Shown: one piece after another, positions 1-64,000 of the stretch
Layout of the letters: each line of letters begins with the position of its first letter
Numbering within the stretch: the first letter of the stretch is position 1
Source of the DNA: Leptolyngbya sp. SIO1E4
GTDB lineage: Bacteria > Cyanobacteriota > Cyanobacteriia > Phormidesmidales > Phormidesmidaceae
Direction: 5' to 3'
Assembly (NCBI GenBank): GCA_010672825.2
Contig: JAAHFU020000005.1
Coordinates: 310,001 to 374,000 of the forward strand
Length of the DNA stretch: 64,000 nucleotides
Program-made: the position numbers and the translations under genes
The notes under the pieces: model-generated
The model's input: only the letters and a program-made list of their open reading frames with translations
Told to the model about the DNA's origin: nothing
Databases searched by the model: none

Positions 1-3000
1 GCTCTCCAAAGTCTAGCGCTTGTTAGATTAGCGCTGGTCAGGTCTGCGTCTCTTAGATTTGCACCTCTTAGATTTGCACCTCTTAGATTTGCACCTCTTA
101 GATCATTTTCCGATAAATCAACCGCACTTAAGTCAACCTTACTTAAATCAACATGCGTTAAATTCTTGTCTACTGAATCAAGCCCCTTCAAGTTATCAAA
201 CTTGGCCTCGCGTAGCTGATCTATTAGCTGCTTGGTTAAATAAGCTCCTGTGAGATCAGCTCCGATTAGATTTGCGTCTGTGAGGCCCCTAGCTCCGATT
301 AGATTGGCACCTGTGAGGTTCGCCCTGTTGAGGTTCGCTCCTGTGAGGTTCGCTCCTGCGAGATAATTTTTGGATAAATCAATATCACTTAAATTAATCT
401 CGCTTAAATCAGCATTCCTTAAACTCTTGTCTGCTTCATCAAGCCCCTTCAAGTTACTAAAATTAGCTTCGTGTAGCTGATCTATTAGCTGCTTGGTTAA
501 ATAAGCTCCTGTGAGGTCAGCTTCCCCTAGATTAGCGTCTGTGAGGTCAGCTCCTATTAGATTAGCGTCTGTGAGGTCAGCTTCTCCTAGATTAGCGTCT
601 GTGAGGTCAGCTCCTATTAGATTAGCGTCTGTGAGGTCAGCTTCTCCTAGATTAGCGTCTGTGAGGTCAGCTCCTATTAAATTAGCGTCTGTGAGGTCAG
701 CTCCTATTAAATTAGCGTCTGTGAGGTCAGCTCCTATTAAATTAGCGTCTGTGAGGTCAGCTCCTATTAGATTAGCGTCTGTGAGGTCAGCTCCTATTAG
801 ATTAGCGTCTGTGAGGTCAGCTCCTATTAAATTAGCGTCTGTGAGGTCAGCTCTTGACAGGTCAGCTCTTGTTAAATCCACATTTCTCAAATCAGCTTCG
901 ATTAAGTTAGCACCCAACAAATTAGCCTCTTGTAAGCTTGCACCACGCTTAAAGATATTTGGTATCAACAATGATGGGATTTTGATGGAAGTATCTCCTT
1001 CTCGACTTCGACTTGGCAAGTAAGAGTCATCATGCTCAGAGCTGAATTTTGCACCTTCAAGAAAAGCTCCGCTAAAATTGGCCCGAGTGAGTACAGCTCC
1101 GCTAAAATCAGCATTTGTTAAATCAACTCCACCAAAATTGGCGTCAGTCAGATTAGCTCCCCTTAGATTAATCTCACGTAGGGTAAACTGGTCTCCAGAG
1201 TCTCTATTGTTTGAAGGCTCTGAAGAGTTCTCTACATGACTAGAGGATTCCGAATTGTCTGGTAGAGCTTGCGAAACATCTAAGCCAACTAAACCATCTC
1301 GGCTCGTTCGCAATTGCTCTAAATTAAAGCGATTAATGGATGTTCTCTCAGAAATCTCTGTATCGATATTAGGCTTAAGAAAGTTATTGACAAACGTGAT
1401 CACTGCAATGATAATTGAGAGCCGCCCTAGATTCTCCAGTAAAGGGAAAATATCTAACTCCCGTGTCCACTGATTGGCTTTCTCAATCCAGGGTTCAATT
1501 TCAAACCATAGAATTCTTTGCCACCACGAAGAGTTATGTTTGGCCAGCCATTTTTCACGCTGGTAGGCTCTAAACATTTCGCAGCATCGTTCCGGATCAA
1601 GCTGATATTTGCCTTCTGCTTCATTAGCAAATTTCTGAAGCTGATATTCTTTCTGAACTCGATTTCGGGTCAGCTCAATCTTGTGAAATCCCTCTCTGAT
1701 GGCTTTTATGCTGGCTGAATCTACTGCACTAATTGGCTGATTCCGCATTTGCTCAGCAAGAGACTTACCTTCTGACTCATCTTTTAAGACGATATTAACT
1801 TTTACCTCTTCCTCAGATTCATCTGAATTTAAATAAAGGTAGTCACATTTAGCCCCTGTAAAATCAGTTTTTTCATCGATTTGCCAATCCTGGATACGAA
1901 TACCCGTTAGTTGAGTGTGGCTTAAGTTGACTCCTTCCAAGATGCAGCCAGATAGGTTGGCACCTGTTAGATCAAGACCACTCAAGTTCGCTCGACTTAA
2001 GTTACTGTCTCTAAAACTTACTCCTCTGAAGAAGTCTTTATCACTCAACTGGCTTAGAGAAATACCCTGTAGATCTAAACACTCGAATGCCTTAAACTTA
2101 TCCGACTCTGCCTTCTTAGGGCGCCTGGAGCCGCTCAAGAGATGACGAATTTTGGCATATCGCAAATAACTCTTACCAACTCTTACTCGTTTCAAGTCCC
2201 AGGCACCTTGCCAATTAACAGCATCTAGATTCGCCTCCGTAAAGTCCGCATGCCTTAGTATAGAAACATCAGAGAAATCTGCCCCTGTCAGATCAGCTTT
2301 TCTGAATTTTGTACTCAATAATCCCAGTATCTTCGATTCCCATGCCCATTGATAGCAAAAGGACACAGCCACATCTCTCAAAGTTTGAAAATTTTTTTCA
2401 TCTCTATATGTTCTCCAACCGTAATAAAGACCGAATAAAATTCCTAAAAGCGCAATAAGCATGAATTCAATAGGCATAATACTTTGATATCCAATATCAT
2501 TTCCCCACACATTTTCCCGCACAATAATAAATGCCAGTACCAGTGGAGTAAATAAAGCAACTACATAAAGCAGGACAATCCAAAGCGATTTAATCAGGCC
2601 TTTCCAAAATGGTTCTTGACAACTAAATTGGCTCAGGAAGAACATTGCAGCTGTAAAAATAGCTGTAATTATCGACCACAGTATAGTTATTATGACTACT
2701 ACAATGGTGTGGGAAAATATAAATCCTTCAGGTGCATTTTCGTCAGACCATAGATGAGCAAAGTTCTCATATCCATAAAGAATTCCGATCATCCAAAATA
2801 GCAAAAAAATAATTGTTAAAGCACCCATTAATCTAACTTTAGAATGTTCACAGGTTTTCCAAATCCAATAAATTTGATAGAGCCATGCCAGCATTAAAAT
2901 AAATGCCGTGCCAGTAATTATGGGTTGGTTTAGCATAAGAAGAGAGAGCAGAATAATTCCATATAAGAATCCCGTGAATCTTTTCAAAAAATCATTTCCA

Positions 3001-3599
3001 ATACTCAGGATATAGAAGTATAAAAAAGAAATTATTGAGATCGCATGGCCTAATACCAATTGTGAAGGATTTGATCCAATGCTCTGGTTTGGGTTCCCTT
3101 CAAAGGAGAATATAAGCAATGTAAAACCAATGGAAAGATAGAATATGCACATAAGATATGATATAGATAATAACGATCCGAGGTAAGCCGTAGTCCATCC
3201 ATCAAGAGTGAATCTAGCTTCTTCAAATCTTGCTTGCCTTATCTTGGCTTTGCTGAAATCAACCTGACAGAATTCGCTTGAGTTGAATGCGCATTCATTC
3301 AGAGTTGCATCGTGAAACTTTGTCTTTTTTAGGACAGCTCTTGCAAAGGTTGCACCTTCTAAGTCGGCTCCACTAAAATCAACGCCACATAGGTTAGTCT
3401 CTGTGAAGTTCGCTCCCGCAAGCTTTGTCCCTTTAAAGTCCTTACATTGAAAAGTTGCTCCAGTGAAATCTGCCCCACTCAGCTCCTTATCTGCGAGTGA
3501 TTTACCTTTTAAGCGAATGCGTCGAAAACTTCTCTCGCCTCTGCTGTAATCCTTCAAAAGTCTTTCGGTGGTATAAACTCTGTCTTGCTGCTTCCGCAT
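1..3599 (-). CDS. Giant membrane pentapeptide-repeat protein, C-terminus beyond left edge
   Basis: One frame is open from an ATG at 3599 to base 1, about 1199 codons without a stop, so the gene leaves the window. Order from the N-terminus: a short lead, pentapeptide repeats of A(D/N)LXX type (about residues 25-125), seven or eight hydrophobic segments (about 130-385), a second repeat block (about 420-560), a charged helical stretch, one more membrane segment near 725-740, then a long third repeat block from about 807 to the edge. Pentapeptide repeats fold as a right-handed quadrilateral beta-helix; the function is unknown. In the last block a unit reading GAYLTKQLIDQL occurs twice (near 250 and 500), so it grew by duplication. 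The start is uncertain: it has no clear ribosome site, and an ATG at 3638 with a better site lies in another frame that closes after 47 codons. A small frameshift at the start cannot be excluded. Confidence 0.85.
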   Translation of the reverse strand, partial: MRKQQDRVYTTERLLKDYSRGERSFRRIRLKGKSLADKELSGADFTGATFQCKDFKGTKLAGANFTETNLCGVDFSGADLEGATFARAVLKKTKFHDATLNECAFNSSEFCQVDFSKAKIRQARFEEARFTLDGWTTAYLGSLLSISYLMCIFYLSIGFTLLIFSFEGNPNQSIGSNPSQLVLGHAISIISFLYFYILSIGNDFLKRFTGFLYGIILLSLLMLNQPIITGTAFILMLAWLYQIYWIWKTCEHSKVRLMGALTIIFLLFWMIGILYGYENFAHLWSDENAPEGFIFSHTIVVVIITILWSIITAIFTAAMFFLSQFSCQEPFWKGLIKSLWIVLLYVVALFTPLVLAFIIVRENVWGNDIGYQSIMPIEFMLIALLGILFGLYYGWRTYRDEKNFQTLRDVAVSFCYQWAWESKILGLLSTKFRKADLTGADFSDVSILRHADFTEANLDAVNWQGAWDLKRVRVGKSYLRYAKIRHLLSGSRRPKKAESDKFKAFECLDLQGISLSQLSDKDFFRGVSFRDSNLSRANLSGLDLTGANLSGCILEGVNLSHTQLTGIRIQDWQIDEKTDFTGAKCDYLYLNSDESEEEVKVNIVLKDESEGKSLAEQMRNQPISAVDSASIKAIREGFHKIELTRNRVQKEYQLQKFANEAEGKYQLDPERCCEMFRAYQREKWLAKHNSSWWQRILWFEIEPWIEKANQWTRELDIFPLLENLGRLSIIIAVITFVNNFLKPNIDTEISERTSINRFNLEQLRTSRDGLVGLDVSQALPDNSESSSHVENSSEPSNNRDSGDQFTLREINLRGANLTDANFGGVDLTNADFSGAVLTRANFSGAFLEGAKFSSEHDDSYLPSRSREGDTSIKIPSLLIPNIFKRGASLQEANLLGANLIEADLRNVDLTRADLSRADLTDANLIGADLTDANLIGADLTDANLIGADLTDANLIGADLTDANLIGADLTDANLIGADLTDANLGEADLTDANLIGADLTDANLGEADLTDANLIGADLTDANLGEADLTGAYLTKQLIDQLHEANFSNLKGLDEADKSLRNADLSEINLSDIDLSKNYLAGANLTGANLNRANLTGANLIGARGLTDANLIGADLTGAYLTKQLIDQLREAKFDNLKGLDSVDKNLTHVDLSKVDLSAVDLSENDLRGANLRGANLRGANLRDADLTSANLTSARLWR
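511..840 (-). repeat. Eleven tandem 30-bp units inside the pentapeptide gene
   Basis: Eleven almost identical 30-bp units lie head to tail. Each encodes two pentapeptides (ADLTD-ANLIG type). Units alternate early on between two versions (cttctcctag and ctcctattag), which suggests expansion first by 60-bp and then by 30-bp steps. The array keeps frame. Confidence 0.9.
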
Positions 3600-3705
3600 C
3601 GCTAAAACCCTGATAGATAAGTTTTTTATGTATCTGAGGCAACATTTCCTGCTCACCTTACGGGAGCATGATCTGGATTTAACACAGCAATTAGCGTGCT
3701 GTCGC

Positions 3706-4401
3706 CTAACCCATTTGCATTGATCGCCAGACCCGATTAATCCATCCTCGAGTCTGGTCAAGTACTTGAGTGTAGGGCAATTCACTTTCCGCCACCAGCT
3801 CCAATGGTAAAGGTTTGCCCAACTGGGGAAACCATCGGCTGAGTTTTTTACCCAACGTGAGGCGAAAAATAAACTCCAGCACCATCCGCTTTGCTACAGT
3901 ACGACAGGTCTCGTAGTGCATGGGCTTCAGGTAGCCGCTGGGCAGTAAATTCGGGGAGCGCGTGCTCCCAGCGATCCTGATACTGATCCAGCAGTTGGGC
4001 AAAAACTTGGACATCCTGCAGTGAAGCATTGCAGCCCTGCCCAATGGAGGGAGAAAAGGCATGGACGGCATCCCCGATGAGCAAGATGCGATTCTCTGAG
4101 GGAGAGGCCTCGCCAACAGCTACATGCATGCGATCGCACTTCACCGTTAAAACCTTAGATACCGGACGCTGCTGCAGCGCTTCGGCATCCTCTAGCGTCA
4201 TAAACGGATCCAGTGCCGGACATTTTTCTTGAAAAAAATTGCGCACGGCATCGGCGTTGGCCAAGCCTGCCAAGGGATTCTTATGGTGAGGAAACAGCAC
4301 AACGCCATGCAACTAGCCACCAGGCAAGGAGGCCATCACCACCCGCATGTTGGGGTCAATATTCCAGGTTCGTTGAGCGATCGCCTGCACAAGGCTAATA
4401 C
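3706..4401 (-). pseudogene. Decayed FAD-dependent monooxygenase, C-terminal half
   Basis: Translation of the minus strand gives the C-terminal half of a kynurenine-3-monooxygenase-like flavoprotein. The second FAD-binding motif is clear (LIGDAVHAFSPSIGQG), followed by the usual helix (ASLQDVQVFAQLL). It is broken three ways. The N-terminal Rossmann half is missing beyond about 4400, where a fragment of a dispersed repeat begins. A TAG stop interrupts the frame at 4313-4315 (after VVMASLPGG). A frameshift near 3880 moves the tail (LEFIFRLTLGKKLSRWFPQ) into another frame ending at 3706. It cannot make a working enzyme. Confidence 0.8.
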
Positions 4402-4434
4402 CAATTCTTCAAAGTAGCGCTACCTATCGCCAAA
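4396..4434 (+). repeat. Fragment of the 120-bp dispersed repeat (left end)
   Basis: This stretch, starting taataccaattctt and containing agcgctac, matches the left end of the complete 120-bp elements at 13521 and 19923 (the latter inverted). The rest is missing. It abuts the broken end of the monooxygenase pseudogene. Confidence 0.55.
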
Positions 4435-5051
4435 TCCGTGACAGATGTCATTCGCCTCAGTTGTCCCCTTAGAAACTGATCAAAACTGAAGGTTGCTGAT
4501 CTAAAAGCAATGTGTCTATCAATTAATTGCCCGTAAAAATAATATTCCAGAAGTCCTCAGTGTGCCATGAAATCTCCGTTGTAGCTATGAAGATAGCTGG
4601 GCGATAGTGATCGCTGATTGACTGAGGGTAGCTGCAGATAAACTTCTCAGTAAAAATAGGGATCACAGTAAACAGGTGTTGATCATGGAAATTCTGGATG
4701 ACATTTCCCATAAACCAAAAGTGACAATTATTAGATGCCTTTGAGTGATGCACTCTCTATCTTAAAGATGCAGAAGGCAAGTCTACACGCTCATTTAGCA
4801 CCAATTCTCAATGTTAGAGCTACAGGTTGGCGATCCTCCGTCATCGCGGTCTCTACGTCCTTCGGGCAGGCCGCACCACAACAAAAGGGGCGATTCACCT
4901 TCTAGATTGAACTGCCCGCTTTGAAAGGAGGTTGGGGGATCCTCAGATGGCTTGAAGTATCGTCCGATTTTGTTGAATGGGGACAAATTTCGGACATACC
5001 GACGGTTTGATCAACAGTTCATTCTTTCAAACATTGAAGGAGTTAATAATA
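4435..5051. other. Gene-free stretch with decayed sequence
   Basis: No credible gene. Short open frames here have no ribosome site, no recognisable domain and irregular composition. The last 20 bases contain the AAGGAG ribosome site of the next gene. Confidence 0.5.
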
Positions 5052-5240
5052 ATGGAACTCACGTATCGTGGTCACCGCTATCAAACAACCTCACTTCCTG
5101 TTGAAGAATGTGGGACAGAAGTTTCCTGCAAATATCGCGGCACTCCCTATCAGTTCAGGCATAAGCGGGCAACGGTTGCAGGGGCACCCAAAACCGTAGA
5201 TTTAACCTATCGAGGGGTTTCCTACACTCGCACACTCTGA
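5052..5240 (+). CDS. DUF4278 small protein
   Basis: A 62-residue protein. Two copies of the signature LTYRG(H/V)xY lie near the start and end (MELTYRGHRY and DLTYRGVSY), with a third, degenerate one in the middle (CKYRGTPYQF). This is the pattern of DUF4278, a small cyanobacterial family of unknown function. The ATG at 5052 is chosen because AAGGAG lies about 10 bases upstream and the family begins at M(K/E)LTYRG. It is monocistronic. Confidence 0.8.
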   Translation: MELTYRGHRYQTTSLPVEECGTEVSCKYRGTPYQFRHKRATVAGAPKTVDLTYRGVSYTRTL

Positions 5241-5337
5241 AGAGACAAATGATTCCCTGCATAGGGCAGTGAAATGGGGCGGCGATCTCCCCCTTCAGCT
5301 CAATGAAGATGTCGGGGCAGGCAACCCTTGAATAAAA

Positions 5338-5366
5338 GCTTGTGGGAACGTATCGTTCCCACAAGC
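5338..5366. terminator. Perfect 13-bp hairpin downstream of the DUF4278 gene
   Basis: GCTTGTGGGAACG and its exact complement are separated by TAT. There is no T-run on the + side, so intrinsic termination is uncertain; it could also be a small repeat. The rest of 5241-5762 holds no gene. A short AT-rich inverted repeat (TTATTGA ... TCAATAA) lies at 5461-5483. Confidence 0.45.
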
Positions 5367-5762
5367 AACCTGCACTGGCGCACATTCCTGTGCTTTCGGA
5401 GGAAAATCCAATCGCTAACAAGAGCCATAGATTTTCTATCTCGATGGTTCTTCACCAACCTTATTGATATATAATCTCAATAACTGAGTCTTGTCAAATA
5501 TGGAAAATGATCAATAAACATCTCTTCACTCGCAAGCATGATCGAGCAGTGCCCAGAGTTTGCGTGCCCTGAGAACAGCTTTACATTTGATTTTCAGCGG
5601 TAATATCGTGGCGTCCATCTCTTGTCAGAGCCATGATACTGTTGATCATGGAGGCTAAAGATAGCCCTCCTTAATAGGAATTAATCTGAGCAGAAAAGTC
5701 TCAAGAAATTCTATGAATGCAGCCAGTCAGGCCATCACGCTTGAGCTAACCAGCAAAATTGC

Positions 5763-5993
5763 TCATCTAGCCGTTCTGTTTCGGGCAGAGTTTCCCGATG
5801 CCCGGGTTGATTTGAGCCCGTGGCAGCCCGACCCCATCACGTTTTTTATCCGCACCGGCATGGCTCCATTGGGAGGAAACGCCCACCATTCCCCATCCCG
5901 ACAAAAGGGATCGCTGTAGCCATGCTCTCGACACCAGCCATGGCAAACACTGCAAATGGCGTTGCCGAGATCGGGGTAGTGGGGAATGGTCAT
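5763..5993 (-). CDS. Small cysteine-rich cyanobacterial protein, unknown function
   Basis: A 76-residue protein starting MTIPHYPDLGNAICSVC. It has a C-x2-C-x3-C cluster followed by a later Cys (SDPFCRDGEWW), which suggests a small metal-binding fold; the metal is not determined. The start at 5993 is chosen because GAGGAGG lies about 8 bases upstream. It follows the next gene (6017-6250, same strand) with a 23-bp gap, so the two probably form an operon. No function is recognised. Confidence 0.6.
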   Translation of the reverse strand: MTIPHYPDLGNAICSVCHGWCREHGYSDPFCRDGEWWAFPPNGAMPVRIKNVMGSGCHGLKSTRASGNSARNRTAR

Positions 5994-6016
5994 GGGCAAT
6001 TTCCTCCTCTGATTCC

Positions 6017-6250
6017 TTACGGAATTGTGCGTTTGCGAGTCATGACGCTGATGCATTCACCGTTTCTGCCGGTGGGCAGTGGGTCGCTCCAGGCTAGTGT
6101 TTCGCAATAGCCCAGCACCGCCATGCGGTTGATGGCCTCAACTAGGGCGTTGTAGTCGCCCAGCAGAATATGCCGCACCGCTTCTTGATTGAAGGAAGGC
6201 AGGTTAAAACCAGGAGGGACGTTGGCCCCTCCACCAGTGGATTGAAACAT
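6017..6250 (-). CDS. Conserved cyanobacterial hypothetical protein
   Basis: A 77-residue protein beginning MFQSTGGGANVPPGF. The core FNQEAVRHILLGDYNALVEAI followed by GYCETLAWSDPLPTGRNGE resembles a small conserved cyanobacterial family that I recognise only as hypothetical. The ATG at 6250 has GGAG about 8 bases upstream. First gene of a likely two-gene operon with the cysteine-rich protein downstream. Confidence 0.6.
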   Translation of the reverse strand: MFQSTGGGANVPPGFNLPSFNQEAVRHILLGDYNALVEAINRMAVLGYCETLAWSDPLPTGRNGECISVMTRKRTIP

Positions 6251-6880
6251 ACGGGTGTCTCCGTTTTCGACGAAAGAAAACGGGGAACTCTCTAGCATTT
6301 CCCAATGAAGGTGCAACAGAGAAGCTAGATCATAGAATGAGCCCAGGCATCTCGTCTTACCTAGTCTAAGTCGGGATGTTCAGGGGATTTGAGAAGGGCC
6401 AACTTCTCTTTTCCCCGCCTAGAATCATTCCCCGTGGGACATAACCTACAGGAAGCTGTCGGTGAGTTCAACCGTATTGACAAGCCGATAGGATTTTTTG
6501 GTTGAAAGACTAAAGTGCTTGAGTCGAGCGACTTTATTGGATGCGATCGAGCAAGCGTGACGGCTTCGATAATGCTGTCGTACATGTCGGATAACGCCTC
6601 TAGGTCAGTGCTTAACTGTCAAAAGTGACGGATAAGCACCCCAAATACCATACTTAACTGCCAGAAGTGATATATAACACCCTGCTTTCCCAGAGTTGCA
6701 CGTCAAATATTGTGTATAAGTTCCATGAATGGGGGTGGTATTACCCAAAAGTGACGGATAAGATCCGGAAACATAGATATTATCAGCCGGATCTGACGCT
6801 GAATATATAGTTAGATCTCCATCTGTGCGGCACTGTTTTTCCTTAAAATATAATCATCGCTTTCCTAAGGGGAAGTAAAT
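6251..6880. other. Gene-free stretch
   Basis: A 74-codon minus-strand open frame (6361-6585) has no ribosome site or recognisable domain and is not called. The main content is a set of three direct repeats (6611-6762), listed separately. Confidence 0.5.
6611..6762 (+). repeat. Three direct repeats around AAAAGTGACGGATAA
   Basis: Copies: 6611-6634 (TTAACTGTCAAAAGTGACGG...), 6653-6677 (TTAACTGCCAGAAGTGATAT...) and 6740-6762 (CCCAAAAGTGACGGATAA). The TGTC...GTGAC core and uneven spacing look like the transposase-binding repeats at the ends of Tn7/Mu-like elements. No transposase for such an element is present. Confidence 0.4.
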
Positions 6881-6899
6881 CTCAAAGAAACACTAACTG

Positions 6900-7525
6900 A
6901 ATACTTGAGGTAAGCCACTGGTTCGACCAGTGTGACTCGAAAAGCTTCCAGCGTTCCGGCAGTAAAGTACCTCCCACGGTGGTTTGAACCAGCCAATTCG
7001 TAGGAGGACACAGCAATATCGGAATTGTATCAAAGTCTGTCGCATTCCAAGTGGGACTGCACATATCATGTGGCGTTTGTTCCCAAATATCGGCGCAAGA
7101 TGATGTTTGGGGAGATTCGGAAATTTCTCGGCCCGATTTTTCATGAGTTAGCGCAGCAAAAAGAATGTCGCATTGTGGAGGGTCATCTGATGCCCAATCC
7201 CGTGCATATGTGTATCGAGATTCCCCCGAAGCATTCGGTTGCATCGGTGATTGTTTTCTGAAAGGGAAGAGTGCGATTGCCATTGCCCGCCAGTTCAAGG
7301 GGAAACAGCGCAATTTTAGCGGCGAGTCCTTTTGGGCTAAAGGTTATACCGTGTCAACGGTAGGCTTTGAGCTGGAAGCGGTGAAACGGTATATCCAAGA
7401 CCAGGATGTGTCGGATAGGAGCGGACAGCTCTAAAGCCTCGTTCAGATACTCTCGGCAAGGACACTCGCCCTTGGGGCGTTCACACTCACCAAGCCACCG
7501 GCTTTGCCGGGGGTGTCTGACTCTT
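6900..7525 (+). mobile_element. Dead IS200-type insertion sequence
   Basis: Contains an IS200 family transposase pseudogene and, downstream, a hairpin CCACCGGCTTTGCCGGGGG (7495-7513) of the kind forming the right end of IS200/IS605 elements. The left boundary is only approximate, as no clear left-end hairpin was pinned down. Such elements have no terminal inverted repeats or target duplications, so exact ends cannot be fixed by eye. Confidence 0.6.
7025..7434 (+). pseudogene. tnpA: IS200 transposase, frameshifted and HUH-mutated
   Basis: The first part (MYQSLSHSKWDCTYHVAFVPK) is a classical IS200 TnpA, a single-strand DNA transposase of the HUH family. Two lesions are visible. The catalytic motif, normally HLMPDHVHM, reads HLMPNPVHM, so one His of the HUH pair is lost. 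A one-base deletion near 7258-7261 gives a TGA after SVIVF; the rest (LKGKSAIAIARQFKGKQRNF and FWAKGYTVSTVG) continues in another frame to 7434 with the C-terminal tyrosine helix region. The element cannot move by its own transposase. Confidence 0.85.
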
Positions 7526-7611
7526 ATGGCACCTTTGAAAATTTCTGTGCTAACTTGAAGGAGTAGTTCAAATGCACTATAAACTCAATACTTGTGATTT
7601 AGGAGAAGCAT

Positions 7612-8157
7612 ATGCCTGGACCAAGCTGGTTTGTTAGACAAGGAGCCAAGGAACTCCTTAAGTCTATAGGCGCAGACCCGGGGACGGCCACGGTAGGTGG
7701 GTACGTAGCTAGTACTGTTTCATCGTTAGTTTTTCACGACCACCATACGCATTTTGTTCCTGACGCAGATCAAGTGGCAGACGTAGCAGATTCACTCAGT
7801 GATTCTACAGACGCTATAGATCAAGTAGCAGACATAGCAGATTCACCCAGTGATTCTACAGACGCTATAGATCATACGCAAAATCCACATGGATACGCTT
7901 CGACGCCTAGACCACATTTCGGCTCTTACGATTCCTCTCCAGACGCGGGATCTGATACACCTGATGGAAGTTACTTGACTAGCTCGTCAACCATTGAGCC
8001 GAATGAAAAGTATGAATTGCCTGATGGGCAAGTCGTGTATGGCAGTGAAATTCGTGAAGGGTCTGGTGGTAATGTTTACTCTGGCTCATCAAGCAACTAT
8101 GGTCAAAGTTCAACCTCAGATGGAGTAAGCAAGACAAATATCAAGAAGGCTTCCTAG
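7612..8157 (+). CDS. Hypothetical protein with internal duplication
   Basis: 181 residues, no recognised domain. The N-terminal 40 residues have weak hydrophobic character (VGGYVASTVSSLVF). Then come two near-identical copies of DQVADVADSLSDSTDAID, a duplicated acidic unit, and a low-complexity Ser/Gly/Asp-rich tail. The start has AGGAG 8 bases upstream and a strong terminator follows at 8186, so it is a complete single-gene unit. Function unknown. Confidence 0.6.
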   Translation: MPGPSWFVRQGAKELLKSIGADPGTATVGGYVASTVSSLVFHDHHTHFVPDADQVADVADSLSDSTDAIDQVADIADSPSDSTDAIDHTQNPHGYASTPRPHFGSYDSSPDAGSDTPDGSYLTSSSTIEPNEKYELPDGQVVYGSEIREGSGGNVYSGSSSNYGQSSTSDGVSKTNIKKAS

Positions 8158-8185
8158 CAATCTTTTATGCTAAACTTACGGTAAA

Positions 8186-8218
8186 GCACTAACTCAACCT
8201 TTGAGTTGGTGCTTTTTT
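8186..8218 (+). terminator. Rho-independent terminator
   Basis: A 12-bp stem (GCACTAACTCAA with TTGAGTTGGTGC, one G-T pair), loop CCT, then TTTTTT. It ends the transcript of the preceding hypothetical gene. Confidence 0.9.
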
Positions 8219-8518
8219 ACATAGAGTTTAAATTTTTGCGCCTTACCAAAATAATCTAAGTTTGAGATAAGCTAACATTCTTGTTTTTATTTCGTCGTTG
8301 GTGAATTCTTAACCCAAGCTAACGCTTAACAAGTAGCTTTATTGGCTATCACATATAAATGGAGAGCTAACCATTCAAATGCAGCGGACGGTCGTTAGCT
8401 ATTCATCCTAAATTCAAGTTCTACTGCCGCCGCTGATTTGAGCCGTTAGGCAGATCAGGAAAACACCAAGCAGGTTCAATAATAGTTATAGAGATTATCA
8501 AAAAGGAAGCATCAAAAA
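8219..8518. other. Gene-free upstream region
   Basis: AT-rich, about 300 bp, no gene seen. It presumably contains the promoter of the following membrane protein; AAAAAGGAAG just before 8519 includes its ribosome site. Confidence 0.4.
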
Positions 8519-9418
8519 ATGAGAAAAAACCCGTCTCTTGCCAGTTTCTATAGCTTACTTCTTCCTGGCAGTGGTGGTTTATTTTACATTGGACAGAATG
8601 CCAAGGGTTTTTGGATGCTAATTTTTTTCATTGCAAGTACAGCAGGATTGTATTCCTTTGGTATTTCACTATTATTTATTCTCATTATAGGTGCAAGTGA
8701 TGCTGGAAATATTGCTCAAATCGAAGGTAAAAATACTTTTCTCGTAATTTTTCTTAGTTTTATTTTCTTAGGTGGAGGTGGTCATTTTCTCTTGGGAAAG
8801 CCAGGCAGAGGAATTCTGTTTATATTCTCGGCGATTTTAGTAACTATTCCTATGGTGGGTGGAATTTTTGCAATAATCATTGGCATGAAAGAAGCTTATG
8901 GAATGGCAATAAGAAAGAATAACTTTGGTTCCCTTAAGTCGTGGGAATATACCTGGGATTATCAAGCCAAACCAGAACAAATAAGATTCCTAGATGAAGA
9001 GAAAATAGAAACTGAAGATATTATTGTTTCTACTGAAGAAGTGCCCCTTGATAATCGCTTTGGTAGCAACTCTATTATTAGTGAACATGAGTTTATACAA
9101 ACGGCGAGTTCTTCGTTAAAAATCAACGAAACCCAACATTTGTCTGGTCGATTTAAAGTCGGATTTCAAATATTAGAAGGTGAATTGCAAGGTCATATAT
9201 CAAAAAATCTTGGGATCGATCTTGGACATCAAATCACTCGTCGAGTTAATGTTAAGTTTGAGGTCGAGGCAGGTAAATATGTAATTTATCGCATTGTTTG
9301 GAAGCAGAATTTCCGCAAAGGTATAGTTAGAGCAGCTAAAGGTCGACAAGTTTTCAAAGTTCCTTATGATGTCACGTATGGTCTATATCATTCAATTGAT
9401 TCAATTGAATGCCCTTGA
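8519..9418 (+). CDS. TM2-like membrane protein with soluble C-terminal domain
   Basis: 299 residues. The N-terminal 140 residues contain about four hydrophobic segments with glycine-rich turns. The sequence LLPGSGGLFYIGQNAKGFWM resembles the TM2/DUF5683 pattern of small membrane proteins (P-G-x-G-x-x-Y-x-G), and the motif recurs in FLGGGGHFLLGKPGRGI. After an acidic linker (about 160-195) the last 100 residues form a soluble domain rich in beta-type sequence (GRFKVGFQILEGELQGHISK). The function is not recognised. Monocistronic, flanked by gene-free DNA on both sides. Confidence 0.7.
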   Translation: MRKNPSLASFYSLLLPGSGGLFYIGQNAKGFWMLIFFIASTAGLYSFGISLLFILIIGASDAGNIAQIEGKNTFLVIFLSFIFLGGGGHFLLGKPGRGILFIFSAILVTIPMVGGIFAIIIGMKEAYGMAIRKNNFGSLKSWEYTWDYQAKPEQIRFLDEEKIETEDIIVSTEEVPLDNRFGSNSIISEHEFIQTASSSLKINETQHLSGRFKVGFQILEGELQGHISKNLGIDLGHQITRRVNVKFEVEAGKYVIYRIVWKQNFRKGIVRAAKGRQVFKVPYDVTYGLYHSIDSIECP

Positions 9419-9835
9419 CTGTTAGATTTATATATAGCGATTCCCATTTGTATGAGATGCGAATTACTCGTCGAATCGCTTAAGCCCAGGGACTTGGTCG
9501 TACCTCACGCAAGCAATAACCGCTATAGTTCGTTGTATAAGTAAACTACCTCTATATTTCTAGAAACGGCTTCAGCCTAACTCTGCATTGGAGTGGCGAA
9601 TGAAAAATCCTGATGCTGTATTTAGTGCAATTTTCAGCCGCTCAACTTCTCCGTTAGACTGCATTGCAACCTCACATAAAGTAGATCTCTTATTGTCAGA
9701 AGTCATCTTGCTAACCTCGTGATCTTTTAACTTCCTCCCAAAATCCTCATCTTTTTGTTCTATTTTCAGAAAGATGACGGAACAACCAAACAAAACTATC
9801 TCTCCACGAACTAACGGGAGAAAGGAGACTACAAA
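9419..9835. other. Gene-free stretch with a doubtful small ORF
   Basis: The only candidate is a 44-codon minus-strand frame (9572-9706, MTSDNKRSTLCEVAMQSNG...) preceded by GAGG at a suitable distance. No family is recognised, so it is not called as a gene. AAGGAG near 9824 belongs to the next gene. Confidence 0.4.
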
Positions 9836-11353
9836 ATGACATTAGGAAAGACTATATGGTCAAACGGACGTAGTCTGCAAGTGGAGTATCCAGAGAGGGG
9901 TACCATTGAGTACCAAGGTTTCTCAGCAATATATAGAGGCAATGTTGCGAAACCTAACTTGTTCTATTTTTCAATTCCTACACCTGTAGACATTAGTGAC
10001 AAACGACAAGTAGGGACAATCTCACTCCGGTTCAGAAGCAGTGAAGGTGCATTTGTCGAATCGATCGAGATTTATGATGGTGAAAGAAAGATTGACGGTA
10101 AAGATAAACTTCATGTGCGCCATACCCAATGGAATACTAAAAAAATCGATTTACCTATGTTCCAGGAGATTCATTGGGGTCTTGGTGTTTCAGTTCTCGT
10201 AAACTTTGCTTCAGATGTTCAGTGGATAGAATTTAGCGCTGTTGGTGCCGACTTTTTCAGCGATGACTACTCTGACAATATTTTCAACGTACGTTGCTTT
10301 GGTGCAAAGGGTGATGGCCATGATGATTCAACTGATTCAGAAGCCATTAGAAATGCTATATCTGCCATCAGAAAAACGCCAAATGCTACTGGGATTCTTA
10401 AATTTCCAAATGGAACTTATAAAGTTAATTCAAAAGCTTTTAATGATATTCATGGTCTGAATGGTCTAGTCATTGAAGGTACAACGATATCTGAACTTTT
10501 GGGTCAAGGAACAACCATTCAGTATACAGGTAAAGATAAAGCAATGCTGTTTTTCGAGGACAATGAAGAGAGAAATCTCTATTTTTCTATTCGAGATATA
10601 AAGATCCAGGGTCTCCCCGGGGCAGGGCATCTACTTCACACTAAAGAAAATGTTTCTCTTAGCTGGCTGGAAATTAATAGAGTAGTTCTTTCACACTCGA
10701 ATCCAAAATCATCGCTAGTGGTAATGGAGGATACTTATGCTGCTCACATGTCGTTTAGAAATATTATCGCTTGGTTAGGGAAAGGAGCAGAGGAAGTCGC
10801 CTTTAATATTAAGGGGAAACGATGGTTTCAGCTTGAGTTTGATAATATGAAAATTAATATGCCAAAGAATGTCACGAAACCCGCTATCAATCTTGAAAAT
10901 ACAGCCCCTGGTGGTGAGACAGCAGCAGGCACATCTTTAAGAAGAATTACCTTTCAAGGTACAAGGGCAGGTGCGGTTAGGGTAAGAGGTGTTCAGTATA
11001 TCTTCTTTGAACATGTGGGAACAGGTGATTATGAAGACATCCCTATCAGACCTGCTTTTGATATTGATGCATATATGTATCCTGATCCAAATGACGCAAA
11101 GAAGAGACGTGCTAATACAGCACGACGAATAACATTTATGAATTGTGTATCCACTTCTGGTACAGAAGAAAATCCAGATATTCAAGTTGGCAACCGTCAT
11201 CCCAATGAGGCTCCCGTGCTTATCAATTGCAGAATAGGCTACCTAGATGTTCAAGGAGGATTAGGTCGATCAATTATAGGTCGACCAATTATTATTGGTG
11301 CCTCTAACTATAGGGCTAATTTGGTTGGAGATACTTTTCCTCTGCATATTTAA
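9836..11353 (+). CDS. Right-handed beta-helix protein (pectate-lyase-3 type)
   Basis: 505 residues with no signal peptide. Residues 1-145 form a beta-rich N-terminal domain. From about residue 155, FNVRCFGAKGDGHDDSTDSEAI is the hallmark start of the Pectate_lyase_3 / GH55-like beta-helix (V-x-x-F-G-A-x-G-D-G-x-x-D-D-T/S), followed by GILKFPNGTYKVN and many short beta-rungs. Related proteins are polysaccharide lyases, glucanases and phage tailspikes; the substrate cannot be assigned. A good ribosome site (AAAGGAG) precedes the ATG. AT-rich codon use and isolation suggest transfer, possibly from a phage or cell-surface locus. Confidence 0.8.
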   Translation: MTLGKTIWSNGRSLQVEYPERGTIEYQGFSAIYRGNVAKPNLFYFSIPTPVDISDKRQVGTISLRFRSSEGAFVESIEIYDGERKIDGKDKLHVRHTQWNTKKIDLPMFQEIHWGLGVSVLVNFASDVQWIEFSAVGADFFSDDYSDNIFNVRCFGAKGDGHDDSTDSEAIRNAISAIRKTPNATGILKFPNGTYKVNSKAFNDIHGLNGLVIEGTTISELLGQGTTIQYTGKDKAMLFFEDNEERNLYFSIRDIKIQGLPGAGHLLHTKENVSLSWLEINRVVLSHSNPKSSLVVMEDTYAAHMSFRNIIAWLGKGAEEVAFNIKGKRWFQLEFDNMKINMPKNVTKPAINLENTAPGGETAAGTSLRRITFQGTRAGAVRVRGVQYIFFEHVGTGDYEDIPIRPAFDIDAYMYPDPNDAKKRRANTARRITFMNCVSTSGTEENPDIQVGNRHPNEAPVLINCRIGYLDVQGGLGRSIIGRPIIIGASNYRANLVGDTFPLHI

Positions 11354-11379
11354 GCAACCTAATCGGGATAGGGAGAATC

Positions 11380-11430
11380 CTCACGAATCCCCCCACCCAC
11401 CCGGCATGCGGGTTCGCACCGGGCGGTTCA
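11380..11430 (-). ncRNA. Group II intron domain V relic
   Basis: Read on the minus strand the sequence starts GAACCGCCCGGTGCGAACCC and continues GCATGCCGGGTGGG followed by a G-run. This matches the compact domain V hairpin and 3' end of bacterial group II introns (stem CCCGG/CCGGG, inner TGCG/CGCA). No reverse transcriptase gene is next to it, so it is a fragment. Confidence 0.5.
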
Positions 11431-11967
11431 GCATCAAGGAGCAAACACTAACCTGGGGTGTCAAACGTACTTTACCCGACAGCTTGTCCTATAGCCGCCG
11501 TTATACAGCGTGAAAATTTTGGTTGTTAGACAGGTTTACACAATACAATTTTGTGCTAGAACATATAGCAAAGGTGCGATCGTCCTCCTCTCCAAATACT
11601 TGAAGTAACAGGGGAGATAGGCTGGGATAGGTTGATCCTCCTTGCTTCTAAGGCTGTGATGAAATTTTAGGCATCGAGCCAGAAAAATGTGAGTTCGAAA
11701 AACTTAGAAACTGCTTTTGTAAGTCGTCTTATTAATACAAGTAAACAGTTCAGAGAAAGTATATTTCCGTCGTCTGCTCGGTTCAGAAGTCATTGAAATG
11801 AAGGGTTAGCCTACATTGCCTAACCCCTCATCGCAGTTTGCATGAAGGCTAAATTATTTTAAGTTTACCGAAAGGTAGTCTCACGCAAGTGGCCTCAAGG
11901 CATGAGTCTGATCCACTAGATCCGCTCAGTAGATTGCAGTGTCAAACCTCTATCCAGGAAATTTACC
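11431..11967. other. Gene-free stretch
   Basis: No coding signal, tRNA or clear repeat. It probably holds remnants of the intron on its left and the promoter of the next gene on its right. CCAGGAAATTTACC before 11968 includes a ribosome site. Confidence 0.4.
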
Positions 11968-12243
11968 ATGGCTATGAATTTTGTAGCGTCCGGTCAAGCA
12001 CCCACATGGTTCCGTGTAAAAGATGCGCAACAGAACGAGGTTATCCTGATTACTATCAATCAAGGTAAATACTGGACAGCAGATGTTAGTAACAGTCCTG
12101 CTCCCTACACAGTTGAGATTCTGGATGACTCCCAGAAACCAATGGCATCAGCCACGACAAACAATATAGATTGTATTGCTGTCGGCTGGTGCGATACTGA
12201 CAATAGCGGAAAATTGTCACTGACTGAGTATGAATCTCGCTAG
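11968..12243 (+). CDS. Small protein with C-terminal EF-hand-like loop
   Basis: 91 residues. The first 70 read as a small beta-sandwich-like domain (FVASGQAPTWFRVKDAQQN, WTADVSNSPAPYTVEILDD). The tail DTDNSGKLSLTE fits the calcium-binding EF-hand loop DxDxSGxxxxxE exactly, though only one loop is present. Cys57 and Cys65 (approximate positions) flank IAVGW and could pair. No secretion signal. Calcium binding is an inference from the loop alone. AGGAA lies at a proper distance before the ATG. Confidence 0.6.
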   Translation: MAMNFVASGQAPTWFRVKDAQQNEVILITINQGKYWTADVSNSPAPYTVEILDDSQKPMASATTNNIDCIAVGWCDTDNSGKLSLTEYESR

Positions 12244-12401
12244 CGATTGAGAAGGGCGTCGTCCTTAGCGGTGGCACCAACTTGATACTTAGTTCGAAAA
12301 GTGCGACCTCACTGTGACGAGTTCTCTTGGCCCTGCAGGCAAGCTACTGCTCATACACATCCCAAATGGATGAACCTCAATACTGCATCACCTCCCTTAA
12401 T

Positions 12402-12451
12402 CCCTCCTTCTCAAGGAGGGAAATCCCCTTCTCCCCTTTCGTAAGGGGGAG
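12402..12451. repeat. Two adjacent hairpins (CCCTCCTT... and CTCCCCTT...)
   Basis: CCCTCCTTCTCAAGGAGGG (12402-12420) and CTCCCCTTTCGTAAGGGGGAG (12431-12451) each fold back nearly perfectly. They may terminate the transcript of the EF-hand-like gene, 160 bp upstream, or be a cyanobacterial dispersed repeat. The surrounding stretch 12244-12836 has no gene; its right end is very AT-rich. Confidence 0.5.
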
Positions 12452-12511
12452 TTAGAGGGGGTCTCCAGCATACTTCTGGATTAGGTCAGGACTTATGTAT
12501 GAGCAGCAGCA

Positions 12512-12572
12512 GCCTTGGCAAGGGGAGGTTGGGAGGGATCTGATCTGTAGCTTTAGAAACGAGAACTGGTAT
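12512..12572 (+). repeat. Partial copy of the 120-bp dispersed repeat (right half)
   Basis: It matches the second half of the complete element at 13521 (ccttggcaagggg, then gatctgtagctttagaaacg, ending aactggtat). The left half is replaced by unrelated sequence. Confidence 0.7.
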
Positions 12573-12836
12573 CCCTCCTCCCTGACGGTTGCCTTACAGT
12601 CCAAAGACTATGCTCAACAGCGTAGAGAAAGGGAAAACAGAGATTGGCAAATGCTTATTCACTATATTATCCGTTATCTAATATCAAGTTAAATTAAACA
12701 TCTATAATATATACTCAGAGAAAATATACTAAAATCTCTAATATTCCACGAGCATTGCAGAAGTATATACTATGGACATTATTTATAAACCCCGAAGACC
12801 TTTTTTCTGCGTCACTTTTATTCGCCAATTTTTTAG

Positions 12837-13421
12837 TCACGAAAGTATGGTCCGCCATAGTTGCATTAGCACAACCGTCTGCTCAGGCTTCTCGGCCTCT
12901 GGGTTAATGTAGTTCAACATGGTTTCAGCATTAGAAACCACCGGGATCGTTCCAACCGCCTCTCGTTCAACAAACATTTTTTCAATCACCCCGTCCCTCA
13001 CTAACATGGAATAGCGCCAAGAGCGATACCCCATCCCTTGACTAGAAAGATTTACCATCATCTTCATCTCGCGGGTAAAGTCGCCGTTTACATCGGGGAT
13101 AAAGTGCACCTGATCAGCGCCTTCTGTTTGCGCCCAAGTTGTCAACGAAAACGGATCATTGACCGAAATGCAAAGGATCTCATCTACACCGTTCGTTCGA
13201 AATACCTGGGCATACTCGTTGTAGCCTAATAGCTGAATAGAAGAACAAGGATAGGCAAAGGCTCCCGGGACTGCAAACGCTACCACGGTTTTGTGATCAA
13301 AGAGTTCCGCTGTCGAAAGACCGTACCACCCTCCCTCAGCAAACATCCAAAAGGTCACTTGAGGAACCCGCTGGCCTTCATGATTGAACACCACTTTCCT
13401 GGCGACTGACTCGTAATTCAA
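12837..13421 (-). CDS. Type II (PRX5-like) peroxiredoxin with altered active site
   Basis: 194 residues. The peroxiredoxin core is clear: VPGAFAYPCSS with the peroxidatic Cys59, then GVDEILCISVNDPFSLTTWA (second Cys near 84) and the conserved Arg in GMGYRSWRYSML. Such enzymes reduce H2O2 and organic peroxides using thioredoxin or glutathione/glutaredoxin. One oddity: the family motif is PGAFTPTC, where Thr sits three residues before the Cys and polarises it; here that residue is Ala56 and the next are Tyr-Pro. Activity may therefore be low or redirected. The neighbouring katG on the same strand supports a peroxide-defence context, though the 700-bp gap argues against one transcript. The last ~45 residues extend past the usual domain end. 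Confidence 0.85.
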   Translation of the reverse strand: MNYESVARKVVFNHEGQRVPQVTFWMFAEGGWYGLSTAELFDHKTVVAFAVPGAFAYPCSSIQLLGYNEYAQVFRTNGVDEILCISVNDPFSLTTWAQTEGADQVHFIPDVNGDFTREMKMMVNLSSQGMGYRSWRYSMLVRDGVIEKMFVEREAVGTIPVVSNAETMLNYINPEAEKPEQTVVLMQLWRTILS

Positions 13422-13520
13422 CAGTCGAGTCAGTCGCCCCTCCTGAACTACGCGATCGGTGAGTAGAGAGACTACCCTAGGGCCAACCGTTATCCATCCT
13501 CAAACCTTCTAGCTGAGAAC

Positions 13521-13640
13521 TAATACCAATGCTCCAACTCAGCGCTACACATCGCCACCCCACCGCCTGCGGCACCGCCCCTTGGCAAGGGGCGGCTGGG
13601 CGGGGTCTGATCTGTAGCTTTAGAAACGAGAACGGGTATA
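13521..13640 (+). repeat. Complete 120-bp dispersed repeat
   Basis: Begins taataccaatgctccaactc and ends gaaacgagaacgggtata. Exactly 120 bp, the same length as the inverted copy at 19923-20042. Ends are imperfect inverted repeats (taatacca...tggtatta type) with GC-rich internal arms (gccgcc / ggcggc), so it is MITE-like. Confidence 0.75.
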
Positions 13641-14067
13641 CCCCCCTCTAAAAGACAGCCATCCAATATATCCATAAGCATGTAGCGGCTAGCCAGAACA
13701 ACTCGTCGGCTAGCAGTTCAAATACATCCAAAATGAAGAGAACTCCACGAAATAGTTGACACGTTGATTCATTCATCATGACCCCGTTCTCAAATTGTTT
13801 TGAAATACTGCCTTGAGTTCTATAACAGTCGCCACTTAGGTCGAGACATCTAGAAAGCGATATAGCCCTATTCAGTTCAATCCAGTACATTTTGGTGAAG
13901 GCAGGGTCTAGGGTTTAGGGTCTAGGGTGTACTTGAGCCAAATGCACACCGCTGTATCCCCCTTGCAGCCAGCATTTCATTTTGCCTTCTGCTTGCCTTC
14001 TGCCTTCTGCCTTCTGCCTTTCGATATATCTCTGGTTTCCACCTACGTTCAGGCCCTTTGAAAGTTG
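13641..14067. other. Gene-free stretch of short tandem repeats
   Basis: Contains TCGCCACTTAGGTCGAGACA (13827-13850 area; a near copy lies at about 25310), a tagccctattcagttcaatc segment with a near copy at about 18740-18780, tandem GGGTCTAG repeats (13908-13935) and tandem GCCTTCT heptamers (about 13984-14020). These are cyanobacterial short repeats. A 43-codon hydrophobic frame (about 13648-13779, minus) was seen but not supported. Confidence 0.5.
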
Positions 14068-14102
14068 GCGTAGCCTCACTCGATGATCGGGTGAGGCTAC
14101 GC
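14068..14102 (-). terminator. Hairpin downstream of katG
   Basis: GCGTAGCCTCAC and its complement GTGAGGCTACGC flank about 11 bases, 30 bp after the katG stop. There is no long T-run, so it may act by stabilising the 3' end or terminate weakly. Confidence 0.55.
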
Positions 14103-14133
14103 TCAGAAACCCTGGAAACCCTATTTGCTAAAA

Positions 14134-16950
<2,817 letters not shown>

Positions 16951-17247
16951 TCACTCGGTCTCACAGGGATGTGTTTGAAATTTAACCGCCCATCCCAACC
17001 GACCCAAAAGCTGAATCAATTTATCTATCGTGAATCGAGTGAAATGACCATTAAACAGATGAGATACCTCAGGTTGCTGAATGGCCAGCAATTTGGCAAG
17101 TTCTCTTTGCTTCAGTCCTTTCTTAATTAGGATTTCACGTAACTTATGACCCAGCTCTGTACGAAGATCTAATTCAACTTTATGACGCCCTTCTCGCGCC
17201 AGGTTAAACGCATCTTCGGAGATAGAACCATTATTCTCATTTTTCAT
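16951..17247 (-). CDS. XRE-family HTH protein (orphan antitoxin-like)
   Basis: 98 residues. A helix-turn-helix of the XRE/HTH_37 type spans about 35-85: LRTELGHKLREILIKKGLKQ, RELAKLLAIQQPEVSHLFNG, FTIDKLIQLLGRLGWAVKF. This architecture is typical of the antitoxin of HigBA-like toxin-antitoxin pairs, in which a RelE-like toxin gene usually lies just upstream. Here the upstream 350 bp hold no toxin but an intron relic. It is thus an orphan antitoxin or a small transcription regulator. Confidence 0.75.
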   Translation of the reverse strand: MKNENNGSISEDAFNLAREGRHKVELDLRTELGHKLREILIKKGLKQRELAKLLAIQQPEVSHLFNGHFTRFTIDKLIQLLGRLGWAVKFQTHPCETE

Positions 17248-17399
17248 CGTGATCTCTTGTCTAGTGCTTGAAAAACCTAATGATTAACGGAGGCGCACTC
17301 AGACTCAACGTGACTCATACCAAGCTAAGGCTGACCTGACGTTATCAAAGTAAATCCTATTCAAGAATAATTCCAACTTAAGAATAAAACAATGAGTAT

Positions 17400-17620
17400 G
17401 TTTGCTCATTCGTTTCTGTGCAGGCAGCTTGAGCGCAGCAAAGTTGCTAGCGTCCTAAGCCTTCAGTTGGCGCAACCTACCGGCCCTCCCTCACGAGAAG
17501 GCCCTTGCCTTAAGCTAGTAATTGATATCTTTCGGCTCCTATCACTTGCGAGCATTTAGACACTCGGTTCTCTGATTGGGGACTTTCCCCCATTAGTTCA
17601 CGCCTATGCCGGGCGTACAC
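17400..17620 (-). ncRNA. Group II intron 5' fragment relic
   Basis: On the minus strand the sequence begins GTGTACGCCCGGCATAGGCG and soon has GGGGGAAAGTCCCC, then GGAGCCGAAAG and AAGGCAAGGG. These features (GUGYG-like 5' end, the ...GAAAGUCC... stem of domain I) are typical of bacterial group II introns. The rest of the intron and its reverse transcriptase are absent. The inner end is approximate. Confidence 0.45.
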
Positions 17621-17717
17621 CCGTTGCGGCAGCGGACATATTCATAGACGGACTCTGCTGCCGCTGCGTTTTGCCATTAGGCGTCATGAGCATCACTAGA
17701 TTTAGGGAGTCAACGCA

Positions 17718-18491
17718 ATGGATTTTCACAACCGCACTATCCTCATTACCGGTGGCAGTAGCGGCATGGGCCTCGACACCGCTCGTCTGATCCTTGATCG
17801 CGGGGGTCAAGTGACCATCACCGGCCGTCGCCCTGATACGCTCCAACAAGCCGCCGAAGAACTCGTTGCCGATGACGACAACCGCAAAGCCCGACTGCTT
17901 ACCGTCCAGAACGACGCCGCCGACCTCAGCCAGATTGGCAACCTTTTTGCCCAGATCGAATCCCGCTTTGGTCAGCTCCATGGCCTGTTCGTCAATGCCG
18001 GCATCGGGATCTTCAAACCCGTTGAAGCGCTAAATGAGGAGGACTTCGACATGCTTGTCAACATCAACTTCCGCGGTCTATTCTTCACCGTCCAGAAAGC
18101 CCTGCCCCTCTTAACCGACGGTAGCTCGATTGTGCTTAACGCCTCTTGGACCGCTCACCGAGGGATGGTCGGTGCCCATCTGTATTCCGCCACCAAGGCC
18201 GCCGTCCACAGCCTGGCCCGCACCCTGGCCAACGAACTCGCCCCTCGCGGCATCCGCGTCAACTCCGTCAGCCCCGGCTACATCCGTACTCCCATCGTCG
18301 ATAAGATTGAGATGTCCAATGATGACGTGGAAGCCAAGGCAAAGGAGGTTCCGCTTGGCCGCTGGGGCCGCGGTGACGAGATCGCCCACCCCGTCGCGTT
18401 CCTTCTGTCCGACGGCGCGTCCTACATGAGCGGCCAAGATTTTTTGATTGATGGCGGTTTAGTCGGGACCCATCAGACAGCCAAACCCTAA
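17718..18491 (+). CDS. Short-chain dehydrogenase/reductase
   Basis: 257 residues, a classical SDR. The cofactor motif is TGGSSGMG (11-18); GRR at 36-38 and the absence of an acidic residue at that position suggest NADP(H) preference. NAG is at 93-95. The catalytic residues are Ser143 (NASW), Tyr156 and Lys160 (YSATK), and the C-terminal SGQDFLIDGG is typical. The substrate is unknown; close relatives are annotated as glucose or 3-oxoacyl-ACP-like dehydrogenases. Codons are strikingly GC-rich at third positions compared with neighbours, which suggests recent transfer. A group II intron relic lies immediately upstream. Confidence 0.9.
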   Translation: MDFHNRTILITGGSSGMGLDTARLILDRGGQVTITGRRPDTLQQAAEELVADDDNRKARLLTVQNDAADLSQIGNLFAQIESRFGQLHGLFVNAGIGIFKPVEALNEEDFDMLVNINFRGLFFTVQKALPLLTDGSSIVLNASWTAHRGMVGAHLYSATKAAVHSLARTLANELAPRGIRVNSVSPGYIRTPIVDKIEMSNDDVEAKAKEVPLGRWGRGDEIAHPVAFLLSDGASYMSGQDFLIDGGLVGTHQTAKP

Positions 18492-19051
18492 CGAATGGAC
18501 GACTGCGCTGCCGAGTGTCGCCTCACGACTGGCTGTAGTTGGCCGGTGACGCCTGCGAGGTATGGGGTTCGCTCGGCAGCTGTACAGAATTACAAACCAT
18601 GCTTTCACCCTCATTAAGCAGAAATCAGAAATCAAGACCTTGTTGCATAAGGATTCCAGGAAACCTGATTCTCCTATAGCGGTATGCAGGCTAATCAAGC
18701 ATACCCTAGACCCCAAACCCTAGACCCTAGACCCTGTCTTGACCCAGATGTACTGGACTCAACTGAACAAGGCTATAGCTAGGGCGCGTCATCAAATTAA
18801 GCCAAAATGCTTGCGGTATCAGCATTACCGCGCCCGCCCCAGAACCTCAGCTAGAGGCTGAAACCCTTTCGCTGTTTACGCTCAACGGATAAATGATGAC
18901 AGCCCCTAGCACCTCAGGTGCAATAGGTGACATGCATGGTCGAAGACAACCCGGCCAGGGATTCCTAGAAGAGAGTTGATGTGAACGGTTTCACAATCAA
19001 AGGCGATCGCCAACGCTAGCGATCTCGGATACAGATTATTGAGGTGAGGGG
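18492..19051. other. Gene-free stretch with short repeats
   Basis: Contains tandem CCCTAGA repeats (about 18705-18735) and a segment (about 18740-18780) that is the inverted copy of sequence near 13860-13940. No credible gene. GAGGTGAGGGG just before 19052 is the next ribosome site. Confidence 0.5.
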
Positions 19052-19849
19052 ATGAATCGTTCCCAGAAGTTTCGCTTGGCAACATTGGGGCCTCTGATAA
19101 CCGTATGGGGGTGTGCCATGCTAGAACCAACGGCCAGTTATTCACAGCCCATTACCAACCCAGATCTCGGGGATTTAATTCTGTACTACGAGCCCCCTTT
19201 AGACGAAGGCTTTAACGAAATCTATACTATTTTGCAGGAGACAGCATTTTTCGATGATCTAGTCGCAGAACTCAATCGCACCTACCGCCTCCCTCAGGAC
19301 ATTGACATCGTATTTGTTGAATGTGGCGAAGAAAACGCCTTTTACGATCCTGAGGCTGTGGAAGTTAACATGTGCTACGAGCTGCTTCGAAAATACGCAG
19401 ATATTTTTGCAGAAGAATATCAGGGAAATTACAGCGATGAAGTGATTTTGGCGGGGCATTTTACCTTTTTGCATGAGTTGGGTCATGCTCTAGTCGATCA
19501 ATACCAGTTGCCTATCATCGCGCGAGAAGAAGATGTAGTCGATTCTTTTGCAACTATTCTGTTACTGCAAACGGGTGAAGAAGATGCCGTAATCGCAGGA
19601 ATTGAACAATTCGATGTAGATGCAGCGGAGGATGAAGAGTTTGGTGAACTCCCTTTCTGGGGTGAGCATAGCCTGAGCATCCAGCGGTTATATAACATCG
19701 CCTGTTTAGCGTATGGGAGTGACCCAACTGCGTACGCAGATTTTGTTGGAGATGATTTTTTGCCGGAAGAACGGGCAGAACAATGTCCTGAAGAATATGA
19801 GCAAGCTGCAGAGGGTTGGCAAACCTTATTAACGGAATTCATCAAGTAA
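19052..19849 (+). CDS. DUF4344 putative zinc metallopeptidase, exported
   Basis: 265 residues. The N-terminus is a signal sequence (LATLGPLITVWGCAMLEP) with a Cys at 21 that could be lipidated, although Trp at -2 is not ideal. The core has the zinc motif HELGH (141-145) inside FTFLHELGHALVDQYQLP, preceded by FVECGEENAFYDP and followed by EEDVVDSFATILLL, the pattern of DUF4344 putative metallopeptidases. His141, His145 and a downstream acidic residue would bind Zn. The protein is very acidic. A strong ribosome site (GAGGTGAGGGG) supports the start. Substrate unknown. Confidence 0.85.
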   Translation: MNRSQKFRLATLGPLITVWGCAMLEPTASYSQPITNPDLGDLILYYEPPLDEGFNEIYTILQETAFFDDLVAELNRTYRLPQDIDIVFVECGEENAFYDPEAVEVNMCYELLRKYADIFAEEYQGNYSDEVILAGHFTFLHELGHALVDQYQLPIIAREEDVVDSFATILLLQTGEEDAVIAGIEQFDVDAAEDEEFGELPFWGEHSLSIQRLYNIACLAYGSDPTAYADFVGDDFLPEERAEQCPEEYEQAAEGWQTLLTEFIK

Positions 19850-19922
19850 GTAGCGTGGTCTACAGCCTTTTTTGGCTGAGTCAGGGATATCCTGGTCGCA
19901 ATAGGGTCTAGGGTCTGGGGTC

Positions 19923-20042
19923 TAATACCAGTTCTCGTTTCTAAAGCTACAGATCAGACCCCTCCCAGCCGCCCCTTGGCAAGGGGAGGTGCCGCAGGCG
20001 GTGGGGTGGCAATGGGTAGCGCTGATTTGGAGAATTGGTCTA
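19923..20042 (-). repeat. Complete 120-bp dispersed repeat, inverted
   Basis: The reverse complement aligns end to end with 13521-13640, with only scattered differences. It lies in the gene-free stretch 19850-20254, which otherwise has GGGTCTAG short repeats next to the element (19903-19922) and no gene. Confidence 0.75.
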
Positions 20043-20254
20043 AGGCGAGTACTTCATCAGAGTGAGCGAGGCATCTCCCCCATAGGTTCTGCCTTGTCTA
20101 CAGCCTCATCTAAGCTAATCAAAAGCCCCAGGGGTTTTTCAGGTTAAATTGCTGATGAATTAGCATTGTCCAAGCGATCGCGGTTGTAACCGGTGACAGC
20201 ACTAACAGCAACCTCAAATCAATCAAATCGATAAGGTTAAACATGATGGTATTC

Positions 20255-20935
20255 TCAGGGATGTTCTGGCACTTGACCTAATTGATACTGTGCGATCGCT
20301 CGATTTCGCCGTGCATTTTGATAATTAGGATTGATAGCGAGGGCCTGTTCAAAAGAACGTAGCGACTCTTCATAACGCCTTAAGTTAAATAAAGCATCAC
20401 CTCGGTTGTCCCACGCTAAAGCTGCCCCTTGTATGCCCCAGTGCCTATTTTTTTCAAGGGCAAGTTCACAAGACACGAGAGCTTGGGCATATTCCCCTAA
20501 CTTACTCAACACGCCACATCGATTCGCCAACCCTAAAGAATAGTCTGGCTCAATGAATAATGCATGGTCGTAAGCGGTTAATGCCTCTGTATAGTGGTCT
20601 AAGCTAAATAGCTGATGTCCTAAATTGTTCCACGCTGCTGCACTCAATGGGTTAGTCATAACCGCACGATAAACGGTTTGAAATTCAACATGCTTAAAAA
20701 TGCTGAAGCTATCATGCATCTGCTTCATGGGCACAGCCGCTTGATCCGCCATCAACATGGCTTTAGATGACGCGAGTTCTGGTTTTGGCCAAGAGACAGC
20801 GACAACTTCTTGAGGTAAATCGCTCGGACTTGGTACATCAAAATTTTGATGATTGGAGGCGGAAGCAGGTTGGCTGAATAATAACCAAACTCCAGCCATA
20901 ATAGCCACAATCCAGAGTCTGATACTAAATTTCAT
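20255..20935 (-). CDS. Exported TPR protein
   Basis: 226 residues from the ATG at 20935, chosen because it directly gives a signal peptide (MKFSIRLWIVAIMAGVWLLF, cleavage near ASA-S). A GTG seven codons upstream is also open. About three tetratricopeptide repeats fill the second half (AAWNNLGHQLFSLDHYTEAL, LGLANRCGVLSKLGEYAQAL, AWDNRGDALFNLRRYEESL), a protein-interaction scaffold probably in the periplasm. Fifteen to forty bases after the stop of the gene at 20972-21565, so probably co-transcribed with it. Confidence 0.75.
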   Translation of the reverse strand: MKFSIRLWIVAIMAGVWLLFSQPASASNHQNFDVPSPSDLPQEVVAVSWPKPELASSKAMLMADQAAVPMKQMHDSFSIFKHVEFQTVYRAVMTNPLSAAAWNNLGHQLFSLDHYTEALTAYDHALFIEPDYSLGLANRCGVLSKLGEYAQALVSCELALEKNRHWGIQGAALAWDNRGDALFNLRRYEESLRSFEQALAINPNYQNARRNRAIAQYQLGQVPEHP

Positions 20936-20971
20936 GAGTTTCCCCGATAAGGTCACAGCAAATATCAGGCC

Positions 20972-21565
20972 TTATGGCCTCAGCGTAAATTTAATGGGCT
21001 GAATCTTTCTATACAGTTCATTGCCCATCACATCTTTATCAAATACGCTCAGCTTCCCAAATAATGAATCGAGCGTACTAAAGACAACTCTAGAATCTCG
21101 ATCCGAAATTTGGGATGAAACGCTACCTGCCTGACCAACACATGAACTGAAGTCAATAAATTCAGGTGCCCCTCCCTTTGAAACCACCAGCATCGGCTCA
21201 TTGCCTCCAGTCAAAGGCGCTTCTTCGAAACCGTTAATGTCATAGACCGCTTTGCCGCATAGGGTCGCCTCTGTATGCTCAACACCGGAATAGGGTGAAA
21301 CATACTTCATGGCAAATTCAGCCCCCTCAATTTCACTCAACAGAATAGGGGCCGTCACACCTTTCTGAGTAGATGTTTTGCGGATGGCTTTCTGCAATGC
21401 GGCATCACTAAAGGTAAGCTGACCCGTGAGCATACCATCTCGCCTGGCAATGCCTTCTGTCTTAAAAGAAAAGGTCGTTGCGAAGGCTGGAGAAACGCCT
21501 GAAATGATGCTAAAAAAGAGTGCGATCGCAACAATAAATGCCGATCTTAAACTTCGGACACACAT
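20972..21565 (-). CDS. Exported protein of unknown function
   Basis: 197 residues with a clear signal peptide (AFIVAIALFFSIISGVSPAFA, cleavage about residue 29). The mature part is predicted mostly beta and has two cysteines (TLCGKAVYD and SSCVGQ) that could form a disulfide. No family is recognised. Upstream partner of the TPR protein. Confidence 0.6.
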   Translation of the reverse strand: MCVRSLRSAFIVAIALFFSIISGVSPAFATTFSFKTEGIARRDGMLTGQLTFSDAALQKAIRKTSTQKGVTAPILLSEIEGAEFAMKYVSPYSGVEHTEATLCGKAVYDINGFEEAPLTGGNEPMLVVSKGGAPEFIDFSSCVGQAGSVSSQISDRDSRVVFSTLDSLFGKLSVFDKDVMGNELYRKIQPIKFTLRP

Positions 21566-21683
21566 ATCTCTTAAAGCCCCACAATCGTTGAATTAAACTT
21601 ATTCAGCTGGAATTAAATCTGTGCTGCCACGAGTGCGATGACGCGTTTCTGATGAGTTGTGTCAAATCATGATTTGAACAAGT

Positions 21684-21724
21684 ATAAAAAACGCTACAGA
21701 GCATAGGAGTCTATACTCTGTAGC
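21684..21724 (-). terminator. Rho-independent terminator of psbE-psbF
   Basis: On the minus strand GCTACAGAG and CTCTGTAGC form a 9-bp perfect stem, followed by GTTTTTTATAC. It sits 20 bp after the psbF-like stop, so the transcript ends without psbL or psbJ. Confidence 0.85.
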
Positions 21725-21742
21725 GCAAATCCTACCTTCGTT

Positions 21743-22036
21743 CTACTGGCCCAAAACTTTCCGAATTTCTTGAACAGTTGGCTTGCCGAAATTGATCACA
21801 TTCCAAGCAACAGAAATGATCAGCGGTAACAACACGAGCGATACACGAGAGTCAAGCCCTAAAAACTCAATGCGGATCGGCAATTGACCTTCTCGGGTAA
21901 TAAACTGCATGGCCCCGATCGCCCCTAAAAACCAAACTGTAGGAACGCCTAAAGCATGAATCGCTAACCAGCGGATTGTGTAAATGGGGTACTCGATTTC
22001 TGAACGAGCAGATTGATTGGTTAAATTGGTTGTCAT
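21743..22036 (-). CDS. psbF: Cytochrome b559 beta subunit (PsbF), C-terminally extended
   Basis: 97 residues. Residues 16-47 are unmistakably Psb[21 protein letters not shown] then [11 protein letters not shown], with the heme-ligating His ([10 protein letters not shown]) and the membrane helix. Normal PsbF is about 44 residues and stops just after MQFIQR. This protein goes on for about 50 residues with a second hydrophobic helix ([20 protein letters not shown]) and a charged tail ([12 protein letters not shown]). The start at 22036 is chosen by analogy with the family (MTTNLTNQ) and a GGAG about 12 bases upstream. Located 49 bp after psbE and followed by a terminator. The extension is not obviously PsbL or PsbJ. 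Confidence 0.85.
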
Positions 22037-22085
22037 CTTAATAAAAGGCTCCGAGTTATTGACTTGAGTGATGGTGCAATGGTGA

Positions 22086-22361
22086 TTAGTTGAGGGGCGG
22101 AGCAGTTTGTTCAAATTGCTGCAAATACTGATTAATTTCCTGTTTTGCCTGCATCCGCTCCGTCACGATAGGAATCTTGATCTGGTTAGAGGGGTAATAC
22201 TGATTGGGTCGAGGGGTGCCGAAGATGTCGTAGGCAAGCCCTGTGCTCACAAACAACCACCCAGATAAAAACACCGCCGGAAAATTTACCAGGTGCAACA
22301 GCCAAAACTGTGGATCGGTCACGATGTCTCCCAGGGGACGCTCGCCAGTTGTACCTGCCAT
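22086..22361 (-). CDS. psbE: Cytochrome b559 alpha subunit (PsbE), divergent
   Basis: 91 residues. The family N-terminus (MAGTTGERP) and [19 protein letters not shown] are intact, and the heme-ligating His is in [10 protein letters not shown]. The segment before the helix differs from normal PsbE: the usual SIRYWVIHS reads DPQFWLLHL, so the conserved Arg near the heme propionates is replaced by Gln. The tail is about 10 residues longer than usual. Together with the following PsbF it would bind one heme between two helices. Whether this is the only copy in the genome or a specialised second copy cannot be seen here; divergence and missing psbL-psbJ favour a second copy. Confidence 0.9.
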
Positions 22362-22830
22362 CTTCTTATCTCCTGAATAAATAACGTCTCGCTTTTAAGC
22401 TCTGCGTAGCGTTTTCTAAGCTCCTCACCGGCCATAGCCGTTGTACGGGCAAGGAACCGATACCCCGGCGTTTGCGATGACCTTAGCTTGGATTAGATGA
22501 GATAGATTGTCAATAAGATCGTTTGTTAATTTATGTTTATAGCCTTGTCAAACGCTGGCCCCAGGATTGCTGAAACCCTCTTATTACCAAGGAATTTCTG
22601 ATTGGGCAGCCATAGCTTTGCCCGATCGACGTTGAGTAAAGCTTCTTATTATTAGGAAAATATCTCAATTAAGATGAGAAGCTTGATTTTCCTAATCAAT
22701 CCTCATACCGTTTACCCTATCGATGGTTTTGCATGGGCCACTGAAAGTCCACTAGCCACCGATGCCGTCAATAGACGACCTCTGCAAATATCTCGTCACT
22801 CTTCCCTGACCGTAATTTCCGCTAATTGGC
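22362..22830. promoter_or_regulatory. Divergent promoter region psbE / ferric-siderophore permease
   Basis: No gene in this 470 bp. It separates divergent psbE (left) and the permease genes (right). It contains two interleaved inverted repeats and a Fur-like site, listed separately. Confidence 0.5.
22641..22696 (+). promoter_or_regulatory. Interleaved inverted repeats with Fur-box-like core
   Basis: ATTAGGAAAAT (22651-22661) and its exact complement ATTTTCCTAAT (22686-22696) are interleaved with GCTTCT (22641-22646) and AGAAGC (22677-22682), an a-b-a'-b' order that would allow a pseudoknot or two exclusive hairpins. The middle (22659-22680, AATATCTCAATTAAGATGAG) resembles the Fur-box palindromes upstream of the AraC genes, read on the other strand. 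Probably controls the permease genes. Confidence 0.5.
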
Positions 22831-23925
22831 TTGCTGGGAAACACCCCGCAGCTTACGATCAGTGAGAACATTTCTTATCAAGCAGGTGTGCTTACTGTGT
22901 CAGTTGGGACAACTCGGCAACAACCTATCCGCGCCAGAACCCCTCTCCTGGCAGGCGGAGTCTGCTTATGTGCGTTCCTTCTATTAGGATGCTTCATTGC
23001 CAGCATTGGGTTAGGCGTTGCCGACATCAGCCCCGGCCAAGTTCTGCAGGCGCTGACGGCTCCCGATGGCTCTACCGAACACCTGATCATTCGAACCGTT
23101 CGAACCCCCCGTTCGATTACGGCCCTCTTGGTGGGGGCAGCAGTGGCGGTGGCGGGGGCAATTATGCAAGGGTTAACGCGCAACCCCCTGGCTGATCCGG
23201 GCATTTTGGGCATCAATTCAGGGGCAGCCCTAGCTGTAGTGATGGCTGTGTTCTGGCTCAATGCAGCTTCCTTAACCGTTTACGCTGGGTTTGCCCTGAT
23301 CGGAGCCGCGATCGCTGCGATCGCAGTGTACGGACTCGGCTCACTGGGGCGAGGGGGCCTGACGCCCCTGAATCTGACCATTGCCGGAGCCGCACTGACC
23401 GCTCTCGTGTCGTCCCTAACGACAGGTATTCTCATTCTGAGCCAGCGCACCCTGGAAGAGATTCGCTTTTGGCTAGCAGGGTCTGTCGCCGGGCGCGACA
23501 TAGAGCTGGTGATACAGGTGATGCCCTACCTGGCAGTGGGCCTAATCCTGGGATTGTTAATGGGCAAACAGCTGACCACCCTGAGCCTGGGAGAGTCTGT
23601 AGCTCAGGGGCTGGGTCAAAAAACCGGCTGGGTTAAAGGGGTTGCCGCAGTCAGCGTAGTGTTATTAGCAGGAGGGTCAGTGGCGATCGCAGGCCCAATC
23701 GGGTTCATCGGGCTGATTGTGCCCCACATCGTGCGTTTCTGGGCCGGGGCCGACTACCGCTGGATTTTGCCCTACTCAGCCCTGGTCGGAGCCATTTTGC
23801 TACTGCTAGCCGACATCGGCGCCCGACTCATCATTCAACCCCAAGAACTCCCCGTAGGCATCGTCATGCCACTGCTAGGGGCACCGTTTTTTATCTACCT
23901 CACACGTTCCCGAGTGAGACGGTAA
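22831..23925 (+). CDS. FecCD-type iron-siderophore ABC permease, subunit 1
   Basis: Up to 364 residues. A FecCD/BtuC-type integral membrane permease with about nine or ten hydrophobic helices. Diagnostic motifs: [20 protein letters not shown] followed by [16 protein letters not shown], and later [20 protein letters not shown], the cytoplasmic coupling region contacting the ATPase. It imports ferric siderophore handed over by FecB-like lipoproteins. The start is uncertain: no ATG fits; TTG 22831, GTG 22888 and GTG 22897 (AGCAGG about 10 bases before) are possible, and the longest is given. Its partner permease follows after a 155-bp repeat-filled gap, and the ATPase lies 2.1 kb downstream at 26,032. 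Confidence 0.93.
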
Positions 23926-24080
23926 TGCCCTTAAAGGGCAGAAGGCAGAAGGCAGAAGGCAGAAGCTCCTCAAAACTCAAAACTCAAAACTCATAATTCA
24001 AAACTTCCCATCTCCCCTTATCTCCCCACCCTCTCACTCCCCTCCCCTCCCACTCATCCACCCCCTACCCTCCCACCCCA
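23926..24080 (+). repeat. Short tandem repeats between the two permease genes
   Basis: GGCAGAA heptamers (about 23938-23965), then AACTCAAA repeats, then a pyrimidine-rich stretch of CCCTCCCA/CCACTCAT-like units up to the next ATG. These are heptameric short tandem repeats of the kind known in filamentous cyanobacteria. No ribosome site is visible between them and the ATG at 24081. Confidence 0.7.
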
Positions 24081-25148
24081 ATGTCCCCTCCCACTCAATC
24101 CTCTACGCTTAGAAAAAGATGGCTCATCTTCCGTACCAGTAGGCTGTCGCTGCGATTAGATCAGCGGGTGCCGGGGGTGATGCTGGGGCTGTTTTTCGTC
24201 ACCCTGGCAGCAATGGTATGGAGCATCGGCCAAGGGGAATATCCGGTGCCGCCGCTGGATGTGATTCGGACGATTTTAGGGCTACCGACAGACAACCCAG
24301 ACTATGGGTTTATCGTCAATACGCTGCGGCTACCCCGAACCCTAGTCGCCTGGGGAGTGGGGATAGCGCTAGCGATCGCAGGTACCCTGACCCAGGGCAT
24401 TACCCGCAATCCCCTCGCCGCCCCTGGCATTATTGGGGTCAATGCTGGGGCATCACTCGCCGCCGTCAGCTTGATTGTGGTATTTCCAGCCGTGCCCATT
24501 GCAGCATTGCCTGTGGCGGCCTTCACTGGTGCCCTGACAGTGGCGGTGCTCATTTACCTGCTGGCCTGGAAGGGAGGCAGCTCCCCAGTCAGGCTGATTT
24601 TGGTCGGCGTTGGCTTTAGCCTCATTGCCGGGGCACTCACGAACTTGATGGTGACTTTTGGCAACATCAACGACGTGAGTCAGGCGCTTGTGTGGTTAGC
24701 CGGTAGCGTCTATGGACGCAGTTGGTCGCAATTGCTGGCGTTCATACCCTGGTTATTTGGGTTTGGGCTGTTGTCACTCCTGCTCAGCCGTGAACTCAAT
24801 GCCCTACAAATGGGAGATGATGTCGCCCGTAGCCTGGGCAGTCGTCTGGAGTGGCAGCGGGGTTGGCTCCTGCTCAGCAGCGTTGCCCTAGCCGGAGCCG
24901 CAGTCGCCACCGCAGGCAGTATCAACTTTGTAGGGCTGATGGCCCCTCACATCGCACGGCAATTAGTCGGCCCCTCCCACGAGGGAATGCTGCCCGTAGC
25001 CGCACTCACCGGCGGGATGGTGGTGGTCGTGGCTGACCTGATTGGGCGACTGCTGTTTGCCCCCATTGAGCTGCCCTGTGGCATCGTCACCGCGATCGTC
25101 GGGGCACCTTACTTCTTATATCTGCTAATTCGCACCCGGCGGGCTTAG
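24081..25148 (+). CDS. FecCD-type iron-siderophore ABC permease, subunit 2
   Basis: 355 residues, the partner of the previous permease: [20 protein letters not shown] followed by [21 protein letters not shown], and the coupling motif [20 protein letters not shown]. About ten hydrophobic helices. Two different FecCD-like subunits normally form the heterodimeric channel with two copies of the ATPase. The start is given as the ATG just after the repeat tract. The N-terminal 25 residues ([20 protein letters not shown]) are basic and cytoplasmic; the true start could lie somewhat downstream. Confidence 0.93.
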
Positions 25149-25420
25149 GGAGTCACAACTCAATAACCATCCACTCACCTACCCATCCACTCATCCACTC
25201 ACCTACCCATCCACCCATCCACCCATCCACCCATCCACCCCTCAAACGCCTCCACCTGGACTTTATTTGTATGCTAATCCCTGAGTGTTTTCCATTTCCC
25301 TATCGCTGTCGCCACTTAGGTTGAGACACCGAGGAAGCTGAAAATCTCTTTTGGAAAGCGTTTCACTCTGCTTTCGGCCTTCGGCCTTTCGCCCAATTCA
25401 TCCCTTAGCTAAGAATATCC
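25149..25420 (+). repeat. Tandem CCATCCA heptamers and other short repeats
   Basis: About ten CCATCCAC / CCACTCAC-like units fill roughly 25165-25240. Further right lies TCGCCACTTAGGTTGAGACA (about 25310), a near copy of sequence near 13830, and TTCGGCC repeats. No gene. Confidence 0.75.
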
Positions 25421-25855
25421 ATGCGAGACCTTGACACCCAAACGACTATCGAGCTGCTGAACCAAATTATGGAGTTTGAGCTAGCAGGCGTCGTGCGTTA
25501 CACCCACTACTCCCTCATGGCAACCGGCCCCAATCGCATTCCTATTGTGGATTTCTTTAAAGCCCAAGCCAATGAGTCTTTGCTCCACGCGCAAGAAGCA
25601 GGTGAGATCCTGACCGGGTTAGAAGGTCATCCAAGTCAGCGCATTGCCACCATTGAAGAGACTCATCGACACTCAATACAGGATCTGCTGCAAGAAAGCC
25701 TCAACCATGAGCAAAAAGCGTTAAGCATGTACAAAAAACTGCTGGACATCGTAGAAGACGCCAGCATTTATCTAGAAGAATATACCCGCACCAAGATTGG
25801 GCAAGAAGAACTGCACAATCTCGAAATCAAGAAAATGCTGCGGGACTATAGCTGA
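25421..25855 (+). CDS. Bacterioferritin-like ferritin-family protein
   Basis: 144 residues in a four-helix ferritin-like fold: LLNQIMEFELAGVVRYTHYS, NESLLHAQEAGEILTGLEGH, LLQESLNHEQKALSMYKKLL, GQEELHNLEIKKMLRDYS. Carboxylate and His residues suited to a di-iron site are visible (Glu18/Glu20, Glu52 with His56, Glu97, Glu129 with His132). The Glu52-His56 spacing is one longer than the usual E-x-x-H, so the site may differ from classical bacterioferritin. It probably stores or oxidises iron. Its position between the permease and ATPase genes of the siderophore importer ties storage to uptake. Confidence 0.85.
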   Translation: MRDLDTQTTIELLNQIMEFELAGVVRYTHYSLMATGPNRIPIVDFFKAQANESLLHAQEAGEILTGLEGHPSQRIATIEETHRHSIQDLLQESLNHEQKALSMYKKLLDIVEDASIYLEEYTRTKIGQEELHNLEIKKMLRDYS

Positions 25856-25895
25856 GAACGCTGGGGTGACGCTGTGTCGCTCAATCGTCTTCATT

Positions 25896-25916
25896 TTGAA
25901 TGAGAATAATTCTTTT
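25896..25916 (+). promoter_or_regulatory. Fur-box-like palindrome upstream of the FecE-type ATPase
   Basis: TTGAATGAGAATAATTCTTTT; the centre AGAATAATTCT is a perfect palindrome. It matches the TGAGAAT half-site seen before each AraC gene. Located about 115 bp before the ATPase start. Confidence 0.6.
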
Positions 25917-26031
25917 GTAATCACTGAGCAGGCAAAGCTTGTTCTTTAGCTAATATCCGGTGTCTGCCTGCCCTTCGACGCGATCGACTAAGATCATCTC
26001 AGTTTTCTGTTGATAAGCAGTCTTGATAATA

Positions 26032-26850
26032 ATGCTGGAAGTTGCTACCCCTGTTGCCCTCACCACCCGTAAACTGACCCTGGCCTATGACAGCAAGGCC
26101 ATCATTAACACCCTAGATCTGGCAATTCCAGCGGGTAAAATCACCGTGTTAGTCGGGCCAAACGGCTGTGGAAAATCGACCCTGCTGAAAGGGCTAGGAC
26201 GGTTGCTCAAGCCTAAGGATGGGGTTGTTTATTTGGACAGCGCTTCGATTTTTAAATTGCCGACCAAAGTCGTCGCGAAGCAGCTGGGTTTACTGCCCCA
26301 GGGGCCAACAGCCCCCGAAGGGCTAACCGTGCGTGAACTGGTAGCCCAAGGACGCTACCCCCACCAGAGTTGGCTGCAGCAGTGGAGCGAAGAAGACGAG
26401 AAACAGGTTGAGGCAGCCCTGGCCATTACCGAATTACAAGCGATGGCCGCGCGGCCAATCGATAGCCTCTCAGGGGGACAACGCCAGCGGGCTTGGATCG
26501 CCATGACGCTGGCTCAGAACACGCAGATTTTGCTGTTGGATGAACCCACGACCTTTCTAGATCTGGCTCACCAAATCGAAGTCTTAGACCTCCTCTATGA
26601 TCTGAACCAACGTGAAGGCCGCACCATTGTAATGGTGCTGCATGAACTCAACCAGGCCTGTCGCTATGGAGACCACCTGATCGCGTTGAAAGAGGGGCGC
26701 GTGTATGCCCAGGGTCAGCCCCAAAAGGTGATGACCGAAACCCTGGTTCAGGAGGTGTTTGACCTGGACTGCCGGATTGTTGAAGACCCCGTTGCTGGCA
26801 CCCCATTGTGCATCCCCATTGGTCGTAAAGTGTTGCAAATGACGCCTTAA
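26032..26850 (+). CDS. FecE-type iron-siderophore ABC ATPase
   Basis: 272 residues. Walker [10 protein letters not shown] (42-50), Q-loop in [27 protein letters not shown] typical of the FecE/FhuC group, signature [10 protein letters not shown] (about 147), Walker [14 protein letters not shown]-loop [15 protein letters not shown]. It powers the FecCD permease pair encoded at 22.8-25.1 kb. It is the only importer-type ATPase in the window, so all five binding-protein cassettes presumably use it. The ATG at 26032 is chosen; a TTG three codons upstream is also open. No strong ribosome site. Confidence 0.95.
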
Positions 26851-26860
26851 ATTACGACGG

Positions 26861-26891
26861 AATTCTTCCGTCTAGGCGCTAAAAAACTCCG
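26861..26891 (+). promoter_or_regulatory. Tandem operator-like repeats before the ABC exporter gene
   Basis: AATTCTTCCG (26861-26870) and AAAAACTCCG (26882-26891), 21 bp apart on the same face of the helix, 70 bp before the next ATG. The same motif pair precedes every TonB receptor in the window, so this ABC gene probably belongs to the same AraC-family regulon. Confidence 0.55.
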
Positions 26892-26962
26892 GCTAGGGCC
26901 CCTGGCTGACCTCTATGCCCGCTAAGCTACAACAGTGCGAATGCTATTGAGCCTACCCTTGT

Positions 26963-28822
26963 ATGAGTTTGTCTGGGCAGCCTTATCGCCAGCTTCTCGT
27001 AAACTACCTCAAACCCCAACGACGTCGAGTATTCTGCCTGGCCATCACCTTACTCAGTGGCATTGGTCTGCAGGTATTTAATCCACAGATTCTGCGCTAC
27101 TTCATTGATACAGCCCTGGCCGGTGGATCGCAGCAGTTGCTGGTAGGAGCGGCAGCCGCGTTTATGGCGATCGCCCTCATCCGCCAAGTGCTGGAAATCA
27201 TCTCCACGTACTTGAGTGAAACGATCGCCTGGACAGCGACCAACGACCTGCGCCTGGATCTAACCCAACACTGCCTCAAGTTAGATCTGGCCTTTCACAA
27301 AACCCATACCCCTGGCGAACTCGTCGAGCGCGTTGATGGCGATGTCGATGCCCTCTCCCGATTTTTCTCCCAATTTGTGCTGCAAATTGTGGGCAACGGC
27401 CTGCTCGTCATTGGCGTATTGGGCATCCTTTGGGCTGAAGATTGGCGGGCAGGTTTAAGCCTCAGCCTGTTTGCTGTGTTTGCCTTTGGCACCCTTGCCC
27501 GTCTGCAAACCGTCGCGATCGTCCCCTGGCGCGCCTATCGCCAGATCAGCGCCGAGTTTTATGGCTTCGTTACAGAGCATCTCAGTGGTCTAGAAGACAT
27601 CCGCGCCAATGGCGCTGTGGGCTACGTGATGACTCGCCTCTACCGCATCTTTAGGCAATGGCTCGCGGCATTTCACAAAGCTCGCTTCACCAGCACCCTG
27701 TTATGGGGCAGCACCGTGAGCGTCTTCACCCTGGGCAATGCGATCGCTCTTGCGATCGGAGCCTACCTTTGGAGCCGCAATACCATCACCATTGGCACCG
27801 TTTATCTGATTTTCTACTACGCCACCCTGCTTAGAGAACCCGTTGAACGCATTCGCCAAGAACTCGAACAACTCCAGCAAGCCTCCGCCAGCTTCCAGCG
27901 CATCCAAGACTTGCTCACCCAGTATCCTCAGCTTCAGACAGGCGGGCAAGCCGTTTTGTCACCCGGAGCGTTGTCAGTGCAGTTTGAGGATGTTTGGTTT
28001 GGGTATGAGGAATGGGAGAGTGACAGAAAGGCAGAAGGCAGAAGGCAGAAGGCAGAAAGCACTCAAACCTCAAACCTCCCCATCCACCCATCCACCCATC
28101 CACCCATTTCCCCCTCCCCTCTCCCTCCCGCTGTTCTCCAAAATCTCACCTTCCACCTCCCTGCCGGACAAACCCTGGGGCTGCTGGGTCGCACGGGCAG
28201 TGGGAAGAGCACCTTGGCGCGATTACTGCTTCGCCTCTATGACGTACAGCAAGGAAAGATTTACTTGGGCGGTGTGGATATTGCTCAGGTGCCGTTGGGT
28301 GAGTTGCCGCGCCATGTAGGGTTTGTGACTCAGGATGTGCAGTTGTTTCAAACCACAGTGCGTAATAATCTGACGTTCTTTGACCCACACATTCCAGATG
28401 AGCATATTTTGCAAACTTTAGAAGAGCTGGACTTGCTGCCCTGGCTGCAGCGATTACCTCAAGGACTGGATACCGAGCTAGGGGCCGATAGCGGCGGACT
28501 TTCGGCGGGACAGGCTCAGCTGTTGGCCTTTGCGCGGGTGTTTTTGAAAAATCCGGGGCTGGTGATTCTAGACGAGGCATCCTCTCGTCTGGATCCTGAG
28601 ACAGAACAAGTCATTGAGCAGGCGGTGAAGCGACTCCTAAAAAATCGCACGGGCATTATCATTGCCCATCGGCTCAAAACAGTAGAACGAGCAGATCAGA
28701 TTTTGATTTTGGAGCAGGGACAAATGGTGGAATATGGCGATCGCGCCGCTCTCATCAACAATCCTCAGTCGCGATTTTCGCAACTACTTCGGAGTTTTGT
28801 GGGGAGCCGGTCAGCAGGGTAG
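26963..28822 (+). CDS. ABC exporter-fold half-transporter in the siderophore locus
   Basis: 619 residues. Six-helix exporter-type membrane domain (about 20-330) fused to an ATPase domain: Walker A GRTGSGKST, Q-loop GFVTQDVQLFQ, signature LSAGQ (instead of LSGGQ), Walker B LVILDEASSRLD, H-loop IIIAHRLKTVERAD. Such proteins in siderophore loci either export siderophore or, like YbtPQ/IrtAB, import its ferric form; which applies is not visible. Between the two domains about 40 residues (RKAEGRRQKAES, then PIHPSTHPPISPSPLPP) are encoded by heptamer DNA repeats. An operator-like repeat pair and the regulator gene downstream place it in the siderophore regulon. Its last codons form the start of a repeat copied before other cassettes. 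Confidence 0.9.
   Translation: MSLSGQPYRQLLVNYLKPQRRRVFCLAITLLSGIGLQVFNPQILRYFIDTALAGGSQQLLVGAAAAFMAIALIRQVLEIISTYLSETIAWTATNDLRLDLTQHCLKLDLAFHKTHTPGELVERVDGDVDALSRFFSQFVLQIVGNGLLVIGVLGILWAEDWRAGLSLSLFAVFAFGTLARLQTVAIVPWRAYRQISAEFYGFVTEHLSGLEDIRANGAVGYVMTRLYRIFRQWLAAFHKARFTSTLLWGSTVSVFTLGNAIALAIGAYLWSRNTITIGTVYLIFYYATLLREPVERIRQELEQLQQASASFQRIQDLLTQYPQLQTGGQAVLSPGALSVQFEDVWFGYEEWESDRKAEGRRQKAESTQTSNLPIHPSTHPPISPSPLPPAVLQNLTFHLPAGQTLGLLGRTGSGKSTLARLLLRLYDVQQGKIYLGGVDIAQVPLGELPRHVGFVTQDVQLFQTTVRNNLTFFDPHIPDEHILQTLEELDLLPWLQRLPQGLDTELGADSGGLSAGQAQLLAFARVFLKNPGLVILDEASSRLDPETEQVIEQAVKRLLKNRTGIIIAHRLKTVERADQILILEQGQMVEYGDRAALINNPQSRFSQLLRSFVGSRSAG
28020..28139 (+). repeat. Heptamer repeats inside an ABC transporter coding region
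   Basis: AGAAGGC units (about 28026-28056) followed by AACCTCA, CCATCCA and pyrimidine-rich units, all in frame and translated into the linker between membrane and ATPase domains. The same repeat types occur outside genes at 23.9 and 25.2 kb. Confidence 0.85.
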
Positions 28823-28901
28823 GCAATTGCTACCCCACCATGCCGATGTAACCGGATGGGCTTGACTTGCCGCCTTGCTTAGTTGAGAATGAATTTCAAT
28901 T
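28791..28901 (+). repeat. Cassette-junction repeat, copy 1
   Basis: About 110 bp reproduced at 34487-34594 and 39423-39534. It starts inside the last 11 codons of the ABC gene (GGAGTTTTGTGGGGAGCCGG) and ends with the Fur-like box. It can fold: CCGGT (28807) with ACCGG (28851) outside, GGGTAG (28817) with CTACCC (28830) inside; the ABC stop codon lies in the inner stem. Confidence 0.75.
28883..28901 (+). promoter_or_regulatory. Fur-box-like operator of AraC regulator 1
   Basis: TTGAGAATGAATTTCAATT, an imperfect 19-bp palindrome 30 bp before the start codon. It is identical to the site at 39516 and close to those at 34576 and 46789. Repression by iron-loaded Fur is inferred from resemblance to cyanobacterial Fur boxes. 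Confidence 0.7.
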
Positions 28902-28931
28902 GGAGCATCCTCAAAGATCGCCACACCCCCC

Positions 28932-29924
28932 ATGACCATTACCCTCTCGCAGCGTGACTATTGGGACTTAGTCAATGCCTCGCGATGCACTCATCAGTCC
29001 CTTGCAGTGCAGCCCTTTGAGACGATCATTCCCTATCCAGAGCAGTTAGGCCAAGGGTCCTATCGCTTCATTCAGCTACGAGAAGGCGTTATGCTGCGAA
29101 TTTCACATTTTCAGCTCTATACAGAGGATGTGGAAATTGTTTCGCCCGAGCGATCGCACTCGCTGGAGTATGGATTTTTGCTTTCCGGTAAGATACGCGA
29201 GCAAGCGGTGGTTATGGCAGGTCAATATTTCCTGTGTGGCAGCGGCGTCGCTCCGGCAGAAACTGCCAGAGACTCAGCCGACGAGCCGATTCTAGGTGCT
29301 TTTGTTCACATCGAACCGTCTGTATTAAAAACTTTTTTAGGCGAGACCTTTGATTTTGCCAGCGGGGGGCTGGCGCACCTGATCCGCCCCAGCAACCAAG
29401 TTTATTATCAGCGCTACGGCACCACGACAGCGCCGATGCAGACAGCTCTGCATCAGATGCTCCACTGCCCCTTTGACGGCATTACGAGAAAAGCCTACCT
29501 AGAGAGCAAAGTCTGGGAACTCATGTCGTTGCTGATTGGCCAAGAATTACGGCTGCAAGATGCCGAATCGCTGCCCAACCCGCTAAGGGCGAGCGACATT
29601 GAGCGCATTCACTACGCCAGGGAGATCCTGATACAGCAGTTGGATAATCCTCCATCGCTGCTGGGCTTAGCCCGACAGGTGGGTATCAATGACTACGCCC
29701 TTAAGCAGGGTTTCCGCCAGGTGTTCGGCGAGACCGCTTTTGGCTGTTTACACAGCTACCGGATGGAAAAAGCGCGTCAGCTGCTGATTGAAGGCGAGGT
29801 GAGCGTATCAGAAGCGGCTCATCGGGTTGGATTTGTCAGCCGTGGCTATTTTGCGGCTGCCTTTCGCAAAAAGTTTGGCATTTCTCCTGGCAAATATCGT
29901 CGCCAATCAAAAAACTCCGGTTAG
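28932..29924 (+). CDS. AraC/PchR-like siderophore regulator 1
   Basis: 330 residues. The N-terminal two-thirds is the PchR-like sensing domain (opening MTITLSQRDYWDLVNASRC, core LREGVMLRISHFQL and VSPERSHSLEYGFLLSGKI). The C-terminal ~100 residues hold the two HTH motifs (PSLLGLARQVGINDYALKQG and SVSEAAHRVGFVSRGYFAAA). In PchR-type regulators the N-terminal domain binds the ferric siderophore and the protein then activates the receptor gene next to it. The receptor starts 111 bp downstream with operator-like repeats between. The Fur-like box upstream suggests iron control. First gene of cassette 1. Confidence 0.92.
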   Translation: MTITLSQRDYWDLVNASRCTHQSLAVQPFETIIPYPEQLGQGSYRFIQLREGVMLRISHFQLYTEDVEIVSPERSHSLEYGFLLSGKIREQAVVMAGQYFLCGSGVAPAETARDSADEPILGAFVHIEPSVLKTFLGETFDFASGGLAHLIRPSNQVYYQRYGTTTAPMQTALHQMLHCPFDGITRKAYLESKVWELMSLLIGQELRLQDAESLPNPLRASDIERIHYAREILIQQLDNPPSLLGLARQVGINDYALKQGFRQVFGETAFGCLHSYRMEKARQLLIEGEVSVSEAAHRVGFVSRGYFAAAFRKKFGISPGKYRRQSKNSG

Positions 29925-29941
29925 CGATCAAAAAAACTCCG
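29910..29941 (+). promoter_or_regulatory. Tandem AAAAACTCCG operator of receptor 1
   Basis: Two copies of AAAAACTCCG at 29910-29919 and 29932-29941, 22 bp apart. The first overlaps the last codons of the regulator gene. Direct repeats spaced about two helical turns are the usual AraC-family operator layout. About 95 bp before the receptor ATG. Confidence 0.65.
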
Positions 29942-29959
29942 CGTGGTGATCAGTTTGGG

Positions 29960-29986
29960 CTATCTCAGTGAAATCACCTTTGATAG
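29960..29986 (+). promoter_or_regulatory. Conserved nested hairpin in receptor 1 leader
   Basis: CTATCtcaGTGAaaTCACctttGATAG: the outer arms CTATC/GATAG enclose GTGA/TCAC. The same 27 bases recur at 47872-47898 before receptor 4, in otherwise diverging sequence. Confidence 0.45.
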
Positions 29987-30035
29987 TCTCTTAGTCAAGA
30001 ATTTGTCGCAACAAGAGCGCTACGTGTGAGGAACG

Positions 30036-32663
30036 ATGTTAAATCAATTGCAGTTGCTGCTGGTGGTCAGCAGCGCACTTTCGGTATTGTCTTTATCGGC
30101 GATTGAGGTGAGGGCAGAAGAGGTCAGCAGCGGGGCGATCGCCGCCGACTCGCTAACTGCTCCGGTAGACACAGCCCGTGAGGCGGAGCCGGTGGCGTTA
30201 GACTCGCCAGTGATTTTGGTCGAAACCCTCAATAATGCTGAGTCTGCCGCCAACCCACCCGCCACGACGGTGGAAGAATGGCAGGCGCAAATCGCCCAGT
30301 CGCGGGTCACGATTACGAACGTGCGGGTGGAAGAAACCGAAGCGGGGCTGCAAATTGTGTTGGAAACGGCAGGCGGCGACCTGACCGCGCCCGCGACTCA
30401 GACCGTAGGAGAGGCGCTGATCGCTGAGATTCCCAATGCGGTGCTGGAGTTGCCCGAGGGCGAGGTGTTTGAGCAGTTTGGCCCAGCGGAGGGCATTGCG
30501 CTGGTGAGCGTGACAAATTTGCCCGGTGACCGCGTACAGATTTCGATTACCGGCACGGACGCCGTGCCACAGGCGCAGATCAGCGCCGACGCAGGCACTT
30601 TGGTGCTGAGCGTGGTACCGGGAGTTGCCCAAGCGGTTGATGCCGATGATGACGCGATTCAGGTGGTGGTGACGGGGGAAGAGGACGAGGGGTATAACCC
30701 ATCGAATGCGAGTACGGCGACTCGAACCGATACGCCGCTGCGGGATACTCCTCAATCGATTCAGGTGGTGCCGCGACAGGTGATTGAAGACCAGCAGGCT
30801 CAAAGTCTTCAAGAGGTTACCCGCAACGTTAGCGGTGTCTTTCAAGGAAATACCTTTGGTACTACTTTAAACACATTTATCATTCGCGGGTTCGAGACGG
30901 ATGTTTTTCTCCGAGATGGCTTTCGAGATCCGGCCCGAATATTGAGAGAAACTGCTGATTTGGAGCGAGTCGAAGTCCTCAAAGGACCTGCCTCGGTGCT
31001 GTATGGCACCCTAGAACCTGGGGGCATTATTAATTTAGTCACCAAGCAGCCTTTGGAAGCCCCTTTATACTCGGCAGAATTAACAGTTGGCAGTTTTGGT
31101 TTTGTGGAACCGAGTATTGACTTGGGTGGTCCCTTGAATGAGGATGGAACCGTACTCTACCGCTTGAATGCTCTTTACGAAAGCGGCGGTAATTTTCGCG
31201 ATTTCGACCAGGGAGTTGAGCGGATATTTGTTTCCCCAAGCCTGACCTGGAGAATTAGTGACAACACCGATATTACCTTTAACTTTGACTATCTTAATGA
31301 CGAGCGACCGCTCTACGAAGGAATTCCTGCCATTGGAGATAGCGTCGCCGATATTCCCTTTGACCGTATATTGAACGGACTAGATGATGTTACGAAGACC
31401 GAGTCTTTTGAAGCTGGTTACCTGTTGGAACATCGGTTCAGCGATAACTGGAGACTGCGTAACAACTTCCGCTTCAACTCATTAGATCGCTTTGATGTTT
31501 TTACCAACCCTCGAAGTCTTGATGAGTCAACAGGAATTTTAACTAGAAGATTTAGCGACCTTGAGCGCACAGATAAAATTTATTCCCTGCAAACTAACGT
31601 AGTTGGTGAGTTCTCGACAGGTTCAGTAGAACACACCTTGTTGTTTGGGATTGATCTGTTTCGGGAAACCCTAGACCTTGACAACCGCTTTAGCGAGGAC
31701 GGTGATGCTCCGTCGATTAATATCTTCAATCCAGAGTACGGTCTTGCTTCTCGACCAGAGCGAGACGAGCTTCCAATAAACTTTCTTTTTGAAAATCAAA
31801 CGGATACCCTGGGAATTTATCTGCAAAACCAGATTAAATTAAGCGAACAATGGCAGCTTTTGGCAGGAGGACGTTTTGACATAGTAGACCAAGAATCGGA
31901 TCAAAGCGGTAGTTTTGGTGAAAGTAGCTCACAGCAACAAGAAGAAGCTTTTAGTCCTCGGCTAGGTATCGTCTATCAACCCATCGAACCTTTATCACTC
32001 TACGCTAGCTATGCTCAGTCTTTCGTACCCAACTCCAGCGTGAATGAAGACGGCAACCTACTAGAACCTGAACGAGGTATGCAGTATGAAGTGGGCATCA
32101 GAGGAGAATTCTTTGACGGTAACCTATCTGCAACTTTAGCGGCATTCAATATTAATAAAACCAATATTGCCATTGCCGATCCCGACTTGGAAGGAGTGAG
32201 CCGTCCCATTGGGGAACAGAGAAGTCGGGGTATTGAATTAGACGTGAGGGGAGAAATTCTACCAGGTTGGAGTATCTTTGGTTCTTATGCTTACACCGAT
32301 GCAGAGATCACTGAGGATGACGGTAGTGAACTTGAAGGCAACCGTCCTCGTGGCATACCCGAGCATGCAGCCAGCCTATGGACAACTTACGAAATTCAAG
32401 AAGGGGATTTACAAGGACTGGGCTTTGGTGCCGGAGTATTCTTTGTCGGAGAACGGGAAGGACTTGATGACAACAGCTTTCAATTGACAAGCTATACCCG
32501 CACCGATGCCAGCATCTTCTACCAAAGAAATAACTGGCGAGCAGGACTTAACTTCCAGAATCTCTTCGACATCGATTATATCGAGTCTGCTGATGATGAC
32601 AGGCTCGATATTTACCCTGGGATTCCGTTTACGGTTTTGGCTACCTTTTCAGTAGAGTTTTAA
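30036..32663 (+). CDS. TonB-dependent siderophore receptor 1 (AMIN domain)
   Basis: 875 residues. Signal peptide (1-27, cut at VRA-EE), AMIN domain about 91-196 (TNVRVEETEAGLQIVLETAG, LSVVPG), TonB box about 207-216 (AIQVVVTGEE), plug about 232-345 (TPLRDTPQSIQVVPRQVIED, GPASVLYGTLEPGGIINLVTK), then a 22-strand barrel ending with the terminal Phe (FSVEF) used for outer-membrane assembly. It belongs to the FhuA/FpvA-like siderophore receptor group; the ligand is unknown. AMIN domains bind peptidoglycan or direct localisation and are common in cyanobacterial receptors. GAGGAACG precedes the ATG. Second gene of cassette 1; very similar to receptors 3 and 4. Confidence 0.95.
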   Translation: MLNQLQLLLVVSSALSVLSLSAIEVRAEEVSSGAIAADSLTAPVDTAREAEPVALDSPVILVETLNNAESAANPPATTVEEWQAQIAQSRVTITNVRVEETEAGLQIVLETAGGDLTAPATQTVGEALIAEIPNAVLELPEGEVFEQFGPAEGIALVSVTNLPGDRVQISITGTDAVPQAQISADAGTLVLSVVPGVAQAVDADDDAIQVVVTGEEDEGYNPSNASTATRTDTPLRDTPQSIQVVPRQVIEDQQAQSLQEVTRNVSGVFQGNTFGTTLNTFIIRGFETDVFLRDGFRDPARILRETADLERVEVLKGPASVLYGTLEPGGIINLVTKQPLEAPLYSAELTVGSFGFVEPSIDLGGPLNEDGTVLYRLNALYESGGNFRDFDQGVERIFVSPSLTWRISDNTDITFNFDYLNDERPLYEGIPAIGDSVADIPFDRILNGLDDVTKTESFEAGYLLEHRFSDNWRLRNNFRFNSLDRFDVFTNPRSLDESTGILTRRFSDLERTDKIYSLQTNVVGEFSTGSVEHTLLFGIDLFRETLDLDNRFSEDGDAPSINIFNPEYGLASRPERDELPINFLFENQTDTLGIYLQNQIKLSEQWQLLAGGRFDIVDQESDQSGSFGESSSQQQEEAFSPRLGIVYQPIEPLSLYASYAQSFVPNSSVNEDGNLLEPERGMQYEVGIRGEFFDGNLSATLAAFNINKTNIAIADPDLEGVSRPIGEQRSRGIELDVRGEILPGWSIFGSYAYTDAEITEDDGSELEGNRPRGIPEHAASLWTTYEIQEGDLQGLGFGAGVFFVGEREGLDDNSFQLTSYTRTDASIFYQRNNWRAGLNFQNLFDIDYIESADDDRLDIYPGIPFTVLATFSVEF

Positions 32664-32786
32664 TAAAGGCAGAGGGTAGAAGAGAATGTTGTTCGTTTTC
32701 GTTAACTCTAGTATTTCCTCTGCTCCCTCTGTGTGTGTCTAAGTTACGTTGCTTACTGACGAATAGATTTATTTAGCTGGAGGAGT

Positions 32787-33806
32787 ATGTCACAAATCAA
32801 GAGGGAAGCAGGGGGAGTCCAAAGAAGTCGCAAATGGTTAAGTCGATGTCTATTGCTATTACTCACTTTAGCAACTGTTTCAGCCTGCAACAGTCCCGCA
32901 AATAATCAAAATCAGACAATCAATTCTCAAACAGATATATCAAACTGTAAGGGAGTGCAGCATGCAATAGGAGAAACTTGTGTTCCCATCAATCCTCAGC
33001 GAGTTGTTGTTCTTGCTGGTGGTTTAGACACTGCCCTGTCACTAGGAGTAAAACCTATTGGTAGCACTAATCTTGATACTGATCGATGGTATTACTTAGA
33101 CGATAGACTAAAAGGAATTGAGAGCCTCGGTAATCCTAGTAATCCTAATTTGGAGGCAATTAAGGCTCTGAATCCAGATTTAATTTTGGGGTTTGAGGCG
33201 ACTGACAAAGAAAACTATGTGCTGCTGTCGCAAATCGCGCCAACCGTTATCGTTGAAATACAAGGCAGCGGTGATTGGAAAAAGATGCTGAGCAAGTATG
33301 CAGAGGCTCTAGGCAAGACTGAAAAAGCTGAACAAATAATGATAGATTACCAAGCTCGAATTGAGGAGTTTCAGACGCAGATGGGTGCTCGCCTTCCGCA
33401 AACAGAAGTTTCTATTCTTCACGTCGATCCTGACTTAGAAATCTACCTGGAAGATAGTTTCCCCGCAACTGTAGTAGCAGACGCAGGTTTGCCTCGTCCT
33501 TCTGAACAAACAAACACCGAACGAACATTTATTATGGGTATTAGCAAGGAACTACTCCACAAGGCAGATGGCGATGTCATGTTTGTTTGGACTTCTGGTG
33601 ATAATGAAGAAATTGCTAGAGATTCCCAAACCGTATTGAAACAGCTAAAAGCCGATCCACTCTGGTCAAAACTTAATGCAGTACAGCAAGGTCAAGTTTA
33701 TGATGTTCCTAGCTATTGGATTGGTATGGGTCCCATTGCCGCAAACCTAGTTCTTGACGATCTGTTCAAGCACTTAGTCGATTCACCCTCTCAAGCCGCT
33801 CAATAA
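32787..33806 (+). CDS. FecB-like siderophore-binding lipoprotein 1
   Basis: 339 residues. Lipoprotein signal (WLSRCLLLLLTLATVSAC) with lipidated Cys34. The mature part is a Peripla_BP_2 fold: CKGVQHAIGETCVPINPQRV with a conserved Cys pair (55 and 66), LDTALSLGVKPIG, LEAIKALNPDLILG, LSQIAPTVIV, and the C-terminal DDLFKHLV. It captures ferric siderophore delivered by the receptor and docks on the FecCD permease. A strong ribosome site (GGAGGAG) precedes the ATG. The 123-bp spacer after the receptor gene is almost identical to that of cassette 3, and the protein is almost identical to lipoprotein 3. Confidence 0.93.
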   Translation: MSQIKREAGGVQRSRKWLSRCLLLLLTLATVSACNSPANNQNQTINSQTDISNCKGVQHAIGETCVPINPQRVVVLAGGLDTALSLGVKPIGSTNLDTDRWYYLDDRLKGIESLGNPSNPNLEAIKALNPDLILGFEATDKENYVLLSQIAPTVIVEIQGSGDWKKMLSKYAEALGKTEKAEQIMIDYQARIEEFQTQMGARLPQTEVSILHVDPDLEIYLEDSFPATVVADAGLPRPSEQTNTERTFIMGISKELLHKADGDVMFVWTSGDNEEIARDSQTVLKQLKADPLWSKLNAVQQGQVYDVPSYWIGMGPIAANLVLDDLFKHLVDSPSQAAQ

Positions 33807-33809
33807 CTC

Positions 33810-33966
33810 CAAATCATTTGCTCCCATAACGGTCTCATCGACCTCGAGTTCCCCAGTTTGAATGTCAATCGCCACAATTTCACCGTCATTCCCTGACTCG
33901 ACTCGCTGTCAAATTCCAGACTCATAAAGTTCCTGCCCTCGCTGAGCAAGCGCTTCCTTGCTGTAT
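33810..33966 (-). pseudogene. Relic of a small cyanobacterial hypothetical gene
   Basis: Minus-strand translation reads EALAQRGQELYESGI, a TGA stop, then QRVESGNDGEIVAIDIQTGE followed by LEVDETVMGANDLELL. This matches a small conserved cyanobacterial family (RGQEIYE ... GKIVAIDIETGDYE). It has an internal stop and lacks both ends. The rest of 33807-34141 has no gene, only a direct repeat TTGACTATTCATC (about 33989-34015). Confidence 0.6.
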
Positions 33967-34141
33967 CACCGCTGACGGACTGCTATAGATTGACTATTCA
34001 TCTATTGACTATTCATCTACAGTTTCAACGTGTAGGGCTAAGCAAAAATTCCATACTTGGTATTTTTAGACTGAGAGGAGATACCTTGATTCCCATCACT
34101 CATTAAAGAACTGGCTTAACTTGACTTGTTGTCGGGGGTAG

Positions 34142-34160
34142 TTGAGAATAACTCCCAACT
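34142..34160 (+). promoter_or_regulatory. Degenerate Fur-box-like site before dead regulator
   Basis: TTGAGAATAACTCCCAACT keeps the left half-site but lost the right one. Sits 32 bp before the truncated regulator, at the same place as the intact boxes in other cassettes. Confidence 0.45.
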
Positions 34161-34192
34161 AAAGATCCTCTGACCTGATCGCCACAGCTCCC

Positions 34193-34477
34193 ATGGCCAT
34201 TACATTCTCGCAGCGTGACTATTGGGACTTAGTCCATGCCTCGCGATGCACTCATCAGTCCCCTGCAGCGCAGTCCTTTGAGACGATCATTCCCTGTCCA
34301 GAGCAACTCGGTGAGGGCTACTATCGCTTCATCAACCTCCGCGATGGAGTAGAGCTGCTTATTGGTAACTATCAACTTCACGATGATGTGGTGATGATGA
34401 TGCCAGAGCGATCGCACTCCCTTGAGTATGGATTTCATTTTTCCGGCAAGGTACTCGAACAAGCGGTTGATTATTAA
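34193..34477 (+). pseudogene. Truncated AraC/PchR-like regulator (cassette scar)
   Basis: 94 codons matching the first ~90 residues of the other regulators (SQRDYWDLVHASRCTHQS, PERSHSLEYGFHFSGKV). Homology stops at EQAV, after which a stop is reached and the cassette-junction repeat begins. No HTH domain. The bases just after the break (tgattattaatg..gaggagtt) match the 3' flank of lipoprotein gene 2, so a whole cassette between the regulator's 5' part and its lipoprotein's end seems to have been deleted. Confidence 0.85.
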
Positions 34478-34486
34478 TGCCGAGGA

Positions 34487-34594
34487 GTTCTGTGGAGAGC
34501 CGGTCGGCGGCGTAGGTAATTGCTACCTCACGATGCTGATAAAGCCGGATGGGCTTGACGGGCTGCCCACCCCATTTGAGAATAAATCTCAATT
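34487..34594 (+). repeat. Cassette-junction repeat, copy 2 with Fur-box-like site
   Basis: Diverged copy of 28791-28901. The stem parts persist (GTAGG..CTACC, CCGG..CCGG). It ends with TTGAGAATAAATCTCAATT (34576-34594), the best palindrome among the Fur-like sites, 32 bp before regulator 2. Confidence 0.75.
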
Positions 34595-34626
34595 ATTTGA
34601 TTTGTCTTAGACAGACGATTGATGCC

Positions 34627-35637
34627 ATGACCGTTATTCTTTCACAGAAAGACTACTGTGAGTTAGTGCATCGGACACCGGAAGACGTGCCCAATTCTTC
34701 ATCCCCTGACTTGGATGGTCAGAGGATTGATAAAGTCTGGAAATATCCGCAGCAGTTAGGGCAGGGCTCCACAAGAGAAATTCGACTGCGAGAGGGGATA
34801 GTGCTGGAGATTGCCAACTTTCAACTTCATCAGGATGTGACATTGGAAGTGCCGGAGCGGCGGCATCCTTTGGAGTATGAGTTTTTAGTAGTTCGAGAGT
34901 ATCCGCAGCAGCGAACGGGCTCTAGCTTAGAAGATTACTTCTTTTCGGGGAGCGGCACAGCCGATCGGAAGTTTTGTCAATATCTGGCAGGCACGCAGAT
35001 TCTTGGTGTGAGTTTTCATGTAGAGCCAACGCTGTTTTGTACCTGGATGGGCGATCGCCTAGCGCAATCCCCCCTGTGTATTCAGAACTTAGTTAGAGCA
35101 ACCAATGAGGGACGTTACACCCAGTCTGTTCCGATGACCCTGGCAATGCGAACAACGATACAGCAAATTTTGCAGTGTCCCTATGGCGGGCTAACTCAGC
35201 AAATCTATCTAGAAAGCAAAGTTTGGGAGTTGATGGCTCTGCATATAAAGCAGATGCTGAATACACATCCGGGGGAGCGCTATCCCAATCGCATCAAGCC
35301 AGACGACCTTGAGCGCCTTCACCATGCCACAGAGATTCTCAGGAATCAGCTCAGCGATCCCCCGTCTCTCAACGGTCTGGCCCGTCAGGTTGGACTCAAC
35401 GAATTCACCCTCAAACAGGGATTTCGCAACGTGTTTGGCACAACAGTATTTGGCTGCTTGCATCATTACCGCATGGAACATGCCAGAGAATTACTGGCAG
35501 ACGGAGGGTTCAATGTCAGTGAGGTGGCTCGAAAGGTGGGGTTTACCAATCGCGGCCACTTTGCCGCCGCCTTTCGCAAAAAGTTTGGCACCAACCCCAA
35601 AGTTTATGCCCAAGCTATTCAGCAGCAATCTGAATAA
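34627..35637 (+). CDS. AraC/PchR-like siderophore regulator 2
   Basis: 336 residues from the ATG at 34627, chosen because all paralogues begin M(T/A)(I/V)xxSQxDY there. The sensing domain is more diverged than in regulators 1, 3 and 4 and carries a small insertion (VVREYPQQRTGSSLEDY), as expected if it senses a different ligand. The HTH pair is intact (PSLNGLARQVGLNEFTLKQG and NVSEVARKVGFTNRGHFAAA). First gene of cassette 2; the receptor gene follows 175 bp downstream. Confidence 0.92.
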   Translation: MTVILSQKDYCELVHRTPEDVPNSSSPDLDGQRIDKVWKYPQQLGQGSTREIRLREGIVLEIANFQLHQDVTLEVPERRHPLEYEFLVVREYPQQRTGSSLEDYFFSGSGTADRKFCQYLAGTQILGVSFHVEPTLFCTWMGDRLAQSPLCIQNLVRATNEGRYTQSVPMTLAMRTTIQQILQCPYGGLTQQIYLESKVWELMALHIKQMLNTHPGERYPNRIKPDDLERLHHATEILRNQLSDPPSLNGLARQVGLNEFTLKQGFRNVFGTTVFGCLHHYRMEHARELLADGGFNVSEVARKVGFTNRGHFAAAFRKKFGTNPKVYAQAIQQQSE

Positions 35638-35666
35638 ACATTCCGGTTTTGGATCAGAAAACTCCT
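35636..35666 (+). promoter_or_regulatory. Tandem operator-like repeats of receptor 2
   Basis: AAACATTCCG (35636-35645) and GAAAACTCCT (35657-35666), 21 bp apart, overlapping the end of regulator gene 2. A diverged version of the AAAAACTCCG pair, in line with the diverged regulator. Confidence 0.5.
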
Positions 35667-35812
35667 GCTAAGGATCAAAGCGATCGCCCATGTACCCACT
35701 CTCACCCGTAAGATACTTGAGAATCAATAGCAAGTAGGGATTCAGGGAGATGCACGAAGCAGCCATCTCTTCATCGTTTGCGCCTGAATCTCTACGGTAG
35801 GTGTGGGGAGCA

Positions 35813-38389
35813 ATGATGAATCTATTGCGGCAATCAACTGGGATAACGGGTGTTTTACTCATGCTGGCAGCTTGTCCGGCTTGGGCAGAGGCTGAACCAG
35901 AGCATCGCCCACAGAGAGAAACAACAAAAGCGCCGCGTAGCGAAGTTATAAACCTCGAGGAAACTCAAGAAGCGGCGAGTTCTCTCCCGAGCCAGACGCA
36001 GCAACCGACGACGACCGTAGAGGAATGGCTGGCCCAGATGGAAGTAGCGATCGTCCAGATTACGGGCGTACGACTCGAAGCAACTGAAGTAGGATTGCAG
36101 GTTGTTTTAGAAACCGCTGACGGAGAACTGACTGAGCCCGCCACCACCACATCCGGAAACGCCCTGATTCTAGAAATTCCCAATGCGACGCTGGTGCTGC
36201 CCGATGGCAATGAGCTGCTGGAGTTTGAACCGACTGAGGGCATTGCTCTGGTGCAGGTAACGCAGTTGGCAGATGAGCGAGTGGAGGTTGCTATTACGGG
36301 GACTGATGCGGTGCCTTCGGCGGATATTGCCGCTGGTGCAGCGGGCCTGACGCTGAGCGTGGTGCCGGGACTGACCCAAGCCGTCGAAGAGGAAGATGCT
36401 ATTCAAGTGATAGTGACGGGGGAAGAGGATGAGGGGTACGCGGTGGATGATGCTACGACCGCCACTCGAACCGATACGCCCCTGCGGGATATCCCCCAAT
36501 CCATTCAGGTGATTCCCCAGCAGGTGATTGAAGATCAGCAGGTGATTCAGTTGCGAGATGCGTTGCGTAACTTTAGTGGCGTTCAACAGGGCAATACGGT
36601 TGCGGGTACAGCTGAATTCCCAATTATTCGAGGCTTTCAGCAATTTGACTTCTTTCGAGATGGGTTTAGGGACAATTCAAATATTCGTAGAGATGTTGCC
36701 AATATCGAACAGATTGAACTTCTGAGAGGTCCAGCTTCTGTTCTATTCGGGACGTTAGAGCCAGGTGGAATTATTAACTTAGTCACTAAACAACCTCTGT
36801 CAGAGCCATTTTATGAAGCCAACCTGCGGGGCGGAAACTTTGGCTTTTTCCGACCGACGATTGACCTCTCAGGCCCAGTAAACTCAGAGGAAACGGTGCT
36901 TTATCGACTAAATGCAGCCTATGAGCGCAGCGATGGCTTTCGCGATTTTGATCAAGATATTGAGCGGGCCTTTATCGCACCCGTTATCGCCTTAGAACTG
37001 GGCGATCGCACCGACTTGAGCTTCGACTTTGAATACCTGAGCGACGAGCGCCCCTGGGACCGAGGACTGGTTGCTTTGGGTGAAGAAGTTGCCGATATTC
37101 CGTTTGATCGTGTTTTGGGAGAATTAGATGACCGTGCTGCGACCGATGCCTTGCTGGTTGGATATCACCTGGAGCATCGCTTCAATGAAGATTGGACACT
37201 GCGTAACCGGTTTCGCTTTTCCTTTAATGAACGGTCTCTTCAATTTGCCTCACCTGGCAGACTGGATGAAGACATGGGTTCACTGACGAGAACCTGGTTT
37301 AATATTGAGTCTGAATCAACTATCTACGAGTTGCAGACAAACCTATTAGGAAGTTTTACTACCGGCCCAATTCAGCATAACTTGCTCGTGGGTATTGATT
37401 TGCTGAGAGATACTTTTGACACGACAAATAGAGCCGATACCGCTCCGAGTATTAATATTTTTGACCCGGTATATGGATTTGCTCGGCCAGGTCGAGATGA
37501 ACTGCCTGTGACCTTTACATTGGAAGATAAAACAGATTCTCTAGGCATCTATCTACAAGACCAAATTACCCTGCTCGATAACTTAAAGCTGCTGCTGGGT
37601 GGCCGTTTTGATATTGTTAATAACTCATCAGTCAGTGGAGACGGCACTGAAGAAACTGAATCGCAGCAGCAGGATGAGGCCTTTAGTCCACGAGTCGGCA
37701 TTGTCTATCAGCCGATCGAGCCTTTATCGCTCTATGCCAGTTTTAGCCAATCCTTTGCACCCAATTCCGGCGTTCAAGCAGATGGCTCCCAGCTTGAGCC
37801 AGAGCGCAGCACTCAATATGAAGTTGGAATACGAGGCGAATTTTTTGATGACCGACTGATTGCCAACTTAGCGGCGTACGAAATTACTAAACGAAACGTT
37901 GCTACCACCGATCCAGATGATACAAACTTCAGCATCCCCGTAGGTGAACAGCGTAGCCGAGGGATTGAGCTAGATGTGATTGGCGAGATTCTTCCCGGCT
38001 GGAATGTGGTTGCCTCCTATGCCTACACCGATGCACAAGTCACTGAAGACAACGATTTGCCGGAAGGAAATCAACTGCCTGGTGTGCCTTTCCATGCAGC
38101 TAGCCTGTGGACGAGCTACGAAATTCAGCAGGGTAATTTACAGGGCTTAGGATTTGGCATGGGCTTATTCTACTCAGGAGAACGCCAGGGAGATTTGGCA
38201 AACTCGTTTGAAATACCCGATTACTTACGGACGGACGCAGCGCTCTTTTACCGCCGAGATAACTGGCGAGCCGCTATCAATGTCAGAAACCTGTTTGACG
38301 TGGATTATATCGAAGCCACTCAGCGGAGAACCCGTATTGATCCGGGCGCGCCATTGACGGTGGTTGGCTCATTTTCAATTGAGTTTTGA
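35813..38389 (+). CDS. TonB-dependent siderophore receptor 2 (AMIN domain)
   Basis: 858 residues from the ATG at 35813 (GGGGAG 3-8 bases upstream; a GTG four codons earlier is open). Same order as receptor 1: signal peptide (GVLLMLAACPAWA), AMIN (VQITGVRLEATEVGLQVVLE ... LSVVPG), TonB box (AIQVIVTGEED), plug (TPLRDIPQSIQVIPQQVIED; GPASVLFGTLEPGGIINLVTK), barrel with terminal Phe (FSIEF). The linker after the TonB box differs (GYAVDDATTATRT instead of GYNPSNASTATRT), and the extracellular parts are clearly diverged, so a different siderophore is likely. Only 15 bp separate it from lipoprotein gene 2. Confidence 0.95.
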   Translation: MMNLLRQSTGITGVLLMLAACPAWAEAEPEHRPQRETTKAPRSEVINLEETQEAASSLPSQTQQPTTTVEEWLAQMEVAIVQITGVRLEATEVGLQVVLETADGELTEPATTTSGNALILEIPNATLVLPDGNELLEFEPTEGIALVQVTQLADERVEVAITGTDAVPSADIAAGAAGLTLSVVPGLTQAVEEEDAIQVIVTGEEDEGYAVDDATTATRTDTPLRDIPQSIQVIPQQVIEDQQVIQLRDALRNFSGVQQGNTVAGTAEFPIIRGFQQFDFFRDGFRDNSNIRRDVANIEQIELLRGPASVLFGTLEPGGIINLVTKQPLSEPFYEANLRGGNFGFFRPTIDLSGPVNSEETVLYRLNAAYERSDGFRDFDQDIERAFIAPVIALELGDRTDLSFDFEYLSDERPWDRGLVALGEEVADIPFDRVLGELDDRAATDALLVGYHLEHRFNEDWTLRNRFRFSFNERSLQFASPGRLDEDMGSLTRTWFNIESESTIYELQTNLLGSFTTGPIQHNLLVGIDLLRDTFDTTNRADTAPSINIFDPVYGFARPGRDELPVTFTLEDKTDSLGIYLQDQITLLDNLKLLLGGRFDIVNNSSVSGDGTEETESQQQDEAFSPRVGIVYQPIEPLSLYASFSQSFAPNSGVQADGSQLEPERSTQYEVGIRGEFFDDRLIANLAAYEITKRNVATTDPDDTNFSIPVGEQRSRGIELDVIGEILPGWNVVASYAYTDAQVTEDNDLPEGNQLPGVPFHAASLWTSYEIQQGNLQGLGFGMGLFYSGERQGDLANSFEIPDYLRTDAALFYRRDNWRAAINVRNLFDVDYIEATQRRTRIDPGAPLTVVGSFSIEF

Positions 38390-38404
38390 ATCTAAGCTGG
38401 GTCT

Positions 38405-39409
38405 ATGCTGAATCGTCTCTGTCATCGCTTTTTATGGTTCTTGCTGGCAATTTTGACGGCGATCGCAATTTCGGCCTGTAATGTCACCATGTCTCAACAC
38501 CAGGCTGACTCTGGCAAACTGTCAGCTCACACCGATGCACAGCACTCTCCCTGTCGCGTGATTAAACATGCAATGGGTGAAGCTTGTGTTCCCATGCATC
38601 CTCAGCGCATTGCTGTACTGGACTGGCACAGTGTTAATAGTCTCCTTTCACTGCAAGTAAAGCCGATCGGAGTGCCTAGCAATATCGTGCCAGATTTTGC
38701 AGATGAACTGGCTGACGTAGAAAAATTGGGAGTTGATAGTCAAATTAACGTTGAGAAACTGCTGGCGCTACAGCCCGATTTGATTTTGGCGAGTTCATGG
38801 AATACCAGCGAAAATTACGATCAGCTTTCCCAAATTGCACCCACCGTTGTAGATGACTTTAAAACAACAGGAGATTGGAAAAGAAGATTTGCACTACACG
38901 CTGAAGCGTCAGGAATGGCTGAAAAGGCCGATCAGTTGATGAACGACTATGAACAGCGCCTTGCAGAGGTTAGAGATCGGCTGGGCGCAGAGTGGGTTGA
39001 GAATACTAAAGTTTCCCTGGTACGAGTCGGGTCGGATCTTAGTCGCGTTTCCCTTTATTTAAAAAATTCTTTTGGCGGCACCATTCTCGAAGACATTGGC
39101 TTTTCTCGCCCAGCTAGCCAGGACGAAGGCACCATCGACCAGCCTCCCTTTGTGAAGCAGATTAGTAAAGAGCGACTGCAGGAGGCGGATGGCGATGTCA
39201 TCTTTGTTTGGTCATTTGGCGCGACTCCAGAAATTGCCCAAGCCAATCAGGCCGGATTAGAGCAAATGAAAACCGATCCGCTTTGGCTGCAGCTAAACGC
39301 AGTTCAGCAGGGAAAAGTATATGAAGTTGGGCACTACTGGAATTCTGGCAGCCCCCTAACAGCAAATCTAGTTTTCGATGATTTGCTCGAATACTTAGCT
39401 GACAAGTGA
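38405..39409 (+). CDS. FecB-like siderophore-binding lipoprotein 2
   Basis: 334 residues. Lipobox ISAC with Cys25 (WFLLAILTAIAISAC). Peripla_BP_2 fold with the Cys pair CRVIKHAMGEACVPMHPQRI, VEKLLALQPDLILA, LSQIAPTVVDDF and a C-terminal FDDLLEYLADK. It starts 15 bp after the receptor stop, so it is co-transcribed. It is more diverged than lipoproteins 1 and 3, matching the divergence of its own receptor and regulator. Confidence 0.93.
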   Translation: MLNRLCHRFLWFLLAILTAIAISACNVTMSQHQADSGKLSAHTDAQHSPCRVIKHAMGEACVPMHPQRIAVLDWHSVNSLLSLQVKPIGVPSNIVPDFADELADVEKLGVDSQINVEKLLALQPDLILASSWNTSENYDQLSQIAPTVVDDFKTTGDWKRRFALHAEASGMAEKADQLMNDYEQRLAEVRDRLGAEWVENTKVSLVRVGSDLSRVSLYLKNSFGGTILEDIGFSRPASQDEGTIDQPPFVKQISKERLQEADGDVIFVWSFGATPEIAQANQAGLEQMKTDPLWLQLNAVQQGKVYEVGHYWNSGSPLTANLVFDDLLEYLADK

Positions 39410-39422
39410 TTATCAATGTTGA

Positions 39423-39534
39423 GGAGTTTCCGTGAGGAGCCGGTCAGCAGGGTAGGCAATTGCTACCCCACCATGCCGATGTAACCGGATGGGTTTGACT
39501 TGCCGCCTTGCTTAGTTGAGAATGAATTTCAATT
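39423..39534 (+). repeat. Cassette-junction repeat, copy 3 with Fur-box-like site
   Basis: Nearly identical to copy 1 from GAGCCGGTCAGCAGGGTAGG onward, including both stems. It ends with TTGAGAATGAATTTCAATT (39516-39534), 30 bp before regulator 3. Here no ABC gene lies upstream, so the ABC tail codons are a non-coding passenger. Confidence 0.8.
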
Positions 39535-39564
39535 GGAGCATCTTCAACGATCGCCACAACCCTC

Positions 39565-40557
39565 ATGACCATTACCCTCTCTCAGCGTGACTATTGGGAC
39601 TTAGTCAATGCCTCGCGATGCACTCATCAGTCCCTTGCAGTGCAGCCCTTTGAGACGATCATTCCCTATCCAGAGCAGTTAGGCCGGGGTTCCCATCGCT
39701 TCATTCAACTACGGGAAGGCGTGGGGCTGAGAATTTCACATTTTCAGCTCCATACAGAGGATGTGGAAATGGTTTCGCCTGAGCGATCGCACCCATTTGA
39801 GTATTACTTTTGTCTTTCCGGTAGGGTATATGGACAAGAAGTGGTTGCCGCAGGCCAATACTACTTAAACGGCAGCGGCATGGCCCCAGCTGAAGTCACT
39901 GGAGACTCAGCCGATGAGCCGATTTTAAGCGTCAATGTTCACATCGAGCCGTTCGCATTAAAAACTTTTTTAGGAGAGACGTTTGACTTTACCAGCGGTG
40001 GACTGTCTCACCTAATCAGACCCAATGATCGGCTCTATTATCAGCGCCTTGGTGTTTCGACAATGGCGATGCAGGCAGCCCTGCATCAAATTCTCAACTG
40101 CCCCTTTGACGGCATTACTAAAAAAGCTTATTTGGAAAGCAAAGTCTGGGAGCTGATGGCGCTGCTGATTGACCAGGAACTTCAGCAGCCAGCGGTTAAG
40201 CAGCGGCCAAAGCCTTTAAAGGCTGACGATATCGAGCGGATTCACTATGCCAGAGAGGTCTTGACGGTGCGGCTTAGCGATCCGCCTTCTTTGATGGAGC
40301 TGGCGCGCCTGGCGGGCATTAATGACTGCAAGCTCAAAGCGGGGTTTCGGCAGGTCTTCGGCACGACGGTATTTGGCTATTTGCACAATTGCCGCATGGA
40401 GCGATCGCGCCAGCTTTTAGACACAGGTGAAATGACTGTTGCTGAAGCGTCACAGGCGGTGGGATATGCCAACCGCAGCCACTTTGCGATCGCCTTTCGC
40501 AAAAAGTTTGGCCTGAATCCTGGCATCTATCGCAGACAACAGCAGCCTTTTGGGTAA
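39565..40557 (+). CDS. AraC/PchR-like siderophore regulator 3
   Basis: 330 residues. The first 60 residues are nearly identical to regulator 1 (MTITLSQRDYWDLVNASRC). The sensing domain then differs at scattered places (HPFEYYFCLSGRVYGQEVVA), and the HTH domain differs at several positions (PSLMELARLAGINDCKLKAG; TVAEASQAVGYANRSHFAIA). The differences in the DNA-reading helices suggest its own operator preference. Cassette 3; the gap to the receptor is unusually long (342 bp). Confidence 0.92.
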   Translation: MTITLSQRDYWDLVNASRCTHQSLAVQPFETIIPYPEQLGRGSHRFIQLREGVGLRISHFQLHTEDVEMVSPERSHPFEYYFCLSGRVYGQEVVAAGQYYLNGSGMAPAEVTGDSADEPILSVNVHIEPFALKTFLGETFDFTSGGLSHLIRPNDRLYYQRLGVSTMAMQAALHQILNCPFDGITKKAYLESKVWELMALLIDQELQQPAVKQRPKPLKADDIERIHYAREVLTVRLSDPPSLMELARLAGINDCKLKAGFRQVFGTTVFGYLHNCRMERSRQLLDTGEMTVAEASQAVGYANRSHFAIAFRKKFGLNPGIYRRQQQPFG

Positions 40558-40676
40558 AGGTGCTAAAAAGGCTGACTATGTTAGTTACCCTTCAGTTCAT
40601 GTCAACAAGCCTGTAACTGGATGCCGGAAGCGATTAAGATCGATTGTCGCAACTTGAATCGAGTCAGATATTCAGG

Positions 40677-40725
40677 AAAAACTCCGACGACCGTTCAAAA
40701 AAGCTCCCGTCACCGTTCAAACTCC
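40677..40725 (+). promoter_or_regulatory. Triple operator-like repeats of receptor 3
   Basis: AAAAACTCCG (40677-40686), AAAAAGCTCC (40698-40707) and TTCAAACTCC (40716-40725). Three copies spaced 22 and 18 bp (measured between the ACTCC/GCTCC cores), with CCGTTCA between them twice. Lies in the 342-bp leader 40558-40899, which holds no gene. About 175 bp before the receptor ATG. Confidence 0.55.
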
Positions 40726-40899
40726 CCTTCCGCAAGCGGTTCCCGCCCAGTAAGCTTCCTGAGAAGTATTCCGATTTGGACGTGGGGTAAGGGAATGCAT
40801 TAACGAGCGGATATTGAGGCGACTCTTAAATTGCCCACCCGCTCACCCATCCACTCCTTTCCCATCTCGGAACGCTATACGGTGTTGTGGGAGTGAGTG

Positions 40900-43500
40900 A
40901 TGCATCAACTACAAAGACTATTTTGGCTGACGGGTGTGTTTTCGGTGGCGCTGGCTGCTGCTGCCCAGGCCGACTCTCTGGAGGTGTCTGCTGTTTCGGA
41001 AACTGAGGGGATCTCAGTAGAGGAGCTGGAGCCCAGCGCCGACCCCGCACCCGCTACCACCGTTGAAGAATGGATGAGCCAAATGGAGGCACCAGCGCCG
41101 CCCCCTGAAGCCGCGACAGACCTGGCCCAGGCGCTCACCGAGATTACGGCGATTCGGGTAAGCGAAACAGCAAATGGACTGGAGCTCGTTTTAGAAGCGG
41201 CGGCCCCTCTGGCAGAGCCGCAAACCTCAGTAGTGGGCAATGCGCTGACGGCGGAAATTCCCAATGCGGTGCTGAATTTGCCGGAGGGCGAGGTGTTTGA
41301 GCAGTTTGCTCCGGCGGAGGGCCTTGCGCTGGTGCGCGTAACGGAGCTGCCGGATAACCGCGTGCAGATTTCCATCACGGGTACGGAGGCCCCACCGCAG
41401 ACGCAGATCAGCGCCGATGCAGGCACCTTGGTGCTGAGCGTGGTGCCGGGAGTCGCCACCGCCACCAATGCCGATGATGAGGCGATTCAGGTGGTGGTGA
41501 CAGGGGAAGAGGATGAGGGCTATAACCCGTCGAATGCGAGTACGGCGACTCGCACCGATACACCCCTGCGGGATATTCCCCAATCGATTCAGGTGGTGCC
41601 GCGACAAGTAATTGAAGACCAGCAGGCTCGGAGTCTTCAAGATGTTACCCGCAACGTTAGTGGTGTCTTTCAGGGAAGTTCCTTTGGTAATTCTTTGAAT
41701 ACGTCTATCATTCGCGGATTTCAGACGGATGTTTTCCTGCGAGATGGTTTTAGAGATCCGACCCGAATATTAAGAGAAACTGCTGATTTGGAAAGAATAG
41801 AAGTCCTTAAAGGACCTGCTTCGGTACTGTACGGCACCCTAGAGCCAGGGGGCATTATTAACTTAGTCACCAAACAGCCTTTGGAAGACCCTTTATACTC
41901 AGTGGACTTGACAGTTGGCAGTTTTGGTTTTGTCGAACCGAGCATCGACCTGGGCGGTTCCTTGAACGAAAGTGGCACTCTGCTCTATCGCTTGAATGCT
42001 CTTTACGAAAACGGCGGTAATTTTCGCGATTTTGACGACCAGGAAGTGGAGCGGCTTTTTATTGCCCCAAGCTTGACTTGGCAAATTAGCGACAACACTG
42101 ATATTACCTTTAACTTTGACTACTTCGATGACGAGCGACCATACGACAGAGGAATTGTTGCCTTTGGAAATGGAGTTGCTGATATTCCCTCTGATCGTAT
42201 ATTGGGCGAACTAGACGATGTCGCAAAAACCGAGTCTCTTGAAGCTGGTTATCTGCTAGAACATCGTTTCAGCGATAGCTGGAGACTACGTAATAATTTC
42301 CGCTTCAACTCATTAGATCGCTTCGATATTTTTACTGACCCCCAAAGTCTTGACGAGTCAACAGGAATTTTAACTAGAAGATTTGGCGACCTTGAGCGTA
42401 CAGATGAAATTTATTCCCTGCAAACTAACGTAGTTGGTGAGTTCTCGACAGGTTCAGTAGAACACACCTTATTGTTCGGGATCGATCTGTTTCGGGAAAC
42501 CCTAGACCTCGACAACCGCTTTAGCGAGAACGGTGTTCCTTCGTCGATTAATATCTTCGATCCAGAGTATGGTATTGTTCCCCGACCAGAGCGAAACGAA
42601 CTTCCACTGAACCTGATTTTGGACTCTCAGACCAATACCCTGGGTATTTATCTACAAGACCAAATTGAACTAAGCGAACAGTGGCAACTGCTGGTGGGGG
42701 GACGCTTCGATATCGTAGATCAAGAATCGTTTTTAGATGGCAGTTTCTTTGGCGAAAGCAGCAGTTCACAGCAGCAAGAAGAGGCTTTTAGTCCTCGACT
42801 CGGTATTGTTTATCAACCCATCGAACTGCTGTCTCTCTACGCCAGTTTTACTCAGTCCTTTGTACCCAATTCTAGCGTTGATGAAGACGGCAACCTGCTG
42901 GATCCCGAACGGGGCAACCAGTACGAAGTGGGCATCAAAGGAGACTTCCTTGACGGCAACCTATCTGCTACTCTAGCTGCCTTTAATATCAATAAAACCA
43001 ACATTGCGATTGCTGACCCTGACCTTCCAGGGGTGAGCCGACCGATTGGGGAACAGAGGAGTCGAGGCATTGAAATAGATCTCAGAGGAGAGATTCTACC
43101 AGGCTGGAATATCTTTGCCTCCTACGCTTACACCGATGCGGAGATCACTGAAGATGATGGTAGTGAAGACGAAGGTAATCGTCTGTTTGGGGTACCCGAG
43201 CATGCAGCCAGCCTGTGGACGACCTACGAAATTCAGGCGGGAGATTTACAGGGTTTGGGCTTTGGTGCCGGAGTATTCTTTGTTGGCGAGCGGCAAGGGG
43301 ATACTGCAAACAGTTTTCAAGTACCTAGCTATACTCGCGTCGATGCTAGCATCTCTTATCGGAGAGACAACTGGCGGGCAGGGATTAACTTTCAGAATCT
43401 TTTTGACATTGCTTATATCGAGTCCATTGAGAATGACAGACTAGAAGTTTACCCTGGAGCTCCGTTTACGGTGCTAGCTAACTTCTCGATAGAGTTTTAA
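40900..43500 (+). CDS. TonB-dependent siderophore receptor 3 (AMIN domain)
   Basis: 866 residues from the ATG at 40900 (GGGAG upstream; a GTG one codon earlier is open). Signal peptide (LTGVFSVALAAAAQA), AMIN (TEITAIRVSETANGLELVLE ... LSVVPG), TonB box (AIQVVVTGEED), plug and barrel with terminal Phe (FSIEF). The plug and barrel are almost the same as in receptor 1 over long stretches (ETADLERIEVLKGPASVLYG; RLRNNFRFNSLDRFDIF), whereas the first ~90 residues differ completely. The recent copy therefore acquired or kept a different N-terminal region. Its lipoprotein is also nearly identical to lipoprotein 1. Confidence 0.95.
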   Translation: MHQLQRLFWLTGVFSVALAAAAQADSLEVSAVSETEGISVEELEPSADPAPATTVEEWMSQMEAPAPPPEAATDLAQALTEITAIRVSETANGLELVLEAAAPLAEPQTSVVGNALTAEIPNAVLNLPEGEVFEQFAPAEGLALVRVTELPDNRVQISITGTEAPPQTQISADAGTLVLSVVPGVATATNADDEAIQVVVTGEEDEGYNPSNASTATRTDTPLRDIPQSIQVVPRQVIEDQQARSLQDVTRNVSGVFQGSSFGNSLNTSIIRGFQTDVFLRDGFRDPTRILRETADLERIEVLKGPASVLYGTLEPGGIINLVTKQPLEDPLYSVDLTVGSFGFVEPSIDLGGSLNESGTLLYRLNALYENGGNFRDFDDQEVERLFIAPSLTWQISDNTDITFNFDYFDDERPYDRGIVAFGNGVADIPSDRILGELDDVAKTESLEAGYLLEHRFSDSWRLRNNFRFNSLDRFDIFTDPQSLDESTGILTRRFGDLERTDEIYSLQTNVVGEFSTGSVEHTLLFGIDLFRETLDLDNRFSENGVPSSINIFDPEYGIVPRPERNELPLNLILDSQTNTLGIYLQDQIELSEQWQLLVGGRFDIVDQESFLDGSFFGESSSSQQQEEAFSPRLGIVYQPIELLSLYASFTQSFVPNSSVDEDGNLLDPERGNQYEVGIKGDFLDGNLSATLAAFNINKTNIAIADPDLPGVSRPIGEQRSRGIEIDLRGEILPGWNIFASYAYTDAEITEDDGSEDEGNRLFGVPEHAASLWTTYEIQAGDLQGLGFGAGVFFVGERQGDTANSFQVPSYTRVDASISYRRDNWRAGINFQNLFDIAYIESIENDRLEVYPGAPFTVLANFSIEF

Positions 43501-43623
43501 TGAAGGCAGAGGTCAGAAGAGAATGTTCTTCGTTTCCGTTAACTCTAGTATTTCCTCTGTTGCCTCTGTTTGTGTCTAAGTTACGTTGCTTACTGACAAA
43601 TAGATTTATTTAGCTGGAGGAGT

Positions 43624-44643
43624 ATGTCACAAATCAAGAGGAAGTCAGGGGGAGTCCAAAGAAGTCGCAAATGGTTAAATCAATGTCTACTTCTACTACT
43701 CGCTTTAGTAACTGTTTCAGCCTGCAACAGTACCGCACCCAATCAAAATCAGCCAATCAATCCTCAAACAGATATATCTAATTGTAGAGGAGTGCAACAT
43801 GCATTGGGAGAAACTTGTGTTCCCATCAATCCTCAGCGAGTTATTGTTCTTGCTGGTGGCTTAGATACTGTCTTGTCACTAGGAGTAAAACCTATCGGCA
43901 GTACTCATATTGATACTAATCGATGGTATTACCTAGAAGATAGACTAGAAGGGATTGAGAGCCTCGGTAATCCTCGTAGTCCTAATTTGGAGGCAATTAC
44001 GGCTCTGAAGCCAGATTTAATTTTGGGGTTTGAGGCGACTGATAAAGAAAACTATGTGCTGCTGTCGCAAATCGCGCCAACCGTTATCGCTGAAATACAA
44101 GGCAGCGGTGATTGGAAAAAGATGTTGAACAAGTATGCAGAAGCTCTAGGCAAGACTGAGAAAGCCAAACAAATAATGACGGATTACCAAGCTCGAATTG
44201 AGGAGTTTCAGACTCAGATGGGTGATCGCCTTTCGCAAACAGAAGTTTCTATTCTTCACGTCGAGCCTCAATTAGAAATCTATCTGGAAGATAGTTTCCC
44301 TGCAACTGTAGTAGCAGACGCGGGTTTGCCTCGTCCTTCTGATCAAACAAGCACAGAATCAACATTTACCATGAATATCAGCAAGGAACTACTCCACAAG
44401 GCAGATGGAGATATTATTTTTGTCTGGACTAGTGGTCGCAATGAAGACCTGACAGAAGATGTTCAGGCTGCATTAGAAGAACTAAAAGCTGATCCTCTCT
44501 GGTCGCAACTCAATGCGGTACAGCAAGGTCAAGTTTATGATGTTCCTGGCTACTGGCTCGGTATGGGGCCGATCTCAGCTAACTTAGTCCTCGGCGATTT
44601 GTTTAAGTATTTGGTCGATTCACCATCTCAAGTCCCTCAATGA
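43624..44643 (+). CDS. FecB-like siderophore-binding lipoprotein 3
   Basis: 339 residues, nearly identical to lipoprotein 1, including the leader spacer and the GGAGGAG ribosome site. Lipobox VSAC (Cys34), Cys pair CRGVQHALGETCVPINPQRV, LEAITALKPDLILG, C-terminal GDLFKYLVDSPSQ. It carries ferric siderophore from receptor 3 to the permease. The near identity with cassette 1 marks a recent duplication of the receptor-lipoprotein part. Confidence 0.93.
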   Translation: MSQIKRKSGGVQRSRKWLNQCLLLLLALVTVSACNSTAPNQNQPINPQTDISNCRGVQHALGETCVPINPQRVIVLAGGLDTVLSLGVKPIGSTHIDTNRWYYLEDRLEGIESLGNPRSPNLEAITALKPDLILGFEATDKENYVLLSQIAPTVIAEIQGSGDWKKMLNKYAEALGKTEKAKQIMTDYQARIEEFQTQMGDRLSQTEVSILHVEPQLEIYLEDSFPATVVADAGLPRPSDQTSTESTFTMNISKELLHKADGDIIFVWTSGRNEDLTEDVQAALEELKADPLWSQLNAVQQGQVYDVPGYWLGMGPISANLVLGDLFKYLVDSPSQVPQ

Positions 44644-44784
44644 CGCTAAATCATCAGCTTCTCAATGGCAGCTTTGAAAAATCCAGCTAACGCCAGAGGG
44701 GAGCACGTTTAATTATTAAAGTTGGCGTATTTTTTGGTAGAGCGCAGGTACGATTATTGCCCATCCATCCTCAGATGCCCCACG

Positions 44785-44853
44785 CTATTCCCGACCTGCC
44801 AACCAGTCCTCCAAGTCTGCCAAATTCGTAAACTCCAGCAGCGCCTCACTCAA
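44785..44853 (-). pseudogene. DUF4351 tail relic 1
   Basis: Minus-strand translation reads LSEALLEFTNLADLEDWLAG and ends RE-stop. This is the C-terminal DUF4351 segment of cyanobacterial Rpn/PD-(D/E)XK transposase-like proteins; the rest of the gene is absent. It directly abuts the 3' end of hepT. Sequence 44644-44784 has no gene. Confidence 0.7.
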
Positions 44854-44854
44854 C

Positions 44855-45196
44855 CTAAACGCTTCGCTTAATTTCCATAATCACTGCTTTCAGTGATGGA
44901 ATTCCTTCTTCGACAGTGGACCAAACGACCGCCATATCAATTCCCCAATATTCATGAACTAACATATCTCTCATGCCAGTAATTGAGCGCCAAGCAACTT
45001 GTGGATGTGCTCTACGGACTTCATCGGGAATTTTCTTAGTCGCTTCTCCTAAAATTTCAATGGATTTGACAACGGCTAAGACTTTCTCTCGATTTTCTCG
45101 AAATTCATTAAAATCAATCCCATCGGTGAAAGCTTCAATATCAGCGATCGCAGCCAAAATATCATCAAGATATTCTGAGAGAGCACGTTTCGTCAT
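44855..45196 (-). CDS. hepT: HepT-like HEPN toxin (DUF86)
   Basis: 113 residues, all-helical HEPN/DUF86 protein. The RNase motif R-x4-H-x-Y is present (RDMLVHEYWG), the same tyrosine that the partner antitoxin modifies with AMP. HepT cleaves RNA when unmodified. Its start overlaps the stop of mntA by 4 bp (ATGA), so the two are translationally coupled. The pair lies between two DUF4351 relics in the gap between cassettes 3 and 4. Confidence 0.9.
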   Translation of the reverse strand: MTKRALSEYLDDILAAIADIEAFTDGIDFNEFRENREKVLAVVKSIEILGEATKKIPDEVRRAHPQVAWRSITGMRDMLVHEYWGIDMAVVWSTVEEGIPSLKAVIMEIKRSV

Positions 45197-45486
45197 ATAT
45201 AAATAATTTCGGCTAGAACACGCGCTTTAATTCGCGATTTAAGACCATTTTTTGTCACCAAATCAACTCTCAAGCCGACTTGTTCACTCAAATAATCTCG
45301 TAACTCTACCAACTGAAATAATGTTGGCGCTTTGTCGTAGTCAATTAAAATATCAAGATCACTCTCTGCCGTTTGTTCTCCTCTAGCATAAGAGCCAAAA
45401 ATACCCAACATCGTGACTTGATATTGCTCCTGTAATAGCGATTTATTCTGTCTCAAAATTTGCTTGAAATCATCTAAAGTTTTCAT
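45193..45486 (-). CDS. mntA: MntA-like nucleotidyltransferase antitoxin
   Basis: 97 residues. Minimal nucleotidyltransferase with GIFGSYARGEQTAESDLDIL, the G-S-x10-D-x-D motif holding both metal-binding Asp residues. A third acidic residue follows in RVDLVTK. MntA adds AMP to the tyrosine of the HepT HEPN motif and so neutralises it. The ATG at 45486 has AAGGAAAG about 7 bases upstream; an in-frame ATG 18 codons earlier (45540) is possible but lacks a site. Confidence 0.9.
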   Translation of the reverse strand: MKTLDDFKQILRQNKSLLQEQYQVTMLGIFGSYARGEQTAESDLDILIDYDKAPTLFQLVELRDYLSEQVGLRVDLVTKNGLKSRIKARVLAEIIYI

Positions 45487-45569
45487 CGACGCTTTCCTTA
45501 TCGCGGCTTTTAACTCATTTCCCCGATACAGCACTTTCATTCTACTGCCTTGAGAACGTATAGCGATCG

Positions 45570-45720
45570 CTATTCCCGATTTGCCAATCAGCCCTCTAAG
45601 TCCGCCAAATTCGTAAACTCCAGCAGTGCCTCACTCAAAGCTTCCAGGTCAGCTAAGGAAAGCCCAGCATCTCCCTTATCCAGGAGAGCAAAAAAAGTAG
45701 GGGAAAGCTTGCAAACTCAT
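45570..45720 (-). pseudogene. DUF4351 tail relic 2
   Basis: Minus-strand translation gives LSPTFFALLDKGDAGLSLAD, then LEALSEALLEFTNLADLEG, a TGA stop, and LANRE. A longer relic than the other two, interrupted by that stop. Sequence 45721-45889 has no gene. Confidence 0.65.
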
Positions 45721-45889
45721 TCAGTAGAATAGACGCTTTCTCAGGTTTCTGACGGCCTATCGGCTTAGATTATGGGGTGCGATCGCAGATTTAAAGCTGG
45801 GTACTATGCACTTTTGAGTAGCGATTGCTTGTAATACCAGGCTTTCCCTCGGTTTTTTCCACTCTCTTAGGTGCGCAAGACCCCGGGGT

Positions 45890-46669
45890 TCACTGAGTCC
45901 GGAGCCACAGGCCCCCCAAGTCGACTGGCTCTGTGACCTCAATGCCCGCGACCAATAGCCCCGTAATCCCTTCAGTTTCACCGGGTTCGAAAAACAAGGG
46001 CACCCGGGGGAGCGGGACTCGGATCGCGCCCGCGACGGACTCAACCGCAAGCCCGAGCAGTTCGGAGACCCCTGCGGCCGCAGCCTCGGGATCGCTGCTG
46101 GTCACCACCACACCTACCAGATCGGCATCGGATTTGGGCAAGCCAGGCACGGAGGTTCCCGATGCTTCGGCTTCAGCCCGAGCCTCCGCGCGTTTGGCGG
46201 CCAGCACGTCGCGGGGTGGATCGAAGGAGATGAAGAACGGCCACCACCCGGGGCCATCGAGAACGAAGACCTCGGTGAACGCCAGATCGTATTCCTCGAA
46301 CCGAACCTGCGTCTCGGCGACTTCGTGACCCTTGACGCGCAACTGTTCGGCCATCCGACCTGCATCCGGTACATGCACCGCAAATGTCAGCCCACCGGAA
46401 CGCCCGCCTAGCGACTCGACCGCGGGCCGGAGTATTGCCAGCGCCTCGGCATACAGGCTCGTACGTACCGCCTCCCAATCGTCGACGGTCGCCAACTCCA
46501 CGTAGTTGACCAGGTCGAAGGCCCATAAGGCATTGCGAAAGCCTGGCATCGTGAGGGCGTCGCGTACCGGAAGTCTCGCTGCTCGGTACGCCTCGGCAGC
46601 CTGGTCGATGTCGGTGACCCAGTGGATGAGGTGGTCGAAGGAGGGCTGCTCAGCGTATTCGGTGCTCAT
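45890..46669 (-). CDS. VOC / glyoxalase-like domain protein, foreign composition
   Basis: 259 residues from the ATG at 46669. The N-terminal half matches a Glyoxalase_3-like VOC domain (SFDHLIHWVTDIDQAAEAYR; NALWAFDLVNYVELATVDDW; GGRSGGLTFAVHVPDAGRM), and the C-terminal half repeats the fold. The reaction is not known. Base composition stands out: codons are strongly GC-rich (gccgcggccg, gcgtcgacc types), unlike the surrounding ~50% GC, and HIP1 sites are missing. This suggests transfer from a high-GC organism such as an actinobacterium. It lies just upstream of, and divergent from, regulator 4, where the other cassettes have the junction repeat. Confidence 0.85.
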   Translation of the reverse strand: MSTEYAEQPSFDHLIHWVTDIDQAAEAYRAARLPVRDALTMPGFRNALWAFDLVNYVELATVDDWEAVRTSLYAEALAILRPAVESLGGRSGGLTFAVHVPDAGRMAEQLRVKGHEVAETQVRFEEYDLAFTEVFVLDGPGWWPFFISFDPPRDVLAAKRAEARAEAEASGTSVPGLPKSDADLVGVVVTSSDPEAAAAGVSELLGLAVESVAGAIRVPLPRVPLFFEPGETEGITGLLVAGIEVTEPVDLGGLWLRTQ

Positions 46670-46788
46670 AGGCGGCGGCTTGTTCAGTAGACGTTTCTGA
46701 AAGTGTGGTGGTCGTGGCAGAAGTCGTGTAGGCAAAGGCCGCAGCGTCGTCGGCCCCATCGACGCGCTTGACTTGTTGCCTGGCCTAG

Positions 46789-46807
46789 TTGAGAGTATCT
46801 TTCAATT
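46789..46807 (+). promoter_or_regulatory. Fur-box-like operator of AraC regulator 4
   Basis: TTGAGAGTATCTTTCAATT, 38 bp before the start. The sequence from about 46760 (CGCTTGACTTGTTGCC...) is the last part of the cassette-junction repeat; the left part has been cut off by the VOC gene segment. Confidence 0.6.
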
Positions 46808-46844
46808 ATAGTGTTCTCTATTTCTGGCGATCGCCACAACCCCC

Positions 46845-47837
46845 ATGACCATTACCCTCACCCAACAAGACTATTGGGATTTATTCAAGGCGTCTCAGCC
46901 GTCAGAAAACACCGGCTCACAGAATACGTTTGAGACAGTTATTCCCTTTCCAGAGCAGTTAGGCCAAGGGTCCTATCGCTTCATTCAGCTACGAGAAGGC
47001 GTGGGGCTGCGAATTTCACATTTTCAGCTCCATACAGAGGATGTGGAAATTGTTTCGCCCGAGCGATCGCACCCGCTTGAGTACGGACTTTATCTTTCCG
47101 GCAAGATCCGCGAGCAAGAAGTGATTACGGCAGGTCAATACTTTCTATATGGCAGCGGCATGGCTCCGGCTGTAGTTGGTAGAGATTCGGCAGATGAGCC
47201 GATTTTAGGCGTCGAGGTTCACATCGAGCCATCCGTGTTGAAAACTTTTTTGGGCGAGACGTTTGACTTCACCCGTGGTGGACTGGCCAATCTGATCCGC
47301 CCCAATGATCAGCTTTACTACCAGCGCTATGGCACAACGACAGTGGCAATGCAAACAGCCCTGCATCAGATTCTTAACTGCCCCTTTGACGGCGTTACTA
47401 AAAAAGTCTATTTAGAGAGCAAAGTCTGGGAGCTGATGGCGCTGCTGATTGATCAGGAACGGCGGCAGCAAGACAAATCGTCGGAATCAAATTCACTAAA
47501 GTCTGACGATATTGAACGGATTCACCACGCCAGAGAGATTTTAGCTCAGCAGCTCGATCACCCGCCTTCGCTGCTTGATCTGGCCCGACAGGTAGGGCTC
47601 AACGACTGTACGCTCAAGCGCGGATTTCGTCAGGTCTTTGGCGAAACTGCCTTTGGCTATCTGCACAACCAGCGGATGGAAACGGCGCGGCAGCTTTTGC
47701 TAGAGGGCGAGGTCAACGTATCGGAAGCGGCCCGGCAGGTGGGCTTTGTTAATCGCAGCTATTTTGCCACCGCCTTTCGTAAAAAATATGGTGTTTCCCC
47801 CAGTGAGCATCTGCGTCAAACCAAAAATTCCGGCTAG
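46845..47837 (+). CDS. AraC/PchR-like siderophore regulator 4
   Basis: 330 residues. Sensing domain as in regulator 1 from about residue 30 on (EQLGQGSYRFIQLREGVGLR; SPERSHPLEYGLYLSGKIRE), but with a different first 30 residues (FKASQPSENTGSQNTFETVI). HTH pair intact (PSLLDLARQVGLNDCTLKRG; NVSEAARQVGFVNRSYFATA). First gene of cassette 4; receptor 110 bp downstream. Confidence 0.92.
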   Translation: MTITLTQQDYWDLFKASQPSENTGSQNTFETVIPFPEQLGQGSYRFIQLREGVGLRISHFQLHTEDVEIVSPERSHPLEYGLYLSGKIREQEVITAGQYFLYGSGMAPAVVGRDSADEPILGVEVHIEPSVLKTFLGETFDFTRGGLANLIRPNDQLYYQRYGTTTVAMQTALHQILNCPFDGVTKKVYLESKVWELMALLIDQERRQQDKSSESNSLKSDDIERIHHAREILAQQLDHPPSLLDLARQVGLNDCTLKRGFRQVFGETAFGYLHNQRMETARQLLLEGEVNVSEAARQVGFVNRSYFATAFRKKYGVSPSEHLRQTKNSG

Positions 47838-47853
47838 CGTTAAAACTATTCCG
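47823..47853 (+). promoter_or_regulatory. Tandem operator-like repeats of receptor 4
   Basis: AAAAATTCCG (47823-47832) and AACTATTCCG (47844-47853), 21 bp apart, overlapping the end of regulator gene 4. The conserved nested hairpin seen before receptor 1 recurs at 47872-47898. Confidence 0.6.
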
Positions 47854-47947
47854 CGTAGCATTCGTGCCGAGCTATCTCAGTGAAATCACCTTTGATAGTC
47901 TCTTAATCAGGAATCAGTGGCAACAAGAGCGCTACGTGTGAGGAACG

Positions 47948-50575
47948 ATGTTAAATCAACTGCAGTTGCTGCTGGTTGTCAGCAGCGTATTTTCGGTATT
48001 GTCTCTATCCGCAATTGAGGTGAGGGCAGAGGATGTCGGTAGCGGTGGGGCGATCGCCTCAGACCCTTCAACTACCCTAGCAGAGACGATCAGAGAGGCG
48101 GAGTCAGCGACGTTAGATTCGCCCGTGATTTTGGTCGAAACCCTCGATCATGCTGAGTCTGCCGCCAACCCACCCGCCACGACGGTGGAGGAATGGCAGG
48201 CGCAAATCGCCCAGTCGCTAGTCACGATTACGAACGTGCGCGTGGAGGAAACCGAAGCGGGGCTGCAAGTGGTGTTGGAAACGGCAGGCGGCGAGTTGAC
48301 CGCGCCCGCGACTCAGACGGTAGGTGAGGCGCTGATTGCTGAAATTCCCAATGCGGTGCTGGATTTGCCCGAGGACGGGCCGTTTGAGCAGTTTGCTCCG
48401 GCAGAGGGCATTGCGCTAGTCAGCGTGACGGAGTTGCCCGGTGACCGCGTGCAGATTTCTATTACGGGCACGGACGCCGTGCCGCAGGCGCAGATCAGTA
48501 CTGAGGCGGGCATCTTGGTGCTGAGCGTGGTGCCGGGAGTTGCCACTGCCATTGATACTGACGATGATGCGATTCAGGTGGTGGTGACGGGGGAAGAAGA
48601 TGAGGGCTACAATCCGTCGAATGCAAGCACGGCGACTAGAACCGATACACCCCTGCGGGATATTCCTCAATCGATTCAGGTAGTGCCGCGCCAGATTATC
48701 GAAGACCAGCAAGCTAGCAATCTTCAGGAAGTTGTCCGTAACGTTAGTGGTGTCTCTCAGTCAGATAATTTTGGTGGTACGTTAGATCGGTTTTTCATTC
48801 GCGGGTTTGAGCAGCGCGTTTTTCTGCGAGATGGCTTTCGAGATCTAATAGGTCGAGTTAGAGAAACCGCCAACTTAGAGCAAGTAGAAGTCCTCAAAGG
48901 ACCTGCTTCGGTGCTGTACGGCACTCTAGAACCTGGGGGTATTATCAACTTAGTTACAAAGCAGCCCCTAGAGGATCCTTTATACTCGGCAGAAATAACG
49001 GTGGGCAGTTTTGGGTTTGTCGAACCGAGTATTGACTTGGGTGGTCCCTTAAACGAGAGTGAAACGGTACTTTATCGCTTGAATGCTCTTTACGAAAGCG
49101 GTGGTGAGTTTCGCGATTTTGACCAGGGAGTCGAGAGGTTCTTTGTCGCTCCAAGCCTGACCTGGGAAATCAGTGACAATACTGACATTACCTTTCAATT
49201 TGAATATCTCGATGACGAGCGACCGTTCGAAGATGGAATCGTTGCCATTGGGGATGATATCGCCGATATTCCTTTCAGTCGTGTGTTGGGCGAACCCGAT
49301 GATGTTGGAACAATTGAATCTTTTGACGTTGGCTACCTGCTAGAACATCGTTTCAGCGATAGCTGGAGGCTGCGTAATAACTTTCGCTTTAACTCAGCAG
49401 ACACATCACAAGTCTATACCGGTAAAGGAGAGCTTGATGAGTTAACAGGAACATTAACTAGGTCATGGATTAATAATGCAGTTTCACAAGAAATCTACGC
49501 GCTACAAACTAACATAGTCGGTGAGTTTGCCACGGGTTCAGTAGAACATACTTTATTGTTTGGAGTCGATCTCTTTCGGGAGACTCTGGACGCTGATAAT
49601 CGAGGATTTGTCGCAGGTTCAGCTCCGTCGATTAATATTTTTGCTCCGGAGTACGGCCTTGCTCCCCGACCAGAGCGAGACGAAATTGAAGAGCGCTTTA
49701 TTTTTAACAATCAAGCCGATACTCTGGGCATTTATTTCCAAGACCAGATTAAACTAAGCGAACAATGGCAACTGCTAGTAGGGGGACGCTTTGATATCGT
49801 AGACCAGGAATCGGACAGCATTATTGGGGGGGAAAGTAGTAGCTCACAGCAGCAGGAAGAAGCCTTCAGTCCTCGGATTGGCATTGTCTATCAACCTTCC
49901 GATGCTGTGTCGCTATATGGCAGTTTTACTCAATCTTTTGTTCCCAATTCTAGCGTTGATGAAGAGGGCGACCTGCTAGAACCTGAACGGGGTACGCAGT
50001 ATGAGGTGGGCATCAGAGGAGATTTCTTTGACGGGGCATTATCTGCTAATTTAGCAGCCTACAACATCACTAAGAGCAACATTGCTATTGCCGACCCCGT
50101 TCTGGAAAACGTGAGCCGTCCGATCGGGGAACAGAGAAGTCGGGGCATTGAATTAGATGTGAGGGGAGAAATTCTGCCTGGCTGGAATATCATTGCTTCC
50201 TATGCCTACACCGATGCGGAAATCACTGAAGACGACGGTAGTGAAGTAGAAGGCAATCGTTTGTCTAGCGTGCCCGAGCATGCCGCTAGCCTGTGGACGA
50301 CCTACGAAATTCAAGAGGGTGATTTACAAGGGCTGGGCTTTGGTGCAGGAGTCTTCTTTGTTGGAGAACGGGAAGGAGATGAAGAAAATAGCTTTCAAGT
50401 ACCAGGCTACACTCGCACTGATGCCAGCATTTTTTATCGGAGAAATAACTGGCGAGCTGCGGTTAACTTTGAAAATATTTTCAACATTGATTATATAGAG
50501 TCTTCTGGTGGCAGGCTCGACGTCAATACTGGGACACCATTCGCAGTTTCAGCCAGTTTTTCGGTAGAGTTTTAA
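47948..50575 (+). CDS. TonB-dependent siderophore receptor 4 (AMIN domain)
   Basis: 875 residues. Signal peptide, AMIN domain and TonB box are close to those of receptor 1 (MLNQLQLLLVVSSVFSVLSL; AIQVVVTGEED). The barrel is more diverged (FNSADTSQVYTGKGELDELT; RGFVAGSAPSINIFAPEYGL), mainly in what should be extracellular loops. The C-terminus ends FSVEF. GAGGAACG precedes the ATG as in receptor 1. Conserved upstream and AMIN/plug regions with a changed barrel suggest adaptation to a related but different ligand. Confidence 0.95.
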   Translation: MLNQLQLLLVVSSVFSVLSLSAIEVRAEDVGSGGAIASDPSTTLAETIREAESATLDSPVILVETLDHAESAANPPATTVEEWQAQIAQSLVTITNVRVEETEAGLQVVLETAGGELTAPATQTVGEALIAEIPNAVLDLPEDGPFEQFAPAEGIALVSVTELPGDRVQISITGTDAVPQAQISTEAGILVLSVVPGVATAIDTDDDAIQVVVTGEEDEGYNPSNASTATRTDTPLRDIPQSIQVVPRQIIEDQQASNLQEVVRNVSGVSQSDNFGGTLDRFFIRGFEQRVFLRDGFRDLIGRVRETANLEQVEVLKGPASVLYGTLEPGGIINLVTKQPLEDPLYSAEITVGSFGFVEPSIDLGGPLNESETVLYRLNALYESGGEFRDFDQGVERFFVAPSLTWEISDNTDITFQFEYLDDERPFEDGIVAIGDDIADIPFSRVLGEPDDVGTIESFDVGYLLEHRFSDSWRLRNNFRFNSADTSQVYTGKGELDELTGTLTRSWINNAVSQEIYALQTNIVGEFATGSVEHTLLFGVDLFRETLDADNRGFVAGSAPSINIFAPEYGLAPRPERDEIEERFIFNNQADTLGIYFQDQIKLSEQWQLLVGGRFDIVDQESDSIIGGESSSSQQQEEAFSPRIGIVYQPSDAVSLYGSFTQSFVPNSSVDEEGDLLEPERGTQYEVGIRGDFFDGALSANLAAYNITKSNIAIADPVLENVSRPIGEQRSRGIELDVRGEILPGWNIIASYAYTDAEITEDDGSEVEGNRLSSVPEHAASLWTTYEIQEGDLQGLGFGAGVFFVGEREGDEENSFQVPGYTRTDASIFYRRNNWRAAVNFENIFNIDYIESSGGRLDVNTGTPFAVSASFSVEF

Positions 50576-50640
50576 CAATAGCTTTAAGCTCTAGTCCATA
50601 AGCTCTAGACTTCCTGACTTTTTCCTCTGCTCCCCTGTTT

Positions 50641-51621
50641 ATGTATAAACTACGGCGTTTACTAATAGTCGGAATACTCACTTTTGTCTTGATTTCTGCC
50701 TGCGAGAGAAATTCTTCTCGACAGGTAGGTTCTTCTCAGTTTGACAATGCTTCGACTGAAGCTGTTAGAACTGTCAATCATGCTATGGGTAAAACTGAAG
50801 TTCCCGTTAATCCACAAACGGTTGTCGTTCTCAGTGGCTTAGATACTGTCTTGTCACTGGGAACAAAACCTGTTGGCTGGGTCACCTTCGGTGTATATGA
50901 TGATTACCTGGAAAACGAAGTCGAAGGAGTTGAAAGTGTTGGTAGCTATCCAGATCCTAACCTAGAGGCAATTGTTAGCACAAAGCCCGACTTGATTTTG
51001 GGGACTAAATCCGGCGAAGAAAAAAACTACGAGCTGCTGTCTCAGATTGCACCAACTGTAATCGTTGATATAGATTCTTCCGGTGATTGGAAAAAATTGT
51101 TGAACAGATACGCAGAAGTACTGGGAAGAACTGACAAGGCAGAGCAGGTGATGGCAGATTACTATGCTCGAATTGAGGAGTTTCAAGCACAGATGAGCGA
51201 TCACTTAGATTCAACAGAAGTTTCAATTGTGAAAGTTAATTCGGACGATATTGAGATCTATCTCGAAGAGAGTTTCTGTGGAACGGTGGTAGCGGATGCG
51301 GGCTTGCCTCGTCCCCCCCATCAAGAAAATACAGAACAAACATTTAGTATGGCTATCAGCAAGGAACTACTTCACAAAGCAGATGGCGATGCTATTTTTG
51401 TCTGGACAGGGGGTAGAAGTGAGGAAGCTGCGGGAAAAACCATAACCGCATGGCAACAGTTAAAAGATGATCCCCTTTGGTCAAAACTCAACGCAGTGCA
51501 GCAAGGCAAAGTCTACGATGTTCCCAAATATTGGCTCGGCATGGGACCGATCGCCGCTAACCTAGTCCTCGACGATCTGTTTAAGTATCTAGTTGATTCC
51601 CCGTCTCAAGCTTCCCAATAA
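50641..51621 (+). CDS. FecB-like siderophore-binding lipoprotein 4, lacks Cys pair
   Basis: 326 residues. Lipobox LISAC with Cys21. Peripla_BP_2 fold: LDTVLSLGTKPVGWVTFGV, LEAIVSTKPDLILG, LLSQIAPTVIVDI, C-terminal DDLFKYLVDSPSQ. Unlike lipoproteins 1, 2, 3 and 5, the two cysteines around the first beta-strand are absent (VRTVNHAMGKTEVPVNPQT), so the usual disulfide cannot form. One extra Cys is present in SFCGTVVADAG. It starts 65 bp after the receptor stop with a weak ribosome site. Confidence 0.93.
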   Translation: MYKLRRLLIVGILTFVLISACERNSSRQVGSSQFDNASTEAVRTVNHAMGKTEVPVNPQTVVVLSGLDTVLSLGTKPVGWVTFGVYDDYLENEVEGVESVGSYPDPNLEAIVSTKPDLILGTKSGEEKNYELLSQIAPTVIVDIDSSGDWKKLLNRYAEVLGRTDKAEQVMADYYARIEEFQAQMSDHLDSTEVSIVKVNSDDIEIYLEESFCGTVVADAGLPRPPHQENTEQTFSMAISKELLHKADGDAIFVWTGGRSEEAAGKTITAWQQLKDDPLWSKLNAVQQGKVYDVPKYWLGMGPIAANLVLDDLFKYLVDSPSQASQ

Positions 51622-51691
51622 CTCCAAATCATTTGTGTTGATAAAATTTTGATGGTGTAATCATCGCCCCGTCCACCCCCAGAGCCCCGCG

Positions 51692-51790
51692 CTATTCCCG
51701 ATTTGCCAACCAGCCCTCCAAGTCCGCCAAACTCGTAAACTCCAGCAGCGCCTCACCCAGCGCTTCAAGCTGTTCGAACGGTAGGGACTG
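51692..51790 (-). pseudogene. DUF4351 tail relic 3
   Basis: Minus-strand translation reads SLPFEQLEALGEALLEFTSL, then ADLEGWLANRE and a stop: the intact DUF4351 C-terminus without its nuclease domain. Sequence 51791-52174 has no credible gene. Confidence 0.7.
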
Positions 51791-52174
51791 GATTGGCGAT
51801 CATCCCTTTGAAAGCGCCGCCGACCTGCTCACCGCCAGCGCACTATATCTCGATAGCGCCGACGGTATGGTTCCTGTATATCAGCTAACCCGCCCAACTG
51901 CGTCCTCGCCACATAGCCCGCATTCCCCCTGCGCCTTGAGAAGTAGTGAGTAATGAGAAAGGGTTTTTGGTGTAACAGTTCACTTTGTCGATTTACACCA
52001 CGACAATAGCGTGGCTGACCTTCAACAATTCAGCGAGTTGTATCGTGAAAGCGTCAATGGCTACGTGAAGCCACCTCAAATGCCAGGGGAGTTGCGATCG
52101 CACCTTCTAGTGCGAATTCCACCCTATGATTTATCCAGTACTTCTGGTTGTTCTCGTAGAGCAAGCGTATCACC

Positions 52175-52777
52175 ATGGCACAAGCACTTGAAAAACCAAG
52201 GTCGTCAGACGATAAGGTAGCCGTCTACTACGATCGCACATGGGATCAGTTCAAACATATACAGAAAGGCTTAGAAGGGCATCCAGGTGTGCGGTTGAGC
52301 TTTTATGAAGGAGTCATTGAGGTCTTCATAAAAGCTCAACCGCACGAAATTTTCAAAAAAGTGATCGCTGCACTCCTCGAAGCATTCTTTTTTGAGCGGA
52401 ACATTAAGATTATTCCCACTGTCTCTGTTACTCAGGAGCAGGCAGGAGTGGCCTCTGTCCAGGCTGATGAATCCTATTGCTTTGGAGAAGCCAAACCGAT
52501 TCCAGACCTCTCTATCGAGGTCATTTTCACAAGCGGTTCTGCCATAAAGTTAAAGCGTTATCAAGCCTTGAGTGTCCCTGAAGTTTGGCTTTGGGAAGAT
52601 GGACTTCTGACCTTGCATCACCTAGCAAATGACGGATACACGCGGATTTATAGAAGCCGAATTCCTGAACTCGCGAATCTAGACATCGAGCTATTTTCTC
52701 GCTGTGTTCTCATTGGCGAAACAGATTGGCTATCAGCGATGCGGACATTTAAGACTGAAATTTCAATCGGCGAGTAG
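52175..52777 (+). CDS. Uma2-family putative endonuclease
   Basis: 200 residues. DUF820/Uma2 fold of the PD-(D/E)XK nuclease superfamily: LSFYEGVIEVFIKAQPHEIF, PIPDLSIEVIFTSG (the PD...E core), IKLKRYQALSVPEVWLWEDG. These genes are multiplied in cyanobacteria and behave like mobile or selfish elements; the biological role is unclear. One of two Uma2 genes here, oriented towards each other. Confidence 0.88.
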   Translation: MAQALEKPRSSDDKVAVYYDRTWDQFKHIQKGLEGHPGVRLSFYEGVIEVFIKAQPHEIFKKVIAALLEAFFFERNIKIIPTVSVTQEQAGVASVQADESYCFGEAKPIPDLSIEVIFTSGSAIKLKRYQALSVPEVWLWEDGLLTLHHLANDGYTRIYRSRIPELANLDIELFSRCVLIGETDWLSAMRTFKTEISIGE

Positions 52778-53005
52778 ACAACGCCTGGAATTGAAGCGTC
52801 GGGATTTATGTTTTTGGCGATTGCCCTCCCAGCGTACATTTGTATATTTGCGAAGCTTACCGCAGGTATCGCCCCTGCATCGTTGCCTACGTCGGTACGC
52901 ACAAACCCACTTCCCTCAAAGTTGCACAGCTCGGAATCTCTTGGAATACGAGATCTCTGATGGCAGTGCAGTTTATCGATGTCATGCGAAAACTTCAGGT
53001 AACAG

Positions 53006-53581
53006 CTACAGAACATGTGTGAGGTCGAGTATAAACCCAGGTAGAATGGGCTCTGCTGATAGCTTGGTCGGTGAGTCCAGCACCTGTACAGCGCGATCGC
53101 AGCTGTAAACCTCGACCTGCTGATCTTGAGGATTAATCAGCCAACCTAACCGCAGACCATTCTCAAGATATTCCTGCATTTTGGCTTGCACATCAGAAAG
53201 CATATCGCTGGCTGAGCGCAACTCAATTACAAAGTCAGGGCAGAGCGGTAAAAACTTATCTGGGTCAGGGTTTAGCGCTTCTAGCCGGTCACGCTTTACC
53301 CAAGCTGCATCCGGCGATCTAATTGCCCCGTTCGGTAATTTGAAGCCGGTCGAGGAATCAAACACTAACCCAGTACCATCAGCATCAGCCCAGTTTCCCA
53401 ATTGCTGAACCAGCCGTGAATTCCGATTGCCCGTTTCCCACCCCGTTGGCGGCATGAGAATTAGCTTTCCATCAGCAGTGCGCTCTAGTCGCAAATCACG
53501 ATTTGCCTGAGAAAGCCGATAGAACTGTTCATCACTCAGGTCAATATCCGCCGATTGAAGTTCTAAAGTAAGAGACATCAT
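53006..53581 (-). CDS. Uma2-family putative endonuclease
   Basis: 191 residues. Uma2/DUF820: LSDEQFYRLSQANRDLRLER, LILMPPTGWETGNRNS, RSPDAAWVKRDR, CPDFVIELRSASD (PD-E-x-R core, as is usual for this family) and LGWLINPQDQQVEVY. It belongs to a different subgroup from the neighbour at 52175. Convergent with it; the 52778-53005 gap between them has only a doubtful 60-codon frame. Confidence 0.92.
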   Translation of the reverse strand: MMSLTLELQSADIDLSDEQFYRLSQANRDLRLERTADGKLILMPPTGWETGNRNSRLVQQLGNWADADGTGLVFDSSTGFKLPNGAIRSPDAAWVKRDRLEALNPDPDKFLPLCPDFVIELRSASDMLSDVQAKMQEYLENGLRLGWLINPQDQQVEVYSCDRAVQVLDSPTKLSAEPILPGFILDLTHVL

Positions 53582-53633
53582 GGCTTAAACCTGCCGCATT
53601 CTCCCTCTACTCTAAACCATCTGGAAGAGACAC

Positions 53634-53664
53634 TAAAACTCCGTCAAGTAGCCAAAAAATTCCG
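53634..53664 (+). promoter_or_regulatory. Orphan tandem operator-like repeats
   Basis: TAAAACTCCG (53634-53643) and AAAAATTCCG (53655-53664), 21 bp apart, as close to the consensus as those in front of the receptors. The next + strand gene is the ABC transporter at 54190; a four-helix-bundle gene on the other strand lies between. It may control that ABC gene or be left from a lost cassette. Confidence 0.5.
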
Positions 53665-53723
53665 TTTGGGGCTCCTGTTGGGAGTGGGAGGGTGGGAGAG
53701 TGGATGGGTGGAGGATGGAAATT

Positions 53724-54107
53724 TTATTGGATTGTCCAGTTGGAAGCATTTTTGAGCATATTGACAAGTTGTCCTATGACTTGGTCGTAGCTGCGATAAA
53801 GGTTTCTGCCAATTTCGGGGTCCAGGTACTGGCATTTGACCGCAAACTCTAACCAGATTTGGGTTTCTGTTGCTTCTGCCTGACAATCACTGATTTTGGC
53901 AACAAAAGCCGCCTGATATCGCCGTTTTCGCCAAGTTTCACCCAAATTGGCGCACACTGATCGCGAAGATCGCCGAATCTGGTCAGTCAAGGAGTATCTC
54001 TCCTCAACAGGAAACCGCTTAGACACTTCAAAAATCTCCATCGCCGCTGCAAAGGCCGCCTGATAAACCTCCAAATCTCGATACCCCCTGACCAAGCCCC
54101 TAGGCAT
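53724..54107 (-). CDS. Four-helix-bundle protein (23S rRNA IVS-type)
   Basis: 127 residues from the ATG at 54107 (AAGG upstream). The family hallmarks are present: LEVYQAAFAAAMEIFEVSKR, SLTDQIRRSSRSVCANLGE, RRYQAAFVAKISDCQAEATE and the final YDQVIGQLVNMLKN. This family was first seen in intervening sequences of 23S rRNA genes and occurs widely in cyanobacteria as mobile single genes; function unknown. Upstream codons in the same frame are only heptamer repeats (GVDGRGVDGWRGG). Confidence 0.9.
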   Translation of the reverse strand: MPRGLVRGYRDLEVYQAAFAAAMEIFEVSKRFPVEERYSLTDQIRRSSRSVCANLGETWRKRRYQAAFVAKISDCQAEATETQIWLEFAVKCQYLDPEIGRNLYRSYDQVIGQLVNMLKNASNWTIQ

Positions 54108-54189
54108 CCGTCCGACCTTTTCTGAATGTCTTTTTTCAAATAATTCCCGTCCACCCCTCCACCCATCCACTCCCCTCCCATCCACCCCT

Positions 54190-56133
54190 ATGCCCTCCAT
54201 CTGGCAACTCCTCTGGCAAATGATTCGCTACGCCCAACGGCTTTACTGGGTTGATACCCTGCTGTGGCTGTTCATTTTCGGGCTACCTGCGGTTCCAGGC
54301 GTTTTGATTCGTGAGTTTTTCGATAGCTTGACCCATCAATCTCAGCTCGATGGATCAGCCTGGGTATGGATAGGGCTGCTGTTGGCCACAGGGTTAGCCC
54401 GAGTGGTCGTTATCTTCACCGGGCGCATTACTAAAACCCAGCATCGGTTTACCATGAGTGCCCTGGTGCGCCATAACCTGCTGCTGGCGCTGCTACAGCG
54501 CCCAGGCGCAGAACTGGCAGCGGGCGCTGCTAGCGGTCGCAAAACGTCCCCCGGTGAACTTCTCAGCTACTTTCGTGATGATGCCTTCCAAATCGAAGAC
54601 ACCGTAGTTGGCACCAACGAGATTTTTGCCGCAGGGGTGTTTGCAATCGGTTCAGTGACCCTGCTGCTGAGCGTGAACGCAACCATGACGCTGCTCGTAT
54701 TTTTGCCAATGTGTGCGATCGCCACCCTCGCCCACCAAGCCGCACGTCGTCTCAAACGTTACCGTCGCGCCAGCCGTCAAGCCACCCAACAGGTCACTGG
54801 CCTCATTGGCGAAATCTTCACCGCTGTCCAAGCCGTTAAAGTTGCCGGGGCAGAGACCAGCGTTCTAGAAGAACTCACAGCAAGATGCGATCGCCGCCGA
54901 GAACTGATGGTGCGCGACCAGGTATTCACAGCCATCCTCGACTCCGGCTTCGCCAACATCATCAGCTTCGGCACCGGCCTCTTGCTGCTCGTCGCTTCTC
55001 AAAATCTCGGAGCCCAGGGCGATCTGACCGTCGGCGACTTTGCCCTGTTCGTCTACTATCTATCCTTCGTCACCTATTTTCTGGAGTTCTTAGGCACCTT
55101 CCTTGCCACCACTAAGCAGAGCGAAGTGTCCTTTGAGCGCATGTCAGAACTGTTAGAGCGTGAAAGGGTCGATGGGTCGATGGGTGAAAGAATAGATGGA
55201 TTAGAGAATCGTCGGATGAACGAACTCGCCACCCAAGCCACCCCCACTCCTCCACTCCTCCACTCCTCCACTCCTCCACCCATCCACTCCTCCCATCCCA
55301 TTACCCATCCCCACCCCCTTTACCTCAAACCCATTTTTGGAGCGCAACCTCCACTGCCATCCCGCTCTCCAACCACCCCCCGAGACCCCCTACAGGAGCT
55401 ACGGGTAGCAGGGCTCACCTACCACTATCCCAACCGTGATTCTCGACCAGACAGCAAAGCTGAACACGGCATTACCAATATCAGCTTTACCCTAAAACGC
55501 GGGAGTTTAACCGTTATCACCGGCCGAGTAGGAGCGGGCAAAACCACGCTGCTGCGAGTCCTCCTCGGGCTGCTGCCGATGCAGTCAGGCCGCCTATTTT
55601 GGAATGGCCAACGACTTCAAGATCCAGCGAATTTTCTGGTGCCCCCTCAGGCAGCCTACACCCCTCAAGTTCCTCAACTGTTTAGCGCTTCTCTGCGAGA
55701 TAACTTACTGCTGGGTTTAGACGCAAATAAAGCCACTCAGATTGAAGCCGCACTGTCCACAGTGGCCTTTACTCCAGATTTAGCGACGATGCCTAACCGG
55801 CTTGAAACGCCGATTGGCACCCGAGGGTTTCGCCTCTCTGGTGGTCAAAAGCAGCGAATTGCCGCTGCTCGGATGCTGCTGCGTCAGCCCGAACTCCTTG
55901 TTTTCGATGACCTCTCCAGCGCTCTAGATGTCGAAACCGAACGGCAATTATGGAAAGAACTTCTCCCCCCTCCACTCTCCCATTCCCCCACCTCTTCACT
56001 TCACGACTCCCCCACCTTTCTCGCCGTCTCCCATCGCCCCGCAGTTCTCCAGCAGGCGGATCAGATCATTGTGCTTGAAGCCGGAGAGATGATTTTCGCA
56101 GGGACTCCCCAAGAATTTTTCGCCCGTTCGTAA
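54190..56133 (+). CDS. ABC exporter-fold half-transporter with degenerate ATPase site
   Basis: 647 residues. Six-helix exporter membrane domain (about 15-310), then an ATPase domain with Walker A GRVGAGKTT, signature LSGGQKQRIAAAR, Walker B LLVFDDLSSALD and H-loop LAVSHRPAVLQQAD. The catalytic Glu after Walker B is Asp, which normally cripples hydrolysis; such proteins usually pair with a second, active subunit. About 75 residues between the domains (PTPPLLHSSTPPPIHSSHP etc.) and a shorter piece between D-loop and H-loop (LLPPPLSHSPTSSLHDSPT) are repeat-derived. The gene starts right after a CCACCCCT repeat tract, without a visible ribosome site. Convergent with the ABC gene at 56256. Confidence 0.9.
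   Translation: MPSIWQLLWQMIRYAQRLYWVDTLLWLFIFGLPAVPGVLIREFFDSLTHQSQLDGSAWVWIGLLLATGLARVVVIFTGRITKTQHRFTMSALVRHNLLLALLQRPGAELAAGAASGRKTSPGELLSYFRDDAFQIEDTVVGTNEIFAAGVFAIGSVTLLLSVNATMTLLVFLPMCAIATLAHQAARRLKRYRRASRQATQQVTGLIGEIFTAVQAVKVAGAETSVLEELTARCDRRRELMVRDQVFTAILDSGFANIISFGTGLLLLVASQNLGAQGDLTVGDFALFVYYLSFVTYFLEFLGTFLATTKQSEVSFERMSELLERERVDGSMGERIDGLENRRMNELATQATPTPPLLHSSTPPPIHSSHPITHPHPLYLKPIFGAQPPLPSRSPTTPRDPLQELRVAGLTYHYPNRDSRPDSKAEHGITNISFTLKRGSLTVITGRVGAGKTTLLRVLLGLLPMQSGRLFWNGQRLQDPANFLVPPQAAYTPQVPQLFSASLRDNLLLGLDANKATQIEAALSTVAFTPDLATMPNRLETPIGTRGFRLSGGQKQRIAAARMLLRQPELLVFDDLSSALDVETERQLWKELLPPPLSHSPTSSLHDSPTFLAVSHRPAVLQQADQIIVLEAGEMIFAGTPQEFFARS
55150..55400 (+). repeat. Repeat-derived coding insertion in ABC transporter linker
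   Basis: GTCGATGG units (about 55168-55200), then CACTCCTC and CCCATCC-type units, all translated in frame. A second, smaller one is at about 55965-56015 inside the ATPase domain. Confidence 0.8.
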
Positions 56134-56255
56134 TTTCGCCCTGCAGACTTTTCTCAGGTACCGCTCTGTCACTAGCAACTGAATCAATCCGCTAGCGGTT
56201 GCATCCGGATAAGACACCAGCCCCTAAACGCCAGCCTGGACCAAAATGCAGCTAT

Positions 56256-58049
56256 TCAAGGCTGCCTTTCCGGTTTTGTGAATGCTAGCCCTGCCCCCGA
56301 CTGGACTTGCCATAGCCTGGCGTAGCGCCCATTAAAACTGAGCAATTCCTCATGGGTCCCCTGCTCCATGATTTGGCCCTTCTCCATGACATAGATGCCG
56401 TCAGCCTGGCGAATGGTCGAGAGGCGATGGGCAATAGCAATGGTGGTTCGATTTTGGGTAATCCCCTGTAAGGATTTTTGGATGGCAGCTTCGGTTTCGT
56501 TATCAGTGGCTGACGTCGCTTCATCCAGCACTAAAATCGGCGGGTCTTTGAGCAAGGCACGGGCGATCGCGATGCGCTGCCGCTGCCCGCCGGAAAGCTT
56601 TTGCCCGCGCTCACCGACAATCGTGTCATACCCCTGGGGCAACTCTTCAATAAAGGCGTGCGCTTCGGCCAACTTTGCTGCTTGGATAATCTGTTCCTGA
56701 TTGGCCTCAAAACTGCCGTAGGCAATATTCTCAGCCACGGTGCCGTGAAACAAAAACACATCCTGGCTGACCCAACCGATGGCACGACGCAAGTCCCAGA
56801 CATTGAGGTCGCGAAGGTCGAGACCGTCAATCAAAACGCAGCCCTGTTGCACCTCATAAAAGCGTAGTAAAAGCTTGACCAGGGTACTTTTGCCAGAGCC
56901 CGTTGCCCCCACAATGCCAATGGTGGCTCCGGCTGGGATGTGCAGTGACACGTCGGTGAGCACGGGGTAGCGTCCGCTATAGGCAAAGGTCACCTGCTCG
57001 AACTGCACAGATCCACGGATTGTGTCCAGGGGGAGGGGGCGAACGCCGGTAGGAATCGCGATCGGTGTATCAAGCAAGCCCATCACCCGCCGCACGGAGG
57101 CCATCGCCCGCTGGTACTCGTCCATGATTTCGCTTAGCTCAGTAAAGGGCCAGAGCAATCGCTGACTGATGAAGACCATAAAGCCATAGGTGCCCGGAGA
57201 TAGACGCCCCTGAGCTACCACCATACCGCCTAAAAATAAGGTGGCGGTAAACCCGATAAGAATGACCAGACGAATCAGGGGCACAAAGGCGGCGCTGAGG
57301 GCGATCGCTTCGGCATTACTGCGGCGGTAAGCGGCACTTTCCACGGCGACGCGATCGCGCTCAAACGATTCGGCGGTGAAACTTTTGATGGTGGCCATGC
57401 CAGATAGGTTATTAGTCAAGCGACGGCTAATCAGCCCGCTTTTTTCACGCACGTCGGTATAGCGGGGTGCTAGCTTCGCCTGAAACCGGCTCGACCCCCA
57501 GAGGACGAAGGGGATAGGCACCATGGCCCAGCCAGAGACACCCGGTGCCAAGAGAATGAAGGTGCTGCCGACAAAGAGAATGGTGGTGAGAAAGTAGAGA
57601 ATCTCATGAGCCCCGAAGTTGAGAAAGCGCTCTAGCTGGTTGATGTCGTCATTGAGGATGGAGAGGACGGTACCAGTGCTGCGGTCTTCGAGGTAGCTGA
57701 GTTCGAGGGATTGCAGATGGCTGTAGGCATCGACGCGCAGGTCGTGCTGCAGGGTTTGGGCCAGGTTGCGCCAGAGGCGGCTGTAGCCATATTCAGTAAG
57801 GGATTCCAGGCTCCAGATCAGTAGGGTGAGGAGAGAGAGGATGGCGAGTTGGCCGGTAATGCTGGTGAAGCCGAATCGGGCGATGAGGGAGTTCTCTTCA
57901 TTGACGACGACATCAATGGCGATGCCGATAAGGTAAGGAGGAGCGAGGTCGAAGATGGTGTTGAGGATGGAGCAGGCAAGGGCACTCCAAATCTGAACTT
58001 GGTAGGGTTTGCCGTAGCGGAGGAGACGCAACAGAGGAGTAGACATCAT
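56256..58049 (-). CDS. ABC exporter-fold half-transporter, canonical ATPase
   Basis: 597 residues. Exporter membrane domain (about 15-320) and a full ATPase: Walker A GATGSGKST, Q-loop GWVSQDVFLFHGTVAENI, signature [13 protein letters not shown], Walker B LVLDEATSATD with catalytic Glu, H-loop [14 protein letters not shown]. MsbA/IrtAB-like. It converges with the degenerate ABC gene at 54190 and is closely related to the partial ABC gene at the right edge (shared YVMExGQIxEQGTHxELLS). It could form a heterodimer with one of them to move siderophore. Two ATG codons (58049, 58046) are possible starts. Confidence 0.92.
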   Translation of the reverse strand: MMSTPLLRLLRYGKPYQVQIWSALACSILNTIFDLAPPYLIGIAIDVVVNEENSLIARFGFTSITGQLAILSLLTLLIWSLESLTEYGYSRLWRNLAQTLQHDLRVDAYSHLQSLELSYLEDRSTGTVLSILNDDINQLERFLNFGAHEILYFLTTILFVGSTFILLAPGVSGWAMVPIPFVLWGSSRFQAKLAPRYTDVREKSGLISRRLTNNLSGMATIKSFTAESFERDRVAVESAAYRRSNAEAIALSAAFVPLIRLVILIGFTATLFLGGMVVAQGRLSPGTYGFMVFISQRLLWPFTELSEIMDEYQRAMASVRRVMGLLDTPIAIPTGVRPLPLDTIRGSVQFEQVTFAYSGRYPVLTDVSLHIPAGATIGIVGATGSGKSTLVKLLLRFYEVQQGCVLIDGLDLRDLNVWDLRRAIGWVSQDVFLFHGTVAENIAYGSFEANQEQIIQAAKLAEAHAFIEELPQGYDTIVGERGQKLSGGQRQRIAIARALLKDPPILVLDEATSATDNETEAAIQKSLQGITQNRTTIAIAHRLSTIRQADGIYVMEKGQIMEQGTHEELLSFNGRYARLWQVQSGAGLAFTKPERQP

Positions 58050-58099
58050 TGAGAACTAGTCAATCGCAGTAGAATAGAAGCGCAAAGTAAGCCTTAGGT

Positions 58100-58516
58100 A
58101 TGTCTGCACGAGATATCTTTCACGACACAGTAAAAGCAGCGTTACGAAAAGACGGATGGGTTATTACCCATGACCCCTTAACCATTGACCTTGCTGATGG
58201 CCAACTTCAAATAGATTTGGGCGCTGAGCGACTGATTGCGGCCCGAAAAGATGAGCAGCAAATAGCGGTAGAAATTAAAAGTTTTACAGCGCCTTCCGCA
58301 ATTTCTGAGTTTCACACAGCATTAGGGCAGTATCTAAACTATAGAGTCGCATTGAAGGTGAAAGAACCTGAGCGCCTGCTCTATTTGGCTATCTCCATAG
58401 AGGTCTATGAGAGCTTTTTCTTCCGTCAGCTACCCCAGTTAAGCTTGCAGGAGTATCAAATCAAGATCGTTGTTTTTGATCCCGAAAGTAAGGTGATTAT
58501 GAAATGGATAAACTAA
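58100..58516 (+). CDS. xisH: XisH-family protein
   Basis: 138 residues. XisH family (fdxN element excision controlling factor): MSARDIFHDTVKAALRKDGW, LQIDLGAERLIAARKDEQQI, AVEIKSFTAPSAISEFHTAL, GQYLNYRVALKVKEPERLLY. The E-x-K in AVEIKSF belongs to a PD-(D/E)XK nuclease-like core. XisH and XisI are needed for fdxN element excision in Anabaena, but most copies in other cyanobacteria are free-standing pairs of unclear function. Overlaps xisI by 13 bp. Confidence 0.95.
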   Translation: MSARDIFHDTVKAALRKDGWVITHDPLTIDLADGQLQIDLGAERLIAARKDEQQIAVEIKSFTAPSAISEFHTALGQYLNYRVALKVKEPERLLYLAISIEVYESFFFRQLPQLSLQEYQIKIVVFDPESKVIMKWIN

Positions 58517-58842
58517 CTAAACGGCGTCAAATCATCACAGATCTCTTGAACCGATATGCTCAGATTAAGCCAGCTTATGGCGAAATTGAGCGTCAGACAA
58601 TTTTTGATCAAGAACAGAATCGTTATCAGTTGATTAATACAGGGTGGGACAATCGGCGGCGAATCTATGGTTGTTTGATTCATGTTGACATTCAAGCGGA
58701 TGGAAAAATTTGGATTCAATATGATGGGACAGAGGCAGGGGTAGCTAATGAGCTGGTTGAGGCTGGCATTCCGAAACAGGAAATTGTGCTGGCGTATCAG
58801 TCGGACTATATGAGGAAGCTGACTGATTTTGCGGTTGGTTAA
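58504..58842 (+). CDS. xisI: XisI-family protein
   Basis: 112 residues. XisI family: QIITDLLNRYAQIKPAYGEI, QTIFDQEQNRYQLINTGWDN, RRIYGCLIHVDIQADGKIWI, QYDGTEAGVANELVEAGIPK, EIVLAYQSDYMRKLTDFAVG. Always follows xisH with overlapping frames, as here. Convergent with lipoprotein gene 5 (20 bp between stops). Confidence 0.96.
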   Translation: MDKLTKRRQIITDLLNRYAQIKPAYGEIERQTIFDQEQNRYQLINTGWDNRRRIYGCLIHVDIQADGKIWIQYDGTEAGVANELVEAGIPKQEIVLAYQSDYMRKLTDFAVG

Positions 58843-58861
58843 TTTTTCATAGAAAGACGTT

Positions 58862-59815
58862 CTATTCTTCAGGAAGGTACTTGAAAAGATCATCCAAAAT
58901 TCTGTTCACACCTATAGGACCATTCGCGCTCCATGTATCCGGGCTAACAAAGTAAACTCGGTTATTTTTGACAGCTTCTAACGAAGTTATCAAAGGATTT
59001 TCTAGGAAAAATGACTCTCCTCTTTGTTCGTAATCCATGATGAATAAAATGTCAGCATCATACTGATCGATGACTTCAGGACTAATTGCATTAGCACGAG
59101 CTGAGTCGATTTTGTTAGTCAAACCAATATCAGAAAAGATTTCATGAGTGGTATGTTCGGGAAAAGTTATCGCAAAATTTCCGTCGTAGTATATCAAGAC
59201 AGCAACTTCAATGTTCTCAGGCTGACGGCTTAGCTGTTGCCTCAGCTGCTCAATTCGAGCTTGATATCGCGCAAGAACTGCGTCAGCTTCTGCTTCCTTA
59301 TCAACGATTTGAGCAATCCGTCGCAAATTCACCTTGAAAGAAGTATACTCTTCGTCTTCTGTCGACTCATACTGAAGTAGCACAGTAGGGGCGATCGCCA
59401 ATAACTGCTCATAGATAGCTTCATGGGCAAAATCCATCGCCAGGATCAGATCGGGATTTAGAGTGAGGATCTTTTCTAGAGAAGGTTGATCAGCATTCCC
59501 TACAATCTCAATGCCCTCGATATCATCAGACGTGGGTCCGGCAAAACCTTCCTCTCCACTGTAACTATAAACTGACATGCCAACTGGCTTAACTCCCAGT
59601 GCTAATAAGGGATCACCTAAATAACGAGGGTCTAACGCCACAATGCGCTGGGGATCTGGTGGAATACAGATTTCTCCTAGCTTATGTTGAACAGTTCTAC
59701 ACTCAGTAGACTGTGCTTGAGATACGTCTGTTTCCTGTATCTCGGTTGGTTGGCAAGCAACTATTAAGACAAAGGAGACAGCGATTAGTAGACATGATTT
59801 GAGTAAATACGGCAT
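58862..59815 (-). CDS. FecB-like siderophore-binding lipoprotein 5
   Basis: 317 residues from the ATG at 59815, which gives a clean lipoprotein signal (MPYLLKSCLLIAVSFVLIVAC, Cys21). Peripla_BP_2 fold with the Cys pair CRTVQHKLGEICIPPDPQRI, LEKILTLNPDLILAMDFAHE, IAPTVLLQYESTEDEEYTSF and the tail ILDDLFKYLPEE. It belongs to a distinct branch from lipoproteins 1-4 (FecB/iron-dicitrate-like in the middle part). Third gene of inverted cassette 5, 89 bp after receptor 5. Confidence 0.93.
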   Translation of the reverse strand: MPYLLKSCLLIAVSFVLIVACQPTEIQETDVSQAQSTECRTVQHKLGEICIPPDPQRIVALDPRYLGDPLLALGVKPVGMSVYSYSGEEGFAGPTSDDIEGIEIVGNADQPSLEKILTLNPDLILAMDFAHEAIYEQLLAIAPTVLLQYESTEDEEYTSFKVNLRRIAQIVDKEAEADAVLARYQARIEQLRQQLSRQPENIEVAVLIYYDGNFAITFPEHTTHEIFSDIGLTNKIDSARANAISPEVIDQYDADILFIMDYEQRGESFFLENPLITSLEAVKNNRVYFVSPDTWSANGPIGVNRILDDLFKYLPEE

Positions 59816-59904
59816 CTGCTTTCTTGACACTAAATCCTCGCAAATTTTCCAAACGTCACAATCTACCACGCGCGATAGGCAAGCTAAAACGAGCCAAGGG
59901 TTTC

Positions 59905-62565
59905 TTAAAACTCCCAGCTGATAGAACCGACTACCGAAAAAGGTTCCGTCCTTTGAGCTGCTGCTCTACTAAAGGCAAATGCAGGAGCATCAATATCAAA
60001 GAGATTACGGAAATTAATGGCAGCATTAAATCGGTCTCTACGATAATAGAGTGCTGCATCAGTTCGTAAATAATCCTCTAGTTCAAATGAGTTATTTAGA
60101 TCGCCCTGTCGCGCACCGACATAAAATAGTCCCAACCCAAAGCCTAAGCCTTCTAAATCTCCTTCCTGAATCGTGTAGGTTGTCCAAAGGCTGGCTTGAT
60201 TTTCTGGGACATTTGGCAAACGGTTGCCTTCAGGAAAGGTATTATCTTCAGTGACTTCTGCATCTGTATAAGCATAGGACAGAATCACATTCCAACCGGG
60301 TAAAATCTCCCCTGTAACATCTAGCTCAATGCCTTGGCTTCGCTGCTCCCCGGTTTGAATGGAGAGAGTGGGATCGGCCGGGTCAGGGGTAAGCACATTG
60401 GTTCGGGTTAAATGGTAAGCCGCTAGGGTTGCTGAGAGTCTGCCGTCTAGAAAATCAGTTTTAACCCCGACCTCATACTGAGTTCCTTTCGTGGGCTCAA
60501 AGCTAATCTCGTCATCCAAACTTAGGTTGTCAAATCCTACCAAAGGAGAAAACGATCGCGTGTAGCTAGCATAGAGAGCCACCTCCTCAATGGGTTGGTA
60601 GACTAAACCAACACGAGGGCTAAAGGCACTGTCATTTCGGGTGGGAAATTCAACAACATCTCCACCCTCAAAAAGATCTATTTCAAAGTTAGCTGAAGTC
60701 CAATCGTAGCGACCACCGATTAGCAACTTTAAATTATCGCTAAAAGCGATCTGATCTTGAAGATAAATACCATAGGCGCGCCTCACATCATTGATAACAG
60801 ATCCTGGATTTCGGGTTGAATAGTTAGGGACGGGGATGTCGTAATTAGGATTGTTGATATCTAGAGGAGGTGGAGGTGTATCAGCAGTAATGCGATCCAA
60901 GTCCAGACTATAACGATTGAAATCAAAACCCGCTAAAATTTGATGTGAAATAGAGCCAGTCTCAAACTTACCGAGCAAATCAACTTGACCAAAGAAGTTA
61001 TCTCTTTGATAATTCGCCGTGATAGGATTAACTCCACCTAAAAAGCGATCATCATTGCTAAGAGCAAAACCCGTAGCTTCGTCCTCTCTAAAGCTTGTTA
61101 AGTTAATGGCAATGTTATTTCGAAGTCGTAAATTATTACTAAATTCGTGTTCTAGAGTATAGCCAAATCGATTAGTCTCAACGTCGATTAAGCTCAGATC
61201 AGGATAATAAGTAGCAAAGTCTCGGGGAGTTAGGCTTCCGTCGTTGAGGATTGCAGCATTCGTCAGACCGCTCGGTGGATCGGCAAAGAGACGAGTGTAT
61301 TCATAATATAAATCAAGCTCTGTGCGCTCTCCTAAATTCAAAGTGACAGAGGGGGCAATTGTAGTTACTCTGTTGTCTGCAAAGTCTTGAAAATCATTTG
61401 AACTCTGGTAGCTAGCAATGAAGCGGTAGAGAGCCGTATCATTCTCTGTTAAAGGCCCTGATAAATCAATACTGGGTTGATACAGTCCATAATTGCCTAC
61501 CTCAAATGCCAGATTATAGTAAGGTTCGTCCAAAGGTTGCCGTGTAATGACATTAACAATGCCTCCGGGCTCTCCTGCCCCAAACAGAACTGAGGCAGGT
61601 CCCCTAAGCACTTCTACTTTCTCGACGGTTGTAATCGGAGCCAAACTGTAAAAGTCACTATCTGGAAAACCATTGCGAAAGCTGGTAACGCCTGCAGCTC
61701 TCTGGTCAAATCCTCTGATGATTCGGGTGCTTGTAATAGGCACGCTGCCATAGCGTCTACTTCCAGGAGCAACACTGCTCACCGTTTCTACGCCCTCAAT
61801 TACAGTTCTGACATTACGGTCTTCTAGCACTTGTCGCGGTACTACTGTGATCGATTGAGGAATATCCCGCAATGGCGTATCTGTCCTTGTTGCCGTACTC
61901 GCACTCGACGGGTTGTAGCCCTCGTCCTCTTGCCCCGTGACTACAATCTGAATTGTCTCATCCTCGATATCGGCGATCACCTCTCCCAGCTTCACTGCCA
62001 GCCCCGTTGCCGTCACTTCTACAACTGGCGGTGCATCGGTGCCGGTAATCGCAACCTGCACTCGGTCCCCAGCCAGTGCCGTTACTTGCACCAGCGCAAT
62101 CCCCTCGGCTGGGCTAAATTCCTCAAACGAGTCGCCCTCCGGCAATACCAGTACCGCATTGGGTATCTCCGCAATCGCAGCATTGCCCAATACGGTTGTT
62201 ATAGGCGTCGCTAGCTCCCCTTCTGCGGTTTCCAGTACTATCTGCAAGCCCGTTTCCGTTTCCTCAACCCGCACTCCAACAATCTGGATGATCGATGCCT
62301 CGATTTGGGCCATCCATTCGTTGAGGGTGGTAGCAGGTTGCCCTATCTCAGGATAGGAGGGCATTTCAGCCACAGGACGAGGTGATTCAGATGGCCTCGA
62401 TGTATCAGCGCTCTGGATATCTGAATGACTTGTCAACTCATCACTTGAAACTGAAAAGTCATCATTTTCTGGCACGTCCTGCGCCACTGCAGGCAGTGCC
62501 GCGATCGCCCCTCCCGCCATACTTAATGCCACTGCCCACTGCACCAATACCCAAAGCTTTGTCAC
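59905..62565 (-). CDS. TonB-dependent siderophore receptor 5 (AMIN domain)
   Basis: 886 residues with a GTG start (GAGG about 10 bases upstream; MTKLWVLVQWAVALSMAGGA is the signal peptide). AMIN (VQIVGVRVEETETGLQIVLE), TonB box (TIQIVVTGQEDEGYNPSSAS), plug (TPLRDIPQSITVVPRQVLED; GPASVLFGAGEPGGIVNVIT), barrel with terminal Phe (ISWEF). The barrel is the most diverged of the five (FPDSDFYSLAPITTVEKVEV; GNYGLYQPSIDLSGP), so a different siderophore class is likely. The TonB-box linker is nevertheless almost the same as in receptors 1, 3 and 4. Confidence 0.95.
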   Translation of the reverse strand: MTKLWVLVQWAVALSMAGGAIAALPAVAQDVPENDDFSVSSDELTSHSDIQSADTSRPSESPRPVAEMPSYPEIGQPATTLNEWMAQIEASIIQIVGVRVEETETGLQIVLETAEGELATPITTVLGNAAIAEIPNAVLVLPEGDSFEEFSPAEGIALVQVTALAGDRVQVAITGTDAPPVVEVTATGLAVKLGEVIADIEDETIQIVVTGQEDEGYNPSSASTATRTDTPLRDIPQSITVVPRQVLEDRNVRTVIEGVETVSSVAPGSRRYGSVPITSTRIIRGFDQRAAGVTSFRNGFPDSDFYSLAPITTVEKVEVLRGPASVLFGAGEPGGIVNVITRQPLDEPYYNLAFEVGNYGLYQPSIDLSGPLTENDTALYRFIASYQSSNDFQDFADNRVTTIAPSVTLNLGERTELDLYYEYTRLFADPPSGLTNAAILNDGSLTPRDFATYYPDLSLIDVETNRFGYTLEHEFSNNLRLRNNIAINLTSFREDEATGFALSNDDRFLGGVNPITANYQRDNFFGQVDLLGKFETGSISHQILAGFDFNRYSLDLDRITADTPPPPLDINNPNYDIPVPNYSTRNPGSVINDVRRAYGIYLQDQIAFSDNLKLLIGGRYDWTSANFEIDLFEGGDVVEFPTRNDSAFSPRVGLVYQPIEEVALYASYTRSFSPLVGFDNLSLDDEISFEPTKGTQYEVGVKTDFLDGRLSATLAAYHLTRTNVLTPDPADPTLSIQTGEQRSQGIELDVTGEILPGWNVILSYAYTDAEVTEDNTFPEGNRLPNVPENQASLWTTYTIQEGDLEGLGFGLGLFYVGARQGDLNNSFELEDYLRTDAALYYRRDRFNAAINFRNLFDIDAPAFAFSRAAAQRTEPFSVVGSISWEF

Positions 62566-62666
62566 GACTTTCAGTCCTCACACACCTACTGAAACCCTTC
62601 AAATGCAAAGGATTCTTATTTATGTAGGGTTGAGTGTAAAGACTGAGCAGTGATGCGATCTACTCC

Positions 62667-62694
62667 AAAATTCTGTTATCTGCCCAAAATTCTG
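62667..62694 (-). promoter_or_regulatory. Tandem operator-like repeats of receptor 5
   Basis: On the + strand AAAATTCTG occurs at 62667-62675 and 62686-62694, 19 bp apart, between regulator 5 and receptor 5. Orientation relative to the genes is reversed compared with cassettes 1-4, and the motif is diverged (TTCTG for CTCCG). Confidence 0.45.
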
Positions 62695-62714
62695 TTTTTG
62701 AGAAAAACCTTGGC

Positions 62715-63704
62715 TCAGCGGCTGATGGTTCCCCGCATACACTCCCGTGGCGTGATACCAAAGCGACGCTTGAAGGCCACGGCAAATTTAGCCGGGTTAC
62801 CATAGCCAACTTGATTAGCTACCTCAGTAACCGTGCAGCCAGGTTGCCGCAGTAACTGTTCGGCTTGCTCCATGCGATAGCGTGTCAAGTAAGCGAAGGG
62901 GGTCATCTCAAAAATCTCGCGAAACCCTTTGTTGAGGGTGCAATGCCCAATCCCAACCTGTTGTGCCAGTTCGGTTTGAGAGGGTGGGTTTTCGAGGCGA
63001 GAGCGTAATATCTCTGCCGCGTAGTGAATGCGGGTGACCACATCAGGTTTGAGCGACCCTGGCGCAGCTGGATGCCCGTGGCTCAACAGGGCATCCAGCT
63101 GCAGTGCCATGAGTTCAAACACCTTGCCTTGCAAATACAACCGTTTGGCTGCTCCCAAAAGCGGGCAGTCGATGATCTGTTGCACTACTGAGCGCATTGT
63201 CCCTGTCGTTTTAGGTGAAAATCTCTGCTGCCAGTCATCACCTTTTACGAGTAGATGGTACTCGGAAGGAAGTTCACCAGTAGGAGTCGAAAAGAATTGC
63301 TTAAACAGGTGGGGTTGCAGGTGAATATTTATACCAATCTGAGTCTGTTCCCCAGGGCAGAAGGAATCAATCGCTTGTTGGATGCCGCTCCCGCCGACGT
63401 AACTCTGGGTTGCGTCTTGATGCAAAAATCCACCGCTGTTTATAACCCCCGATAAATGAACCATAAACTGCACTGGGTGGCGATCCTCCATTCCCAGATA
63501 GGTCAAACTATTAGGGTAAGTTTCGTTGAAGATAGTTAACTCTAGACCTGGGCATAACTCTATCTCACGACGGTAACCACTGCCTAAATGTAGCGGTGTA
63601 GTGCAAATGGTTTCCAGGCCATCAGATGATGTGATGGGCGGGCAGTGCTGTTCGGCTTCTGCCCAAATGTTATCAACTTCTTGGGCAGTCAGGTTCAGAC
63701 TCAT
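62715..63704 (-). CDS. AraC/PchR-like siderophore regulator 5
   Basis: 329 residues from the ATG at 63704, chosen because the length then equals the other regulators; a TTG six codons upstream is open too. The sensing domain is strongly diverged (LSLTAQEV-like start MSLNLTAQEVDNIWAEAEQH; core YRREIELCPGLELTIFNETY, DRHPVQFMVHLSGVI), but the HTH domain is typical (PSQTELAQQVGIGHCTLNKG; TVTEVANQVGYGNPAKFAVA). First gene of inverted cassette 5, followed by receptor 5 after 149 bp. Confidence 0.9.
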   Translation of the reverse strand: MSLNLTAQEVDNIWAEAEQHCPPITSSDGLETICTTPLHLGSGYRREIELCPGLELTIFNETYPNSLTYLGMEDRHPVQFMVHLSGVINSGGFLHQDATQSYVGGSGIQQAIDSFCPGEQTQIGINIHLQPHLFKQFFSTPTGELPSEYHLLVKGDDWQQRFSPKTTGTMRSVVQQIIDCPLLGAAKRLYLQGKVFELMALQLDALLSHGHPAAPGSLKPDVVTRIHYAAEILRSRLENPPSQTELAQQVGIGHCTLNKGFREIFEMTPFAYLTRYRMEQAEQLLRQPGCTVTEVANQVGYGNPAKFAVAFKRRFGITPRECMRGTISR

Positions 63705-63731
63705 GGTGGATGAAAAGGGCAAGGAGATTTA

Positions 63732-63749
63732 ATGAAAATTAGTCTCAAT
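63732..63749 (-). promoter_or_regulatory. Fur-box-like site of regulator 5
   Basis: Minus strand TTGAGACTAATTTTCATT, differing in few positions from the TTGAGAATGAATTTCAATT boxes of cassettes 1 and 3; 28 bp before the regulator ATG. Confidence 0.5.
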
Positions 63750-63814
63750 AATCTCCAACAGGCTTTGAAAAGTCAAGGTATTGGAGAGGATGGCCCGGAT
63801 CGCCGCTGCGCTAA

Positions 63815-64000
63815 TCACTCGTCGATCAACACTGGCTCAGCCCATTCCACCCCCGACTGCACCCGCCACAGTTTCGCATACCGGCCATTTAGGGACAGTA
63901 ACTCCGCATGGGTTCCCTGCTCCACAATTTGCCCCGCCTCCATCACATAAATGCAGTCGGCCTGGCGAATGGTCGAGAGGCGATGGGCGATCGCGATCGT
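63815..64000 (-). CDS. ABC exporter ATPase, C-terminal end only
   Basis: The last 61 codons of an ABC transporter whose rest lies beyond the right edge: [20 protein letters not shown], then [20 protein letters not shown], then [21 protein letters not shown] and TGA. The H-loop His is present. It is a close paralogue of the protein at 56256-58049, so another exporter-type gene belongs to the island upstream of cassette 5. Confidence 0.9.

Follow-up and report, generated by a model that had tools for sequence, protein, structure and literature searches.

The alpha (PsbE) and beta (PsbF) subunits of photosystem II (PSII) form cytochrome b559, whose role has long been debated, as has the reason why its heme occurs in high-, intermediate- and low-potential forms. 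PMC12661325 states that no consensus exists about a redox function. Arg8 and Arg18 of the alpha subunit and beta-Arg19 contact the heme propionates, the R18S-alpha and F32Y-beta mutants of Thermosynechococcus pass from the high-potential to the intermediate form, and a tobacco F26S-beta mutant shows the low form (PMC4709441). In Arabidopsis PsbY is needed for the high-potential (HP) form (PMC9214863).

Additional or unusual genes of this type have been described. One operon of Synechococcus 7335 unites a psbF2 with psbO1, psbV and a paralogue of nblA (PMC8689208). NCBIfam includes a "cytochrome b559 subunit beta, long form" (NF002717 and NF002720). Part of the system considered here is already in print: a psbE2 is known from Acaryochloris marina and a PsbF-PsbY fusion was deposited as chain F of the structure 7YMI. 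What appears to be new is this fusion, PsbFY, as a family; we found no account of the family, of its heme-pocket changes or of its link with iron in the open-access literature. The window, a stretch of 64,000 nucleotides from the 8.2 Mb genome of Leptolyngbya sp. SIO1E4, includes one such gene together with a divergent psbE, psbE2 (Table 1). The pair provides a natural variant of cytochrome b559 in which two potential-controlling residues are changed and PsbY is tethered to the beta subunit.

An additional gene pair with a PsbF-PsbY fusion

Both proteins are recognized by the profiles of their families. PsbE2 passes the cut-offs of TIGR01332 (NCBIfam; 112.1 bits, cut-off 93.95) and PF00284 (Pfam; 65 bits), and PsbFY that of TIGR01333 (NCBIfam; 75.4 bits, cut-off 61.15), with PF00283 (Pfam) placed on its residues 14–38. 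The best start for psbFY is the ATG at 22036, as in its relatives, 49 nt downstream of psbE2; a TTG at 22114 proposed by the ORF lister is unsupported by them. No psbL or psbJ follows psbFY in the window, so that the unit is not a psbEFLJ operon, and a terminator is found instead (z -5.7 for the fold of 21681–21745). These genes are not a chance occurrence, since the profile cut-offs are passed, homologous pairs are present at 14 loci and dN/dS is low. The original prediction, which included a psbE without the Arg beside the heme His and a PsbF extended by about 50 residues and a second helix, with a terminator in place of psbL-psbJ, was borne out, its coordinates included: the motif is DPQFWLLH in PsbE2 and SVRYWIIH in the ordinary PsbE of the same genome, and PsbFY has 49 residues, including a second hydrophobic helix, beyond the usual C-terminal Arg48.

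Table 1. Positions of the features discussed (window coordinates unless a locus is named)
Feature	Position	Strand	Evidence or remark
41-aa PsbY-like ORF	20119..20244	-	22.7 bits with PF06298 (cut-off 24 not reached); PsbY by hhalign, 94.5%
TPR protein, signal-peptide-like start (by eye)	20255..20956	-	PF00515 75 bits
X, 197-aa protein, signal-peptide-like start (by eye)	20972..21565	-	family without Pfam (cut-off) or NCBIfam match
Intrinsic terminator directly 3' of psbFY	21726-21691	-	hairpin with 16-bp stem and run of U
psbFY, cytochrome b559 beta (residues 1-48) and PsbY (residues ~61-96), 97 aa	21743..22036	-	TIGR01333, PF06298, homologues
psbE2, divergent cytochrome b559 alpha subunit, 91 aa	22086..22361	-	TIGR01332, PF00284, alignment and column comparison
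Candidate Fur-type 7-1-7 inverted repeat TGACAATCTATCTCA, overlapping TTGACA	22498..22512	.	137-151 nt upstream of psbE2
Siderophore permease (FecCD), with which the divergent iron-uptake island begins (island extends to about 50 kb)	22831..23925	+	PF01032 320 bits
Ferritin-like protein	25421..25855	+	PF00210 61 bits
CP43-family antenna genes by X and TPR	L051 2685-3788, L105 2372-3475, L106 3930-5033, L107 4500-5603

The pair constitutes an additional set of cytochrome b559 genes and not a replacement, since the same genome also carries a normal psbEFLJ operon (contig C3, downstream of a gene identified by eye as ycf48-like) and a separate psbY (contig C1). It had been proposed that this is a second, specialised cytochrome b559 and that the genome be searched for a standard psbEFLJ; finding one supports the proposal and leads us to reject the opposite possibility, that psbE2-psbFY is the sole psbEF and the long form the ordinary one. 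Among the 12 genomes carrying the fusion, ordinary psbE and separate psbY are each present in 10, those without one or the other being drafts with a completeness of 87–93%, and at least one further PsbF match occurs in 11.

The window's genome has a further psbF of 44 aa on C1 (C1:216973; L053 8941–9075) beside psbO and psbV. Synechococcus 7335 psbF2, likewise a second psbF, includes no fusion, has no psbE partner and is a paralogue distinct from psbFY. The C1 gene lies near a second CP43/CP47 pair (C1:225508–228558) in a FaRLiP-like region, other genes of which were identified by eye, and this region resembles the setting of psbF2 as described in PMC8689208.

The C-terminal helix of the long PsbF was identified from sequence comparisons as PsbY, making the 97-aa protein a PsbF-PsbY fusion. 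The second helix had indeed been suggested for comparison with known PSII small subunits, although PsbY had not been named. In the window PF06298 (PsbY, Pfam) matches residues 61–94 with 25.0 bits, barely above the cut-off of 24, and the NCBIfam PsbY profile gives 25.6 bits, below its cut-off of 48. This score being thin alone, the whole fusion family was tested. PF06298 matched all 13 complete members at E<=1 while profiles of the other small PSII subunits matched none of the 13, and hhalign aligned the profile of the PsbFY C-terminus with that of nine separate PsbY over 35 columns (96.5%, E 8e-10). In a genome scan with the Pfam PsbY profile, 4 of the 12 fusions scored above the cut-off, 4 below, and 4, one of them truncated, were unlisted. 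PsbY and the PsbFY helix have in common a hydrophobic helix with conserved Pro and Trp, mostly after D-x-R, but PsbY is free whereas its equivalent in PsbFY is tethered to the PsbF C-terminus via about 13 residues. An AlphaFold model of PsbFY, although weak (pLDDT 67, pTM 0.32), has two helices (18–46 and 63–96); searches with it returned 3 Foldseek matches and 12 VIA-align rows with no PSII chain, a result of little weight.

PsbFY was also considered as an ordinary NCBIfam long-form PsbF and this was rejected: it scores 51 and 48 bits against NF002717 and NF002720, whose cut-offs are 153 and 127. The lengths are similar (97–98 profile positions), but in these profiles PsbF is at the C-terminal end, i.e. 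with an N-terminal extension, unlike PsbFY.

Heme-pocket divergence, distribution and descent

The divergence of PsbE2 is concentrated around the heme. Comparison of the 14 PsbE2 with 25 ordinary PsbE over 82 shared columns gave 8 in which the two groups are fully disjoint (17, 18, 19, 22, 24, 26, 30 and 33). All are within 10 residues of the heme ligand His23 (hypergeometric 7e-7 for columns drawn at random), and there was none in columns 34–82, which include the lumenal part; columns 86–87 were excluded, as they were flagged only because ordinary PsbE ends before them. In this first comparison rows were called "ordinary" on the basis of a motif with Arg18, and a pattern requiring that residue had been used to gather 12 of the 25. 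Because such labelling is circular, the comparison was repeated with all PsbE cores of the collected loci, found without constraint on residues 10–40 and grouped solely by linkage to a long PsbF. The same 8 columns were recovered within residues 5–44 (13 linked and 19 unlinked distinct cores), and Arg18 was present in 19 of 19 unlinked but in none of the 13 linked cores, which represent the 14 loci. PsbE2 is thus a variant and not a standard PsbE. PsbE2 of the window keeps His23 and the propionate ligand Arg8 and has lost Arg18; the two former residues are kept at all 14 loci, as are the heme His and the propionate Arg of the beta subunit in PsbFY.

In PsbF, 2 of 34 columns are disjoint between 14 fusions and 20 ordinary cores: Phe is replaced by Tyr at His-8 and by Trp at His+8. 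The search pattern used for PsbF fixes many positions, so that only free ones, including both of these, could differ. With Thermosynechococcus numbering, taken from its chains, the changed sites include alpha-Arg18 and beta-Phe32, the latter being Trp in all 14 fusions. Phe26 of the tobacco beta subunit is presumably the same residue as beta-Phe32. PsbE2/PsbFY therefore shares with PSII cytochrome b559 both His ligands, alpha-Arg8, the beta-Arg (R22 in the window) and the lumenal PsbE segment, but differs in the loss of alpha-Arg18, the replacement of beta-Phe32 by Trp, the beta subunit fused to PsbY and the organization in a unit without psbL and psbJ. Judged from these alignments, the variant is altered where heme potential is set and otherwise alike, given that the disjoint columns include alpha-Arg18 and beta-Phe32, sites at which mutants change the potential.

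Of the 388 genomes of the class, 12 contained relatives when searched with a profile built from six fusions; the lowest-scoring member reached 108.7 bits and the next match, at 74.5 bits, was an ordinary PsbF with a stop. Together with two loci from a named collection this provides 14 loci with homologous pairs; a search for PsbF proteins of 90–100 residues had been suggested at the outset. Four families are represented: that of the window (4 of 63 genomes, each from another genus), f19 (two genomes), f4 (one genome) and that of G222, in whose genus 5 of 7 genomes carry the pair. G222 is Acaryochloris, as judged by identity to the chains of 7YMI, an entry that a figure legend in PMC12661325 attributes to A. 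marina. At all 14 loci psbE2 is directly upstream of psbFY, with gaps of 6–408 nt.

In an unrooted tree the 14 rows of PsbE2 form a group apart from the 25 of ordinary PsbE (support 100/99). Of 22 comparisons 18 were computable; in these dN/dS lies between 0.02 and 0.13, with dS above 1 in many, and on this measure psbE2-psbFY is under purifying selection. A decaying paralogue with no present role would agree with the near absence of transcript in A. marina (see below) and with the truncation of one copy, but it has very little likelihood in view of these dN/dS values and of the 13 of 14 psbFY copies that are full length. A distribution as patchy as this suggests either transfer or repeated loss. 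A tblastn search of phage and plasmid collections gave no match, and hence no sign of carriage by the elements they contain.

Two of the loci have particular features. In Leptolyngbya sp. Heron Island J (L012/L046 9–1719) psbFY is truncated at about residue 73 and adjoins a gene which, by eye, is transposase-like. L010 is on a contig titled Candidatus Gracilibacteria SU_1_2 which is probably misbinned since it carries cyanobacterial psb genes.

Iron neighbourhood, expression and proposed role

As the original prediction had noted, the pair is next to an iron-uptake island, with siderophore-uptake genes on the opposite strand. Pfam matches confirm in this island the FecCD permease, the ferritin-like protein, an ABC ATPase, an AraC regulator, a TonB receptor and a periplasmic binding protein, further copies being recognized by eye; the AraC, TonB receptor and binding-protein genes are present as several near-copies. 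The ferritin-like protein is 80.6% identical (blastp) to one encoded beside psbE2 in a genome of the Acaryochloris genus (L049 7600–8034). A Fur-family gene lies beside the pair at all five loci of that genus (two of the five checked by profile) and a Peripla_BP_2 protein is encoded near it in L009. In total, Fur or iron-transport genes adjoin 7 of the 14 loci. Only an AraC regulator is found near the pair in L008 and L043, and no Fur or iron-transport gene was seen by eye in the five others (L010, L044, L045, L046 and L048), flank lengths being different between loci.

This neighbourhood could be that of a b-type cytochrome of iron uptake outside PSII, a membrane dimer of PsbE2 and PsbFY from which ferric siderophores or a carrier would receive electrons. 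Consistent with this are the divergent orientation of the pair and the siderophore permease operon in the window, the Peripla_BP_2 protein of L009 and the AraC regulators of L008 and L043. We consider it quite unlikely, however, as the PF00284-bearing lumenal half has no fully diverged column, PsbY, which would be needless in a free cytochrome, is retained, and inspection by eye of the ORFs at the five loci from the Acaryochloris genus revealed no siderophore transporter. An altered pocket combined with a lumenal half without diverged column and with PsbY kept favours a role in PSII, as far as can be judged from such comparisons.

Upstream of psbE2 is a potential Fur binding site, TGACAATCTATCTCA, which has 2 mismatches at the 12 specified positions of a 7-1-7 Fur consensus that was chosen after reading the upstream regions (shuffle p 0.02 for the window locus). 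Measured in the same way, the best sites upstream of the 14 psbE2 have a mean of 2.14 mismatches (range 1–4), compared to 3.9 in shuffles of these regions (0 of 200 as good) and 4.0 upstream of 13 ordinary psbE (range 3–5; p 1e-4 vs psbE2). An origin in A+T-rich background alone was considered, but neither control shows the signal. The best matches have 4 mismatches in L044 and L048, which amounts to no site, and 3 in L009 and L045, where the signal is weak; a promoter scan gave no sigma-70 match. The iron setting that had been predicted and a Fur-like site are both backed by the comparison between loci, but they do not extend to every locus and the Fur-like sites are candidates. Five sites with one mismatch occur in the window: three (28884, 34577 and 39517) are located before or at the start of the repeated AraC-type genes, and the remaining two are at 2386 and 63733.

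Expression data are available for A. marina. RNA-seq values in control, microoxic and hyperoxic cells are 47, 21 and 33 for AM1_1130, a psbE paralogue, 20, 20 and 20 for the psbF AM1_1129, and 34,459, 11,070 and 17,313 for ordinary psbE (PMC5295598). From their adjacency and naming we infer that AM1_1130 and AM1_1129 are psbE2 and psbFY. Their near silence in standard medium fits repression. A review reports an increase of A. marina psbE2 in far-red light (PMC5438491); this points to another signal, either instead of iron or besides it.

This last observation, the use of chlorophyll d by Acaryochloris and the FaRLiP-like CP43/CP47 pair in the window's genome could indicate a far-red or low-oxygen variant of PSII, similar to FaRLiP or psbA1-type paralogues. 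Such a variant is very unlikely: a second full-length CP47-type match (PF00421), a mark of FaRLiP, was found in 2 of the 12 holders (G000 and G082; several others are drafts), the FaRLiP-like cluster and psbE2 are on different contigs (C1 and C5), and A. marina psbE2 does not rise in microoxic or hyperoxic cells in the values cited above.

We favour, with a probability of roughly 55%, an interpretation in which psbE2-psbFY encodes an alternative cytochrome b559 that is induced by stress, probably under the control of iron, and substitutes for the ordinary one in PSII, with a lowered heme potential and PsbY attached. The course that we infer from the sequences would be the following. With ample iron, a Fur-family repressor would silence the genes; when iron becomes limiting, with the redox stress that this brings, they would be expressed and their products would replace PsbE and PsbF in PSII. 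Loss of alpha-Arg18 and the change of beta-Phe32 to Trp would shift the heme from the high-potential form down to an intermediate or low one. After the lumenal loop the fused PsbY helix would lead back to the cytoplasmic side, and the normally loose PsbY would thereby be held one-to-one with the cytochrome. The secondary electron pathway of such a PSII would be altered, which would offer photoprotection when downstream electron flow is limited. The lowered potential is read from single mutants of another species and could be compensated; moreover, since PsbY favours the high form, its tethering might have the opposite effect.

PsbE2/PsbFY might alternatively mark PSII intermediates or a holding complex during assembly or repair and later be exchanged for PsbE/PsbF. 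A distorted or low-potential heme has been reported for inactive and intermediate PSII (PMC9214863), the unit is without psbL and psbJ, and the products of two neighbouring genes, TPR and X (see below), could be lumenal factors. We regard this as unlikely: a step of general importance in assembly would hardly be confined to a scattered 12 of 388 genomes or be nearly silent in standard culture.

The replacement cytochrome that we favour may tie cytochrome b559 to iron status. The variant is conserved in named strains (Acaryochloris marina and Oscillatoria CS-180), in which potential, PsbY stoichiometry and photoprotection are testable together.

The A. marina structure and the associated genes

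Chain F of the PDB entries 7YMI and 7YMM is a full-length PsbFY of 99 aa that differs from the L051 copy by two residues, and it is named "Photosystem II protein Y". It was deposited with ordinary PsbE: chain E of 7YMI matches that of G222, and not PsbE2, over all 82 residues given. When the ordinary 44-aa PsbF and the separate PsbY of G222 were compared to the PDB, no 7YMI chain other than chain F was among the matches. There are two possibilities: A. marina PSII incorporates PsbFY together with its ordinary PsbE, or the depositors relied on the one psbF that was annotated. The main text of the RNA-seq study mentions psbF once, as AM1_1129 (PMC5295598), with a transcript at the floor, and this favours the second possibility. 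The ordinary 44-aa psbF seems to be unannotated in the A. marina genome and chain F may therefore have been assigned to the wrong paralogue.

Three further genes follow psbFY in the window (Table 1). X, whose family is represented in the window, L043, L046, L048, L051 and L098–L103 and has two invariant Cys in six aligned members, occurs in 10 of the 388 class genomes. Eight of these are among the 12 with psbFY (Fisher p 2e-12, uncorrected for relatedness), which leaves four psbFY genomes without X (G362, G075, G086 and G235) and two genomes with X but without psbFY. No PDB sequence matched X below E 0.9, and a poor model (pLDDT 58) retrieved nothing with Foldseek at E<=0.001. On sequence criteria X is a newly recognised, putatively secreted family that co-occurs with psbFY. 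The TPR gene adjoins X at all 11 X loci examined, and both are near psbE2-psbFY in the window, L010, L043, L046, L048 and L051. Relatives of the 41-aa PsbY-like ORF were detected at 5 of the 14 loci, including the window. In the Acaryochloris genus X and TPR are beside a gene for a 367-aa CP43-family (IsiA/Pcb-type) antenna protein at four of four loci scanned, and at a fifth (L108) by genome scan.

These associations would be compatible with an iron-stress kit, shared by several lineages, that rebuilds the edge of PSII with a cytochrome b559 of permanently lowered heme potential carrying PsbY, a second PsbY-like peptide and the exported X and TPR proteins, beside IsiA/Pcb-type genes in Acaryochloris. 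Such a kit would switch cytochrome b559 chemistry genetically and not by damage; we put this forward tentatively, as a possibility short of even odds.

Other genes were noted at some loci. A nickel superoxide dismutase gene and a HupE/UreJ gene are near psbE2-psbFY in L047, L050 and L052 (identified by profiles in L050 and by blastp in the others), and in G308, which is without psbFY, a heme oxygenase gene lies beside TPR-X (L104 2187–3014).
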